Origin: Anastrepha obliqua
Taxonomy: Eukaryota > Arthropoda > Insecta > Diptera > Tephritidae
Assembly (NCBI RefSeq): GCF_027943255.1
Contig: NC_072896.1
Location: 121,489,879-121,553,878, forward strand
Reading direction: 5' to 3'
Length of the DNA stretch: 64,000 bases
Position 1 is the first letter of the stretch; every line of letters starts with the position of its first letter. Below, in pieces: positions 1 through 64,000 of the stretch. Under the pieces are notes generated by a model, which saw nothing but the letters and a program-made list of their open reading frames with translations, did no database searches and was not told the DNA's origin. Made by a program: the position numbers and the translations under genes.

Positions 1-530
1 TATCTTTAGGTTAGAATAAATCCCTAATCACGCGACGGGCCCATAAAGCATCAACAAATTCGTCCATTACACAAAAAAGACAGCTTAACTATAATTGTGT
101 TAACCATTTCAAGCTACTGATGAAATTCACCGGGTGTGCTTTACCAGCAGGTGTAGCAAAAAAGTTAGAGCTCAGATGTTTGAATCTTAGCTCGACGAGA
201 GCAGGGCAGCTGAGAAAATGGTGCTGATATGATTCCGCCTCCTCTGTCTAAAGCTTATGCTGAAAAAACTTCAAGCAATTCCAACTTCCCCCGCAGGGAA
301 ACCTATCAGACAATGCTCGGTAGGTACGTCCAAGCTACGGCTTTGTTATTCTTAGAAATTCACTCGAGCGCCTTCCGAAGAATATCGGGACTTTGCACGT
401 TTGCGTACCAACCCAGCGCTCGCTCAGTTGACGTGAAACCAATATTTCCAGGAATAGTCTACAGGTTCTCAAGGGAACCTCAAACCTCTCATTTCGCGAG
501 GAAACCGTCTACAGGGTTCTCTTTATAGCC
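1..530 (-). mobile_element. LINE 3' fragment (ORF2 C-terminus)
   Basis: Read on the minus strand, about 180-300 encodes a decayed C-terminal segment of a non-LTR retrotransposon ORF2: the EEAES...HHFLSCPAL pattern that follows RNase H in R1/I/LOA-type LINEs. It runs on to a terminal ISSLKWLTQL-like end near 110. The remainder up to 530 is in broken frames. The fragment runs off the left edge of the window, so its 3' tail may lie outside. Clade not assigned. Confidence 0.5.
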
Positions 531-1045
531 AGCTCATCAGCCCAGCAGATTATTACTTGTATGTATTATTATTACATCAAACTTCAGTGTGTTTGCTCGT
601 AATTACTCGCCTTCTAAGCGGCTTTACCAATTGTGTAGTTTATTTGTTACTTCTGGGTTTATCTGGAGAGTCTTAGCTATAGTTGCCCTTGGTAAAGTAG
701 TAACGTACTATTACTGAGATATTTTGGAAAATCGTATTTATAATCTAAATATATATCTTAGCGTTCGTCAAATGCTGGATTGGATACTTCGAATGTGCTC
801 CTACCAGTATCAAAAATGCCCAGCAAGATTGACGGTCACCACCCCGAAAAATAGTACTTGCAATAATCAAAAAAAGTACTTGCGATAATCAATCAAAATC
901 GAAAGTTAAAGTTACGTTAAATAGCGCGGAATTAAGGAAGCAGTGGTTTGGTTGCTTGCTTCGGATCATAGATCATAGCCATATTAACTATTTACATGTG
1001 ACATGTGGCGGCCACCGTAGCCTGACTACGTGGCTAGCAGAATCT
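531..1045. other. No recognisable feature
   Basis: AT-rich sequence. I see no open frame, inverted repeat or RNA gene I can support. Confidence 0.4.
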
Positions 1046-1170
1046 CCGTACATGAAACACCAAAAGGTAGACACATTTTATTCTAATAGCGATCGCCCCT
1101 CGGCAGACAATGACAAACCTCCGAGTGTATTTCTGCCATGAAAAAGCTCCTCATACGAAATAATTTGCAC
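1046..1170 (+). mobile_element. SINE family 1, partial copy C
   Basis: The segment matches the central body of the SINE at 43304-43595. It shares the GAAACACCAAAA motif, then a stretch reading CTAATAGC then CGCCCCTCGGCAG, AACCTCCGAGTGTATTT and GCCATGAAAAAGCTCCT. The tRNA-like head is unrecognisable and the 3' half is absent, so this is a truncated, diverged copy. Confidence 0.65.
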
Positions 1171-1598
1171 CTGAGAAAGATTACCCACCGATTACTGTCA
1201 CACTTTACCACCCCGGGACCAAAGATTATTCACACTCATTCGTCAATGAAAGCGGCGGCCATATTTAAGTAACTGCGCCTTGAATTGACTTAACTTCCTT
1301 TGCATCCACCAGATTTCGATCCTCAGCGACTATTAATTGTTTCCAAACTTAAATATACCCCTTTAGAGGAAAAAAAATTCGTCTAAAGCTGTGGTCTTGG
1401 CCTATTTTGAAGACTTGGACAAATATTTTTCTCTAAAAGCATCCAAAGGTTAGACGACCGCTGAGTGAAGTGCAATGTTCTTAATGGAGATTATTTCGAA
1501 GAATAAAGATCATTTTGACAAAAGAAATGTATTCGTTTCAGGATATTTTCATTGATTATAAAACATAAACCCACTACTAACTAAGATTTGCGGTATTT
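1171..1598. other. No recognisable feature
   Basis: Noncoding, AT-rich, nothing supportable seen on either strand. Confidence 0.4.
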
Positions 1599-1599
1599 G

Positions 1600-2200
1600 G
1601 GGTTAGGTTAGGTTAGGTTAGGTTATGGTGGTAGTCGGTCCGTATGACCAACTCACTTAGACCTTACAGGTCCGTTATAATATCACTGTGCGACACGAGA
1701 ACCTTGTTTATTTATTTTCATGGAACCATTTTGAGACTCTTATGATTGGTCTTATCGTCGCGCCAGATAATACTGTAAGAGAATGGAAAAAGTGTTTACC
1801 TAGACAACCTGCTCTGATTTTAGCTAAGACTGGACAATTGCAGAGAAAGTGCTCAACTGTTTCTTCCTCTGCCTCACCTCTACAACTTCTACAATATTAA
1901 TGGGAGAAAACTCCTAGTCTCGAGGAATGCCTGTCAAACAGCCAATGACCGGTGACACAAGCCACGGCCTTCGAGATATCATCTCTTGAGATGCTGAGCA
2001 ATTCCTTTGTCCTTTTCTTGTTTATTTGCGGCCATAGTAGTCTAGCTGTTACATATGTATCTTCATCTTCCCATGAGCTTTTGATCTCTTGGCTAATGTT
2101 GTTTTTTATTATTAATTTACTCGCGGCCGAAGTTAATCCAATATGCAAATTGAAAATAATAATAATTCTTATTGTGAGCGAATTTAGCACTACGAGCTGA
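1600..2200 (-). mobile_element. LINE 3' fragment with TTAGG-type tail
   Basis: The minus strand (about 2190-1900) encodes the region after RNase H of an R1/I/LOA-type LINE (LLWPQIN, then ISKAVACVTGHWLFDRHSSRLG), ending in broken frame. The cysteine and histidine cluster follows in other frames. The element ends with about five TAACC units (1601-1625, plus strand GGTTA repeats), a common LINE 3' tail that happens to match the ancestral insect telomere repeat. The 5' side is truncated near 2200. Confidence 0.6.
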
Positions 2201-2281
2201 AAGTTCTATGTGTCAAATTTAATAATGAAATTCAGTAAGATTCTTTCGAAATTCCCAATATGACTTTGCAGTCAATATGTA

Positions 2282-3545
2282 TAGGTACGTGAACGATATG
2301 AAATGTTACCTATTCAAAACACCATAACTTTTTTGTGTGCAATTAGTTTTGATTTCAAAGACAAAATTGTTCAAAACTGATTACAATTTTAACATATATT
2401 CACTTCAGCTCGATATGACCACCTTTTGCTTTGACTATAGTCTCGAAACGGTCAAAAAATGAGTTGCATGCTGCACGAATGTGATTTTGAGGTATTTTGG
2501 CCCATTTTTGTATAATCGCTTTTTTCAGCGCATCCATACTGGCATATTTCTTAGTCCTCACCTTGCTCTCCAAAATGAGCCAGATGAAACAGTCCATCGG
2601 ATTTGCGTCTGGCGAATTCGAAAGCCATTGTGTGGGCGAAATGAAATGTGGAACATGATTTTTTTAACCATTTCACCTGTTGGAACGTCCTGTTGCGTGT
2701 CCACGGCTCTAAAGCAGCTTCTAAAACATTTTCCTGATAATAAGTTGCATTCACTTTGACACCAGGCTCGATGAATACGATTGGAGAGCGTCCATCAGCG
2801 GTCACTGCGGCCCAAACCATTACTTGCGATGGGAAATTGCTTCGAGTGGCCATACGTAGGCTCAAATGATCTGATGAGCGTTCGGTCAAGTAAACTCGAT
2901 CGTTTTGAGTTTTTATGAACTGCTCAATTGGGAAATTTGTTTCATCAGAAAACACAATGTTAGGAAATTCGCCACGTTCGTGCCAGCGCAACAACTCCTT
3001 TGGTCTTTCGAACCGAACTTTTTTTTGCTGGGGTGAAAGATCGTGTGCTTTTTGGAACTTGTAAGCCTTGACCTTGGGCTCAGTTTTCAATATGCATCGA
3101 ATGCTGTCTTGCGATATTTTCAGTACTTTGGCCATTTTTCTTCCACTTCGACGTGGATTTCATTCAAGTCGAGCCTTCACTTTCCGAACCATTTCTGGCG
3201 TTCTTGCGGTTTTTTTTGGTCCACCTCCATAGAGTTTTGCAATGCTACCTGTATCATTGTAACGTTTTATAGTGCGATACACAAACATTTTATTCACTTT
3301 AAGGTGGCTAAACTCACGAGCAAGGGCTGGTTTTGATTTTCCAGCCAAATATAACGCAATCACACTATTACGTTTGAATTCCATCACAGAAAAAAAAAAA
3401 ATTCAACAAAACTGACGCAAATGCTTTTGATGGCTTATAAACAAAATATGAAACTGTCATTAGAACAATTTTGTCGTTGATGTCATGAGCTGTTTTACAG
3501 ATACAAGCAGTGTGGAGTTGGTAACACTTCATATCGGTCACCCTG
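2282..3545 (-). mobile_element. Tc1/mariner-superfamily transposon, DD37D (maT-like), copy A
   Basis: Terminal inverted repeats are visible. The right end read inward is CAGGGTGACCGATATGAAGT and the left end has the matching GAACGATATGAAATGTTACC. The element is flanked by TA dinucleotides (2280-2281 and 3546-3547). It is about 1.26 kb and carries a broken transposase on the minus strand. A second copy with the same coding capacity lies at 21136-22740. Confidence 0.8.
2400..3387 (-). pseudogene. DD37D transposase, broken
   Basis: The intact enzyme would bind the inverted repeats and cut and paste the element at TA sites. The N-terminal helix-turn-helix part (from 3387, MMEFKRNSVIALYLAGKS) is followed in the same frame by a TGA stop at the codon before NPRRSG. 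The catalytic part then has FSDETNF (first Asp) and QNDRVYLTE. The segment with the second catalytic Asp is deleted: TFQQ is joined directly to VKWLKK where copy B has DSAPPH. The C-terminal part (from 2597) is in another frame. This copy cannot make transposase. Confidence 0.8.
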
Positions 3546-3547
3546 TA

Positions 3548-4569
3548 GAACACAAATATTTTTTGCTCTTTTGCTATGTAAAATTTTAGGGAAGCACTAG
3601 AGCTGGTCTAGCCAAAAAGAGGCTACGTCGATTTGCTTTAATCTCTGACTATATTTTTTGCTATATACACAACAACAACTGTGGTTAAATATATTTATAT
3701 TTTTTTAAAAGGACACTCCTAGCAGACGTGCATCTTCATAAGATACGTTTTTAGGTGACTGTGTGTCTGCATTTTAACCGCTAATAGACGTGCATACTTT
3801 ATAAGTTAAGTAATCGTAGATGTATGTCTAACTTTCTTTCGACTACGTTTGTTATATTGTACATATTTGTATGTATGCATAAGCATATATGCCACCTAGT
3901 CACTCACTACCTTCCACACTAGCAATACAAATTGTCTCTTGCCTATTAAGCAGGTTTAGCACAAGGGCACTGGTATTGTTAGAACAGCTGCTCTGGTTAG
4001 TTATTTTGCGTTCTTTAAGTGAGTGCTTCGCCAAAGGTCGACGTTGCATTTTGAGCGTGTCGAGCAAGGTGAATTGCCGCGCCGTGTCTATTGCCAGATG
4101 CAGTCGACTTCTTTTTTAGCTGTGTTGTTATAAACTGTGCACTTATTCTCGCTGAAGGCAAAAAATGATTGACTGCCATTGCTAGCTGTTACTGTTGCTT
4201 AAAACTCTTTGGAAGGCTGCCTATATATAGACAAGTAACTGAATGTGTTTTGTTTTGTTTTTGAAAATTTTTAAATATTTAAATGTATTCTAGAAGACAG
4301 GACCAAGCTTTTAAAATGATAGATCAGGTTAGCCAGATTGTTTGTCTAAAACAAGACACTCGGTGGCTCTTAGACGCATCGTGATACCTGCATTTGAGTT
4401 CCATCACCTACCTAAGTTACTTATACCACTCAGTTTTTTTTAAAGGAGGTAACAACTCCCCACAGTGAGACATTTTGCAAATTTCCCAGGTCTTCAAAGA
4501 AATAAGCGCCAAGATATTAAGCACGGCTTCTTTGAAGTACGAGTACAAGACAAGGAAGCTCTGGTACTG
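3548..4569. other. No recognisable feature
   Basis: AT-rich noncoding sequence with short low-complexity runs. Nothing supportable seen. Confidence 0.35.
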
Positions 4570-5335
4570 ATTTAATTATAGTGAGGTACACGCATTATAC
4601 TAGCTGGGTCCCAATAGCGCAGTGATACGTTGGAACACCTGTGCGGATGCTGGTAGTAGGATTCCACTCCAGGGTGGCCGGGAACCCAACAAAGTGTGAT
4701 GTTTTGTTGTTTCGATAAGCGAGAGAGAGCTCCTGCATTCTTTAACATATCTTGAATTGATGTGCGCTGAGGCCAGTGCCTTGATTGCTGTTTCACTATC
4801 AAAAAAACGGTAAGGTTTGTCGAAAGTAAGTCCATTAGTCTTATCGTTTTTGCTGCGTTGTCTATATCGTAGATCTCAGCTTGGAAGACGCTAGACCGGT
4901 TAGGGATATTTTTTCTACCTCGACACGAAAGCTCCATAAGTCAAAATCGGTCTGATGATCGTTTTGTACGCCCAGTGGTTTATATATGGTTTTAGACCCC
5001 ACTTTTTGCCAAATGCCCTTTTTGTCGGGCTTTCTTCATACGATCCTCGGTGTTCCTTTTCTAAGAAAGTTTTGAGTCCAGAATTATGACAAGATACTTG
5101 GCTTTAATGTATAAAGTTAGTGTTACTCAATCTATGAGCGGTAACTGAAAACTCGGTATCTTATATCTTCTAGTGAACATAACTAGTTCGGTTTTGGCTG
5201 GATTAACGATTAGACCTTTTGAAGTCGCTCGCTTAATGTTGGTTGCATGAGCCCGCTAATAGTCGAGAGAAACTTCCCTGTCATCAGGGTGACAAAAATC
5301 TGTACATCTTCCAAATACTTGCAGTGTCATCCAGG
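4570..5335 (-). mobile_element. LINE fragment (RT C-terminus and RNase H)
   Basis: The minus strand reads, in broken frames, the end of a non-LTR reverse transcriptase domain: NPAKTELVMFTRRYKIP, then KYLVIILDSKLS, then a KKARQ...FGKKWGLKP-like stretch. A decayed RNase H follows, with SSVFQAEIYDIDNAAKTIRL and CWVPGHPGVE at 4600-4900. Both belong to the R1/I/LOA group. Several stops and frameshifts are present. The upstream end abuts the TTAA-flanked element that starts at 5394. Confidence 0.7.
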
Positions 5336-5741
5336 CAGAAGTATTGGTAATTGAGGATGCTTGTAGACTACTAATCGCAAACTACTCTTTTAAGGGAGGA
5401 GCCTGGTTTATAAGGTCAAAAAAATCAATTTTTTGAAGTGAAAACTTCTTTAGAATCGTTGGGAGTGATTTGAGAAAAAGTGAAACGAAAAAGCGACACC
5501 AAAAAGAAGAAGAAAAAGATATACGTATATATATGTATGTATAGAAAATGCTTCATTACCAGGCACACAGAAGGATGGCATAAGCAAATTTAAATTTGTG
5601 AATTTATATATGTATGTATATATGCGGATATATGTATATATGTTGTGTGTATGTACATATGTGCCTCGCCACAGCAAAACATACGGTAAAATTTCTCAAG
5701 AAATCCAGCGCGCATTCATAGGCACAGCATTGCATGTACAG

Positions 5742-6169
5742 TAGGGCGGGTCGATTTAAAAATCGCTCATTGCTCTATGAAAATCGTATTGTAGGGATCA
5801 AAATAAGAAACTTTGCCGAAGGAACCATACCTCTAAAACGAATTCTGATGTCCCCCAATTTCAAAATATCACCATTTTTGGCCTTTACATGAAAAAATCA
5901 GCTAAATGGCTATGTTTTTTCTTTATTTTTATTTATTTATAATATTATCTATTTTTTCTCTTAAGAAATTTATTTAGTCAGAACATATGTAAATGAATGA
6001 ATGTGAGTTATAGAAAAGAAACTAAAAAGTTCGACCCATATTGGGGGACATCAGAAATCGTTTTAGAGGTATGGTTCCTTCGGCAAAATTTCTTATTCTG
6101 ATCCCTAGAATATGATTTTCACAGAGCAATGGGCGATTTTTTTGCCTTCCCACAAATCGACCCGGCCTA
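5742..6169. mobile_element. MITE with ~130-bp inverted repeats and 8-bp TSD (hAT-like)
   Basis: Two arms (5742-5868 and 6042-6169) are inverted copies that share GAAGGAACCATACCTCTAAA and a TGATGTCCCCCA-like inner edge. Ends read TAGGGCGGGTCG and TAGGCCGGGTCG. Perfect 8-bp duplications ATGTACAG flank it (5734-5741, 6170-6177). An 8-bp duplication plus a YARNG-type terminus fits hAT. It has no coding capacity and could fold into a long hairpin. Confidence 0.8.
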
Positions 6170-6416
6170 ATGTACAGTAACCTTGAACAGGCAGCTGCGG
6201 TTGTCGAGCATTTAGAAACATATATTTACATACATATATGGGTGCAAACATATTTACGGAGCCGCGGGCACTCGACTTGACAAAAATTGAATATTGGCAA
6301 ATAATTCTTCGCGAAATATTCCAATATTGACTATTTTCGAATTGTCGAGAAAATTAGCATATGGGCGGCTCGTTTTATGAATGAAAGTACTTGCTCTTAG
6401 AACTATGAGCTCGAAT

Positions 6417-6590
6417 TTATAAATCAATTTTTTGATGATGAGTTTTTGTTGCACAGTACAATAGTTGAAACTGTTCGGCGCCGCCGCGACTGTTCAGCGC
6501 TATGGCAACTAGGATGATGGCCGCTACGCCTGCGCCTATTAATGCATTTTGTTCTTGGCATAGAATTTTAGCTTTGGACGACATACGCAT
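6417..6590 (-). CDS. Small ORF with one predicted membrane segment (doubtful)
   Basis: A 57-codon ATG-initiated frame on the minus strand. Residues 16-32 (ALIGAGVAAIILVAIAL) form one strongly hydrophobic stretch, preceded by a basic N-terminus (MRMSSKAK). I do not recognise a family. It lies inside the non-autonomous TTAA element, so it may be chance. No promoter or splice context was identified. Confidence 0.15.
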   Translation of the reverse strand: MRMSSKAKILCQEQNALIGAGVAAIILVAIALNSRGGAEQFQLLYCATKTHHQKIDL

Positions 6591-7716
6591 TTACAGGAAT
6601 AAAGTGAGTGGCCTGTGTGTGCGGTTGTATGTAGATGCATATGTGTATATTAATAAGGATTGTTTTGCTGGAAGTTCAGAACACAAATATGTATGTACGT
6701 ACATAGGCTAGGCCATAGTATAGCATACATACATATGTATAAAAAATTCAAACCAAGCGTCCTACGAATGTTTGCGTGTATGTTAGAACGTCTGTGTAAT
6801 ATACGACAGAAAAAAAACACAATTGACACGGTATTTCAAAGATATGTTGACAACATCGAAACCAAAGCATTTGTATCATATTTTAGCTATCATAAGCCAC
6901 TCATATCATTTGTTGAAATTGAAAACATTGAGGATGAATAAAATATGAACTTTATAGCAATATTTTAATGAACCTATAATTATCCCGCTCCTAATGCTGC
7001 CTTCGTCTCATTCTCTCTCAGTTTGTTTTACGGAAGGTTTCACTTCTATCGCGTCTAACCGTTAGACTGGTATTTTTTTTTTCGTTTTAAGCGATTCCTA
7101 ATATATTTCAGAATATTCACACAAAGTTACAGAGCCTAATCCTCAATATTTCCGTAGATACAAAGCCAAAGGTAGGCGAGCGTTAGGTAGTTACGCTGTG
7201 ACCGGACAGCTGTAGTACAAACTTTATCTTCTTTTCTCGACTTTTCATTTTTATGATTTCTTTGAATTGGCGTACATGAATGAATCATAGCTTGTTCCCT
7301 TCAGTATTAAATTCTCTTCTATTTGAACTAACAAAATAGATTAAAAAATTTTTTTCAAGATTTTTATACCAAGTTGAAGTGCATTTTTTTTTATAGAAAG
7401 GCATTTTGTTCTTTAAAACCTCCAAGAAGTTGAAATTTTGGAATTTCTCTCAGTTTTCTTAGTTCATCTAGAATAAAAAATCATGATAATTAGAAATCCA
7501 TTAGAATTTTTTGCTTTAGATAATAATTACGAGCTCTACTATTTTCTATGTTAAACATTTTTTTTCAACTTATTTTAACCAGTACAACAATTTTTTATAC
7601 TTTTTAAATGTTCATTAAAAGATAGAAAAAACTTTGCAGTGCTAAACTAATTTTTTCTTTAAAAAAATCGCAAAGAGATGCATTTTTAGACCTCATAAAC
7701 CAGGCTCCCCCCTTAA

Positions 7717-8362
7717 GGGCAATATAGTTATTCAAGCTGCAATGCAGGCTCTGAATTCAGCTCCAACCTTGAAACTAGTGGAATAAAGTAGGAATAGCCT
7801 TACCACCGTGAATGAAAACCATAACGTTCACCTTAATCTGCGTCCCGGGACATTGGAGCATTGAAGGAAACGAGAAAGCAGACGAACTGGCAAAATCCCC
7901 CATCCCCCATCTGCCATGAGTAACAACAGAATCGGTACTCCCACCACCGAGTGCAATGCAATCTCCTGGAATGCAATCTCCTCAAAGTACCTCCGAATCG
8001 TAGATTGTAAATGGAGGGATCAGACGATATGCAAGGTTGTGGCCCACCAAAAACCATAAATAAACGTCAACACTAAATAAAATGAAACGAAGAGATGCTT
8101 GCACGCTCACAGCAGTGATAACTGGCTTCTGGGTCATAGGAGAGCAGGCTGCCAAAATGGGTATCCCTTACAATTTTACTACCATAGTTGTATCAATCGA
8201 AGAAAAAGGAAACTGTCTTCCACTTCCTCTGTGAATGCCCTGCCTTATGGAAGGCGAGTGTGTTCACCCTTGGCAAACCGCTCTTTGAAAACCTCGAAGA
8301 GCTGGCCGGCATAGACGTAAACAACCTTATCAAGTTTCTCAACCGCACAGACTGGATATAGT
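7717..8362 (+). mobile_element. LINE 3' fragment (RNase H to ORF2 end)
   Basis: Plus-strand reading in three broken pieces shows the RNase H tail (IQAAMQALNSA, then CVPGHWSIEGNEKADELAKS). The region TAVITGFWVIGEQAAKMGIPYN follows, then KETVFHFLCECPALWK with its Cys/His cluster. It ends in VNNLIKFLNRTDWI with a TAG stop at about 8360. The type is R1/I/LOA. It lies in the opposite direction to the LINE fragment at 4570-5335, so the two are unrelated insertions on either side of the TTAA element. Confidence 0.75.
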
Positions 8363-9015
8363 CGTGAAGGAATAACCCGTATGACTTGTTGATAGCGCTA
8401 ACTGGATTCTTAGCGAATCAACACTTAAACCCACCAACCATCACAAGCCATCATAAAAACACCAGTTGAAATATATTTTGTATGGCTGGCCAAAAACTTA
8501 GAGAAGCTTACAGCTTAAGCCCGCCATTTGAATCGTTCCTTGCAAAGCTTCCTCAATATAACAAAGACGTCGCAGGCTGCACGCCTTTAAGCCTTTCGCG
8601 GTTTTCGAAATGGATTTTTTTCCTTATTCCTACAGCTACTCCAGCAGACATTGATTAGGAGCTCCGACCCAGGCTAATAGTACAGTACCCCGTTATTGCT
8701 ACTGTAAGAAACCGCATGTTCATCGTTGAGTGCCTCTGTATAGGTATTCCCTTCATTCATTGAATGTTGGCTAAATAGAACGCGATACCGGCCACCAGGC
8801 AACTGGAAAAACGGGCAACCTCGAGAAGTTTGTATACTTTTGTTAAATTTCTCAAATGTCTCTGAATTTTTCCTCATTCACTTCACTTGTCTTCTTCATT
8901 TCACTTATGCTGCAGGACACATGCAGATGGGCGCAACAAAATTCGAACCTTTCTATTTAATTTTAAAGAGGCTTATAATTTCCGTTGATTTTAAATAATT
9001 TTTATCTTTGATGAA
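8363..9015. other. No recognisable feature
   Basis: Unassigned noncoding sequence. The 67-codon frame at 8674-8877 (minus) resembles nothing I know. Confidence 0.35.
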
Positions 9016-9195
9016 AGGATGTATTTGTTATGTACGTCTTGATATGCTTTCACACATGGAAGGAGTAGGACAGTTATATGCTCCCTCCAAATGGGTTTTA
9101 TGAGCAGCTTCTTCATGGCAGAAATACACTTGGAGGTTTGCCTTTGTCTGACGAGGGGTGATCGCTACCAGAAAAAAAAACTTTTTCTATCATTC
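9016..9195 (-). mobile_element. SINE family 1, partial copy D
   Basis: On the minus strand the segment matches the body and part of the 3' half of the SINE at 43304-43595. It shares GGCAAACCTCC(A/G)AGTGTATTT, GCCATGAAGAAGCTGCTCAT, and more weakly the later GTGGAACAACATCAAGACG region. The head and 3' end are missing. Strongly diverged. Confidence 0.55.
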
Positions 9196-9449
9196 GGTAT
9201 TTCATGAAGACTCTTCTATTCAAGCCACTGTGACTAAAGGCATAAAAACATTACGAAAAAGGAGGGGGATATGCGTAGCTCTTTTGGTAACGCCGAAAGT
9301 ATATTAAATTGAATATCATAATTGAATATCATATCATCTCATTTTAAACAAAAATCCAACTTGGATCAAGAATTTGTGCACTAGTTACAGTGAGAGATCT
9401 ATGTTTTCTGCGGTATTTCTATGCATGAATGGTTGAATGATTGTTTTTG

Positions 9450-10255
9450 TTTTTGTTTTTTTTTTTTTTTTTGGTGGGTGAGGTAGGGTTCAAAATGGAT
9501 TCGCACTTACAGCGACCGTCGTCTACTGGGTCGTGTGGTGTGGCAGCCCTTCCCGGAACTGCTTTCTATATTACTTTGGGAGGGCCCCGAGCGGCATCCA
9601 TAAAGGACCAATTCTATTCACCCACGTCTGGGTCCACTATATTTGTAGCCAACTTTCATGCTATAGGCTCGTCTTCTTGTGTCTCTATCTGTGCGGCTTC
9701 GCTTTGTTGCACTGTGTCGAGGTCTATCTTATTTTCCGTAATACGTTCTCGATGCATTTCTTTACCGCGTTCCAGCTGTCCTCGCGTTCGAGCATTTTGC
9801 TGGTTATGTTGCTCGGTGCAATATCGCCAATCTGATCCCTCAGAGCGCTTCGCAGTTTATGCACTTGGAATCGGTTACCTTGCTCATACGGTATAGGTAA
9901 CTCCGGAAGTATCCGTGGCCCGAGAGGAACTGAGCAGTTCACTTCTCCGAAGTTCCTTTGGACCCATTTGTCAATTGATGGAATAAGTTTCGTCGTCCAT
10001 CTGCCACTCGGTTCAATGCCTTTGCCACCGCAGCATGGTTTGGCGTCTCCGTTCTGAGAAGCTAGTGATGACGTTTTTCTTCTTGTAGTCCCACGCATCC
10101 ATTCGTTCCCGGACCATGAGCTCGATGGGTATCTGACCACTGATCAAAAAGATTGCAGTGCCGGAGACAGTGCGGTAGGCTGAGACAACTCTGAGTGCCG
10201 CTGCTCGTTGGACAGCCTCCAGTGCTTTGCGTTTGGCTTTGTATATCATCAAATA
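9450..10255 (-). mobile_element. R1-clade LINE 3' fragment with poly(A) tail
   Basis: The minus strand encodes, in two broken frames, the typical R1 region downstream of the reverse transcriptase: KRKALEAVQRAAALRVVSAY, then IFLISGQIPIELMVRERMDAW. WTTKLIPSIDKWVQRNFGEV follows, then the C-terminal SNITSKMLEREDSWNAVKKC. The plus-strand T-run at 9455-9471 is the poly(A) tail. There is a stop after RWQRH. The 5' end is truncated near 10255. Confidence 0.75.
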
Positions 10256-10353
10256 TATAACATTAAGTATATCATCAAAATTTAAATAGACAAAGTCAAG
10301 AAACTCCGCTGAATTAGTTTCAACGTTCGTAAAAACAATAATGAAATTATATA

Positions 10354-11572
10354 TTGGTAGTCGAAAAAGTCTTTTCGTTTTTCTAATCAAACTTCAACTC
10401 ATTTTTTTTTATATTTATAATGAACTTTATTAAACCAAATATGTACCATTTTGGTCGACCACCTTTTGCCATTTTTCTTCTAGAGACATTATTCCATCAG
10501 TGTAAAAGTTTTGTGGTTTCTCGGCGAAAAACCGCGGCAAATAATTTTCACAGGCTTCTCTTGAAGCCAAGTTTACTCCATTAAGGGAGTTTTGCATTGA
10601 CCGAAGCAAAAGGCAGTCCGATGGCGCAAGGTCAGGGCTATGTGGTGGATGCATCAAAACTTCCCAGCCAAGCTCTCCCAGTTTTTGCCGAGTCATCAAA
10701 AATGTGTGTGGCCTAGCGTTGTCCTGATGGAAGACGACGCCCTTTCTGCTGATCAGTTCTGGCCGTTTTTTTCGATTGCTTTCTTCAATCTCATCAGTTG
10801 TTGACAGTGAAGTGTAGAATCAATCGTTCGAGCAGGCTGGAGCAGCTCATAGTGGATGATTCCTTTCCAATCCCACCACCCTTACACCATGATCTTTCTC
10901 GCACATTATTGCCGTATTTGATCCACTTTTCGTCTCCTGCTACCATTCGCTTCAGAAATGGTTCGATTTCATTTCGTTTCAGCAAAGAATCGCAGCTGTT
11001 AATTCGGTCCATTAAATTTTTCACAGACAATTCATGTGGTACCCAAACATCGAGCTTATTTTTGTAACCAGCCTTTTTTAAATTATTCAAAACCGTTTGA
11101 TGATGAATGTTTAGTGCCTTGGCGATGTCATGGCAGCTTATGTGACGATCCTGGTCAATCTTTTCCATAATTTCATCGATTTTTTCAACGATAGGTCGAC
11201 CGGAGCGAGGTGCATCTTTCACATCGAAATTTTCAGAGCGGAAGCGAGCGAACCATTGTTGTGCTACACGAACTGATACAGCATCGTCTCCGTAAACTTC
11301 ACAAATTTCATTGGTGGCTTGCGTGGCATTCTTCCCTTTTTTATACAAAAATTTCAAAATATAGCGAATTTCTTCATTATTTTCACTCATTTTTGGCAGC
11401 TATAACTTTTTTTTAACTTCTCCGAATTTAATTTTTTTTGGTTAAACGGAGCTTAAAATGTCACCTTTCTAACACCATATGATATGACACAGTGTGATTG
11501 GTAGCACTGGAGATAAATGACTCCAACGACATCTATATCGACAAAATACAAAAGACTTTTTCGACTACCCAA
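10354..11572 (-). mobile_element. mariner transposon (DD34D)
   Basis: Inverted repeats of about 28 bp (outer end TTGGTAGTCGAAAAAGTCTT at the left, TTGGGTAGTCGAAAAAGTCT at the right read inward) are flanked by TA at 10352-10353 and 11573-11574. The length of 1219 bp is normal for mariner. The right TA sits directly against the left TA of the next element, giving a TATA junction at 11573-11576. Confidence 0.9.
10434..11390 (-). pseudogene. mariner transposase, frameshifted
   Basis: The N-terminal half is one frame of 198 codons from ATG at 11390: MSENNEEIRYILKFLYKKGK, helix-turn-helix, DVWVPHELSVKN, and the first catalytic Asp in VAGDEKW. It loses the frame after RSWCK. The catalytic C-terminal half continues in another frame with HQDNARPHT and SPDLAPSD; 34 residues separate the second and third Asp, the mariner signature. 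It ends EKWQKVVDQNGTYLV. At least two frameshifts are needed to join it, so it is not expected to be active. Confidence 0.85.
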
Positions 11573-11686
11573 TATAACGGGTGATCAATCATGAGGTGCT
11601 TTTTTCAATAGTTAAAAAAAAAAACAAAAATATAAATTATGTTCAAAACCTTTATTTATCATTTGAAAGGACATTCTTTGACATTT

Positions 11687-12792
11687 ACTTTTTGAATATA
11701 ACTTCATTCAAATGTTGGCCGCAACTACGCTTAAGGTGGTCCATTCTGAAGGTCCAATTTTCAATCACTCGTTCGAGCATTTCGACTGGTATGTCGTGAA
11801 TAACACGCGTAATGTTGGCTTCCAGAGCTTCAATCGTAGCTGGTTTATCAGCATAGACCTTGGACTTCACGAATCCCCAAAGAAAAAAGTCCAAAGGTGT
11901 GATATCACAAGATCTTGGTGGCCAACTCACAGGTCCTAAACGTGAAATCAGCTGCTCTCCGAAATGACTTCTCAATAAAGTCATTGTTTCACGAGCTGTA
12001 TGGCAAGTGGCTCCGTCTTGTTGAAACCAAGTGTCGTAGAGATCATTAGATTCAATTTCAGGTAGCAAAAAGTCCGATATCATGGTCACGGCCATCATCA
12101 TTTTTGAAAAAATATGGACCGATGATTCCACCAGCCCATAAACCACACCAGACCGTTGTTTTCTCTGGGTGTAAAGGTAGCTCTTGAACCTGTTCTGGTT
12201 GCTCTTCATCCCAAATACGGCAATTTTGCTTATTGACGTAACCATTGAGCCAGAAATGCGCCTCATCGCTGAACAAAATTTTGCTCGAAAACAGCGGATC
12301 TTCTTCAATCTTTTCAAGAGCCCAATCAGCAAAACGGTGACGTGCAGGAAGGTCATTTGGCTTTAGTTCTTATACGAGCTGTATTTTGTATGCTTTTAAA
12401 TGAAGATCCTTCCGTAAAATTGACCAAGTTGTTCCATACGACAGTCCAAGTTGCTGAGAACGGTGCCGAATCGATTCATCGCAGTTTTCACGTACACTCT
12501 CTGCTACTGCCGCTATATTCTCAATGCTTCTTGCTGGACGTGGTCTATTCGGTCGAGAATTATCCACCAATGAATATTCGGATTCAAATTTGTTGATGGT
12601 ATGTCGAATAGTGTTTAAGGCAGGCCGATTATGTTGACCATAATGCGGTCTAAGCGCACGAAAAACATTTGTCACAGAAAGCTGATTTTCATAATACAGT
12701 TGAACAATTTGTAGACGTTGTAGCGGTGTGAGTCTTTCCATGATGAAATGCCAAACGCTGTTCAACAAATCCACGATGACAGTTTGCCACAA
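11687..12792 (-). pseudogene. DD41D transposase, one stop and one frameshift
   Basis: The likely start is the Met of MERLTPLQRLQIVQLYYENQ near 12740. The two helix-turn-helix segments run to LHLKAYKIQLV. A TAA codon interrupts before the continuation (LPARHRFADWALEKIE). The first catalytic Asp is in FSDEAHFWLNG. A frameshift near 12085 leads into WFQQDGATCHTA, and the third Asp is in ITPLDFFLWG. Forty-one residues separate the second and third Asp, defining DD41D. The rest is complete, so decay is recent. Confidence 0.85.
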
Positions 12793-12833
12793 CTCGCGCG
12801 CGATCTGTAAAAAAAACGCAAATGAAAAAAACT

Positions 12834-12843
12834 CCTCTTAATT
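12834..12843. repeat. Target-site duplication of the RTE LINE, 3' side
   Basis: CCTCTTAATT, repeated exactly at 16126-16135 on the other side of the LINE. It shows the RTE insertion is a genuine transposition into the DD41D element. Confidence 0.9.
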
Positions 12844-15800
12844 CTTCTTCTTCTTCTTAATTGGCGCGATAACCGCTTACGCGATTTTGGCCGAGATTAA
12901 CAAAGCGCGCCAGTCGTTTCTTTCTCGTGCTAACCGGCGCCAATTGGACACACCAAGTGAAGCCAAGTCCTTCTCCACCTGATCTTTCCAACGCAGAGGA
13001 GGCCTTCCTCTTCCTCTGCTACCACCAGCTGGTACCGCATCAAATACTTTCAAAGCCGGAGCGTTTGTATCCATTCGGACGACATGACCCAGCCAACGAA
13101 GCCGCTGGATCTTTATTCGCTGCGCTATGTCTATGTCGTCGTAAAGCTCATACAGCTCATCGTTCCATCGTCTGCGATATTCGCCGTTGCCAACGTGCAA
13201 AGGTCCAAAAATCTTACGCAGAATCTTTCTCTCGAACACTCCAAGCGTCGCTTCATCGGATCTTGTCATCGTCCAAGCTTCTGCGCCATACGTTAGGACG
13301 GGCATGATGAGAGTCTTGTAGAGTGTTAGTTTTGTTCGTCGAGAGAAGACTTTACTGCTCAATTGCCTACTTAGTCCAAAGTAGCACTTGTTGGCAAGAG
13401 AGATTCTACGTTGGATTTCAAGGCTGACATTGTTATCGGTGTTAATGCTGGTTCCTAAATACACGAAGTCTTTTACAACCTCAAAATTATAACTGTCAAC
13501 AGTGACATGGGTGCCGATACGCGAGTGCGCCGACTGTTTGTTTGAAGACAGGAGGTACTTCGTTTTGTCCTCGTTCACCACCAAACCCATTCGCTTTGCC
13601 TCTTTATCCAGTTTGGAGAAGGCAGAACTAACAGCGCGGTTGTTAAGGCCGATGATGTCAATATCATCGGCATACGCCAACAATTGTACGCTCTTATAAA
13701 AAATTGTGCCTGAGCGATTAAGTTCTGCGGCTCGTACGATGCTCTCCAACATCAGGTTAAAGAAGTCACACGACAGCGAGTCACCCTGTCTGAAACCTCG
13801 TTTGGTATCAAACGGCTCGGAGAGGTCCTTCCCAATTCTGACGGCGCTACTGGTGTTGAGCAACGTCATCTTACATAGCCGTATTAGTTTTGTGGGGATA
13901 CCAAATTCAGACATAGCGGCATACAGGTAACTCCTTTCCGTACTGTCGAATGCAGCTTTGAAGTCGACGAAAAGATGGTGTGTGTCGATTCTCCTTTCAT
14001 GGGTCTTTTCCAAGATTTGGCGTATTGTGAATATTTGGTCGATGGTAGACTTTCCAGGTCTGAAGCCACACTGATAAGGTCCAATCAGTTGGTTGACGGT
14101 GGGCTTCAGCCTTTCACACAATACGCTCGCTAGAACCTTATAGGCGATATTTAGAAGACTAATCCCGCGGTAATTGGCACAAATTGCAGGATCGCCCTTC
14201 TTATGGATTGGGCAGAGCACACTTAAATTCCAATCGGCAGGCATGCTTTCATCCGACCATATTCTGCATAGGAGCTGATGCATGCACCTTACCAGCTCCT
14301 CGCCGCCATGTTTGAATAGCTCAGCCGGCAGTCCGTCGGCGCCTGCGGCTTTGTTGTTCTTTAGCCGTGATATTGCTATTCTCACCTCGTCATGGTCGGG
14401 TAACGGAACGACAATTCCGTCGTCAACGATTGGGGTATCGGGATCTTCACATTCTCTATGACATGCGCAGCCGTCACCGTTTAACAGGTTCGAGAAGTGT
14501 TCCCTCCATAATTTAAGATTGCTCTGTACGTCAGTCACCAGATCGCCGTCTTTGTTCTTACAGGACAACGCCCCGGTCTTAAAACCTTCTGTAAGCCGCC
14601 GAACTTTCTGGTAAAATTTTCGGGCGTTGTTCCTATTGGCCAGCATCTCAAGCTCCTCGCACTCACGTATTTCGGCCTCTCGTTTCTTCTGTCGGATAAT
14701 ACGTCTCTCTTCCTTTTTCAGCTCTCTGTAGCGATCCCACATGGCTCGCGTTGCGCCCGATCGCAGCGTGGCTCTATAGGCGGCATCTTTTCTTTCGGCG
14801 GCAGCATGACATTCCTCGTCGTACCAATTGTTTTTTCGGGCTCGCCGGAATCCGATTTCTTCTTCGGCGGCGGTACGTAGGGAACGAGAAATGTTGCTCC
14901 ATTGCTCGCGCATGCCGGTGTGTTGGGCAGTGCTCTCCGAGAGCAGGAGTGAGAGTCGAGTGGCGAATCTTCTGGCTGTCTGTTGTGATTGCAGCTTTTC
15001 GATGTCGAACATTCTTTGCGTAGGTAGATGTACGTTTTTTGCTGCACAGAGGCGTGTGCGCAGTTTGGCTGCAACAAGGTAATGATCCGAGTCGATGTTG
15101 GGTCCTCGGATCGTACGTACATCTAATACACTAGAAGCGTGTCTTCCATCTATCACAACATGATCGATCTGGTTTCGCGTTTTTCGATCAGGAGACAGCC
15201 AGGTAGCTTGGTGTATCTTTTTATGCTGGAATCTGGTGCTGCAGACTACCATGTTTCGGGCCCCGGCGAAGTCGATCAGCCTCTGTCCGTTACCGGATGT
15301 TTCGTTGTGTAGGCTGAATTTTCCGACTGTGGGACCAAAAATTCCCTCCTTGCCCACCCTGGCGTTGAAGTCGCCAAGCACGATTTTTATGTCGTGGCGG
15401 GGGCAGCGCTCATAGGAACGTTCCAAGCGCTCATAGAAAGAATCCTTGGTCGCATCGTCCTTCTCTTCCGTCGGGGCGTGGGCGCAAATTAGCGAGATGT
15501 TAGAAAAACGCGCTTTGATGCGGATTGTTGCGAGACGCTCGTCCACCGGAGTGAACGACAGTACTTGGCGACGAAGTCTCTCTCCCACAACAAATCCGAC
15601 ACCGAATTTGCGCTCCTTTACATGGCAGCTGTAGTAGACGTCGCAAGGTCCTATGTTTTTCTTACCTTGCCCCGTCCATCGCATCTCTTGGATGGCAGTG
15701 ATGTCAGCCTTTACTCTCACGAGGACATCAACCAGCCGGGCAGAGGCACCTTCCCCATTAAGGGACCGGACATTCCAGGTGCATGCCCTCAAATCATATT

Positions 15801-16125
15801 CCTTATTTCGTTTGCAGGGGTCGTCATCAGTAAAGGCAGTTCTCATCCGAGGCTTTGTTGCTGTTTTCATTGGGGGGGGCTTTTTAAGTGGCGGGTCCCA
15901 AACCCAGCGCACAACCAGCTATGCTGGGATGCTTCGCCTTCTCACTTTAGCTCACTCCCGAACGGGTGTTCGGAAGCTAACCAGAGGATACGTGGGCTAA
16001 TCCCGGCCGTTGTGAGCTGCTTGAACCATATGTAGAAGAATCGTCCTGGCCACTCCCAAGTGAATGGCGATCAGTAACTTTCCCCACTTGCGTGGACTTC
16101 TACACATGGAACCATCCTCCATCCA
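12844..16125 (-). mobile_element. Full-length RTE-clade LINE
   Basis: A 3282-bp retrotransposon bounded by the perfect 10-bp duplication CCTCTTAATT. It has one long ORF, a 5' leader of about 213 bp and a 3' untranslated region of about 33 bp. The tail is an AAG repeat (plus strand 12844-12857) preceded by CGCGCCAATTA. Short 3' regions and simple-repeat tails are characteristic of RTE. The intact ORF and perfect duplication indicate a young insertion. Confidence 0.95.
12877..15912 (-). CDS. RTE endonuclease-reverse transcriptase, intact
   Basis: This 1011-residue protein nicks target DNA and copies its own RNA there by target-primed reverse transcription. The apurinic-type endonuclease covers about residues 40-285: WNVRSL with Asn47, IQEMRW with Glu76, LGDFNARVG (180-188), NQIDHVVI and SDHYLVA with His277. 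The reverse transcriptase covers about 500-800: PIHKKGD...YRGISLLN, FVDFKAAFD (648-656), RGFRQGDSLS, and the catalytic YADD at 747-750. The C-terminal part contains RLRWLGHVVRM, usual for RTE. Length matches single-ORF RTE elements. No stop or frameshift interrupts it. The first residue shown is an ATG-equivalent start; 5' leader precedes it. It is probably competent. Confidence 0.93.
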   Translation of the reverse strand: MRWVWDPPLKKPPPMKTATKPRMRTAFTDDDPCKRNKEYDLRACTWNVRSLNGEGASARLVDVLVRVKADITAIQEMRWTGQGKKNIGPCDVYYSCHVKERKFGVGFVVGERLRRQVLSFTPVDERLATIRIKARFSNISLICAHAPTEEKDDATKDSFYERLERSYERCPRHDIKIVLGDFNARVGKEGIFGPTVGKFSLHNETSGNGQRLIDFAGARNMVVCSTRFQHKKIHQATWLSPDRKTRNQIDHVVIDGRHASSVLDVRTIRGPNIDSDHYLVAAKLRTRLCAAKNVHLPTQRMFDIEKLQSQQTARRFATRLSLLLSESTAQHTGMREQWSNISRSLRTAAEEEIGFRRARKNNWYDEECHAAAERKDAAYRATLRSGATRAMWDRYRELKKEERRIIRQKKREAEIRECEELEMLANRNNARKFYQKVRRLTEGFKTGALSCKNKDGDLVTDVQSNLKLWREHFSNLLNGDGCACHRECEDPDTPIVDDGIVVPLPDHDEVRIAISRLKNNKAAGADGLPAELFKHGGEELVRCMHQLLCRIWSDESMPADWNLSVLCPIHKKGDPAICANYRGISLLNIAYKVLASVLCERLKPTVNQLIGPYQCGFRPGKSTIDQIFTIRQILEKTHERRIDTHHLFVDFKAAFDSTERSYLYAAMSEFGIPTKLIRLCKMTLLNTSSAVRIGKDLSEPFDTKRGFRQGDSLSCDFFNLMLESIVRAAELNRSGTIFYKSVQLLAYADDIDIIGLNNRAVSSAFSKLDKEAKRMGLVVNEDKTKYLLSSNKQSAHSRIGTHVTVDSYNFEVVKDFVYLGTSINTDNNVSLEIQRRISLANKCYFGLSRQLSSKVFSRRTKLTLYKTLIMPVLTYGAEAWTMTRSDEATLGVFERKILRKIFGPLHVGNGEYRRRWNDELYELYDDIDIAQRIKIQRLRWLGHVVRMDTNAPALKVFDAVPAGGSRGRGRPPLRWKDQVEKDLASLGVSNWRRLARERNDWRALLISAKIA

Positions 16126-16159
16126 CCTCTTAATTGATCACCCGTTACTATAAATACCT

Positions 16160-16428
16160 GTATAATTGGCGCGTACACCCTTTTTGGGTGTTTGCCCGAG
16201 CTCCTCCTCCTATTTGTGGTGTGCGTCTTGATGTTGTTCCACAAATGGACGGACCTACAGTTTCAAGCCGACTCCGAACGGCAGATATTTTTATGAGGAG
16301 CTTTTTCGTGGCAGAAATACACTCGTAGGTTTGCCATTGCCAGCGGAAGAGCGACCGCTATTAGAAACATGTTTTTCTAATTTCTACGTTCTCTCTGTGA
16401 ATTCCGAATGGTAGTCACGCACCAACCC
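16160..16428 (-). mobile_element. SINE family 1, copy B
   Basis: The reverse complement of 16160-16428 matches the copy at 43304-43595 almost throughout. It has the head GGTTGGTGCGTGACTACCAT, the GGCAATGGCAAACCT body, the GGAGGAGGAGCTCG segment, the ACACCC...GGGTGT hairpin and the CGCGCCAATTA end (16163-16173). A deletion has removed the B-box region after GAGAGAACG. Its TA-rich tail borders the right TA of the DD41D element. Confidence 0.88.
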
Positions 16429-16429
16429 C

Positions 16430-17285
16430 TTCGGCGACGGCGGCCGCTGAATGAAAATGAAATTAGATGTTATGAAATTTGTTGGTGCCACCGAAAATCA
16501 GCATAAATCATAGGCAACCACTCAGCGGTTAAGGTTGATGTCAAACACTGTTTAAATAAAAATAATGACGAAATACAAAAATCACAAATTGAGCCAAAAC
16601 TGTAAAAATATTTCCGCTAAAATAAATCAACCATTCACACACCTAAGAACTATTTTGTGTGCATTAAAATTACAAAATAACTGACACATATTGATTGGTG
16701 CCCTTCATTTTTGGTTAACGTTTATTGTTACTTTTAATTAAAAGTGGGAAAATATGTTTTCTATACAGCCCATTTGCTTTATGAAAAAGGTGGCACTCCT
16801 GTGAAGCAGCTAATATTTTACTGCCCTGCAGGGAATTCCATTAATACCAAACTGGTGACCTTCCTGTGAATTTAGCGCCTTGGGGAACAAGTTCGCACTC
16901 CTTTTTTTGCCACATTAGCAGCTAATGAATTATACCCAACGATATACTAGGAATTTTCACTTATTCTTCTCTAGATTCCGCTTTCGCTAAATTGAAACGA
17001 GTTCTTAGTTCGGCACTTTAACAAAGTTAATCCTTGCGCATTTCTTGTTTTGACTTATTTCTGGCGTTTAAGTAAAATATTGAGCTTTGGTGTATTAAGG
17101 ACTTTTATTAGAATTATATGACGAAAATGTTTGTGGTGCATTTTAAATCGTTATATCTCTTAGTAATGGGTGGGTGTTGTTTATTTTCCGCGAAAGAGAC
17201 AAAAAAATATATATTTCTTGAGGAGTGAAAATTTTTAAAATATTTAAAAAAATGTATCCCGTGTTTTTTCATATTGATCTGCTGA
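16430..17285. other. No recognisable feature
   Basis: AT-rich noncoding sequence without a supportable element. Confidence 0.35.
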
Positions 17286-18250
17286 GCACGTCATACGACA
17301 TTCAATAAGTTTCCGGGATATATTCATAACATTCAAAATAGAAAGTTTATGTTAGTCCTTCAAAGTGGTATTATCGCCTTGAAAGTACTTCCGACCACCA
17401 AGACGCACTTATGCCTTCATTTGATCCAGTTTTCAAAACCTCTTTGGAACTCTACTTTCGGTGCAGTCATCAGAGCCATCTTAGATTTTTCTATTACTTT
17501 CTTTCGGCTGTGTTCCCGTAGGGATTTTTTGACTCAATGAAAAAAAAAAAATCGCAGGGATCCATAGCAGGTAGATTCAATGGTCGTTGGATGGTATTCG
17601 TTTTGTTCTTGGTCAAAAATTCACGGACAGCAATGGCATTGTGCGACGGTGCGTTATCATGGTGCAAAATTCACGACTTGTTTTTTCACAATTTTTTTCT
17701 TTTTTGACGAATTACTACACATAAACATCTCATAATGTCAAAACAATGGTCCTCATTAACAGTCTGACCTTCTGGAAAACAGCATGGTGTAAAACACCAC
17801 GATTTGTAATCCGCAAAAACCGTGAGCATCGCTTTCCTTTTTCACTGAACGTAGGTTTTTTGGCCTTGTTTCATTTAGAGCTCTCGACTCCTATGTCTGA
17901 TGTCTGGATTGCTTGCTGCAGTTATAAACCTACGTCTCGTCGCCAGTAATAATGCGTTTGATGAATTTTGAGTCGGATTCAGCAATGGAAATTGCGTATT
18001 TGGTATATCAATGCGGCCAATTTTTTGCATGAAATTCAGATTTTTTGGGACCAACTTTGCAGTAAACATGGGGCAAACCCAAATCATTAACTACTTGCAA
18101 TGCCCCGAGTGGATCAATAAGCAACGTTCAAATCCAACTCTCTAATGGTTAATTTGCGTTTATTGATTAACTTTTCTTTCACTTAATTGATGTTTTCTTC
18201 AGTTTTCGTCGTCGATGACCTGCCGCGACGTACGTCATCGATCCAATCGC
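17286..18250 (-). pseudogene. Degenerate mariner relic
   Basis: Minus-strand reading across many frameshifts gives mariner transposase order. DDVRRGRSSTTKT with a helix-turn-helix (18120-18240) comes first, then a GDET-like motif with SKQSRHQT near 17900-17960. ILHHDNAPSH (second Asp, about 17660) follows, then PAMDPCDFF (third Asp, about 17550), and FENWIKCRHKCV before the stop near 17345. The N-terminus and terminal repeats are not recognised, so this is an old truncated copy. Confidence 0.65.
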
Positions 18251-18384
18251 AAATTCATATCCATTTCTAAAACTTAAAAAAATTGAAAACACGCGCACAG
18301 GTGGACTTACTTAAGGCAGCATAACTTTTACAAGTGTCAAGCAATGGAGATAAAATTTTAGTGTGAATCTTAACCACAGGTGTG

Positions 18385-19415
18385 AGAACCGAGGTAACTA
18401 GGTAGATGAAATGGCTGGAGTGGCATTATGGCGCCATTTTGATACCTTTATGAGACCTCTAACAGGCAGATATCTACAGCCAGCCAACCAGAGGTGTTGA
18501 TGTAAGGGAGAACATTGATAAGTTTTAGGTTGGCGCACTGCCCCAGGCTGTCAAAGAAAGGAGCACCCAGCGACACTATTCTTCTAGTTGCCAAACCCGC
18601 ATATTTACAGAGAAAGCGCTCAACAGTCTGCTTCTCTGAAAGGTCCCCACTGCCTCTGCAATAGGGAATAAAAGGCAAACCAAACTTTTCCGCGTGTGTC
18701 TCGATCGTCCAATAACCGCTAAACCACTATGAGCTTAGAAATCGAGTGGCGGCGAGTACCCAGGACTTTTTCCGTCTACGTCTATTGCACTCGGTCCAAA
18801 GGGTTTCCTGGATAACACACGAGGAAATGAAGCGCCAGCTTTTCTGCGCGTTCGTAGAAAAATAAGTGATGCAATTCTCCTTTAAAAACAGTCAGGGTGA
18901 TGCCGATGACCGGGCAGGAGGGCTCTGAAACCAATTCAACCCCTCTCTGGCAAGCTCATCAACAATTCCATTTCCCTCTATTTTCTTATGTCTGGCACTC
19001 CATATCAGAGAAATGTTACCTGCACACTCAAGAGATTTGGTCTTCCTCTTACGGGAGTTGACTAATTTGGTTCTTCACCATGACGTCGTCAGAGCCTTGA
19101 TTGCGGCTTGACTATCGCACAAAATTTTAATATCTCCCTCGCTCCCTCGTTTCCTAAGCATTTTGCACGCCTGCAGGGTTGCAAAGACTTCTGCTTGAAA
19201 AAACTAGCACTATTCGACTATTTTAAGGAAATATATAAATTGGCTGATTAAAAGAAAACCCTTGCTTCAACTCTCGATTCCATCTTGGAGCCATCAGTGA
19301 AGATTTTCCCCTTTTTTTAATCCTGCCTGATTGGAAATATCGCCTGGCGTGACCCTTAAATTCCAGTTTGCGGTCAGAGAGATCTGTCCGAAGTCCAAAA
19401 TAGCAACCTAACATA
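18385..19415 (-). mobile_element. LOA-type LINE 3' fragment
   Basis: This fragment is closely parallel to the LOA LINE at 26510-34836. The same order of features occurs on the minus strand: LRTDLSDRKLEFKGHARRYF, a decayed RNase H, the terminal Cys/His region and YINTSGWLAVDI. The 3' untranslated region has the same GCCATTTTGATACC motif and ends with a GGTA-type tail near 18391. Frames are broken and a short AT-rich insert lies at about 19205-19255. The upstream end is truncated. Confidence 0.8.
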
Positions 19416-19429
19416 AAGAAAAAAATGAA

Positions 19430-21130
19430 ACTTAAATCAGTTGACTTTGAGCGTCACCTGGCGGTTGTTCTAAGAACTTTTTGATCAAGGTCATATATCT
19501 TAAATGTACGGATCACATAGTTTCCTATGCCCATTTACCAGAAGAATGCAAAAAATCTGGGAACTTTGATCCCACCTAAAACTCCAAATCGCCGATACAC
19601 GTGATTTTTTTTTGCCCGTCTCTACCAGAATCTGTTGGGTGAAACATTTATTTTTGTTGTAGGTACAGTAAGCTCAATAAATTTCGAGTTCATAGTGAAA
19701 AGTTAAGCACCAAATGCGAATAAAGAATGGGTTCCAGATGCCAAAGAGTGTAAGAAAAAGCAAAATAGCAAAAATGACTGACAAAAGGGGCGAACTAAAT
19801 ATTCCTTCATAGAATTAGAGAAATGTATTCATTCCATAAATTACACTAGAATTTTCTGCGTAGCTCAGATTTTGAAAATCAGCTGATTTTTTCGGACATT
19901 TAACTCACGTAAGGGTGCCTGATTAGCCATGATTAACTGCCGAAAGTCAAATAATTCCTCGCTGTTGAAATACTCACATTTAGTGTAGTGTAACTAGAAG
20001 AGCTACGGACCAGAGTGGGCGTGCAGTTCCTCAATTCTGAGCCAAGCATTCTTCTCACTTTTTCATTTTCTTCCTACAGGGGTTGTGTAGCATAGCCTCA
20101 CACATACGAACATCCTCACACATATAAACAAGTGTAAGCATGCACGCTTTCCCTTCGTGCTTTACATTGACGTTTTTTTGCCTTGCTCTCAGTGGCCAGT
20201 GGTTTAGAAAAATTTAATTTTTTTAGAAAGTCAATATCGACTGCCAGTCAATAAATTCATTTGGAGCACGGCTGTAATTGACAGCTGCCTTTTTGGTGAA
20301 TGCGTGCGTGCTGTTGCGACCTTTTTTCCACGCGCTGCCTCTATCGCTTTGTAAATGGTACATATTTGAGCGCATATGTTGACATGTGTGTAAGTGATGG
20401 CTTTTACGCTTTGGTAATTTAATTTTTTTTTCCAATTCACATTTCGGATATGCTTTCCTTTTGTTCTTTACCATTTAATTTTAGCTCTCAATTTTTTTGG
20501 CTCAGCATATTTCACGCACTTTTGCCGCTAAGCAAATGTCCATAGAGGGGAGGCAGAATTAATAAATGTATGCTTTCAACGCCTGCCATCGCAAGCACTG
20601 CAATTACCAACACACTCAGAGCAGTAGAGCCCTTTTCAATTGAAAGCATACACTTTCGTTTGATATTTGTATGATTTTCCAAGCCTTTGATCCTTAAATC
20701 GAGTACGCCTTTCAATTTTCAAACGAAAGTGCGTACTTAAGTAGAAATGCGCGCTGCGTTAGTGTCGTCGTGTGCGAGGAAGCGAATTGCCACTGATATC
20801 TATATGTCATAAAGCAACAAATAAATGTCATGAAAAACAAAAAAAAAAATGTATTTGCTTATTCGAAACGATCGTGAGCTCACAGGGATGCAGAAAATTG
20901 GCTTTTGATTCATAACGAAAAATTGCACTTTTGCATTGCAAACAAACAAACTGGCTTATTCTTAGGATGTTGTGCGAGCACTAGCGGACCTTTTTTAAAA
21001 ATTACACCTCACAAATTAATAATAGGTTCACATATAACTAGATTATCTACTTTTATGAGCTCATGGTAACTTCCAATTCGTAGTAAAAAGCGAAATTACC
21101 CATACAAAATTTCTCTCCCGAAATACGAGA
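19430..21130. other. No recognisable gene
   Basis: Noncoding sequence with CACACA and polypyrimidine stretches. It resembles fly intronic or intergenic DNA. No exon or element could be supported. Confidence 0.35.
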
Positions 21131-21264
21131 TAATACAAGGTCCGGCATTCTAAGTGTAACCAGCTTCAGCTGTATGTTAGTTGCCTAAATGACAGTTCAG
21201 AGTATTGTTTACAAGTGCGCGGAAGCATTTTGCCGAGAGTAAACAAGCAAAAAGCAAATCAGTA

Positions 21265-22740
21265 ATGGATTTCAAACGTAAAAGTGTGACTGCATTATAA
21301 AGGGTTTTCCAATAACAGATGTTATTTTGAATGGGATTGCGCTATCGAGAGATGATTAACGATTTTTTATGGCCGGAATTGGATGGTATTGATTTGGACA
21401 ACGTTTATTTCCAACAAAACGGCGCCACGTGACACACAAGCAACGAAATCATTGATCTTTTACGGGAAAAGTTTCCGGTCGTGTTATCTCTCGAAGAGGT
21501 GATCACAATTGGCCACCGAGATCTTGTGATTTAACACCTTCTGACTTTTTTCTTTGGAGCCACGGGAAAGAGATGGTATACGCCAACAGCACAGGGACAA
21601 TTCAACACCTCAAATATGGAATTCGTGAGGCTATCGAGAACATAAGGCAGCCACTTTGCAATTCGGTCATGCAAAATTTCATGAAAAGGGTTTTGTCTTG
21701 TAAGAGTGGTCATGGTGGTTATTTGCCTGATGTTATTTTCCACTATTAACGGCATACCTTCCTCTTTATAATGAAATGATCATCCGATAATTTATATTAA
21801 AATATAGCATTTTTCTTTGAATATCAAAATAACACCTCTTATTGGAAAACCCTTTATTTGGTTGTAAAATCACAACCAGCGATTGTTCGTGAGCTCGAGC
21901 ACCTTAAAGTTAATAAAGTTTTTGCTTATCGCACCATTACTCATTACTATGACACTGGTAGCATCGCGAAACGTCATGGAGGTGGTCATCAAAAGACTGC
22001 AACGTCACCTGAAATGGTTAAAAACGTGAAGAAATGAATTAAGTGAAATCCTCGACAAAGTGCCAATCAAATGGCGAAAGAACTGAAAATATTTGACCGT
22101 AGCATCCGCCGCATACTGAAAAATGATCTCAAAAACAAGCCTTACAAGATCCAAAAGTCGCTTGATCTCACACCGAAGCAGCCACAAGTCAGACTTGAGA
22201 GAGCAAAGAAGTTGCTTCGCTTGGCCGAAAACGGTCACTTTCCGAACACTGTGTTTTCTGACGAAAAAATATTTCAAATTGAGCATTTCGTAAACTCTCA
22301 AAACGATAGGGTTTATTTGACCGACCGATCATACGAGAATTTTAGTCATCGATTGTCCACCAGCAGGCAGCACCCATCACATTTAATGGTTTGAGCCTCT
22401 GTAACCGCAGATGGGCGCTCTCCAATCGTTTTTATCGAGCCTGGCGCCAAGATAAATGCGAAATATTATCGGGAAAGTATTCTGGAGGTTGCTTTGAAGC
22501 CATGGACAGACAAACATTTCAGTGGCAGACCATGAACGTTTCAACAGGACTCGGCACCGCCTCACAAAGCTCGAGTGAACCAAGAATGGCTAAAAAACAA
22601 CGTTCCGAACTTCATAACGTCCATCCAATGGCTCTCAAATTCACCAGACGCGAATCTGATGGATTATTCACGAGTCTTGAGGCGCTAAAAAAAGCCAGTG
22701 TCCGCGTGTGCGCCAAAATACCGGCTGGTTGTCCCCTTCT
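21265..22740 (+). pseudogene. DD37D transposase, split by a nested element
   Basis: Translation begins MDFKRKSVTAL at 21265 and is cut by the insertion at 21301-21854. It resumes with YLVVKSQPAIVRELEHLKVN; deleting the insert and one TA joins these in frame. The next part carries TGA stops before NPRQSA, one of them shared with copy A. The catalytic region (22071 on) has FSDEKIF, QNDRVYLTD and a TGA after SHLMV. TFQQDSAPPHKA and SNSPDANLMDYS follow in shifted frames. Thirty-seven residues separate the second and third Asp. It is inactive. Confidence 0.8.
21301..21854 (+). mobile_element. Internally deleted DD41D-type transposon (554 bp)
   Basis: Thirty-base inverted ends (outer part AGGGTTTTCCAATAA) are flanked by TA at 21299-21300 and 21855-21856. 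The remaining coding part reads FLWPELDGIDLDNVYFQQNG, HTSNEIIDLLREKFP and WPPRSCDLTPSDFFLW, with 41-residue spacing. The second catalytic Asp is replaced by Asn (QQNGAT), a stop follows, and the frame shifts once. It is a non-autonomous remnant of a subfamily distinct from the ones at 11577 and 38027. Confidence 0.85.
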
Positions 22741-23540
22741 GCGTGATTCCTGTGGGTTCCATTCGATGGCTTGCCTCGTACTGTCGTGTGCAGGTTTTCT
22801 AAGCGTATGTCTAATCCGAACTGGTCTATTTTTGAACTGGTCTAATTCTAGTCATTCTCGAACTAGTACGCATTTTTACATCAAATACCAGTCCGTGCAC
22901 TAAAATCTGTGCTGAGTAGTTGGACACCCCACAGCCAGGTATTTATGTACGGAATGCACTCGAATGTGTGTTTTATCATTTGTTTTGCTGAGAAAAAAAA
23001 GTAAAAAATTTAATTAGCAAAAATTACAGACCAAAAGAATTTCAATTGTTGTTATTTCCTGTTTATGTATGTGTGTGTGGGTTGAATGTGGTGGCTGTTG
23101 CTATTGTGCCAGCAGCTAAGTACCTGTGCAGTTCTGTGCCTGGTATTTAAACCGTGGCAACCGACAACTTTTTGCACAAATTAAAAACGGCCAAGTGTAG
23201 CTATGGCAGCCTACTTTTGGGAGCAAACAAAAAATATTATCGCAGCAGAAAAACGTTTTATGTAGTTGAGCTTGTAAAAAAATCAAAACAAAAAATTGTG
23301 AATTTTCGCTTCGATGGTTTTTGCTTTCAACCAATTACATTAAAAACTAAATAATGTTAATTGAAAGCTTTAAATTTGCTATATTTTCTATTAAAGTTTA
23401 AAAAAAATGTTATAATTTACTTCACAAGCATTAAATAATTTTAGATTTATAGGAAATTGTAGGAAAAGTAAAAGGAAGAAAGTTGGAAGCTTTAAATTAT
23501 TAAATTTCATCATCATATCTGAGACTTAAGGCATTTCTGA
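22741..23540. other. No recognisable feature
   Basis: Low-complexity and AT-rich sequence with GTGTG runs. Nothing supportable. Confidence 0.35.
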
Positions 23541-23542
23541 TG

Positions 23543-24055
23543 TTTTTTTTTTGTTTGTCGGGACAACTAACAAATGCAGCACTCAGACCTTAATTAAGTC
23601 CATTGTACTACACTTGGATGCCCTTTGAATTTTCTTTAAATCTACCCGATCACCGAAGAAATTTGAAATCAGTGCCAAAGACCTCAAACCTGATTCGAGC
23701 GAAGGCGGGGCAGACGCACAGGAAGTGATCCGCCGTCTCATTCTCCTCTTCACAAGCTGGGCAGAGTACACTGTCTGAGATGCTCACCCTTTCCATGTGC
23801 TTCGCCCACAGAAAGTGGCCCGTCATCAGTCCAACCAGCTGTATGCACTCCCTTCTGCTTATTGACAGGAGGGTTTACGACAGCCCATCGGACATGACAG
23901 GCAACCGCAGTTTCGCCCATCTGCAGCCTCTCTCAGCCTGCCAAGCTCGCTTGTGGGTTATAGTAACTCATTTGCCAACCGTCACTTTGATGGTCGCAGA
24001 AGGGAGTGCCAAAACGGGCTCTGGGCCAAAGAAGTTGGCCTGAGGCATTAAAAGC
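23543..24055 (-). mobile_element. LINE 3' fragment with poly(A)
   Basis: The minus strand reads CRWAKLRLPVMSD, then CIQLVGLMTGHFLWAKHMER. The Cys/His cluster LCPACEEENETADHFLCVCP follows, then FARIRFEVFGTDFKFL. This is the ORF2 tail of an R1/I-type LINE. The plus-strand T-run at 23543-23553 is its poly(A) tail. It is 5' truncated near 24055, with stops in the upstream part. Confidence 0.75.
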
Positions 24056-24059
24056 GTAC

Positions 24060-24875
24060 TGCGTGACGATTTAATGAATTTGTAGGACTAAAAAAAAAAA
24101 ATAAATAAAAGTGAGAGTACAAACACACCTTTTGCCTTAGTCTACTATTGACATTTAAAAAAGCATAATATTTAAAAAAATAATATTAATATTTTAGAAA
24201 ATATATGATTATAAATAAAAGTTCTCCATTTTCTTCAGAAAAATAATACCAAATCAGCTCACAAAAAATAAAATAAAAATTGCGAGAAGTTTATTCCATG
24301 CCCTTTAGCTAGCACTCGATTGCTCAAACAAAAAATTTTTTACAAAAATAAAAGAATATAAAAGCGTTCAAATCACAATTCTGCTAAGTTGCCCGCAGAT
24401 ATCGCACAACTGTTTATTGCCACTTTTGTTCTCAGACTGATGTGAAAAGAAAGAGGCAAAAAAGTCGTGACGCTCAGTCTGGGGGGTTAAAAAAAACACA
24501 ACCAACAAAACGTGGAAATTGGAATTGTGAAAGAACGTAGTTAAAAATATTAAACAGAAAAAAAAAATTTAAAGAGAACCACATTTTAGGTAAAATGCAA
24601 CAGTATTGGCTTACTGAAAAGGAAGGTATACTTTTATAAACAAAATTTCGAGGTTTGGATATTTCAGCAAATAGGAACGATTGATGATAGGTAAGTAGGA
24701 ATGACAGCCGATCTTTAAAACAACTCACTCAGACTGTTGCCTTCTATAATAAGTCAAGTTCAAACGGCTGATGATGGTTGAAAGTGAATAAGCTCCTCCT
24801 TTAGATAATTTATGCGGCCAGCAAACCAGAAAATTTTCTAAAGACGCTGATTAAAGGATTGAAATTTTGATGATA
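24060..24875. other. No recognisable feature
   Basis: Very AT-rich noncoding sequence. Confidence 0.35.
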
Positions 24876-24879
24876 GGAT

Positions 24880-25540
24880 TTTTTTTTTTTGTATTTTTTT
24901 TTTTTTTTGAAGTAGTAGTTTACTTGCTACTCCTAGTTAAAACATTTTTTTAAGTGCAAATCCATTGATCTGCCCGACACTTACATCCCTAAGGTCATCC
25001 ACATCATTCAAGATCGTTGAACCAAAGTATCTGAACCTACTGGCATGCCAGACAGTGCCGTGACAAAGAAGTTGTCTGATAGACTCTTCCTCCTCCTCGT
25101 TCTTGCAGCTTCTGCAATAGTCGAAATGCAGTAAATTCAATCTTTGAACAAGTCGATCTAGAAGACAGCAACGGACATAGTCACGTTTTTCCTTTACTGA
25201 TGGAGTAGCGCCTGACGTGCCATTTGGACCAAATTTCTTTTGTAGCGCTACATGTCAGACTACCGACCCATCTCGTGGCAATGCTACTCGTACCACGCAG
25301 TCTGTTGGTTGAGAGGCGTATACCTTCAATATTTATAGCAGATGGGAGGCGAGTGGTAGTGCCCTCGCTCGTTAAATCGTCTGCCTTACAATTTCCTTGT
25401 ATGTCACTATGCCCTAGCACCCATATCAAATGGATGCGAAAGTATTCCGCCATCTCGTTAAGAGATGCCCGTAATTTGCGAGCAATGATGGAGAGAGTGA
25501 CAACTACTCGCCGTTTGGCTGTAAATGGAAATAATGGATA
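24880..25540 (-). mobile_element. LINE 3' fragment with poly(A)
   Basis: The minus strand shows RNase H end IHLIWVLGHSDIQGNCKADD (about 25440-25380). It is followed in a shifted frame by the Cys cluster YCRSCKNEEEEESIRQLLCH (25115-25060) and an ORF2-like C-terminus. The interrupted T-run at 24881-24909 is the poly(A) tail. Type R1/Jockey/I-like. 5' truncated and frameshifted. Confidence 0.75.
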
Positions 25541-25559
25541 GTGAATAGCGAAACTAGAG

Positions 25560-26505
25560 TGTACGACTGTAAAGTGTATTGCTTTTTTCTTACCGAGTCA
25601 GGATCAAAGTTTTATAAAAGTTCATAAACTTCTCATTCAATAAATGCAATATTTCTTATATATGCAATATAGCAACTGGCGCCATTTTGCCGAAATCACA
25701 TGTTTGAGGATTCCATGCAATACATCATAGTTGACAAAAAGTATGCTATGATCATCAGATATCGATCACTACATACAGTGAGCGTACTTTCTTATGCAGT
25801 TTCGGAGAAATAAAGGCTGCTGATTTAGTCGGATCACAATCCTCACCAAACAGTGACTCCTTCGGTAAGTAAAGGAAACTGATGAATCTTCCATTGACCT
25901 TCAATACTCCAAATCTGATCATTTTGTTCGTTTTAGAAGCTGCTTAACTGGAAATCAAACTCATTCACAAATATTGTAAATTCGATGCGGCGGGGGTAAT
26001 AATTGGCGAATTTGCCACTGATTTTTAAATTATTTTGATTTTTACGTACTCCTTTACTTGTCTCTTTGTGTACTGCAGCTGACTAGTTCACAAGTGTCAA
26101 ATGTGACATTATAAATTTGCAATGGGATGATTAATTTTGCGCCACCTTGTACATTTTGTACATCTAAATTATATTCACATTGATTGTTTTGTTTCAAATC
26201 GCGTCATATGCAAGTGGCAACAAAAAGATTACCTTTGTAAGCTGAATGTAGTTCTCGGGACTGTCGCCTCCATTGCTGGGTAATTTATTTTGAGAGAATT
26301 CATAACTTTTTGAACACTTTAAAAATATTATTAAAGTGGAGGCTTCTGTTTTCAGTTTGTGACGTCAATAGCTTCATCATCATCACAAGTCAGAATATTG
26401 TGGCCTCTGCTGTATCTGATCTACACACAAAACCTACCATCGGCAAACCAGCATGTAACAGCAACATTCGCGGAATAAGGCGCTACTTACAGTGCACGGC
26501 ACAAT
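25560..26505. other. No recognisable feature
   Basis: Noncoding. A 70-codon frame at 26310-26522 (plus) has no recognisable similarity. Confidence 0.35.
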
Positions 26506-26637
26506 TGAAGGTAGGTAGGTAGGTAGATAAGATGGCAAGAGTACCCCAGGTACGCTACAAGTAGCACTTACGTGCCGTTTTGATACCATAGAGTGGACCA
26601 CTACCTGTGAAAGGATTAAGGGAGGAGATAAGACCGT

Positions 26638-26869
26638 CTACAGCCATCCAGTGCTGTTGATGTAGCGGAGGAGAGAAAAGGGATCTAGGCTGGAGAATTT
26701 CGTCAAGTCATCCCCAAAGGGAACGCTGAGGAATCTCAAGCGCCTAGCCGCCAAAGCCGGACATCTGCAGAGAAAGTGTACCACAGTCTCTTTCTCTGTA
26801 GGATCCCCACAGCTTCTGCAATGGGGGTTGTACGGAATTCCAAGCTTCTCCGCGTGAGTGCCGATCACC
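26638..26869 (-). pseudogene. LOA ORF2 C-terminal end, detached
   Basis: This is the last ~77 codons of the LOA ORF2. It contains IGTHAEKLGIPYN, the CRSCGDPTEKETVVHFLCRC zinc-binding cluster (Cys-x2-Cys then His and Cys), and the end FSLLRYINSTGWL. It was separated from the rest of ORF2 by the Transib insertion and has no start of its own. Confidence 0.85.
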
Positions 26870-26874
26870 CAGTG
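26870..26874. repeat. Transib target-site duplication, left
   Basis: CAGTG, matched by CAGTG at 30562-30566. Transib elements make 5-bp duplications, so length and GC-rich character fit. Confidence 0.9.
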
Positions 26875-27705
26875 CACTATGGGCTGGCATCAAGAAAGGT
26901 GGCCAAAAGTCGGTTTTAGAACTGGGACCAATGGAGTATATTTTTGATATCTATACACTTTAGAGCAGCTATGAGCAAAATTTCAGAGAATTTCGTTTAG
27001 TAGTTTTGTCATTAAAGGGCGATAACCATTCATACTTCGGCTTTTTTTGCACTTGGTCATATAGTTAAAAACAGTGCGAAATTCGAATATCGCTCAAAAT
27101 ATTTTTGGTAAATTTTACGTTTTTGTATTCAGTTAGAATATTCCAACACAGATTATACTGAAAAAGCTTTGAAATAAAGGAACTTGACGAAAAAAAATTA
27201 ATTTTATTCTTAAAATGTTGTTTTTTACCAAAAAGTTTTAGCCGTCGAATGCTGGCAACTTTTGGCACTCCATGATATTAACAAAATTTCAATATGAAAA
27301 TATTCTTTGAAGTATCTATTATTACCTATTGATGCGCAAATGTGCGCTTTTTAGTATTTTCAGAGATAACGGTAAAAACGTATGTGCGCTCTGAACAGCT
27401 TTTGTACTGTGTCTATGTTCAAATGCCCATAACGTTTTACTGAATTGACAGATTTGAGTCATTTTTGATATATTAAAAATATTTTTAAAAAATCGTTACA
27501 CAGCCAATAGAAATGTTTTTTTTGTTTACATTACAAAAGTAACAAAGTAGCCATGATAAATTAAAAAAATCGTTGGGAGAACGTAATTCTGATTGGGGGA
27601 AGGTTTTTTTAAATGTCTAGAATTTTGCTTCTAACAACATAGTAGGCATTAAATCAAAAATAAATTTCAGAAAATTCGAAACTTAGTTGGTCGGCTCATT
27701 GTTAA

Positions 27706-29769
27706 ATGCAATTTAATCAAAGCTGTTTCATTATAATGGCGACATTCACGAAGAAGGAAATTTTAGATGCCAATGATGCTGAAAAAGGAAGCGGTGTAAA
27801 ATATATTTTAAATAAATTACTAATTGAAGAAAATAAGGTACATTCTGAGGATCTTAAGCGTTTAGTTAAGATGGTTGCGTCTCTTATTTCTAAAAGAAAG
27901 GTTAAATACAAAAAAACCAAAAAAAATAATAAATCATTTACAGAGAAAAATGTCGAATGGATTAATTCACAGTTTCTCATTCCAGAATTAAGAATAAAGT
28001 CTAGTTCCGATTCTTCTTCCTTGAAACGTGGTCGCCCATGTGTTGAATTTGAAAAAATGTCAGATCGATCGAAGCGGCGGGCAATTGCAAAAATAAGCCA
28101 GCAATGTGAAAACGATCCTCTAAAAATATTATTGGCGGCACGACAAGCTGCAATAAAGTCTCAGGAGTGCGAATTAAGTTCGGTTTTGAAGAAAATCATA
28201 GAAAACCCAGAGTATTGCGTGAAAATAAAGCAATCCAGTAAAGCCACGCTTTCACTTATTGTGAAATCTCCTGAAGAAGCTCTGGCTTTTTTGATCGATA
28301 ATGGGCTTTCAAAATCAGCTTATACAAATATAAGGTTAGCAACAAAATTAAGCGGAGCTGATGTTTGGCCTCCTTACGATCGATTAAAGGAAGCTAAAGA
28401 GCAATGTAGACCTCTAAAAGAATTCATTCAAATAAATGAGAATGAAGCTAAGTGCGATCTTCAAGCGCTTTTAAATCATACTGCCAGAAGAATTGCCGAG
28501 TTGCAGCAAGAAGTAGTACTTTTATATGCACAGAAGTCTAATTTTTGCGACATTGAAGCTGTTTTTATTTTTTCTTGGCGGTTTGATGGAACCAGTGGAT
28601 TTCCATCATTCAAACAACCTTATTCTGAATCAAGTGTAGAAAAAGTTGATACAAATTTACTTGCTTGTACATGCATTCCTTTAAGATTAGTAACGTCAAA
28701 TGGGACCATTTTGTGGAACAACGCTATTTCTCAATCTGAAAAATTTTGTCGCCCAATTTCACTTAAATGGATAAAAGAAACTACTGAAATTATTAAATCA
28801 CAAAAGCAAATAATGGACGAACAAATTAATAAGCTCGAGTGCTTGGAAATTGAGGTACAACATTTTCGTATACGTTTACATTTTTCTTTGCATATGACTC
28901 TAATAGATGGTAAAGTTTTAAATGCACTTACTGACACAACATCATCACAGTCATGTCCAATTTGCCACGCGACACCAAAACAATTCAATGATCTTTCCAA
29001 TATTGCGACAGATGTTTTCTTACCAATTACTGGCTCCCTGCAGCATGGCATAAGTCCATTGCACGCTTGGATTAAAATTTTGGAATGCTGTTTAAATATT
29101 TCATACAGGAAAAATATAAGAAAGTGGAGAGTCTCAAACGAAGTTGATAAAAAAGAATATTCGCGCAGAAAAGCAGAAATACAAGATATTTTGTGGAAGA
29201 AATTGGGATTGAAAGTGGACATGCCCAAGGATAGAGGTTGCGGAAACAGTAATGATGGCAATTCAGCTCGTCGGGCTTTTCAAAATTCAGAAGTCTTTGC
29301 AAATTGTTTAGAGTTGAATACAGAATTAGTAACCAACTTTTCAATAATATTAATGGCTTTATCCTGCCATCTGCCGATAGATCCTAATAAATTCAATATA
29401 CTGTGCCATCAGACTGCAAGAATTTATGTTGCGAACTACAATTGGTATTTTATGCCTGCGACGGTTCATAAAATATTAATTCACGGCTCTGCGATTATAG
29501 AAAATAGTATTTTACCTGTAGGAATGTTTGCAGAAGAAGCTTCTGAAGCCCGCAATAAAAATTATAAGTGTTACCGTGAGCGGCACAGTCGGAAATGTAG
29601 TCGAGAAGCTACAATGCAAGATATGTTCTTGCGTTCTATGGATTCCTCAGATCCACTAATAGCGTCTCATAGCTTGAGTTCACGACTACAAAAACGAAAA
29701 AAATTGCCTCTTCCATCTGCAGTAATTGCATTACTCGCATTACCAGAGGTTCCGCAAAGTGAAGAGTAA
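27706..29769 (+). CDS. Transib transposase, intact 687 aa
   Basis: This is a RAG1-family DDE transposase that would bind the CACTATG ends and cut at the heptamer border by hairpin chemistry. Candidate catalytic residues are Asp294 (WRFDGTSG), Asp401 (LIDGKV) and Glu614 (ASEARNK). The zinc site matches RAG1: Cys417 and Cys420 (CPIC) with His588 and His593 (HKILIH). Other Transib hallmarks are GNSNDGNSARRAF (513-525) and the C-terminal RERHSRKCSREATMQDMF. The second Met, residue 11 (MATFTKKE, 27736), has the better initiation context and may be the true start. No stop or frameshift. It lies antisense to the host LINE. Confidence 0.93.
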   Translation: MQFNQSCFIIMATFTKKEILDANDAEKGSGVKYILNKLLIEENKVHSEDLKRLVKMVASLISKRKVKYKKTKKNNKSFTEKNVEWINSQFLIPELRIKSSSDSSSLKRGRPCVEFEKMSDRSKRRAIAKISQQCENDPLKILLAARQAAIKSQECELSSVLKKIIENPEYCVKIKQSSKATLSLIVKSPEEALAFLIDNGLSKSAYTNIRLATKLSGADVWPPYDRLKEAKEQCRPLKEFIQINENEAKCDLQALLNHTARRIAELQQEVVLLYAQKSNFCDIEAVFIFSWRFDGTSGFPSFKQPYSESSVEKVDTNLLACTCIPLRLVTSNGTILWNNAISQSEKFCRPISLKWIKETTEIIKSQKQIMDEQINKLECLEIEVQHFRIRLHFSLHMTLIDGKVLNALTDTTSSQSCPICHATPKQFNDLSNIATDVFLPITGSLQHGISPLHAWIKILECCLNISYRKNIRKWRVSNEVDKKEYSRRKAEIQDILWKKLGLKVDMPKDRGCGNSNDGNSARRAFQNSEVFANCLELNTELVTNFSIILMALSCHLPIDPNKFNILCHQTARIYVANYNWYFMPATVHKILIHGSAIIENSILPVGMFAEEASEARNKNYKCYRERHSRKCSREATMQDMFLRSMDSSDPLIASHSLSSRLQKRKKLPLPSAVIALLALPEVPQSEE

Positions 29770-29799
29770 CGGCCACTCCTCAAAAGAGATAAAAAAAAA

Positions 29800-30063
29800 G
29801 TAAATCATAAAAAAAATATAAAAATATAAAAAAATTAAAAAAAAAAAATCTTAAAAAAGAAAAAAAAAATATTTTCAGTTGAAATCAATTTTATTTTCCT
29901 AAAATATCTTTAATTTTCAAATTAAGAAAAATATAAAATAAAAAAATCTTAAAAAAAAATCGTTTTAATAAAAAAAAACCAAAAAACCGTAAAAAAAAAT
30001 TTAAAAAATAAAGAAAAAATAAAAAAAAATAAAAAAAAAATTAAAAAAAATAAAAAAAAAAAT
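29800..30063 (+). repeat. Extreme A-rich tract downstream of the Transib stop codon
   Basis: About 260 bases in which A runs of 4-12 are broken mainly by single T, TT or ATA, including many AATAAA-type hexamers. It could act as the transposase polyadenylation region. The composition suggests slippage growth. Confidence 0.75.
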
Positions 30064-30199
30064 AAAAGTGGAGTCTTCTAAACCTGTAACCTCCTCGTGG
30101 TAGGCTCTGGAAACTGCAAATGTTCACCAAACTTTGCAGGCTAATAACAGGCTTATGAAAGTGCTGGAATTTTCAACTTAGGCGCTTGGTATAAAGATT

Positions 30200-30535
30200 T
30201 TTCAAATTCTGAGTCCAGATTCGAAATCAGCGACCTCGAAAACCCCTTTATGCAAATATTTGTATAAAAAATTGATTTTTTTTAATTTCGGCCGCCATAT
30301 TGGATCCGCCATATTGAATTTTTAAATTCTGAGTCCAGATTCGAAATCAGCGACCTCGAAAACCCATGTATGCAAATATTTGTATAAAAATATGGATTTT
30401 TTAAATTTTCGGTCGCCATATTGGATCCGCCATATTGAATTTCTAAAATCTGATTTCAGATTCGACATCAGCGACCCCAAAAACATTTATATACCAAGTT
30501 TCACGAAAAAATGTTTTGATTTCGATTTATGGCCG
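30200..30535 (+). repeat. Transib subterminal tandem repeats, ~120 bp x 3
   Basis: The sequence TCTGAGTCCAGATTCGAAATC followed by AGCGACCTCGAAAACCC starts at about 30208 and 30328. A diverged third copy starts at about 30449, a period of 120-121 bases. Each unit also holds TTTGTATAAAAA and a CCATATTGGATCCGCCATAT motif. A related GTCGCTGATTACGAATTTG block occurs in the non-autonomous element at 59644-60361. Confidence 0.85.
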
Positions 30536-30566
30536 CTTTTCCTTGATGCCAGCCCATAGTGCAGTG

Positions 30567-33500
30567 GCCAGTGATCACCGCGATGAGTTTGGAAATTGAA
30601 TGGCGGGGGGTTCCCATCACCTTAAGCGTTCTGTTTATGTCGTATTGAGGCCATAGTGCTTTTGAAATGGCACACGATGAGACAGACCTCCATCTGTCTT
30701 GCGCTTTTCTTAGAAAGAAGTTGTGTAGTTTCCCTTTAACGACGGCCAAGGGGATACCGATGTCTGAGAAGAGGGCAGCTGGACTCGGTTCTGCCGCCCC
30801 CTTCCTGGCAAGCTCATCGGCAATTTCATTTCCCTCTATATTCCTGTGCCCAGGAACCCAGATGAGGGAGATGTTTTCTGCCCGTTCGAGGCGTTTAAGT
30901 TCCTCCTTACAGGAGTTTACGAGAAGAGAGCTGCAATGCGGCGACGACAGTGCCTTGATTGCAGCTTGGCTATCGGAAAAAATATTTATGTCTCCCTCCC
31001 AACAGCGATCCCGAAGCATTTTGCATGCCTGCAGGATCGCGAAGACCGCTCCCACTCCAGACTCCATTTTGGATCCGTCAGTGAAAACAGAGGCCTCTAT
31101 ATCCGCAACAACTCTCCCCTCTTTCCAATCTTGCCTGCTCGGAAAGATAGCCCTAGCACAACCCTCAAAGCACAGTTTGCGGATGGAGAGGTCGGTGCGA
31201 ATATCTGAGAAGGAAGGGGAGATCTGCTTCAAGATGCTGCTATGCCCAACAGGGAGTTGTCTCCAGAGGCCAAACTCCCTCAGTCTGATAGCACTCTGAG
31301 CAGCAATGGATTTAACCTGCAGATCCACAGGAATTAAGTGGAGTATAACGTTGAGCGCAGCGGTGGGACATGTTCTACAGGCACCAGTGATGCCCACACA
31401 TGCAGTTCTCTGCACTCTCTCTAATTTGGTGAAGTTGTAGCCCTTCTGAAGAGCTAACCACCAAACTAGGCAACCGTATGTCAAAATTGGCAGAACCACT
31501 AAGTTGTACATCCAGAGTACGACACGTGGCTTGAGGCCCCATTTCTTGCCGAACATAGATTTACAGGCATAGAAGGCTATGTTAGCCTTCTTAACTCGAT
31601 TTTCTATGTGCAGCTTCCAGTGGAGCTTGGGGTCAAGTATTACACCAAGATACTTGACTTCCGATGAAAGTGTAAGACACTGGTTATTAAGTCTAGGAAG
31701 CTTAAACGGCGGAGGCTTGTATTTTCTGGTGAATAGCATCAACTCCGTTTTGTCAGAGTTGACTCTGAGACCGCTACTGGCGGCCCACCTGCTGAGTGTA
31801 GCCAGTGCACCTTCCAAAATTTCAGCCATTACTGATGGGAAGGGACCTGAGACCATCAGGACCAAGTCATCGGCATATGCTACCACCTTTACCCCTCCCC
31901 CGTTTAAACGAGTTAAGGCTTCATCTACAGCTACTAGCCAGAGGAGGGGCGAGAGGACGCCGCCCTGTGGTGTGCCCCTATGTACGAATCTGGTGATTCT
32001 AGCCCCTCCTGCCACCGCATTTATTTCCCTACCATCAAGTAGGGATGAGATCCAGCGGTAGATAGGTGTTTCTACCCCTAGCCTGTTTAGAGCCGTGACA
32101 ATTGACTCCGCCCTAATGTTATTAAAGGCGCCCTCTATGTCTATAAAGGCCGCCAAAGTGAATTGTTTCCCCTCCAGAGATTTCTCTACAGTCCCTACTA
32201 CCTCATGTAAGGCTGACTCGGTAGATTTCCCTTTTCGGTAGGCGTGTTGGGCTGGAGAAAGTCTGGTTTCACAGTGCTCTCGGATGTGACAGTCGATCAC
32301 TCTTTCAAGCACCTTGAGAATAAAGGAGGTAAGACTTATAGGTCTAAAGTCCTTGGCCAGGACGTGGCCCCTCCTTCCTGCCTTAGGAATGAAGACCACT
32401 TTGGTTTTCTTCCAGCTAGCAGGAACGTGGTTCAGCGAGATACACGCCGAGAAGATCTTTTGAAGAACGGGAACCACCACGGTCTTAGTCTTCTGAAGCA
32501 TTACTGGCATGATACCATCGATGCCTGGAGATTTGAATGGGGAAAAACTCTCGATTGCCCAGTTTATCCTGTTGACGGACAAGACCTGTGTCAGGGACAT
32601 CACAGGTAACCCCTCCTGCCGGTTCGGGTCTTCGTTACAGACCGGATCAATAGAGTTTTCCGGGAAATGGGCATCAATAAGGATTTTTAAGGATTCGCCT
32701 GCAGATTCAGCCCACTCCCCGTTCTCTCTTTTGACAAGAGTTTTACAGGAGTGGTCCTTGGATAGGATCCTGCTGAGTCTGGCCGAGTCTTTTACGGATT
32801 CGATGGATTCGCAGTACTCTTTCCAAGAGTTGCGCTTCGCATCTCTAATGGCTTTCTTATAAACTTTCAAAATTTCCCGGTAATCTTGAAAGTTCCTTAT
32901 TTGATAACATTTGTTGAAGACTCTCCTAACCTTCTCTTTCAAGTCGGTCAGCGTTTTGCTCCACCAGGGAGGAAAGTCTTTCTTGCTAAAGGATACTGGG
33001 CAGGCCACTTTGAAGGCAGTCTGATAAGACCCTTCTAAGTGTCTAACTTGCGTGTCCAGTTGTTCCTTAGTGGTAGTCAAGAACTTACTGCTATTCAGCT
33101 TCTTGCAGAAAACCCTGTGGAAAAGAGACCAGTCTGTTCGTTTAGGGTTTCTGCGGGGTAGCAAGGTCTCCCGAATGAAATCGATTTCGTAGAGGATCAT
33201 CCTGTGGTCCGAAAACGAGTTTCTCTGGGAGACCGTCCAATTTTCAACCCTAACAGCAGATGAGTTTGTAGAGAGAGAGATATCAAGAACTTCCTCCCAA
33301 CCATTTGATGTTCCCGATGCCGGGAAGACAAAAGTTGGGGTGTTGCCCTTGTTACAGATAAGTAAATTACGGCTTAGTATAAAATCAAACAGAGACTCAC
33401 CCCGTTCATTGATCTCGCTGCTGCCCCAAATGGTGTGTCTGGCATTCGCATCGCATCCGATCAGGATGTTCTCCTTCTTGGGCTGGAGAGTATCCACTAG

Positions 33501-33863
33501 ATGCTGCAACTCCTCAGGAGGCGCCGATCTGTCGTGGGCCATGTAGGCAGAGACCAGGCAGAAGCAACTACCACTGGATGGTTCCACCCTGACCGCAGTC
33601 ACATCCGGTGAACTGAAATTAGATAGCAAAAAGACATTAATTGTGTTCCTTACTAGGATACAGGCCCTTGGCTTACCATCAGTATGGACATAAAAGAGGT
33701 CATAGGATCTGTCTCTCAGTCCCATGATTTTATGCTGCCAGATCCAAGGCTCCTGTATCAGGCAGACATCGATGTCCTCCTCCCGGAGGGTGACTCTTAG
33801 GTTATCTGTGGCTAGTTTGGAATGATGAAGGTTAATTTGTAATACTTTTAACAGACTGTTCAA
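30567..33863 (-). pseudogene. LOA ORF2 (endonuclease, RT, RNase H), disrupted
   Basis: Endonuclease about residues 1-235: QINLHHSK, LIQEPW, IGCDANARH, SFSDHRMI. RT about 440-770: FIDIEGAFNN, GTPQGGVLSPLLW and YADD at 663-666. RNase H 925-1030: FTDGSK (Asp928), FSDSQAAIKA (Asp964), WVPGH and EIADELARKG. The stretch after GVGAV that should carry the catalytic Glu (QAE) is deleted, joining directly to FAILQACKML. No ATG begins the frame; it starts at TTG just after ORF1 stops. The last ~20 residues before the apparent stop at 30501 are encoded by the Transib end, not the LINE. It would not give full activity. Confidence 0.85.
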
Positions 33864-33878
33864 AAGTGTTACTTACCT

Positions 33879-34787
33879 TTATGACTGCTCCCCCAGTTCG
33901 GAATCTGCGTCCGTCCCAGACAGCCGCAGATCATCGAGCAGCTTCTTGGTGTCATCCCCCAATTTCTCCAGGTCATCGTCCAGGGCGACAGAGGCGGGGA
34001 AGACCTTCACTTTGGCCAACCTGAGGCCAAAGCGAAGTTTGAACTGCTGTTTTTCGAGAGCCTCCAGCGACTCGTTGCTAATCAGCAGTAATATGGCTGA
34101 GCTATGCTGCTGAGGTTCTTCTACTTTGATGACAGACCAGTCATCCATAGGAACCTCAGGATTCTGAAGCTTGAGACACGGGACAATTTCCGAACTGTCC
34201 AGCTCCATTTTCGGCAGCCAGATTCTGGCTCGTGGTCGCCTGGGAATTTCTGAGGCAGGGATGGGCTTTAGCGAAAGCCCCTCCCAGGCGTTGCTAACCG
34301 TAGCAAGGCTCTTCTCCAGAAATTCCTTCGAGTACTGGTTGGCACATTTTATCACCCTACAGCCCCGACAGATTTCACCCGAGTCGAAGAGAGGTGCTGG
34401 CCCTTTTTTGTCCATGAGGTGTCTGACGACCATCCCCGATAGCCGTCCCTCAATGGCATCCCAAAGGGGTAACACCGCTCTTCCACTTTTGGTTTTTGCG
34501 TCCACGAGGGCAACTTGGAGATGGTCTCTGGCCACCTCACTATAAGCCGCCCTCGAGGCCGCGCCTGCCGCACTGGTTGAAGGGCCCCCAGCCCCCTGGG
34601 TTGAGGAGTGTTTGCTCCTTTTGGCCACACGTTCACTCACATCCTGTGAGCGGTTACGCTTAGCCGAGCTCCGTGCCGGTTTTGGCTGTTGTTGTGGCTG
34701 GACTAATTTTGCTGCAGACGCGGCCTCGTACTCTCTGATCGCGGCCTCGTACTTCACCCAATTGAAGGTGCTGCTACTAAACTTCAA
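33879..34787 (-). pseudogene. LOA ORF1 (gag-like), 5' truncated
   Basis: About 302 residues; they begin at a TTG, and the open frame continues upstream without ATG to a stop near 34838. The sequence is Ala/Gln/Ser-rich at the N-terminus with a basic segment (SAKRNRSQDVSERVAKRSK) that may bind RNA. A conserved-looking globular half (about 100-300) follows, resembling the ORF1 region described as DUF4780; this is from memory. It has no CCHC zinc knuckles. It ends GEQS then TAA, AGG, TAA, and ORF2 follows in the same frame. Confidence 0.65.
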
Positions 34788-34859
34788 GATACTGGCAACC
34801 AGATTGCCTCCTGGCCCAAAAAAGGGAGGATTAAACTAAACAAGAGCAAATCAACCCAC

Positions 34860-35220
34860 ATAGTTTTTTACTCTGAAAAATACAGCATACAAACCAATAT
34901 TTATGGATGAGTCGATACTTAGGTGAGGTAATGCTTCCTTTACTATTGCGCGCCATAAATTTCGCTTCATTTTCCATATCATTTGTCCACCTTCTTGGTA
35001 GCCGTTCGCGCTTTCTGCTGCCCAAAATGCGAAGTATAAAAGTTTTCTTTGCAATTCTGTAGTCATTCATGCGAAGTACGTGTCCTAGCGCCTTCACGAA
35101 GGGCTCTAAGTTTTGCTCATTTATAAGTTCTTCGACCTCATTGCTATGTTTTGTTCTATAAGACGCATCAGGCTCTCGTATAGAACTAAAAATTATGCTA
35201 AAAATGTGTCGCTTCAAACG
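34860..35220 (-). mobile_element. LINE ORF2 C-terminal fragment (RTE-like)
   Basis: Minus-strand frame with LGHVLRMNDYRIAKKTFILR, then GSRKRERLPRRWTNDMENE. It matches the LGHV-RM...RRW-D pattern found near the C-terminus of RTE-type proteins (compare residues after YADD in the ORF at 12877-15912). Short, truncated at both ends. Confidence 0.6.
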
Positions 35221-35398
35221 TAAGAGAGAGTCAAGTGCTTATGTTACTTAATATTGGAGCTGATGGTTTCAAAAAGCTCGAAAATGGATTAAGCAAAAAT
35301 GGATTTGGGCAATCCAAATAAGCGGCGCCTAGTCATGAATGTAGGTTACTTGTAATATTGTACTTCCACACTTGTACTGTTCTTCCACAAATGGAGTG

Positions 35399-35508
35399 AC
35401 GACCACGCTGAAAACATCGGTTCTCGTCCGATCACCTAAATTAAGCAGCGTCGGGCGCGGTTAGTACTTGGTTGGGGGACCGCTTGGGAACACCGCGTGT
35501 AGTTGGCC
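35399..35508 (+). pseudogene. 5S rRNA pseudogene
   Basis: The sequence from CGACC and ACGCTGAAAACATCGG through AAATTAAGCAGCGTCGGGCG to GAACACCGCGTGTAGTTGGC is close to Drosophila 5S rRNA. The internal promoter region is intact, as is the 3' end, followed by a TTTT at 35518. About five bases (ATACC) are missing near the start. The first nucleotides that should pair with GTTGGC are replaced by unrelated sequence, so helix I cannot form. It is a dispersed single copy, not an array. Confidence 0.85.
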
Positions 35509-35524
35509 TACAACTACTTTTATT

Positions 35525-36530
35525 TACTCACTAGAAATATCAGCTATTTTTGTACGAAGTGGATCTGTACATTCACATAAATTAACATACATATATACAC
35601 ACACCCATAACCGACTCTACACTTTTAACGCTTTTCTCTGAACTCGCCTCAACCGAAGTAATAAAATGTCAGTAAAATGTAATAGATGATATTATGGAAA
35701 AAAGAAGAAGTGCCTAAAGTGCAGAGAATGAATAGAAAAAAAGAAGTAATGCTAAAATCATTTTTTAGCAAGCGTCATAGCAGGAAAGTGCCCAGTTCAC
35801 GCGCAGGACTTCACATCCATTCGCCACACATTTGCTTGTGATAAAAAATGAACAAATTGTAACATAATCCTTTTTGCAGCAAATTTTTATGCGATTTCTC
35901 ATTTTTATTTTACTGCACACACACATACGAGTATATTCCCTAAGCGCAGAGGGAATCCTTACACATGTACAAGCACTTGTATGGTTGTCGCTTTAAGGAT
36001 GTGGAAAGTGGTAAGTGGCAAGTGGCAGTTGCATACAAGATGATCAACGGCCGGTGGCAGCATGCGAAGATGTGCGAAGTATCGAAAAAAATGAAAAAAA
36101 GAATGAAAAAAAAATTTAAAAGAACAAAATTTTAAAGATAAAAAAGTAGTGAATTTTATAAGGACTGAATTAAAAAGAAATGCATGAAAAATTCGATCGA
36201 AGCGGTGACATGTTGGCATGTCCCAATGCATTCGCTCTCATAGTCATTCCATTCCATCTCATCCCATCCCCTGCCATCAGCGCCAGTTGCTTTAATGTCC
36301 AAATGAGTATACAATGGCACTCAGCTTATGCCACTGTGGGCACTAAGGCGCCGAAGGCATTTCATTCGTTACATACATTTTTTATGACAGCTTTTCTAAC
36401 GCGCCTTTGAAGTGAGTGAAATGAAAAAATGGAAAAATATTGACAGCGAATCCTGCGAGAAATGATGCTGTAAAATCCAGCGACAGCCAAATGAAGTAGA
36501 CATGGGAAGAATGACCAGCAGTGAGCAGAG
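35525..36530. other. No recognisable gene
   Basis: Noncoding sequence with ACACAC and A-rich stretches. Nothing supportable. Confidence 0.35.
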
Positions 36531-36535
36531 AATGT

Positions 36536-36632
36536 AGAATGTGTAGAGTAGAGTAGTGCAGAGCTAAGTAGTGTAGAGTAAAGTAGTGTAGAGTAGAGTA
36601 GTGCAGAGCTAAGTAGTGTAGAGTAGCGGAGT
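36536..36632 (+). repeat. Minisatellite, ~45-bp unit of GTAGA words
   Basis: About two copies of a 45-base unit, itself built from AGAGTAGTGCAGAGCTAAGT and TGTAGAGTA words. It generates a spurious repetitive frame on the minus strand. Confidence 0.8.
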
Positions 36633-38024
36633 TCATAATGTTAGACCATTGCAAGCAATGGGAAAGGTATTGAATGCTGTATTCTACTCGAAAGGTGTGT
36701 ATGTATGCGTTAGTGTGTGTAAAAAATTCGAATAGTGAGCGGGCAATGCTCGAAGGCAATGAGGCACGTTCATGATAATGACATGAAAAATTACAAAAGA
36801 AATTACTGACGCCGTCAATCGGCCATTGTTTGGTTGTCGGACACATGACGGCGTGCCCACGAGCGGTATGATGAGCTGTGCAGGCTCAGTATATGTTGAA
36901 AAAACCCCAACTGATGTCGATATGTGTTCATCAACTTGAGCGACGTGGCAGCTGGCATGAATTATTCGTCGGTAAAAAAGGCACATACAAGTAATTTAAA
37001 AAAAGTAGGTAGCACAAGTGCAGAAACGCTTTGGGTCAGCACTCGGGGGACGCAGCGCACACCCGCTACATTGCTATATGTTTGAGGGCTATGCCCAGCA
37101 GCCCATTAACACTATGGCGGCAGAAATTTAAGCATATTAAGGCCAAAATTATTGCATTAATCAACACCCTTTAACATTAACGGTGCTCGTGGTCAATGTC
37201 GTTAGCCAGTAGCTTATGAGGCGTTTAAATTTTACTGCATCAGTAAAAATCTCTCTGCTGAAAGCACACAAATCGCTACGTTTTTCTGCTTTATTTTAGA
37301 TTCTTATCCTTTGCTAAGCTTTCGCTTTCAAACGCAGCTTGCCTTAGGTCTTAAAAATCTTGAAAGTGTCTTCGTAAGCGCAGTAGGAGGAACGGGGCAT
37401 GCGTGTCCCTATATATACACATACACATGCATATGCACACACCCATACAACAACACCATGTATGTGAGTGTTGTTGTTGCCAGCTTGGCGCTTAGCAACA
37501 GCCGCCAGTCGAAGAGCCGCCCGAATTAATATAAATATTTTCGCAAAAGTATGGTTAGTGTGACGCTTATTGCTGGATGTAGCAGTAAAAAAAAATTATG
37601 CGAATGACCGGGTAATGGCATTCTTCGCATGCGTTGCTAGCGTACAAAATTATTTAACGAAATTTTGATCACGTATTTGTGCGCCATTTGTTTTTGCGTT
37701 ATATGAACAAAACTTACGAGCACTCGCCAGAAATGGCAAATAAAACCAAACTGAAGGCAAACGAAATGAAACGAAAAAACTGCAAGCGGCTGAAGTGAGA
37801 AAAAATTTAAGTTTTTTCGATATTCACAATTTATATTGGCATATTGGCTGTTTGCAGAATTTTTTTTATAGTAATGAGAATCGAGGGTATTAGTCTTTTG
37901 GTCATTGCGGCCTACTGCGCGAGGTGAAATGATAGCATCTCAACATTGTGACCAGTTTTCACTGAGTTTCTTATTATTATTTTCTATTTGAATGTTTATT
38001 ATTTTAAATTTATAACATTACATA
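36633..38024. other. No recognisable gene
   Basis: Noncoding, with a short ACACAT microsatellite near 37415-37445. No element or exon could be supported. Confidence 0.35.
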
Positions 38025-38026
38025 TA

Positions 38027-38961
38027 ACGGGTGATTTTTTAGCTATTATCTTTTTAAACACTTAGTTTAAACAGCTGACGCACGTTTCGTGTTTTGTTTC
38101 ACTGTAAATCATCTTCAGTTTGGTCTATAATTTAACCATGAATCGTCGTACAAACGAACAACGCTTGCAAATCATTGAATTTTATTATAAAAATGCGTGT
38201 TCTGTTAAGAAAGTTGAAAGTCGAAAAATTGTGTTCAGCGACGAAGCTCATTGGATCAATGGGTACGTAGGGCACGTAAATAAGCAGAATTGTCGATTTT
38301 GGAGTGAAGATCAGCCAGAAGAATTGAAAGAGCTACCAATGTATCCAGAAAAGGTCACAGTTTGGTGCGGTTTATGGGCTGGAAGTATCATTGGGCCGTA
38401 CTTCTTCAAAGATGCTGCGAATCGTAACGTAACTGTGAATGGTGAGCGCTACCGTGAAATGATATCCAACTTTTTTTGCCCAAAACGCAAGAGCTTGAGT
38501 TGCATGACATGTGGTTTCAGCAGGACGGTGCCATATGCCACACAGCATGCGTAACAATGGACTTGTTGAGAGGCGAGTTCGGTGAACAGTTTATTTCACG
38601 TTCGGGACCTGTCAATTGGCCACCTAGATCGTGCGATATAACGCCTTTAGATTATTTTTTGTGGGGCTGTGTTAAAGCTCATGTCTATTCAGACAAGCCT
38701 GCTTCAATTAACGCATTGGAGACCACAGTTAAGGAAATAAAAGTGAGATACCTGCCGAAACATTGGAAAGAGTATGCCAAAATTGGACTAAACGGATGGA
38801 CCATTTGAAGCGCAGTTGCGTTCAACATTTGCATGGAATAATCTTCAAACATTAAATTATATGAACTGTACTATCGATTTAAATAAAAATTGCATGCATT
38901 TTTCTGAATTTTACGTGTGTCTTTTCGAAAGACTTTCCTATAGCTCTTAAAAATTCACCCT
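38027..38961 (+). mobile_element. Internally deleted DD41D transposon
   Basis: Ends ACGGGTGATTTTTTAGCTAT (left) and AGGGTGAATTTTTAAGAGCT (right, read inward) are bordered by TA at 38025-38026 and 38962-38963. Length 935 bp. The start of the repeat matches the DD41D element at 11577. Confidence 0.85.
38138..38808 (+). pseudogene. DD41D transposase with internal deletion
   Basis: MNRRTNEQRLQIIEFYYKNA (start of the helix-turn-helix) is joined after CSVKKVE directly to RKIVFSDEAHW. Most of the DNA-binding domain, roughly 130 residues, is therefore missing. It continues NGYVGHVNKQNCRFW, then after a frameshift near 38470 LHDMWFQQDGAICHT, then ITPLDYFLWG. Spacing between the second and third Asp is 41. 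A premature end (GLNGWTI) completes it. Confidence 0.85.
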
Positions 38962-38963
38962 TA

Positions 38964-39685
38964 TTTACATTTATAACCATGTAATTCCTAATTCCGATTA
39001 AACATTTTAAAGAAAAAACAGAAAATTTCAAAACGATTTCACGATTCCCAATTAAAAAAAGAAACTGTATTTTCTAGAAAAATTTGTGGTATGTAGTTTT
39101 ATAGCTTATTAAATTTAAGAATAATAAAGTGCAACTCGGAAGTTACTAGAAAAATTTTTTGATTTTATATAATTTTTTCACCTGACAGTGTTGTACATTT
39201 TCTCTTCTTCACTCTACGGAGAAAATACGCAAGGTCGTCTTGAAAAAAAATGTATCAAAAATTAAGGAGAATTTTGAGCGACTTTAAGCTTACGCTTTGT
39301 TATACTAAAATTTAATAGACCAAAAAATTGCGTACCAAAACTTTTCTATACATTTTAGTTCTAATTCTAATTCTACTTAAATCTCGTCTAATTGTGATGA
39401 AAGGTTTGTGGAAATTTTTAAATTTTTCTGTAGAATTTTAAATTAAGATTTATAAAGGTTTTCTTAGACAAAGAGCTGCATTTTTATAAAAAAATATTGA
39501 AAATTAAAAAAAAGGAAGTAGTCAAAACTGATCAAAATATTGATGTGCTTTGATTCTTTGCCGCGCGCTGTGAATTGATCTGCTAAGACCAACTTCACAA
39601 TCGCCGTTGCTGAGTATGCTTATGCAGGGTATACCTATACAAGATCCTAGATTCAAAATTCACATTTGTACAGGGAGTTTAAGAA
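38964..39685. other. No recognisable feature
   Basis: AT-rich noncoding sequence. Confidence 0.35.
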
Positions 39686-39689
39686 CTCA

Positions 39690-40480
39690 ATAATTCCTCT
39701 TTAATGCACAGTTTAGATAATTGAAGCAGACTAATTTTTTGATCCGCCACGATTTCTAAGATTGAAAGTTGGGTATGCAAAACTTAAGCAGTTTAGTCGT
39801 GTTTTGCTAAGTGCATTGCAGTGGCAGAGTAGGTATTCCAGAGTTCCTCTCGCGTTGACTTCGTTACATATTGTGCATGTATCGTTCGGCACCAGCTTCA
39901 GTTTGGCCGCGTAGTATGGAGTAAGACAGTGTCCTGTTAGTATCCCCACTAGAGGTTTACACTCCTTCCTGAGAAGAGGTAAAATATATTGGTTTGTACA
40001 CCTTACATTGTGCCCGCGTAGCATGATTTGCGCGATCTTGCATTAGCTGGTTTTTTCCATCTTGAGTGCGCTTCTTGAATCATTGCTGCATCTACTTGTA
40101 TATCCAGACGTTGCTTGCAGAGAGGTGGTTGTATACCGGCCGTGCTAGATACAGGAATATTAGGGCCTTCTTTGGCTAGCATATCACCTTTCTCGTTTCG
40201 TTCAATTCCTTTGTGTCCTAGAACCCAGTAGATGATGGTTTGTTGCTAGTTCCTAGCTCATCATTCCTGTTCAGGCATTTTTGTCAGGCATGGAGCTTGT
40301 CTTTACAGCTGCTATTGCTTTGATGGCTGCTTGGTTGCCAATGTAGAAGTTTATTTGAGAGTTCGAAGGAGTGTTCTCTATGGCTAAGTCTACTGCTTTC
40401 GTTGCTATGTAGATCTCAGCTTGAAACACACTGCAATAGTCCGGTAGTTTGTAAGACTGTTCAGAGGTCTATTCCGAATA
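39690..40480 (-). mobile_element. LINE 3' fragment (RNase H to ORF2 end)
   Basis: The minus strand has RNase H relics (VFQAEIYIATKAVDLAIENT, then INFYIGNQAAIKAIAAVKTS, about 40430-40290). After several stops, MLRGHNVRCTNQYILPLLRK and LVGILTGHCL follow, then the Cys/His cluster TCTICNEVNARGTLEYLLCH (39890-39825). R1/I-like. Old and frameshifted. Confidence 0.7.
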
Positions 40481-40599
40481 GAATACTGCGACTCCTAAAA
40501 CGGGATTAAAATTAAGAAATCGTAGATAAAAAATCTATTATTCCGGGTTACAGTCATATATGTTCAGTCTTCTTCTTCTTCTTGCCTGCAAATAAATAG

Positions 40600-41470
40600 T
40601 GTCAACAACGAAGAATCGCATGCCAGTTCGTCGGAACCGTTCGAATCTTCTGCTGTTGGTCATTCAACATTAGAACACGATCGGCCTTAGCAATTTGTGC
40701 ACGCCCGAAAACAATACAGACCCACTTTTTTGCAACCACATTTGGCACTGCATCCTTTTTTACAGTTGCAAAAAATCGTATTTTCTCTGGTGCAGCTGGC
40801 TGTAAAGTCTGAATGGGTTCTAATGTATCATCGACCAACCTCTAACCCAAATCTGTTGGGTCTTGCTGATAACCAAGCCATACTTGAACTTGGTAATACA
40901 CCCGGAAAATATGTTGATGAGTAGCGACAGACGTTGGAGGAAGACAAGTTAATTGTTTTTTCATTTCGAGTATACTTAACAAAACATGGATATCGATATT
41001 TATCTAAGCAGGTAGTTTTATTAGGCGCTCCGTACATACAGAGAAGAAAACAAATTTCGCTGGTGATAACTTCTTGTGGAGTTGAATCAACTTTTTTGAA
41101 AACTTCAGCACATCGAACTAAATCTTGTTTTTCAAACATTTTAAAGACAGTCGTTTTACCTTTCCTGTAAAATGTAGATGTTGTGTCACAGCCAGTTATT
41201 GCGTGTAAAAATAATATGTGATTTGGGACTTTACAAAAGATGATAAACTTTTGGATGAGTATATTTCCGACTGACTTTGAGCTTTGAGTTCGAGTAGCGA
41301 GTAATACGAGTAAGTTGTTTTCGTCCAACTAAATTGCTCTATTGATGTTTCAATAATCAATATCTCAGCGTCATTACTAGCTTGTTGAACTGATATATTT
41401 TCAGCAGTAAACTTTTCTTTCAGCATTGAAATAAACCGAGACTTGTGAGTATTCCCAAGAAAGTTTTATT
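40600..41470 (-). pseudogene. Relic of an unrecognised multi-copy arthropod protein family
   Basis: Minus-strand frames (41426-41200 then 41330-40830) read KSRFISMLKEKFTAENISVQ, then ASNDAEILIIETSIEQ. In a shifted frame DENNLLVLLATRT comes next, then VPNHILFLHAITGCDTTSTF, YRKGKTTVFKMFEKQ and SEICFLLCMYGAP. The HAITGCDTTS...GKG motif recurs, from memory, in uncharacterised repetitive proteins of arthropods and cnidarians. I do not know the function, and no transposon ends were found. Frameshifts make this copy dead. Confidence 0.55.
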
Positions 41471-41474
41471 GACT

Positions 41475-42120
41475 GGTAGGAACTGTCATGAGTTCCCCAA
41501 ACAAAGTATCGGAAGATGACGATGTTGCTAGAGTTCGACGACGTTGTTCTGCTGCTTTAATATTCGTCATGCAAAAATGTATATACGTGGCGTGCTTATG
41601 CATATTACGACACTTGCAACTCTTTACTTCGTTATATCTTAGAAACGGTGGTATTTAGGGAAAAAATCATTCATACATTTTTTGTAGATAATTTTGTGAT
41701 CTACAAATTTTGTCTGAGTTAATTTTGCGATAAAACTGACCTTTTTCGAAAAATTCACGAAAACCCAATTTTTTTACCTTTTACCACACAAACTTTCAAG
41801 CAGGAACCGGTTGCCTAAATTTAGATTTTGGACTGTGACCGAGCCATCTTTATATAATAGGTTGTTGGATGAAAGATCCGTTGTTCACGAGCTTTCTATG
41901 AATTAAATGAAATAATTACCATTACGAAACGAGTAATACTGACCGTGACAGACACCTAATTAAAAATCAGCAGCTCTACGTTACCTTGGTGATCTTAGAT
42001 ACAGCTCAAAGAAGCAAATGGAAGGGAACTCAGCTACGCTTGGTGTTGCAACGGCCTTGATAGTTAGCTAAACTCAGCCACTATTTCTTGAGCAGCTTAG
42101 GCATTTAAAACGGAAGGAGT
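41475..42120. other. No recognisable feature
   Basis: Noncoding AT-rich sequence. Confidence 0.35.
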
Positions 42121-42124
42121 TCGC

Positions 42125-42260
42125 TGAGCAGATATTTTTTGTGTAGAGCTTTTCCATGGCAGAAATACACCCGAAGGCTTACCATGACTGTCCGAGATGG
42201 ACCGTTATTAGATAAAACTTTTTTCTTCATATTTTGGTGCTTCACTCGGCCACCTGGTGG
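42125..42260 (-). mobile_element. SINE family 1, partial copy E
   Basis: Minus-strand match to the SINE centre: GTGAAGCACCAAAAT, a CTAATAACGGTCC region, GGTGTATTTCTGCCATGG, AAAAGCTCTACAC. Ends missing, diverged. Confidence 0.55.
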
Positions 42261-42261
42261 C

Positions 42262-43300
42262 TGCCAGGTATACAGAATTTTAAATATTAAAGTAAAGCAC
42301 TTGTTCTCACTATCGTCCAATTGTCTGTAATATGAATTTTTTCTTAAATTACCTTAATGCCTTGCGAAGCTGTTGATTTCAAGGAGAACCGTAAAGTTCT
42401 TAGTTGATTAGTGAAAATTTTTCAAGATTCGCAACAGCTGCGGTTGAACGAAAACAAAAATTTCTAAATTTCTGCTTTTGTCAAACTTAGGAGTTTGTTA
42501 AAGTTTTGCTTGCAAATACTAATGCTTTATGCTACGATACGCCTGGCTTAAATACGGGTCTGTCACATGCCTTTTATAAATTTTTCACATTACAAGAAAA
42601 GTTTGCGACTCACCAAAACACACATATATACGTGCATGCACATATACAAGAAGGAATACAAAAAAAAAACTCGAAAACTTGCTTACGGTCTTACTTTGCC
42701 ATGCAGAGAAATGCAGGGAAATGCACTAGTAACAGGTCATGCATGCAACTAGTGAAATTGGGACCAGTACTAGTATGCATTACTTTAATTCCCCATATAA
42801 GCGACTGGTGAATTTTAAACGATAATGTCATAGGACTCATTCACTGCTATATATCTTTCTTCGATAGCCTAGAACCTAATACTAAATTACAGACAAATGA
42901 GATTTAGTACCCCGTTTTGGTTAGCTCTGCATGCTTTTTACGTTTGTAAAATTCGCTAAATTTGGCAAGTTGCAAGGGCAGATAAAAAACTTTTTCCAGT
43001 GTTTTTTTAATGCATAAGTTGTGATGCTAGGCTTGGAAAAGCAGTAAAATATCAGTCAAAATGAGAAACCGGAACAGTGCAGGACACTTACCACAGACGA
43101 ATGGCATAAGCAGACAAAAAGAAGAAAATGATGATTAAAAACTGTGAGATATGCGTCCATAGAGTGTTCCACGACCGCAAACAAATTTTCACCCGACCTT
43201 TGTGGCTTGTTTAAATTATGCCAGGTACTAAACGGGCGGCATTTGGAATACAATGCTTCGTTATGTGGGACTACATGCCAAAACTAATCAATTACATTAT
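42262..43300. other. No recognisable feature
   Basis: Noncoding. Nothing supportable. Confidence 0.35.
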
Positions 43301-43303
43301 TTT

Positions 43304-43593
43304 GGGTTGGTGCGTGACTACCATTCGGAATTCAAAGAGAGAACGTCGGTTCGAATCTCGGTGAAAGATCAAGAATTAAGTAAAAGTTTTTTCTAATAGC
43401 GGTCGCCCCTCGGCAGGCAATGGCAAACCTCCGAGTGTATTTATGTCATGGAAAAGCTCCTTATAAAAAATATTTGCCGTTCGGAGTCGGCTTGAAACTG
43501 TAGGTCCCTTCATTTGTGGAACAACATCAAGACGCACGCCACAAATAGGAGGAGGAGCTCGGCCGAACACCCAAAACTGGTGTACGCGCCAAT

Positions 43594-43595
<2 letters not shown>
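43304..43595 (+). mobile_element. SINE family 1, most complete copy (A)
   Basis: About 290 bp. The tRNA-like head GGTTGGTGCGTGACTACCAT contains an A-box-like start, and a B box GGTTCGAATCT lies at 43348-43358, so RNA polymerase III transcription is likely. The unique body (GGCAATGGCAAACCTCCGAG, GTTCGGAGTCGGCTTGAAAC) is followed by a hairpin (ACACCC...GGTGT) and the end CGCGCCAATTA (43585-43595). A TA-repeat tail (43593-43634) follows. Four other copies are in this window. Confidence 0.88.
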
Positions 43596-43628
<33 letters not shown>

Positions 43629-43634
43629 TATATA
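43593..43634. repeat. TA microsatellite (SINE tail)
   Basis: Near-pure TA repeat acting as the SINE tail. It served as the insertion site of the Helitron that starts at 43635. Confidence 0.85.
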
Positions 43635-45652
43635 CTAGCAAACCCGGCCCCCTTCGCTGGGCACACTAAAATAGAATAGATATGGTTTAGAACAGAAAAT
43701 ATATGCTTTTCATATTATTTATTTCTTTATTCAAGCGCTTTGGCATTAACAATATTTTTTGTTTTTCTATTTGTTTTTGAGTAAATATAAAATATAAATT
43801 GAAAATCAGGAAAAAAGAAGATTGTTTTTAAATTTCAAATCAACGCATATGATCATCCATGAATTTTTCGTTTCAATTTATATGTTTTATTAAGCATTGG
43901 AGCTTTTTTAACCATTATCCATTTATATTTTTCAAAAAAAAAAAACGAAAAAAATTTTTTTTCCACGAACACATAATTTCATTCGGATTTCACATTAAAT
44001 TCTCAAATTTCGTAAGAAATTATTCACTGTTCCAAAATCCACTCCAAAAAAATTCACAAACAATTTTTACATGTTGCACTTACGTTTTCCTTATGGCATC
44101 CAAATCAGAAAGAAATATTGGCACATTGTAATTCACACTGTCAATTTGACAGTTCAGTTCCGCCCCAAGCGTTAAAAAAGTAAGCGACATTATGGCTGGT
44201 TCAAAAGAACGATGTACCCGTTGCCAGTGCTCCGAATTACAACCACATTTTACGAAACCCATTTTCAATACTTACTTAACAATGTGCGTAAGTTTGGTTT
44301 AATTCGGTGCAAAGACACGGCGGGTCCACGTTTTGGCATATATTTCGAGACCCTAGTCATCAATAGGTATGAAAATTACCCCGTATTAAAGCACTTATCA
44401 ACAGCTTTCATTTGATACCCATATTGTACATACACAACCAAAGGTTACCCGGGTCCACGTTTTGACCTATATCCCGAGACCCCAGTCACGTAGCGGCATG
44501 AAAAATACTTTGTACTAAAGTAGTCACCAACAGCTTTCATTTGATACCCATATTGTACATACACGTCCGAAGGTTACCCGGGTCCACGTTTTGACCTATA
44601 TCTCGGGACCCTATCTACCAATAGGTATTCAAACTATACGGAAATCATCTTCAATACCTACTTAACAATGTGTGTAAGTTTGGTTTAATTCGGTTCAAAG
44701 ACACGGCGAGTCCACGTTTTTGCATATATTTCGAGACCCTAGTCATCAATAGGTATGAAAATTACCCCGTATTAAAGCACTTATCAACCGCTTTCATTTG
44801 ATACCCATATTGTACATACACAACCAAAGGTTACCCGGGTCCACGTTTTGACCTATATCTCGAGACCCCAGTCACGTAGCGGCATGAAAAATACTTTGTA
44901 CTAAAGTAGTCACCAACAGCTTTCATTTGATACCCATATTGTACATACACGTCCGAAGGTTACCCGGGTCCACGTTTTGACCTATATCTCGGGACCCTAT
45001 CTACCAATAGGTATTCAAACTATACGGAAATCATCTTCAATACCTACTTAACAATGTGTGTAAGTTTGGTTTAATTCGGTTCAAAGACACGGCGAGTCCA
45101 CGTTTTGGCATATATTTCGAGACCCTAGTCATCAATAGGTATGAAAATTACCCCGTATTAAAGCACTTATCAACAGCTTTCATTTGATACCCATATTGTA
45201 CATATACAACCAAAGGTTACCCGGGTCCACGTTTTGACCTATATCTCGAGACCCCAGTCACAGAGCGGCATGAAAAATACTCTGGACTAAAGCATTCACC
45301 AACAGCTTCCATTTGATACCCATATTGTACATACACAACCAAAGGTTACTCGGGTCCACGTTTTGACCTATATCTCGAGACCCCAGTCACAGAGCGGCAT
45401 GAAAAATACTCTGGACTAAAGCATTCACCAACAGCTTCCATTTGATACCCATATTGTACATACACATCCGAAGGTTACCCGGGTCCACGTATATCTCGAG
45501 CCCTATTTCCAAAATAAAATATAATCCATGTTACTCGTGGATGATGTAGCTTTCGAATGGTGAAAGAATTTTTAAAATCGGTCCAGTAGTTTTTGAGCCT
45601 ATTCGTAACAAACAAACAAACAAAGTTTTCCTCTTTATAATATTAGTATAGA
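43635..45652 (-). mobile_element. Non-autonomous Helitron with central satellite
   Basis: On the minus strand it starts TCTATACTAATATTATAAAG (45652) and ends CTAG (43635). A GC-rich hairpin GCCC...GGGC lies just before the end. It sits between A (43634) and T (45653) with no duplication, as Helitrons do. No Rep-helicase frame is present. The interior holds the tandem array (about 44275-45490) and a leader with AACAAACAAACAAAC, then GGACCGATTTTAAAAATTCT, which I recall in related arthropod Helitrons. Confidence 0.8.
44275..45490. repeat. Satellite array: ~128-bp monomers in 386-bp trimeric units
   Basis: About ten monomers begin with CGGGTCCACGTTTTG or a close variant. Three distinguishable monomers (A, B, C) alternate: identical landmarks (CTTAACAATGTG) recur at 44275, 44661 and 45047, an exact 386-base period. 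The order is A-B-C, A-B-C, A, then two copies of a B variant. The array is inside the Helitron. Confidence 0.9.
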
Positions 45653-45820
45653 TATATATATTTTGAATTTACGGTTTTTCATTAAGTGTTCGCTACTTCA
45701 ATAGATTAAAAAAAAATATATAGAAAGTCTTCTCAAAATTATTTTAAAAACTAAAATGTCTCTTTATATATATATATGTATATATATATATTCAAAATTT
45801 GCTCAAGCAAGCATGTTTTA

Positions 45821-47111
45821 CGAGGAGTGCCTTTTATATGTCGGGATAAGAGAACAAAAACAAATTTTAATAATCGAAAATCACTTTATTGTTTTTCAAA
45901 ATATTCTCCGTGAAGATCTATACACTTTTGCATGCGTTTGAACCAATTGTCAAAGCACTTTTGCCACTCTGAATGAGGCACCTCCAAAACATGCATTCTG
46001 AATGCCGCAACCGCTTCTTCAGGTGTCGAAAAACGTTGACCTCTCAGTTTGTTTTTTACGTACGGGAATAAAAAGAAGTCATTCAGTGCCAAGTCAGCAC
46101 TATACGGCGGATGACCCATTAATTCGATGTTTTGTATGCTCAAAAATGCAGTTGTTTGAGCCGATGTGTGAGAGCTCGCATTGTCCTGGTGAAGAGTGAT
46201 CCGTCTTTGGCGATTGGTTTTCCTGGTTTCTTGAAAGACAACTGGCAAACAAATGGTTGTGTACCACTCAGAATTTACTGTTCTGCGTTGTTCTAGTGGC
46301 ACGGTTGCGACATGTCCAGTTTTTCCGAAAAAACAGGCGACCATTTGCATGGAAGTGCTTCGTGCGCGAACAATTTTTGTTGGATTTGGGTCATCTTGAA
46401 ACACCCATACAGTCGACCGCTGTTTACTGTCGGGCTCATACGCGTAAATCTATGATTCATCACCTGTCACGATGTCATAGACGTGTTTCGAAGCCCCGCG
46501 ATCGTATTTTTTGAGCATTTCCTTCGACCAATCGACACGAGCCTTTTTTTGAGCGATTGACAAATTGTGTGGGATCCAAACCGAACACATTTTTTGACAG
46601 TCAAATGTTTATGCAATATTGAATGTATGCTGGTCCCACTAATGCCTAAGATTGTCTGAATCTCACGATAGGTCACATGACGATCTTGCAATATCAGTTC
46701 GCGCACAGCATCAATGGGTTTCGGAACGAAAACTGATTTTGGACGACCTTCACGAAATTCGTCTTGGAGTGAACTACGACCACGATTGAATTCACCATAC
46801 CATCGATAAACACTGGTCCTTGATGGAGCTTCATCGCCAAAAAAATGAATTAAGTTCATCCATGCAATGTTGCTGAGGTAATCCACGTCGAAAGTTGTAA
46901 AAAATAATCGCACGAAAATGTTCACGATTTAATTCCATTTTTGGACCGAGATGAATCTTTAAGTTACTGTAAACAACACAAATAGCGCTGGTATTTAAAA
47001 ACGTTCTGAGTACGTAAAAGCCAAAAAATGTCAAACTTTGCGATACAGCTGTCAGTTGCCAGATTGCAACACCAGGGTTGCCAAGTGCCGACATATAAAA
47101 GGCACCCCTCG
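45821..47111 (-). mobile_element. mariner transposon (DD34D)
   Basis: Inverted repeats CGAGGAGTGCCTTTTATATG (left) and CGAGGGGTGCCTTTTATATG (right, read inward) are flanked by TA (45819-45820 and 47112-47113). Length 1291 bp. The transposase is on the minus strand. Clade may be rosa-like, from memory. Confidence 0.9.
45889..46938 (-). pseudogene. mariner transposase, two or more frameshifts
   Basis: It begins MELNREHFRAIIFYNFRRGL at 46938, then moves frame to NLIHFFGDEAPSRTSVYRWY, RSSLQDEFREGRPKS and DRHVTYREIQTILG. The catalytic part (from about 46404) carries LHQDNASSHTS (second Asp) and the YSADLALNDFF region (third Asp), 34 residues apart. It ends DLHGEYFEKQ. A stop lies near the first Asp region (before MFQDDPNPT), so this copy is inactive. 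Confidence 0.82.
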
Positions 47112-47164
47112 TAACTGTCAGGGCTTGGTAAAAACAGAAAAAAATAGACCCTTGAATTAACACC

Positions 47165-47811
47165 TAGAAAAGTGGACTCACAAGCAAAAAGGAAAACAAA
47201 AATTTAAATGAATTTTTAAAAGTCGAATATCTTGAAAACATTTAGAAAAAGTGGGCGCACAAGCAACAAGGAAAAATATTTTTTTTAATTGAACGTTTAG
47301 AAAAATTGACGTTCAATGAAAATATATTTTTTCTAAATAATCTTTAACACCAAATATCGCGTAAAAACATAAACAAAGTGGACTTTTTTAAATACCTTTT
47401 AATAGCGGATATCTCAAAAATATGTAAGAAAAGTACAAAACAAAAATAAATAATATCAAATATCTCGGAAATATCTGAAAAAAGTGGACCTAAGCTAAGA
47501 CAAAAGATTTTTTTAAAGAATTTTTAAAATCAAAAGTCTCCAAATATTAAAAAAACACTTAAGTAGAAGCAAAAACAAAAGTTTTTTAATAAATTTTAGT
47601 ATAAAATATCTCGGGAATATCTAAGAAAATAAGTGGACAAAATTTTTTTAAATAATCTTTAATATCGAATACTTCGAAAAAATTTATATTAAAAAAGCAG
47701 ACGACCAAAAAAAAAGATGTTTTAAAATAATTTTTAATATTTAATATTGAAAAAAGTATAAAAATATTTTTTTTTTAATAAACTTTGAATCGACTACCTC
47801 GAAAACATTTA
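47165..47811. repeat. Degenerate AT-rich tandem repeat, left half
   Basis: Loose ~80-base units combine AAAAGTGGAC with ACAAGCAAAAA, TTTTTAAATAATTTTTAA and ATATCTCGAAAACATTTAAG words. It resumes at 49007-49560 on the other side of an I-like LINE. Confidence 0.7.
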
Positions 47812-48995
47812 TTATTATTATTAGAAGGCCATTACGCCCTGCGACCAGAGCTGATCTATTGTAAAAGTCTATTTTTGTAACCCTAGAGTTTTAGGCTTTT
47901 TAAAAATTTTAGCACAATTTTAGGTTTGTTGTTCCAAAGATTGCATGGAGATACTACGATACCACCAAGGTGATGAAGTCTCTGTCTGCCCAACCCAAGA
48001 CATTCACAAAGCACATGTTCTGAGCTTCCTATGTCCATTTCGCAAAAGCGGCAGACATTGGTCTCAGATAGACCAATATTATTTGATACCTCAGGCTGCA
48101 GTGACCTGTAAGATATCCTGTTAAAAGACGCAGATCTACTCTGCTTAGTGAGAGAAGTTTGTCAGATATTCCTTTTCTGGGACTTAGAAATAATTAGTTT
48201 GGCTTGACGCTGACCGGCACAGTTTAGCCAGTGGGCAGCAAATTTCCTTTCTTCCCATTTCCTAAGGAATTCATTAATGTGTCTTTTTGTGAGTCCACAG
48301 AAAGGCTCCGGACCAGTAAGTTGCATATTTGCTCCTTGTTTTGCAAGGTCGTCAGCCAGTTCATTTCTCTCATGTCCTGCTTGTCCCGGAATCCAGCCTA
48401 GTGTTACTATGTTGAGGTTCCCTAACGTGTTGAGAAGATTTAGGCAATCATTTACCAATTTAGAGGTGATAGTTGTTGATAGAAGGGCTTTTAGAGCCGC
48501 TTAGCTATCTGAAAGTATGTAGATGCGAGTACCTCTCATTTTCCTGCTAAGGCATTTTCTCACACATATTTCAATGGCATGTATTTCTGCCTGGAATATT
48601 GTTGGGTAGAGTCCCATCGGAATCGAATGTTTGAATTTAGGCCCATTGATTCCTGCCCCTGTTGTACCATTTTCCAATTTGGACCTATCAGTAAACTATA
48701 GCTGAGAGCCAGGTTTGAAAGTGATAGAATTTGTTCTCCAGTCTGTGCGTTCATTAATTATAACTTGGAAGTTCCTGAAGAGTATTGGTTTGGGTGATAG
48801 TATATCATCCCTATGAAGAGTGGGACTATGTATGTAGGAAGTCTTCTAAGATCTTTAAGTGTCCTTTCATATCCCCACTTTTAAGTTCAGATATACCTTT
48901 TAATCTTAAGGCACGCGAGCGAGCTTCCCTTTCAATCAAGATTGGAAGCGGTGATATGTTCAGGAGCACACCCAATGCATCAGTAGGACATTTAA
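47812..48995 (-). mobile_element. 5'-truncated I-like LINE with TAA tail
   Basis: The 11-bp duplication GAAAACATTTA lies at 47801-47811 and 48996-49006. The 3' end on the minus strand is a TAA repeat (plus 47812-47823), typical of I elements. Coding relics on the minus strand include PLPILIEREARSRALRLKGI (about 48950-48890) and a segment VTLGWIPGQAGHERNELADD, LAKQGANMQLTG (48400-48310; RNase H). HWLNCAGQRQAKLIISKSQK ends it before a Cys-rich relic. Stops are present. Confidence 0.8.
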
Positions 48996-49006
48996 GAAAA
49001 CATTTA

Positions 49007-49560
49007 AGAAAAGTAGTCGTCCAAAAACAAAAATATTTTTTAAAATAATTTTTAATATTCAATATCGAAAAAAAGTATATTATAAAAATAGAATACGTTT
49101 TTTAATAAACTCTAAATCGCTACCATTTAAGAAAAGTAGTCGTACAAAAAAAACAAAGATTTCTTCTTAAATAAATTTAACATCAAATATCTCGGAAATA
49201 TCTTAAAAAAATTGTGGAAAAAAGATTTTTTTGAAGTAATCTTTAGTATCAAATACCTAGAAAACATCAAGACAGCGGATTTACACCAAAAATTTTTTTT
49301 AAATAATCTTTAAAATCAAATATCTCGAAAAACCAAAGATTTTTCTTTAATATCGAATATCTCGAAAATATCTAAGAAAGAATGTACAACAGATTTTTTA
49401 AAATAGCTTTTACTATCGGATATCTCGAAAACTTTTAAAATATGGACGTACAAACTAAAAACAAAATTTTAATAAACTACAATAGCGAACATTTAAAAAA
49501 AAGCTGAAACAAATTTTTTTTAAATAATTTTTATAATCGCATATCTCGAAACTGACAGAC
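49007..49560. repeat. Degenerate AT-rich tandem repeat, right half
   Basis: Continuation of the repeat at 47165-47811, with the same ATATCTCGAAAA and AAGAAAAGTAGTCG words. Confidence 0.65.
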
Positions 49561-51619
49561 AAGTTTTGTCTATAAAATTATCAAATTATCTAACTTATAA
49601 TGTTCTTAAGTATTTGGGACGACTTTCCCGATAACCCTGCATAATAAAATTGTAATAAAACGTAATGAAATTCGAAGAATTGCAAAAGCAAACTTTGATA
49701 AAAAAAAATTATTTTCCCCCTGATAGTAACGTAAAAATCACCAAAATTTCACATTGAGCAGTCAGATCCAAAAATCGTGTCAACTGGTATTATTGGTGGG
49801 AGACGAAACTGTGCTATGCTAAGGCATTCCACCCAGGAGGCGCTAGATTCAGGGTTGAAGAGAAACCAAATAAATACCCATTTTTATATATTTTTTAGTA
49901 ACTGTACCTCTGCTGTAATTAACAAATGATGATGATTTAATTTGCATTTAAACTCAAATCAGAAGAATAATTTTTATTGGGCTCGAAAAAACAATTCATT
50001 GTCCAGCCTTAATCGACCAGCAACTTACCAGCTCAAAACTGTGAACAGCCAACAACACCTACTTCGTGATACGCGAGAATCTTCATGACTTGCTCGGCTT
50101 TTACACCGCTACGCTCTGACGACAGCTGCCACTATTCGCTACACACACAGCGCAGTGGTTCCCAATTGGTGAAATCCTGCCACTACTGAACCAGTTATTC
50201 GCGTCATTTGTACAGATTTTCACCGCAGGCTGCATTCACTTCAGACGGATGTGAGACGAACGTGTTCAAGTGTGCATGTGTGAGTGTGCGCTGAAAAATA
50301 ATGACGCGTAATTTCTAAAGCCACCACAGTGGCAGTCAAAAATTGCACTCAACAACAACAATTAAGAAAAGAGATGAAAACAATTTTAAGTAATACAAAG
50401 TTAATGTTCGAAAAAAACATACTTGTAGAGCAACAGGAATGGGAAGCACAGAAACCATGCCAACGATAAGATTTACCAACATTAATAACTACAAAAACAA
50501 CAGCAAAAGTTGAAAACAACAAGCCAGCGTTCATCCTGCGGAAGCTGTTGGTTCCGCTGAAACATATGCCGAGCTCTACTCACTTACATTGACATCTCTG
50601 TGTGTGTGTGTGTGCGTATGTTACGTATGTATGTGTGTATGAATACTGGCAACTGTGCAAATGCCTGTGCATTCGTATGTATGTATGTATGTGCGAAAGT
50701 ATGTTGTGAAACATGTCGCTTTGGCTGCCATTACGCCATGTTGTCGAGTGCTTTTTGGCCAATTGCGCCTGTTGCCGCTTTTGTTGTGCGCTGTTGTGTG
50801 CCACACGCAAACACACGCCTGCCTGGAATTTATGATGCCGAGAGGAATTATGACATCGTAATGAGTTCGAGCGGCAGCAGTGGCGACAAAACAGCGCGGC
50901 ACACTTTCACACACACAAACCACATGCATATATGTTCATATTAGAAAAGTTTGAAAATAAAAACATAAAATAATTACGCTCGCATGCGAATCATTTCCTT
51001 ATTTGTATGTGTGTGTGCATACATATATATGTGTGTGTGTGTCTTTATGTCCTTTTGGTACGTGCATGTCATATCAACCAGCTGACTGACTTGTTGTCGT
51101 CTTAGCAAATGCTTCCTGCCACCATTAGGTGACTAAATAGGTGCATGTGCATGTGCATGTGTGTGTTAAAGGCAATTTAAAAAGAAATGTCTTAGCGAGG
51201 CGCTTATTTGACGTTGCCCTAGTGTCACATTTCCTGGTAAACATACGATTTCTCATAAATTTATGTGCGTATATGTCGACATACTTAAATCTGTATCAAC
51301 ATTCGCAAAATTATTCTTTTCATGGTTTTGGTTGCTACCTGATTTGCAAGTAGCTCTGTGATCAAACTAGAAGTTCAAAGAATTAGTGTCGATTTGCAAG
51401 TTGCAAGCTAATTCTTGGAAAAATGGTTCAAAATAAGGCAATCTTTAATTAGCTAGCAAGAAAATTTGAAGTAATTCAGTTATTTTTTTTTGAAAAATTT
51501 GAAAAAAGATGCTTTTTCACCTACCACTTATTTGCAAGCAAAGCTTTTTTCACAGGAGATAGGTTTGTATTTTGAGGAGTTTCTTCATCGGCCCAGCGAG
51601 TTTTAATAACTTTTGTCAT
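49561..51619. other. No recognisable gene
   Basis: Noncoding. It contains short GT/CA microsatellites (50597-50614, 51007-51042) and GTATGTAT runs (50625-50692) that create repetitive frames on both strands. No supportable gene. Confidence 0.4.
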
Positions 51620-51859
51620 TCTTGTCTGCATGATTCAATCATAGAAGGTTAGGTACCAGCTTTCTCGCTCCCTCTTGACAAATCGGCTCCCTTATTTGAA
51701 AACATGTTGCTTCTTTACAAATATATGTACATGTTTTATGAAAAAACTTTTAAATTGTAGTAAAAATTAAACTTTTGGTTCAAATTATATGGTCGGCAAC
51801 ACCGTTTCCAGTTTGGCTCTTTGCCTTGTTATTATTCGTTGAAAATCATTTATCTGTTT

Positions 51860-52605
51860 GTATACGTTCAAGTAAGTATAATAATAAAAACCTAATTATT
51901 TTGTAAATTAATGTCGTTTTTCACTATTTAGATCGATTATGTCTTCCATATGGTAGGAGTCTATTATTTGGAGTCGACTTTCTGCTGCAGAAAACCACCG
52001 GTTTGTGAATTTTCATATACGTAAGTTCAGATCAGACATTTGTAAAAAATCTTCTTAAACTTTTTCATTCATAGGTTTTTAGAACAGCGTTTTTTGCATC
52101 TATAATAGTGACCACCTTACATACAATACATAAACTACAGTTCGTAAGTTCTGTTAGTATATTTACTAATAAATTGTTTATAAAGTTTTTATTTGTAGGG
52201 CATCACAGACGAGCAAGTGCAGCGGAAGGAGTGTGTTGAAGAGCTAGGTGGTATTAGGCGTATTTCTACCATTGTCACATGTGGTGCTACGGACAATTTC
52301 ATATATAACATTGAGCGTGCTGTGTATGATGGTGCAAATACCTAGTTAAGTGTTTGACATGTGACGGTCATTATGTGCCTAGTGCTGCTACCACTGAAAT
52401 AAAATTGGCTTCCGAACTGGCTGTGCACGTCGATACCTTACCCGGTCTAGAACAATATGCTGTACGTAGATGCATGCGCAACACCTACGCGAGCAAGTTC
52501 TTGCGCTTTACGTCTACAATTACACGTAAGTTGTAGTGATATATTTGTGAGTTAACAATTTTTAAAATTTTCGGTTTACAGGTTTTTGATTTCTGACCGA
52601 ATAAG
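51860..52605 (+). pseudogene. CCT8: CCT8-like (TCP-1 theta chaperonin) gene fragment with four short introns
   Basis: The 327-bp exon at 52199-52525 reads RRISTIVTCGATDNFIYNIE then RAVYDGAN. After a one-base shift and TAG (about 52343) it continues CLTCDGHYVPSAATTEIKLA, ASELAVHVDTLPGLEQYAVR. This follows the CCT8 order (STIV-RGATDN..DDIERA.DDGVN, ATEIELA, LPGLEQYAV). Four introns, each with GTAAGT and AG, lie at 51872-51931, 52021-52074, 52144-52198 and 52526-52581 (54-60 nt). Flanking exons are not recognised. Introns mean it was captured as DNA, not as mRNA. It is a pseudogene in this element. Confidence 0.75.
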
Positions 52606-53600
52606 TACAGGGTTCCAACACCTATACGAGCAAGTACACCCACTTTTCTCATATTTCCGCTCCGATTCATTACTGCGACGCGTTGTATTGATATACGTAA
52701 ATTTACAAACAATCATTGTGACTATCATGAAATTTTTCGATGTATTAGTTTTAGAACATATGAATACATTTTCCTAACTCTTACTAGTATTAGGGACGCC
52801 TAGTATATTAAGGTAGACAAATTTTAAACTATAAGTTAGTAAATTTGTAATTTTTGTTGCAAACAATTTTAACTCTTCTAACTCCAAACTGTTTCTTATG
52901 TTTAGAAATTACCAACTGAACTGCTTTCGCAATGTCTTTACGGTAACATATGTACATGTATTATTATGTACGAAATACAAAATTAAACTTTCTGATTCGT
53001 TTAAGTATATTTTGAACTTTGGTGTATTATGGGACTTGTAGTATTATAGAATTTTGTGGCAAATATTCTTGTAATAAATTTAACACATTATATTGGCCGA
53101 GGGAATTCACATGCGACCCCGCTGCAGGCTGATAAAAAAGCGCACAGCCACAACAAGGCTCGAAGAGGGGATCAGATGTCCGCTGAGGAAGCAGTCCTGC
53201 TGAAAAGCAACCGAGGTAAGAAAAAGGCAGCCATTGCCAAACGAAGGATCACTAGATGACTTGGCCAAAGTAAAAACCTCACATCTAACTAGATAATATT
53301 TGTTCTAAAACTATGAACTATTTTAAACCACATACATAAGTAACATGACATAGTTCTGCGTGCTCTTGTGTTAGATAAACATCGAAAATATTCTAAATAA
53401 ATATTACATTTGCTTAAAGAGAAATCTATAATTTTTCTGTTGATTTGTTTTAATGTAGATTAAATAACCAATATACTTGTTGTTCTCTTATTACAGGACT
53501 AATTAGCTACTTTACGTACTTTTTTACTACCTTTAGGCAAGAAGGGGAAAACATTTTTCCCTCTTTCCCCATCCTTCGTAAATGCGGCCCTACAATAAGG
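52606..53600. other. Interior of the P-like element, unassigned
   Basis: Mostly AT-rich. A 67-codon plus-strand frame (53056-53259) has a basic, Lys-rich end (SAEEAVLLKSNRGKKKAAIA) and a GTAAG donor-like site inside. I do not recognise it. Confidence 0.4.
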
Positions 53601-53663
53601 GAGTGTCAAAGCGCCCTTGTCATTACTTACCTAACCTTCTATAATTGAATCATGTCTTGTCTG

Positions 53664-54080
53664 CACAAAATTTTTATACGTTTCATAAAATGTACAATAA
53701 ATAGTTTTTTCGAGGAATTAAATATAATATGTTGCCTTACACAACAACTGACAAAGGTATCGAAAAACAAATGATTATTACTTTCTTTATAAAGCATGAT
53801 ATTTTTTAATATGGAAGAAAACACCCAACACCGTCAGCTAAAAAAATCCCATGCGATTTTATACCCACTTGAGACTCTTATATTACAATTTTTTTTAATA
53901 ATTTGTATCAAAACCTCATGGGTTATAAAAGAGTATACTAGGGTTTATATAAAATTCCGAGTAAAAAGTTTGAGAATTTGCTGATTTTTTATACATTTTT
54001 ATACAAAGTTTGAGGCTTTGCATTATAGGAGGTTTCTGTTGCAGTGTAAAATATAGGTACGCAACTAAGTTCCCGCTGTT
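53664..54080. other. No recognisable feature
   Basis: AT-rich, nothing supportable. Confidence 0.35.
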
Positions 54081-54835
54081 TGTCAATAGATGCCGCCAGT
54101 AATGTGTGCTAGTCGATTGTAAAATAACCGAAACGGCATAAACCGATCTTAGACTTATGGAAAACAAACCTCGTAACAGCTCGCAACATAGGCTTTTGGT
54201 TTTGTAAAAATGTCTGATTTTGTGCCGAATAATCGTAATTTGCGGAAAGTGTGGATTTTCCTATTTCAATCGAAAAAACACGGCGGCTGAAGCGCATCGA
54301 GAGCTACAAACAGTTTGTGGAGATGCTGCTTTAAGTGAAACCAAGCCCCGAGATTGGTTCTGTCAGTTCAAAGACGGTGGTTTTAATGTTGACGACCGTC
54401 CGCGTGAAGGAAGGCCAAAAACCTTCGAAGACGCCGAATTGAAGGCATTGCTCAATGAGGATCCGTGTCAAACGGAAGAAGAGCAGCTCGCCAATCCATT
54501 TCCAAGCGATTTCATGCTTTGGGAATGATTCAGAAACAGGGGACTTGGCTTCCTTATGAGTTAAAACCAAGGGATGTTGAGCGTCGATTTTTTGCCTGTG
54601 CAAAACTGCCCAGCGGCAAAGAAGGAAGGGTTTTCTTCATCGCATCATGACGGGTGATGAAAAATGGATTCATTACAGCAATCCAAAGAAAAGAAAGTCA
54701 TGGGGACTGCCTAGTCATGCCTTTACGTCGTCGCCTTGGCCGAATATTCACCCTGCGAAGGTTATGCTATGTATTTGGTGAGACCAAGATGGTGGTATTT
54801 ATTATGAACTGTTAAGAATGTTGGAATTAAAATAT
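54045..54835 (+). pseudogene. 3'-truncated mariner relic (DD34D)
   Basis: Plus strand: MSDFVPNNRNLRKVWIF at about 54210, then TNSLW-type relics and in a shifted frame CQFKDGGFNVDDRPREGRPK, KTFEDAELKALLNEDPCQTE. GMIQKQGTWLPYELKPRDVE and TGDEKWIHYSNPKRKKSWGL follow, and it stops after a CIW*DQDGGIYYELL relic (about 54815). The catalytic second and third Asp region is missing. It resembles the next element. The left end may start at ATAGGTACGCAACTAAGTTC (about 54053). Confidence 0.75.
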
Positions 54836-54854
54836 ATAAATATATAAATATATA

Positions 54855-56142
54855 TTAGGAGGTTGAATTAGTTTTAAAGGTGACACACAGATGGCGCTAT
54901 TTATCACTTTATCGCGTTGGCAATACTGAATATATATTCATGACAAAGCCTCATCCCTAGGCTTTGTTTATCAGTATCTGTCATTTCGCTGAAGTATAAA
55001 CAACGCAGTGTTTTCGTGTTCCGAGTATGTCAACTTTCGTGCCGTCGAAACGCAATTTGCGGGAAGCTTTGCTTTTCTGCTTCAATTTGAAAAAAAAAAT
55101 ACAGCCCAAGCCCGTGAATTGCTGCAGGAGGCCTACCCAGACCATACTCCGTCGATTTCAACATGTGAGTACTGGTTTCGACGATTCAAAAGTGGTGATT
55201 TTCACACCGAAGACAAGGAGCGTCTTGGCCAGCCCAAAAAGTTCGAGGACGCGGAATTGGGGGAATTGGTAAACGAGGACTCGTGCCAAACCCAAGAAGA
55301 GCTTGCTGAATCATTGGGCGTTGATAAATCAACCGTTTGCAAGCGTCTAAAAGCGATGGGAATGATCCAAAAGCAAGGACATTGGGTCCCGTACGAGTTG
55401 AAGCTGCGCGACGTCGAACGGCGATTTTTTACGTGCGAATTGCTGATCGAGCGACAAAATCGGAAGGGTTTTTTGCATCGGGTGGTGACTGGCGACGAAA
55501 AATGGATCCACTACGATAACCCAAAACGCAAAAAATCATGGGGTTTGCCCGGTCACGCATCAACGTCGACGGCCAAGCAGAATATTCACGGCAAGAAAAT
55601 CATGCTCTGCATTTGGTGGGATCAGGTCGGCGTCGTATATTTTGAGCTGCTCCAACCGGGCGAAACAATCACGGGGGATCGTTACCGACTGCAATTGATG
55701 CGTTTAAGCCGGGCATTGAAAGAAAAACGGCCGGAAACGGTAAAAAGGCACGACAAGGTTATTTTGCAACATGACAACGCTCGGCCGCATGTTGCTCAAC
55801 CTGTCAAAAAATACCTTGGAACGCTTGGCTGGGAAGTGTTACTCCACCCGCCGTATAGTCCAGACATAGCTCCCTCCGATTATCATTTGTTCCGGCATAT
55901 GAGTCTCGATTTGGCGGACCAGCGGTTCTCCTCGTACGAGGCTACCAAAATATGGGTTGAGTCATGGATAGCCAAGCAGCGGCCAGAATTTTGCAGAAAC
56001 GGCATCCGGAAATTGCCCGAAAGATGGGCGAAAGTTGTAGCTAGCGATGGCCAATACTTCGAATAAAATATTTTGTACCGTTTTTTCACAATAAAGCCCC
56101 AAATCTTCGAAAAAACCCTTTAAAACTAATTCAACCTCCCAA
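54855..56142 (+). mobile_element. mariner transposon (DD34D), nearly intact
   Basis: Inverted ends TTAGGAGGTTGAATTAGTTT (left) and TTGGGAGGTTGAATTAGTTT (right, read inward) have TA at 54853-54854 and 56143-56144. Length 1288 bp. Confidence 0.92.
55027..56066 (+). pseudogene. mariner transposase with a single frameshift in an A run
   Basis: The true start is MSTFVPSKRNLREALLFCF at 55027. After FNLKKK the frame breaks at a ten-A run (55090-55099); adding one A restores NTAQARELLQEAYPDH, and everything after reads cleanly to YFE at 56066. Helix-turn-helix segments, WVPYEL, the first Asp in VTGDEKW, ILQHDNARPHV (second) and YSPDIAPSDYHLF (third) are present. Thirty-four residues separate the last two. 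An alternative long frame starting at 55008 has an N-terminus from the wrong frame. It resembles the mauritiana/vertumnana group. Confidence 0.88.
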
Positions 56143-56144
56143 TA

Positions 56145-56555
56145 AATATATAAATATATAGTCAAAACTTATCAATTTGTGGCGTATACATATTTGTTTT
56201 TTTTTCTTCGGGTGAGGAGACTTAATGGCAACCTGCGACTCTTAGAAGGATTATTTGTGGCTCTCGATAATAAAGAGAATGTCTCGCAATAATTCCTCTG
56301 AGTTCGATTTAAAATTCGCGAAATCCAAACACTGATCAGTATTAATTAACGAGCATCTCAAAGAATTACTTAGAAGTACTGTCACCAATTATTCCCCTCC
56401 TCTTTCGTTGAACTCCACAGCGTTTGGTGTTCGGTCAGAATGTTCTATAGATGATGCCGAGGCATTTGCTAACGAAAGATTGTAGTCTTACTGTGATGGT
56501 ACTAGAGACCGGCTATGTTTCACTTCCGAACAACAATACTGACTGCACACATGAG
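56145..56555. other. No recognisable feature
   Basis: AT-rich with TATA-type repeats flanking the mariner; nothing supportable. Confidence 0.35.
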
Positions 56556-56559
56556 CTGA

Positions 56560-57890
56560 ATATTCGCAGTTTAGAGCGCCTGGAGTTTTGGGAGCTCCCT
56601 CATAAATGCATTCGGCCTTGCTTTGTTTAGCCTGAAGTTGACATCTTCATCTGTGATAGTACAGCCGAGGTAGCAGAAGCCTTCGACAAATTCCACCGGA
56701 CCCCCATCAACCATTATATGTCTTGCTTTATTGTGGTTGAATCCCATAGTCTTCGTCTTGACGATATTGACTTCCAGTCCAAAAGTGGGTAACGTGACTA
56801 GTCTGTCTGCCCTCTCTTGCATATCAATGAGTTTGAGAGAGAGAAAGCAGATGTCATCGGTGAAGTTCAGGTTCTCAAAATATCTGGTGAAGCTCCATAC
56901 GAAGCCTCTTTTATGCAGGGTCAATTAGCTCATAACGACGCCTAGAACAATGGCAAAGAGAAGGGGATGCAGAGACATCCTTGCCTTATGTCTGCGTTGG
57001 TGGTGAATTGGTTAATGACTGATGTTGTCATTGTGAAGCACTGCCAGTTTGGAGTTCTTGTAAAGAGCTCTGATGAGGTGGATTATCTAAGCGGGAACTC
57101 CCTTTCTACTCAACTCCAGTCATATTGAATCTCGTTTGATTGTGTCGAATGCATAAATGAACAGCATGTAAGCCGGGGAGCGTCACTCAATTGATTGTTC
57201 TACTGTGATGCGAAGAGTGCCGGTTGGGTCAACACAGATTCGGTGAGGGCGAAATACAGCTTGTTCATCCCTTGAGGAGCCTTCGATACATCGGAGCCTG
57301 CTTTGTATGATCGTGACTAGAATTTTGTAGATGGCTGTTGTTGTTGAAGTGGTTGAGTATTTCCACTGAAATAATCCTAATTAGTAAGCAGCACCGTTTT
57401 ACTACCACCGTCCTCGTATAATGATGTTGTTTTTTTTTTGTGTTCTAAGTCAAATCCATTTAGTGAGGTCCAAGTGTAGCAGCAAATTTTTTACCTCGAT
57501 GTCTGAGATCTCATTAATTTCCTGCCGGAAAGGCTTACCAAAGGAGCGGAGTCGTGCCCTGGCTAGCCCGGGACATTCACGTAAGTAGTGGAAAAGATTC
57601 TCCTGCGCTCCTTCAGCACGAATTTTGTAGATAGGATTGAAGGGCAGATTGACTCTAGCTGCATGCTCCCCCACTTTCAAATGGCCTGTAAGGGTTGCAG
57701 TGATACGTGTGATGTTTGGCCGAGAGCATCCTAACAGATCATTCGTCCTTTGGATTTTGTATGCGGCCATGTGTTTTTTGTTGTAATAATGTTGTAGATG
57801 GCATTGAGCAGGGTTTTTCCTCGAAAGTTGCCGCAGTCACGCACATCGCCGTTCTTGGTATGCACTGCTAAGAGTAACGGTACTAATTTC
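56560..57890 (-). mobile_element. LINE RT fragment, interrupted
   Basis: Minus-strand relics in order: GDVRDCGNFRGKTLLNAIYN (57870-57800), IYKILVTIIQSRLR, CIEGSSRDEQAVFRPHRICV, then FTDDICFLSLKLIDMQERAD, LEVNIVKTKTMGFNHNKARH and VEGFCYLGCTIT (56870-56640). This is the order of a non-LTR reverse transcriptase, in RTE/CR1-like style. A 353-bp LINE piece (57431-57783) is inserted. Many stops. Confidence 0.7.
57431..57783 (-). mobile_element. Short LINE 3' end inserted in another LINE
   Basis: Minus strand: RITATLTGHLKVGEHAARVN, LPFNPIYKIRAEGAQENLFH, YLRECPGLARARLRSFGKPF and the end LLLHLDLTKWI, then a T-run (57431-57439, poly(A) tail). Flanks TAATGATGTTGT (57419-57430) and TAATAATGTTGT (57784-57795) are a 12-bp duplication with one mismatch. 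Severely 5' truncated. Confidence 0.75.
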
Positions 57891-59638
57891 TCAAGGTGTG
57901 GTTGATGGTTGTGAATAGAAATGCCAATCCATATTTTGTAAAACATAAGACCTATAGAAAAATATCTAGGCCACAATGATTATGAAATTATTTTTAACAT
58001 TTCTGCGTCCAATTTCTTTGATGTCAAATTTCACTTATAGGTAAATATTTCACGCATCCACTTTTATATTCTTATATGTTTATATATATGCAAATAGCCA
58101 AATTGACTATAATATATACATATAAGTCTACACTAACAACATTGTTGCAAATTAGAAATGCGATATACATACATACATAATCACTTTTGTAAATAAAGTA
58201 GACTCAGCATTCCAGCTAATTTCCTGGACTCCATTTCAAGGATAATGATTTATGCATTTAATTTAAATTGAAATTGCCTTGGCAATTTTCTGCTTGCCAC
58301 AGCACTTTGTGCGGTTGCAAAATTCCTAAATGCATTTTAAACTATAATTTTCACATACATACACACACACACCTGCATATATGCACTACTAGAGACTCAT
58401 TGCATACACCTGCGTATGTATGTAATGCTGTTTGCCCGCTTATAATACCTAGCTAAGCGTATAGTGTGTGTGTGTGTGGGTACTACTTGAAATCGAAAAC
58501 AAGAAAATATAAAATGAAAAAGTGATTTATACAGCTATGCGCCGCCTGCTGGCCGAGTAAAAAGCTACCGCCGTCTTAAGAGTTTTGTTGAGGCATAGTT
58601 TGTTGGTGTTATTTTTGCTGCATGCACTCCAACAACGGTCAGTGTTGGTATGCAATAATTTCGCTTTTTTGTTTTTGCTTTTGTTTTCTTCTGACTGCAG
58701 CCCACATTCATTTAGGTCGCACACGCACACATCCACGTCCGTCCATATGCACGTCTAATGGTGCACCTGTGTTAGTTATTGCTGGCACTGTGCGTGTGCT
58801 CGAGTTGAGTGGTAGCCCTCGGGCGCTATGTAGCTATCAGTAAAAAACATTTCTTGTTACTTAATTTTAGTTTTTTGCATGAAATGAAAATCGATTTTTG
58901 AATTATTGCGCTCGCTCGCTACCCCTCGCCGCTCAGTCCTATACTTTTCGCTTTTACCCAACTGGCTGTTTGCACTTTTTACTCCGCATATCCATCCTGT
59001 GTGTCTTGCTTCACTCTCTGCAACGCGAAATGTAGCAATTTTTGCAAAATGCAATATTTTACTTGTATTTGCCCGGCGGCTACTTGATGTTCTTTTAAGA
59101 CTGCATGCGGGAAGGTAAGATGCGTAAAACCTTTTCTTCGTGGCTGCTCAACATTGGTTGCAGTTTAATTTAGTGTGGATTGCCAAAGGCGATTTATTTA
59201 AGTTGAAGTAGTGTTTCAATTAAAATTGTTGAAAATTTCTGAGAGTTACTCTAATAATAATAATGAGGCACTGGCGTATATATCCGCGGAAGGTGTTAAA
59301 GCCAAGTTGATTTTTTTTGTTAAATTTTTTACGTGCTTTTTGATGTTGCAGTGCAAATGAAGGGAGCTAAAGTTTGAAGCTGTCAGTTGGGCTTTGTAAC
59401 AGAAACTTCTTTATGACAAAAATTCTCTTGCAGCTTCCGTTTTGACTGCGCTGGGCGATCGCTATTACAAAAAATCCTTTTTAGGTGAAATGAAAAGTGG
59501 AGAGCATTTGCTTCCACGCTGAATTTTATTATTTTTTTCCTTGTTCACTCCACTCGGAAACTTAGGGCCTCGACAAGACATAGTCTTGCATTGGTTTCGT
59601 TAATCTATTTTGCTTTCTGACAGGGTAGGTGATTAGCC
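57891..59638. other. No recognisable gene
   Basis: Noncoding; ACATACAC and GTGTGTG microsatellites near 58355 and 58463. No exon or element supported. Confidence 0.35.
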
Positions 59639-59643
59639 TGCCG

Positions 59644-60361
59644 CACAGTGCGGCCGATTCCCGAAAAGCTGGCCAAAACTCAAAAAATTAAGTAATTGAT
59701 TCAAAATTTCTTACTCGGGGGCTGTCGGGGTCGCTGATTACGAATTTGATCTTAAAATTTTGAAAATCCACCCCCTTCTACCCCTAGCAGATCCCCTCTT
59801 GAAAGTATAGGCTTTCACTGTTTTCTCTCATTCTCTCTTCGTATTTATTTCTTGTGCACAAAAAATAGCATAAAAGCATAAAAGGTAGCAAGTGGTAGCA
59901 GCTGAATCTTATTTTATTCAGTAACCATTACTTTTTTGAGTAACCTTTAATAGGTTTCAAAGCAGCATATGACGGCGTTGTATTATTATACAGTTTGAAA
60001 ACTCAAATTTTATAAAAAAAAATTGCAAAAAATGTATCTACGTATTGCTGCAGCTAAAAATTTTGTGTCGAGGTATTGATATGTACTAAAGATTTCTCGT
60101 ATTTTACTAACCTTCCGAAGATGATTCCATTTGGTTTTGTTCAATTTACTCCATTACAAAATCTTTCAAATGTGTACAACTTTCACTATTCATCGACACG
60201 TTGCGACTGAAAATACAGAGTATACTTAGGGTACAGGACGTTGCTATGAACGGTTTTCACTACCCAAGGCATTACTGTAGCCAACCCAAAGACAAAAAAA
60301 CTCTATCTAGAAACTTTTTTTTCGACTTTTGGCCAGCTTTTTGGGAATCGGCCGCACTGTG
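59644..60361. mobile_element. Non-autonomous Transib relative (718 bp)
   Basis: Inverted ends begin CACAGTG, exactly the canonical V(D)J heptamer, and continue CGGCCGATTCCC then AAAAGCTGGCCAAAA. The left and right ends differ at very few positions over 35 bases. The 5-bp duplications TGCCG lie at 59639-59643 and 60362-60366. The inner TGGCCAAAA is also in the Transib at 26875. There is no transposase frame. Confidence 0.85.
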
Positions 60362-60366
60362 TGCCG

Positions 60367-60690
60367 CTACCAGTCCTAAATAGTGGCAGTGCCCACCTGT
60401 TCTTGCTAACGAACAACGCCTTTTCACTGCTTGAAGCGCCATCTGTGTGCCACTTTTTTCTGGCAGAAGGATCACACAGATGGTTGAGGACTTCGCTAAA
60501 TTTGGTATGTCTGCGCTATTACCGCGCTTATCTGCTTCCTCTTGCTGGCGGCACTGATGCAATGTGAAACTTTGTATTTTTCTTTGTTTTTGCTTGTTTT
60601 AGCTGCGAATGTAACGATGCAAATAATGCGCTGACTATTGTGCGGGAGTAAGGATTGGAAGGATAAGGTTGTTGGGGTTGAGGATTGAAA
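60367..60690. other. No recognisable feature
   Basis: Noncoding. Nothing supportable. Confidence 0.35.
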
Positions 60691-60694
60691 TGTT

Positions 60695-60835
60695 AATTTT
60701 TTTTCTTTTTTCTATGAGAAACTAGCAAAGTACGTAAGTTTGGAAAAGAGCGAGGACCGTACTTTACTTGGGATTCGAACCCACAACCTCTGGGATGGCA
60801 GGCTTGTGCACTTACGCTAGACTACCGATGCCGCT
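60695..60835 (-). mobile_element. tRNA-derived SINE-like unit (family 2)
   Basis: Minus strand: tRNA-like head (about 60831-60763) starting GCATCGGTAGTCTAGCG, with A box TAGTCTAGCG and B box GGTTCGAATCC (60771-60781), closest in look to glycine tRNA. The acceptor arms do not pair, so it is not a working tRNA. A ~65-base unrelated body follows, ending in an A-rich tail (plus T-run 60698-60711). TTAACA near both ends is a weak candidate duplication. Only one copy was seen. Confidence 0.65.
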
Positions 60836-60839
60836 GAAT

Positions 60840-61285
60840 TTAGTATTGTTAAAATTATTCGACTTAGACGTCAATTTTTGTACTGGCCATCCACCAGTTC
60901 TTGAATAATGGTACGGAGTTGTTCATATGCTTATTCGACTCGTAGATCTCCATGATTTTATGAACGTTTCCGACATTCGGCGCGTCTCATTTTCGACATT
61001 TATTTTCTTTTTAGTACAAGAGGGAAATTATTGCGAACACCTTTTTGACTTTGCATTCAATCCTTTATTGGATGCATAAGTAGCATAAATGGCCGCTGAG
61101 GTACTGAAAAATGCATCGAATTTTCTCACTTTTTACCTTCATCAGTTCTACTATCTGTGGAATACTTGCAAGACGCATCGAAAATAGATTTTCTGGTTCC
61201 CAAGACAGGTCTGAAAAATATAATATGCGAATACCCGACAAAAAGGATTGGCAGATCAGAGTCAAATGAGGTAAAAGTGGTCACC
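60840..61285. other. No recognisable feature
   Basis: Noncoding; no element supported. Confidence 0.35.
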
Positions 61286-61289
61286 ATGT

Positions 61290-61475
61290 TAATACTCACA
61301 TCTCAAAGATGAACAATGACACTGAATTGGAAGTGTACTGGGAACAATTATGCTTAAATTGCTCTTTTAGACTCCCAAAGCGGTGTACTGTCTTCCAAGC
61401 TGAGATCCACGCTATAGACAAGGCAGCCAAATCGGTAAGACTAATGGATTTACCTCCATAAAACCTTACAAACTG
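61290..61475 (+). mobile_element. LINE RNase H fragment
   Basis: Plus strand: CSFRLPKRCTVFQAEIHAID, DKAAKSVRLMDL, carrying the QAE catalytic region of a LINE RNase H. It precedes material that belongs upstream of RNase H, so it is a separate fragment from the next one. Confidence 0.6.
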
Positions 61476-62025
61476 CAAAGAAATGTATACTTATGCATTA
61501 CGGGTGCCATGAGCACAATCTCTGGCGATGAGCTAAATGCTATGCTTGATTTGCTTCCCTTGGATCTTAAGATACAACAGGATGCAATAAAAGCAATGTG
61601 TAGCCTCCATGAATGTGGTTTCTGGCACGAAGGCGAAACTTCGGCACACAGAGAAATATTTCAGATGCTATCTGAGCAGTAGCCACTGTTTTTGCCACCT
61701 AAGCACGATCTTATGCCCATAGTTTCATTTGAGAGGATATTTGATCTTAAATGGAATGAAACAAGTTCTGGAGCCGGATGGCTCTTAAACAATAGTAATG
61801 AGTATCATTACGGTATGGGAGGAATGGCAACTGTTTGCCAAACATTTTTTCCCATTTTGAAAATAGCAGAATGAATATTTGAGAGGTGATGGAGCAGGAA
61901 ACAGATTTGACTCTTTAGTGACCATCACGCTGAACTGAAAGCCTTGAAGAACGCAAAGCAAACCTCAAAGATTGTTCAAGAATGCAAGAAGAAGCTTAAT
62001 TCTGTTGCAAGGCAGCTTGTACTTA

Positions 62026-63315
62026 CATTTTGTCAAAATAATATCAGGAATTGTTTATATGAAAAGCGCTAGAATGTTGCAACAACTGCCCCTTATATAG
62101 CCAGTGTCGCAGAGTTTGAGCGCCATCTGTCAATATATCAGTCAAACGCAGGTTTGCTCTGCGGTTTTCACTATAGATAAAAATATCGAACAAAGAATTT
62201 GTCTTAAATGTTGTGTTTTGAACGGGATTTCCTGTGCCGAATCGTTGAAAATGTTGCGGAAAGCCTATGGCAAGTGTGCTTTATTAAAAACACGAAAAAC
62301 ACGGGCCGACGAGTGGTATAGGGCTTTTGCAGAGGGCCGAGAAGTAGTGGAAGATTTGCCCGATCAGATCTTCAACGAATGAAGACGTCAATAAAGACAA
62401 GGAAATGGAGCTGTAAGGCCATCATTTAAATTTGAAGGAGGTAGCTCGTGACCTTAGCGTGTCTCACGAATCAAATTGCAACATTTTACAACATCAATTG
62501 GGCATGAGATGCGTGGCTGCTCGACTCGATCCAAGAGAGTTGAATTTCTTTCAAAAACATTCATCGGAAGAAGGTGCCTGAAGACAAGCTTGAGCAAGTG
62601 TGTTCGGACCCAACGTTTATCCAGTGCATCATAACAGGTGATGAGACGTGGGTGTGTGAGTTTGACATGCAAACCAGCCAACCATGAGCCGAACTCCAAG
62701 GAACACGTCAAAGTCGGACAAAAATCAGTCGGTGAAAGTTTTTACAGTTTTACGGTGAATAAAGAAAATTATTTAGAAGTTATGCGACGTTTGAGAGATA
62801 ATGTGCGTAAGTAGCGGCCCAATTTGTGGAAAGAAAACTTATGAATCTTGCACCATGATAACGCACCGTCTCACAAGGCTCATATTGTGAACACTATTTT
62901 TGACCAAAAAACTCGACAAATATCTTCGAACAACCACAGTATTTACCGGATTTAGCCCCCTGTGACTTTTTTCTTTTCCCGAAACTTAAATTGTCACTCC
63001 GCGGATGCCGATTTGAGTCGATAAAAGCCATTAAGGAGAATTTGCTGAAAGAGCTGAAGGAGATCTCTTCAAACGCATTTAAAAGGTGCTTTGATGACTA
63101 GACTAATCGTTGTGTATTGCTTTGAATGGAGCCTATTTTGAACGCGACAAAATACATTTTGATGATTAAACAATTTATTTTTTATTTTTATTTATTTAAA
63201 AGAGTAACAGTTATTAATAACTGTTCCACTTACGAAACAAGCACTGGCTGCCATCGGCTTCATTTTTATTATTTTGCGTTTTATTGACAACTCCCGGTAC
63301 TTTTTTGACAGAATG
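62026..63315 (+). mobile_element. mariner transposon (DD34D), degraded
   Basis: Left end CATTTTGTCAAAATAATATC and right end read inward CATTCTGTCAAAAAAGTACC have TA at 62024-62025 and 63316-63317. Length 1290 bp. Inserted within LINE RNase H sequence. Confidence 0.8.
62185..63165 (+). pseudogene. mariner transposase relic
   Basis: Plus strand: IEQRICLKCCVLNGISCAES, LRKAYGKCALLKTR, DEWYRAFAEGREVVEDLP, then in shifted frames HLNLKEVARDLSVSHES, HHQLGMRC, the first Asp in ITGDETWVCEF, LHHDNAPSHKAHIVNT (second) and a PDLAPCDFFLFPK relic (third). It ends FKRCFDD and a few more residues. Several stops; inactive. Confidence 0.7.
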
Positions 63316-64000
63316 TATATAAGTTCGAAGAAAATGAAATTGCCGATAAATTGACAAACTGTGGATCAGTGACTACACCACGGGGACCAGAGCGCATAAT
63401 TTAAATAAATCAGTTCTGAAGTGATCATGAAGTGGACCAGCGATTACATGAAAAGCGATGGTCCAATCTAGAACGCTGCAGAAAGGCAAAGTGTTTTGTG
63501 ACCAGCCCGAACAGAAAACTGTGGAACTTTCTTCTGAAACTTGGTAGAAAAGACATTAGGTTGATGGTCGGTATTACTACAGGGCACAATCCATGGGGTC
63601 AACATATGACCACCATTGTAATCATTGAGGAGCCGATTTGCCTGTGTAGCTTAGAAAAGCGGATAGCACCGAGCAGTTTCTCTGTGAGCTTCCTGAATTT
63701 GCTAGAGCACGACTTCGAGTTTTGGGTTCCGATGTCATGAGAATGAGTAATATTCGTTCTCTAAAACTGGAGGATATTTTCGGGTTGGCCAACGAATGTT
63801 TAAATTTTGCACAGGTCTAGCAACCTCTGTTGCTCTATTCTATCCTATCACTTTCTCTCTAACTTCTCTTCTTTCCTCCTTGACTATCTACCCTTTCACT
63901 TATCAGAGGAGTTACCAATCTCCTCGTGCTTCTTCGATCGCCTTTTTTTCAAACTTCAATTTCCAGTTTTACGATTCGATTGAACTCAATTAGCAGATGA

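Follow-up and report, generated by a model that had tools for sequence, protein, structure and literature searches.

The stretch of DNA analysed here, hereafter the window, comprises 64,000 nucleotides of contig NC_072896.1 of the tephritid fly Anastrepha obliqua (assembly GCF_027943255.1). Positions 26875..30561 (+) hold a complete Transib element of 3,687 bp with intact ends and an open frame. The junctions of the element are exact: the pentamer CAGTG at 26870..26874 is followed by CACTATGGG ... CCCATAGTG and then by a second CAGTG at 30562..30566, the two pentamers forming the left and right halves of the target-site duplication. Both ends carry the same perfect 20-bp terminus, CACTATGGGCTGGCATCAAG, in inverted orientation (left, 26875..26894, +; right, 30542..30561, -); it starts with CACTATG, which resembles the RSS heptamer, and the match between the ends becomes imperfect a few base pairs beyond it. 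The two termini are the sole places within the window where this 20-bp end occurs with three mismatches or fewer, and it was found in 0 of 100 shuffles. A sequence-only reading of the window had described a complete Transib with CACTATG ends and a duplicated CAGTG, and its coordinates, ends and duplication prove exact.

Between the ends, a leader of 831 bp precedes the transposase frame (27706..29769, +; 687 codons and a stop), which is followed by an A-rich non-coding stretch (29790..30068) and by a subterminal array of three direct repeats of about 120 bp (30146..30507, +). The DNA of the element that does not encode the transposase amounts to only 831 + 792 bp. No second frame of at least 150 aa was found within the element other than one that overlaps the transposase in antisense and the end of a LINE frame. 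Outside the element, a stretch at 59671..59768 (-) matches the 120-bp repeat at 72% over 100 bp (E 8e-6) and is possibly part of another, older element.

The Transib lies within ORF2 of a LINE that is read on the opposite strand. The part of ORF2 upstream of the insertion (30567..33872, -) contains the endonuclease, reverse transcriptase and RNase H domains (PF14529/PF03372, PF00078 and PF00075), the 3' part of the same ORF2 (26638..26874, -) is in frame with it once the insertion is disregarded, and ORF1 (DUF4780) occupies 33879..34835 (-). Once the element is removed together with one CAGTG, the LINE regains a single stop-free frame of 1,180 codons that reads ...VITGHWVIGTH... across the junction; the nesting and the restored frame (ITGH then WVIG) had been reported in the earlier reading. 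That reading had also assigned ORF2 to LOA, for which the three domains are indeed present, whereas the clade label itself is one that we presume. A related LINE copy (L029:671-844) spans the insertion point without a gap at 90% identity over 174 bp, and a more distant copy at 18584..18985 of the window also spans it, at 68% and with gaps. About 560 bp beyond the ORF1 frame and on the opposite strand lies a 5S rRNA-like match (35398..35508, +), which spans the whole Rfam model RF00001 at 69.7 bits and may represent a genuine 5S gene, a pseudogene or a SINE derived from 5S rRNA.

Other mobile elements are present in the window. A LINE frame of 1,013 codons with endonuclease and reverse transcriptase (12877..15918, -) is 98% identical to a database protein and looks young. 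For another LINE of the window, the nearest named relatives are Zeugodacus cucurbitae (75-81%) and Bactrocera dorsalis (79%), with Musca and Drosophila next at about 60%. Mariner/Tc1-like transposase frames lie at 10794..11399 (-; HTH_48), at 45886..46449 (-; DDE_3 just below the cut-off) and at 54993..56066 (+; Transposase_1 with HTH_48, 357 codons, stop-free).

The Transib frame is open throughout, as first reported for its 687 residues, and translation probably begins at Met11 (27736), since the closest homologue, P0001, starts at the equivalent of this residue. No Pfam model scored above the cut-off for the transposase, the only match being a sub-threshold one to SelR. A phmmer search, in contrast, matched HzTransib of Helicoverpa zea (6pqn; E=2.8e-89), with which the window protein is homologous in sequence and fold over residues 184-681 (6pqn, 6pqr, 6pqu, 6pqx, 6pqy and 6pr5); the two differ in that the window protein has about 180 more N-terminal residues, and their identity is 34-35%. 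The catalytic and zinc-binding residues named in the earlier reading fall in the Transib columns, that is, they align to the D, D, E, C, C, H and H of HzTransib, and their conservation was assessed in an alignment with 58 homologues, where the counts refer to the rows covering each site. The catalytic residues are Asp294 (28585..28587, +), which is Asp in 55/55 homologues, Asp401 (28906..28908, +), which is Asp in 57/57, and Glu614 (29545..29547, +), which is Glu in 49/50 and Asp in one. The zinc ligands are Cys417 and Cys420 of a CPIC motif (28954..28965, +), each conserved in 57/57, and His588 and His593 (29467..29484, +), conserved in 49/49 and in 48/49, the exception being one Tyr. One further alignment (A1) took 26 of the 58 homologues. 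The element thus combines a homologous transposase, the DDE and C2/H2 columns, ends that start with CAC and a 5-bp duplication, as does the Transib superfamily; a 5-bp duplication is also reported for HzTransib in an excerpt of PMC1852546.

The same residues had first been placed by reference to RAG1, the enzyme behind the rearrangement of antibody genes. They are of the RAG1/Transib type, but the sequence match to RAG1 is limited mainly to the C-terminal part (about positions 550-638), and the putative correspondence outside this part rests on fold. RAG1 and the amphioxus RAG1L (ProtoRAG) have the catalytic fold and the zinc module in common with the window protein, as well as ends starting with CAC, but they are only 15-18% identical to it in the structural rows. 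Moreover, since the element has no other frame of at least 150 aa, no RAG2-like partner is seen in it, and in a search at that length it lacks the second gene that distinguishes the RAG1L-RAG2L elements.

A protein search against the 836 Mb (204 contigs) of the fly's own genome yielded 1,835 candidates, of which 65 matches were scored. Among the latter, 49 rows at 94-100% protein identity merge into at least 43 loci, at least 26 of which have a stop-free frame of 676-688 codons, and the other 16 rows, at 39-52% identity, belong to other families. No match between 52% and 94% occurs among these 65 of the 1,835, so that no older relics were seen. The many near-identical copies for which a search had been proposed are therefore present, which rules out that the window copy is a lone relic. 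They also show that the description of such an element as uncommon was overstated, as do the 533 insertion sites of hopper in resequenced Drosophila strains (PMC3276498, in the part of the text available). The element is ordinary in kind and well preserved, and it is part of a set that is large and young for Transib.

Forty of the 43 loci were fetched (three were left out), and L014 and L024 were without one end; the 38 complete copies that were kept are the basis of all the counts of duplication, divergence and frame changes. Their ends are highly uniform, the outermost 40 bp being identical in 35/38 copies on the left and in 37/38 on the right. The number of 120-bp repeats varies among copies, which gives length classes near 3,687, 3,807 and 3,928 bp, and the remainder is nearly identical. 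Such near identity of many copies might be attributed to assembly or segmental duplication without any transposition. However, the loci are spread over six large contigs and a seventh of 3.1 Mb, no two of the 76 flanks match, and the 5-bp duplication is perfect in 37 of the 38 copies, with one mismatch in the remaining one. The copies therefore sit at dissimilar sites, each with its own duplication, which refutes this explanation for the 38 complete copies and leaves it with a negligible probability overall.

The duplicated pentamers also reveal the target choice of the family. The pattern C-(A/G)-N-(T/C)-G (CRNYG) is found in 31/38 copies, against a background of 952 among 87,781 positions (1.1%) in the flanks of the same loci, and the outer bases are C in 35/38 and G in 36/38. 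This cannot be claimed as a new target preference, an idea that was dropped because a similar motif, CCANTGG, with a 5-bp duplication, has been published for hopper and transib2 of Drosophila (PMC3276498, same part of the text); these are different families from the one studied here, and the comparison with them concerns the motif alone.

Over positions 1-2900, the 38 copies differ by 0.22% on average and by 0.53% at most. The minor alleles in this interval comprise 115 that are seen once and four that are seen more than once, the mean distance to the majority sequence is 0.11%, and L010 and L012 show no substitution at all relative to it. Because the divergence is so low and the changes are almost all private to one copy, the family is the product of a star-like, recent burst. 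Combined with a typical Drosophila mutation rate, the 0.11% would place the burst no more than a few hundred thousand generations ago; this is a loose estimate rather than a firm date, since assembly errors inflate the 0.11%.

After landing, the copies decay freely. Indeed, the changes within the frame (55 that alter the protein, including six stops, versus 15 silent ones, some of which adjoin indels and may be alignment noise) fit the expectation without selection. Broken frames occur in 14/38 copies; in seven of the 38 (L038-L044), the cause is one or two extra bases in a single A-run near codon 71 (about 27910-27930 of the window), which could be due to recurrent slippage, to shared descent or to assembly error. 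Five copies (L036, L037, L044, L047 and L048) have internal deletions of 33-46 bp; these deletions and the varying number of 120-bp repeats are what gap repair cut short after an excision might leave. A stop-free frame does not guarantee an intact enzyme: L036 is open for 676 codons, yet 11 of the codons expected at the CPIC zinc site are missing from it, and L034 carries H593Y. Another zinc-ligand change, H588N, is found in L039. At the other extreme, the majority protein is unchanged in seven copies (L010, L011, L012, L013, L015, L016 and L017). These data bear on whether the frame could be a domesticated, RAG1-like host gene. The open frame and its relationship to RAG1 are what such a gene would have; against this, the sequence occurs in many copies at scattered sites, bounded by inverted ends and duplications, it sits inside a LINE, and its frame changes are those of unselected DNA. 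The anatomy of the element refutes domestication, which we give practically no credence.

Before position 2950, the window copy itself shows five private base differences from the majority, and two of them alter residues. One, V205A, falls at a variable site. The other, G292R (codon 28579..28581, +), replaces by Arg, two residues before the catalytic Asp294, a residue that is Gly in 37/37 other complete copies, in 55/55 homologues covering the site (including rows at 33-50% identity) and at the matching position of HzTransib. The sequence-only reading made no mention of Arg292. The transposase of the window copy has lost none of the catalytic or zinc residues, yet it has this private change at an otherwise invariant site. 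Residue 292 belongs to the same predicted strand (282-296) as Asp294. Arg292 probably harms the active site and so weakens or kills the copy's own enzyme; it may also be a sequencing or assembly error at the codon's base. One alternative is that the window copy is a fully active autonomous element, with Arg292 either tolerated or due to a base-calling error. The presence of the catalytic and zinc residues, of both ends and of the whole frame speaks for this, whereas the invariance of Gly292 in siblings, homologues and HzTransib speaks against it, and we judge it unlikely. The suggestion in the earlier reading that the element may be active is hence well supported for the family, in which seven copies encode the majority protein, but is doubtful for the window copy because of G292R. 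As the DNA of this copy is intact, it may still be mobilized in trans; with G292R beside Asp294, the most fitting view is that of an element which probably depends on the enzyme of its siblings to move.

We are therefore confident that the window contains a full-length member of a recently amplified Transib family, inserted in ORF2 of a LOA-like LINE, whose own enzyme is probably impaired by G292R. The events behind this arrangement would be as follows. The family would have been amplified recently in a dipteran, probably a tephritid, genome by a transposase with an RNase H-type DDE fold and the RAG1/Transib zinc module, which would bind the CACTATG ends and, by analogy with RAG and HzTransib, would cut by the nick-hairpin route. 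The ends are then joined to a 5-bp target of the CRNYG type, which becomes duplicated, as shown by the 37 perfect duplications. The window copy landed in the LINE. Copies of the family then decay without detectable selection, and the transposase of its siblings could presumably still move the window copy.

An important question is where the family came from. A tree was constructed with 47 rows, namely 45 of the 58 homologues (length of at least 540), the window protein and the protein of L049. The latter comes from L049:179-5308, a member of a sister Transib family of this genome, with a 731-aa frame; it has a 5-bp duplication like the window element (TATAG, in the one copy looked at) and ends CACTATGGGC... 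/ CACTATGGGCCAGGAGACC, but it is 5,130 bp long rather than 3,687 bp and its protein is 49% identical. The window protein groups with P0001, P0002 and P0007 (100/98); P0003 and a row from the wasp Leptopilina adjoin this group (100/99), and the ant Ooceraea biroi joins next (93/87). The named Diptera rows (Lucilia, D. ananassae and Sergentomyia) lie outside the clade. The papers found on Transib in Tephritidae, Anastrepha and Bactrocera, judged by their titles and the start of their abstracts, do not describe this family.

The gap in identity and the tree are compatible with a recent horizontal arrival, of the kind reported for Transib1 in D. melanogaster (PMC12230796). That the family was transferred recently and is still spreading, as opposed to being a reactivated resident, is favoured by its star-like structure and low mean divergence, by the empty interval between 52% and 94%, and by the fact that the nearest named rows are from a wasp and an ant. 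On the other hand, the fly's own L049 belongs to the large clade that contains the ants, so that flies do harbour members of this clade; the row of the wasp has residues in just 37% of the columns, and the node shared with the ant carries no star; the empty interval rests on 65 of 1,835 candidates; and the closest database relative of the transposase is just 73% identical, so that there is no known donor. On balance, we consider transfer somewhat less probable than its contrary. More tentative still is the fuller scenario of a very recent horizontal arrival with transposition continuing, in which insertions like the window copy would carry crippled enzymes and be moved in trans.

According to PMC4411706, an animal genome typically contains one or a few autonomous Transib copies; with at least 26 open-frame copies, and the 38 complete ones 0.22% apart on average, A. 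obliqua is a contrast case. The concept of Transib is unchanged by this. Large numbers of insertions have been recorded before, for Drosophila hopper, and a recent invasion is already known: Transib1 has spread recently as near-identical full copies in D. melanogaster and D. simulans, in an invasion of 2013-2016, and, in the same study, similarity outside drosophilids among 1,226 arthropods was reported for only one of 11 elements, McLE (excerpt of PMC12230796); Transib1 insertions are also reported to cause lethal alleles (excerpt of PMC12974806). The invasion by Transib1 was dated by a series of strains, whereas the window family is known from one genome. What the copies do provide is a clean record of the target sites that a relative of RAG1 uses in vivo and, in G292R, H588N and H593Y, a natural mutant series of a RAG1-like enzyme. 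If the family did arrive horizontally and is still transposing, the species would be a natural, multi-copy, live model of the invasion of a genome by a RAG1-type transposon.
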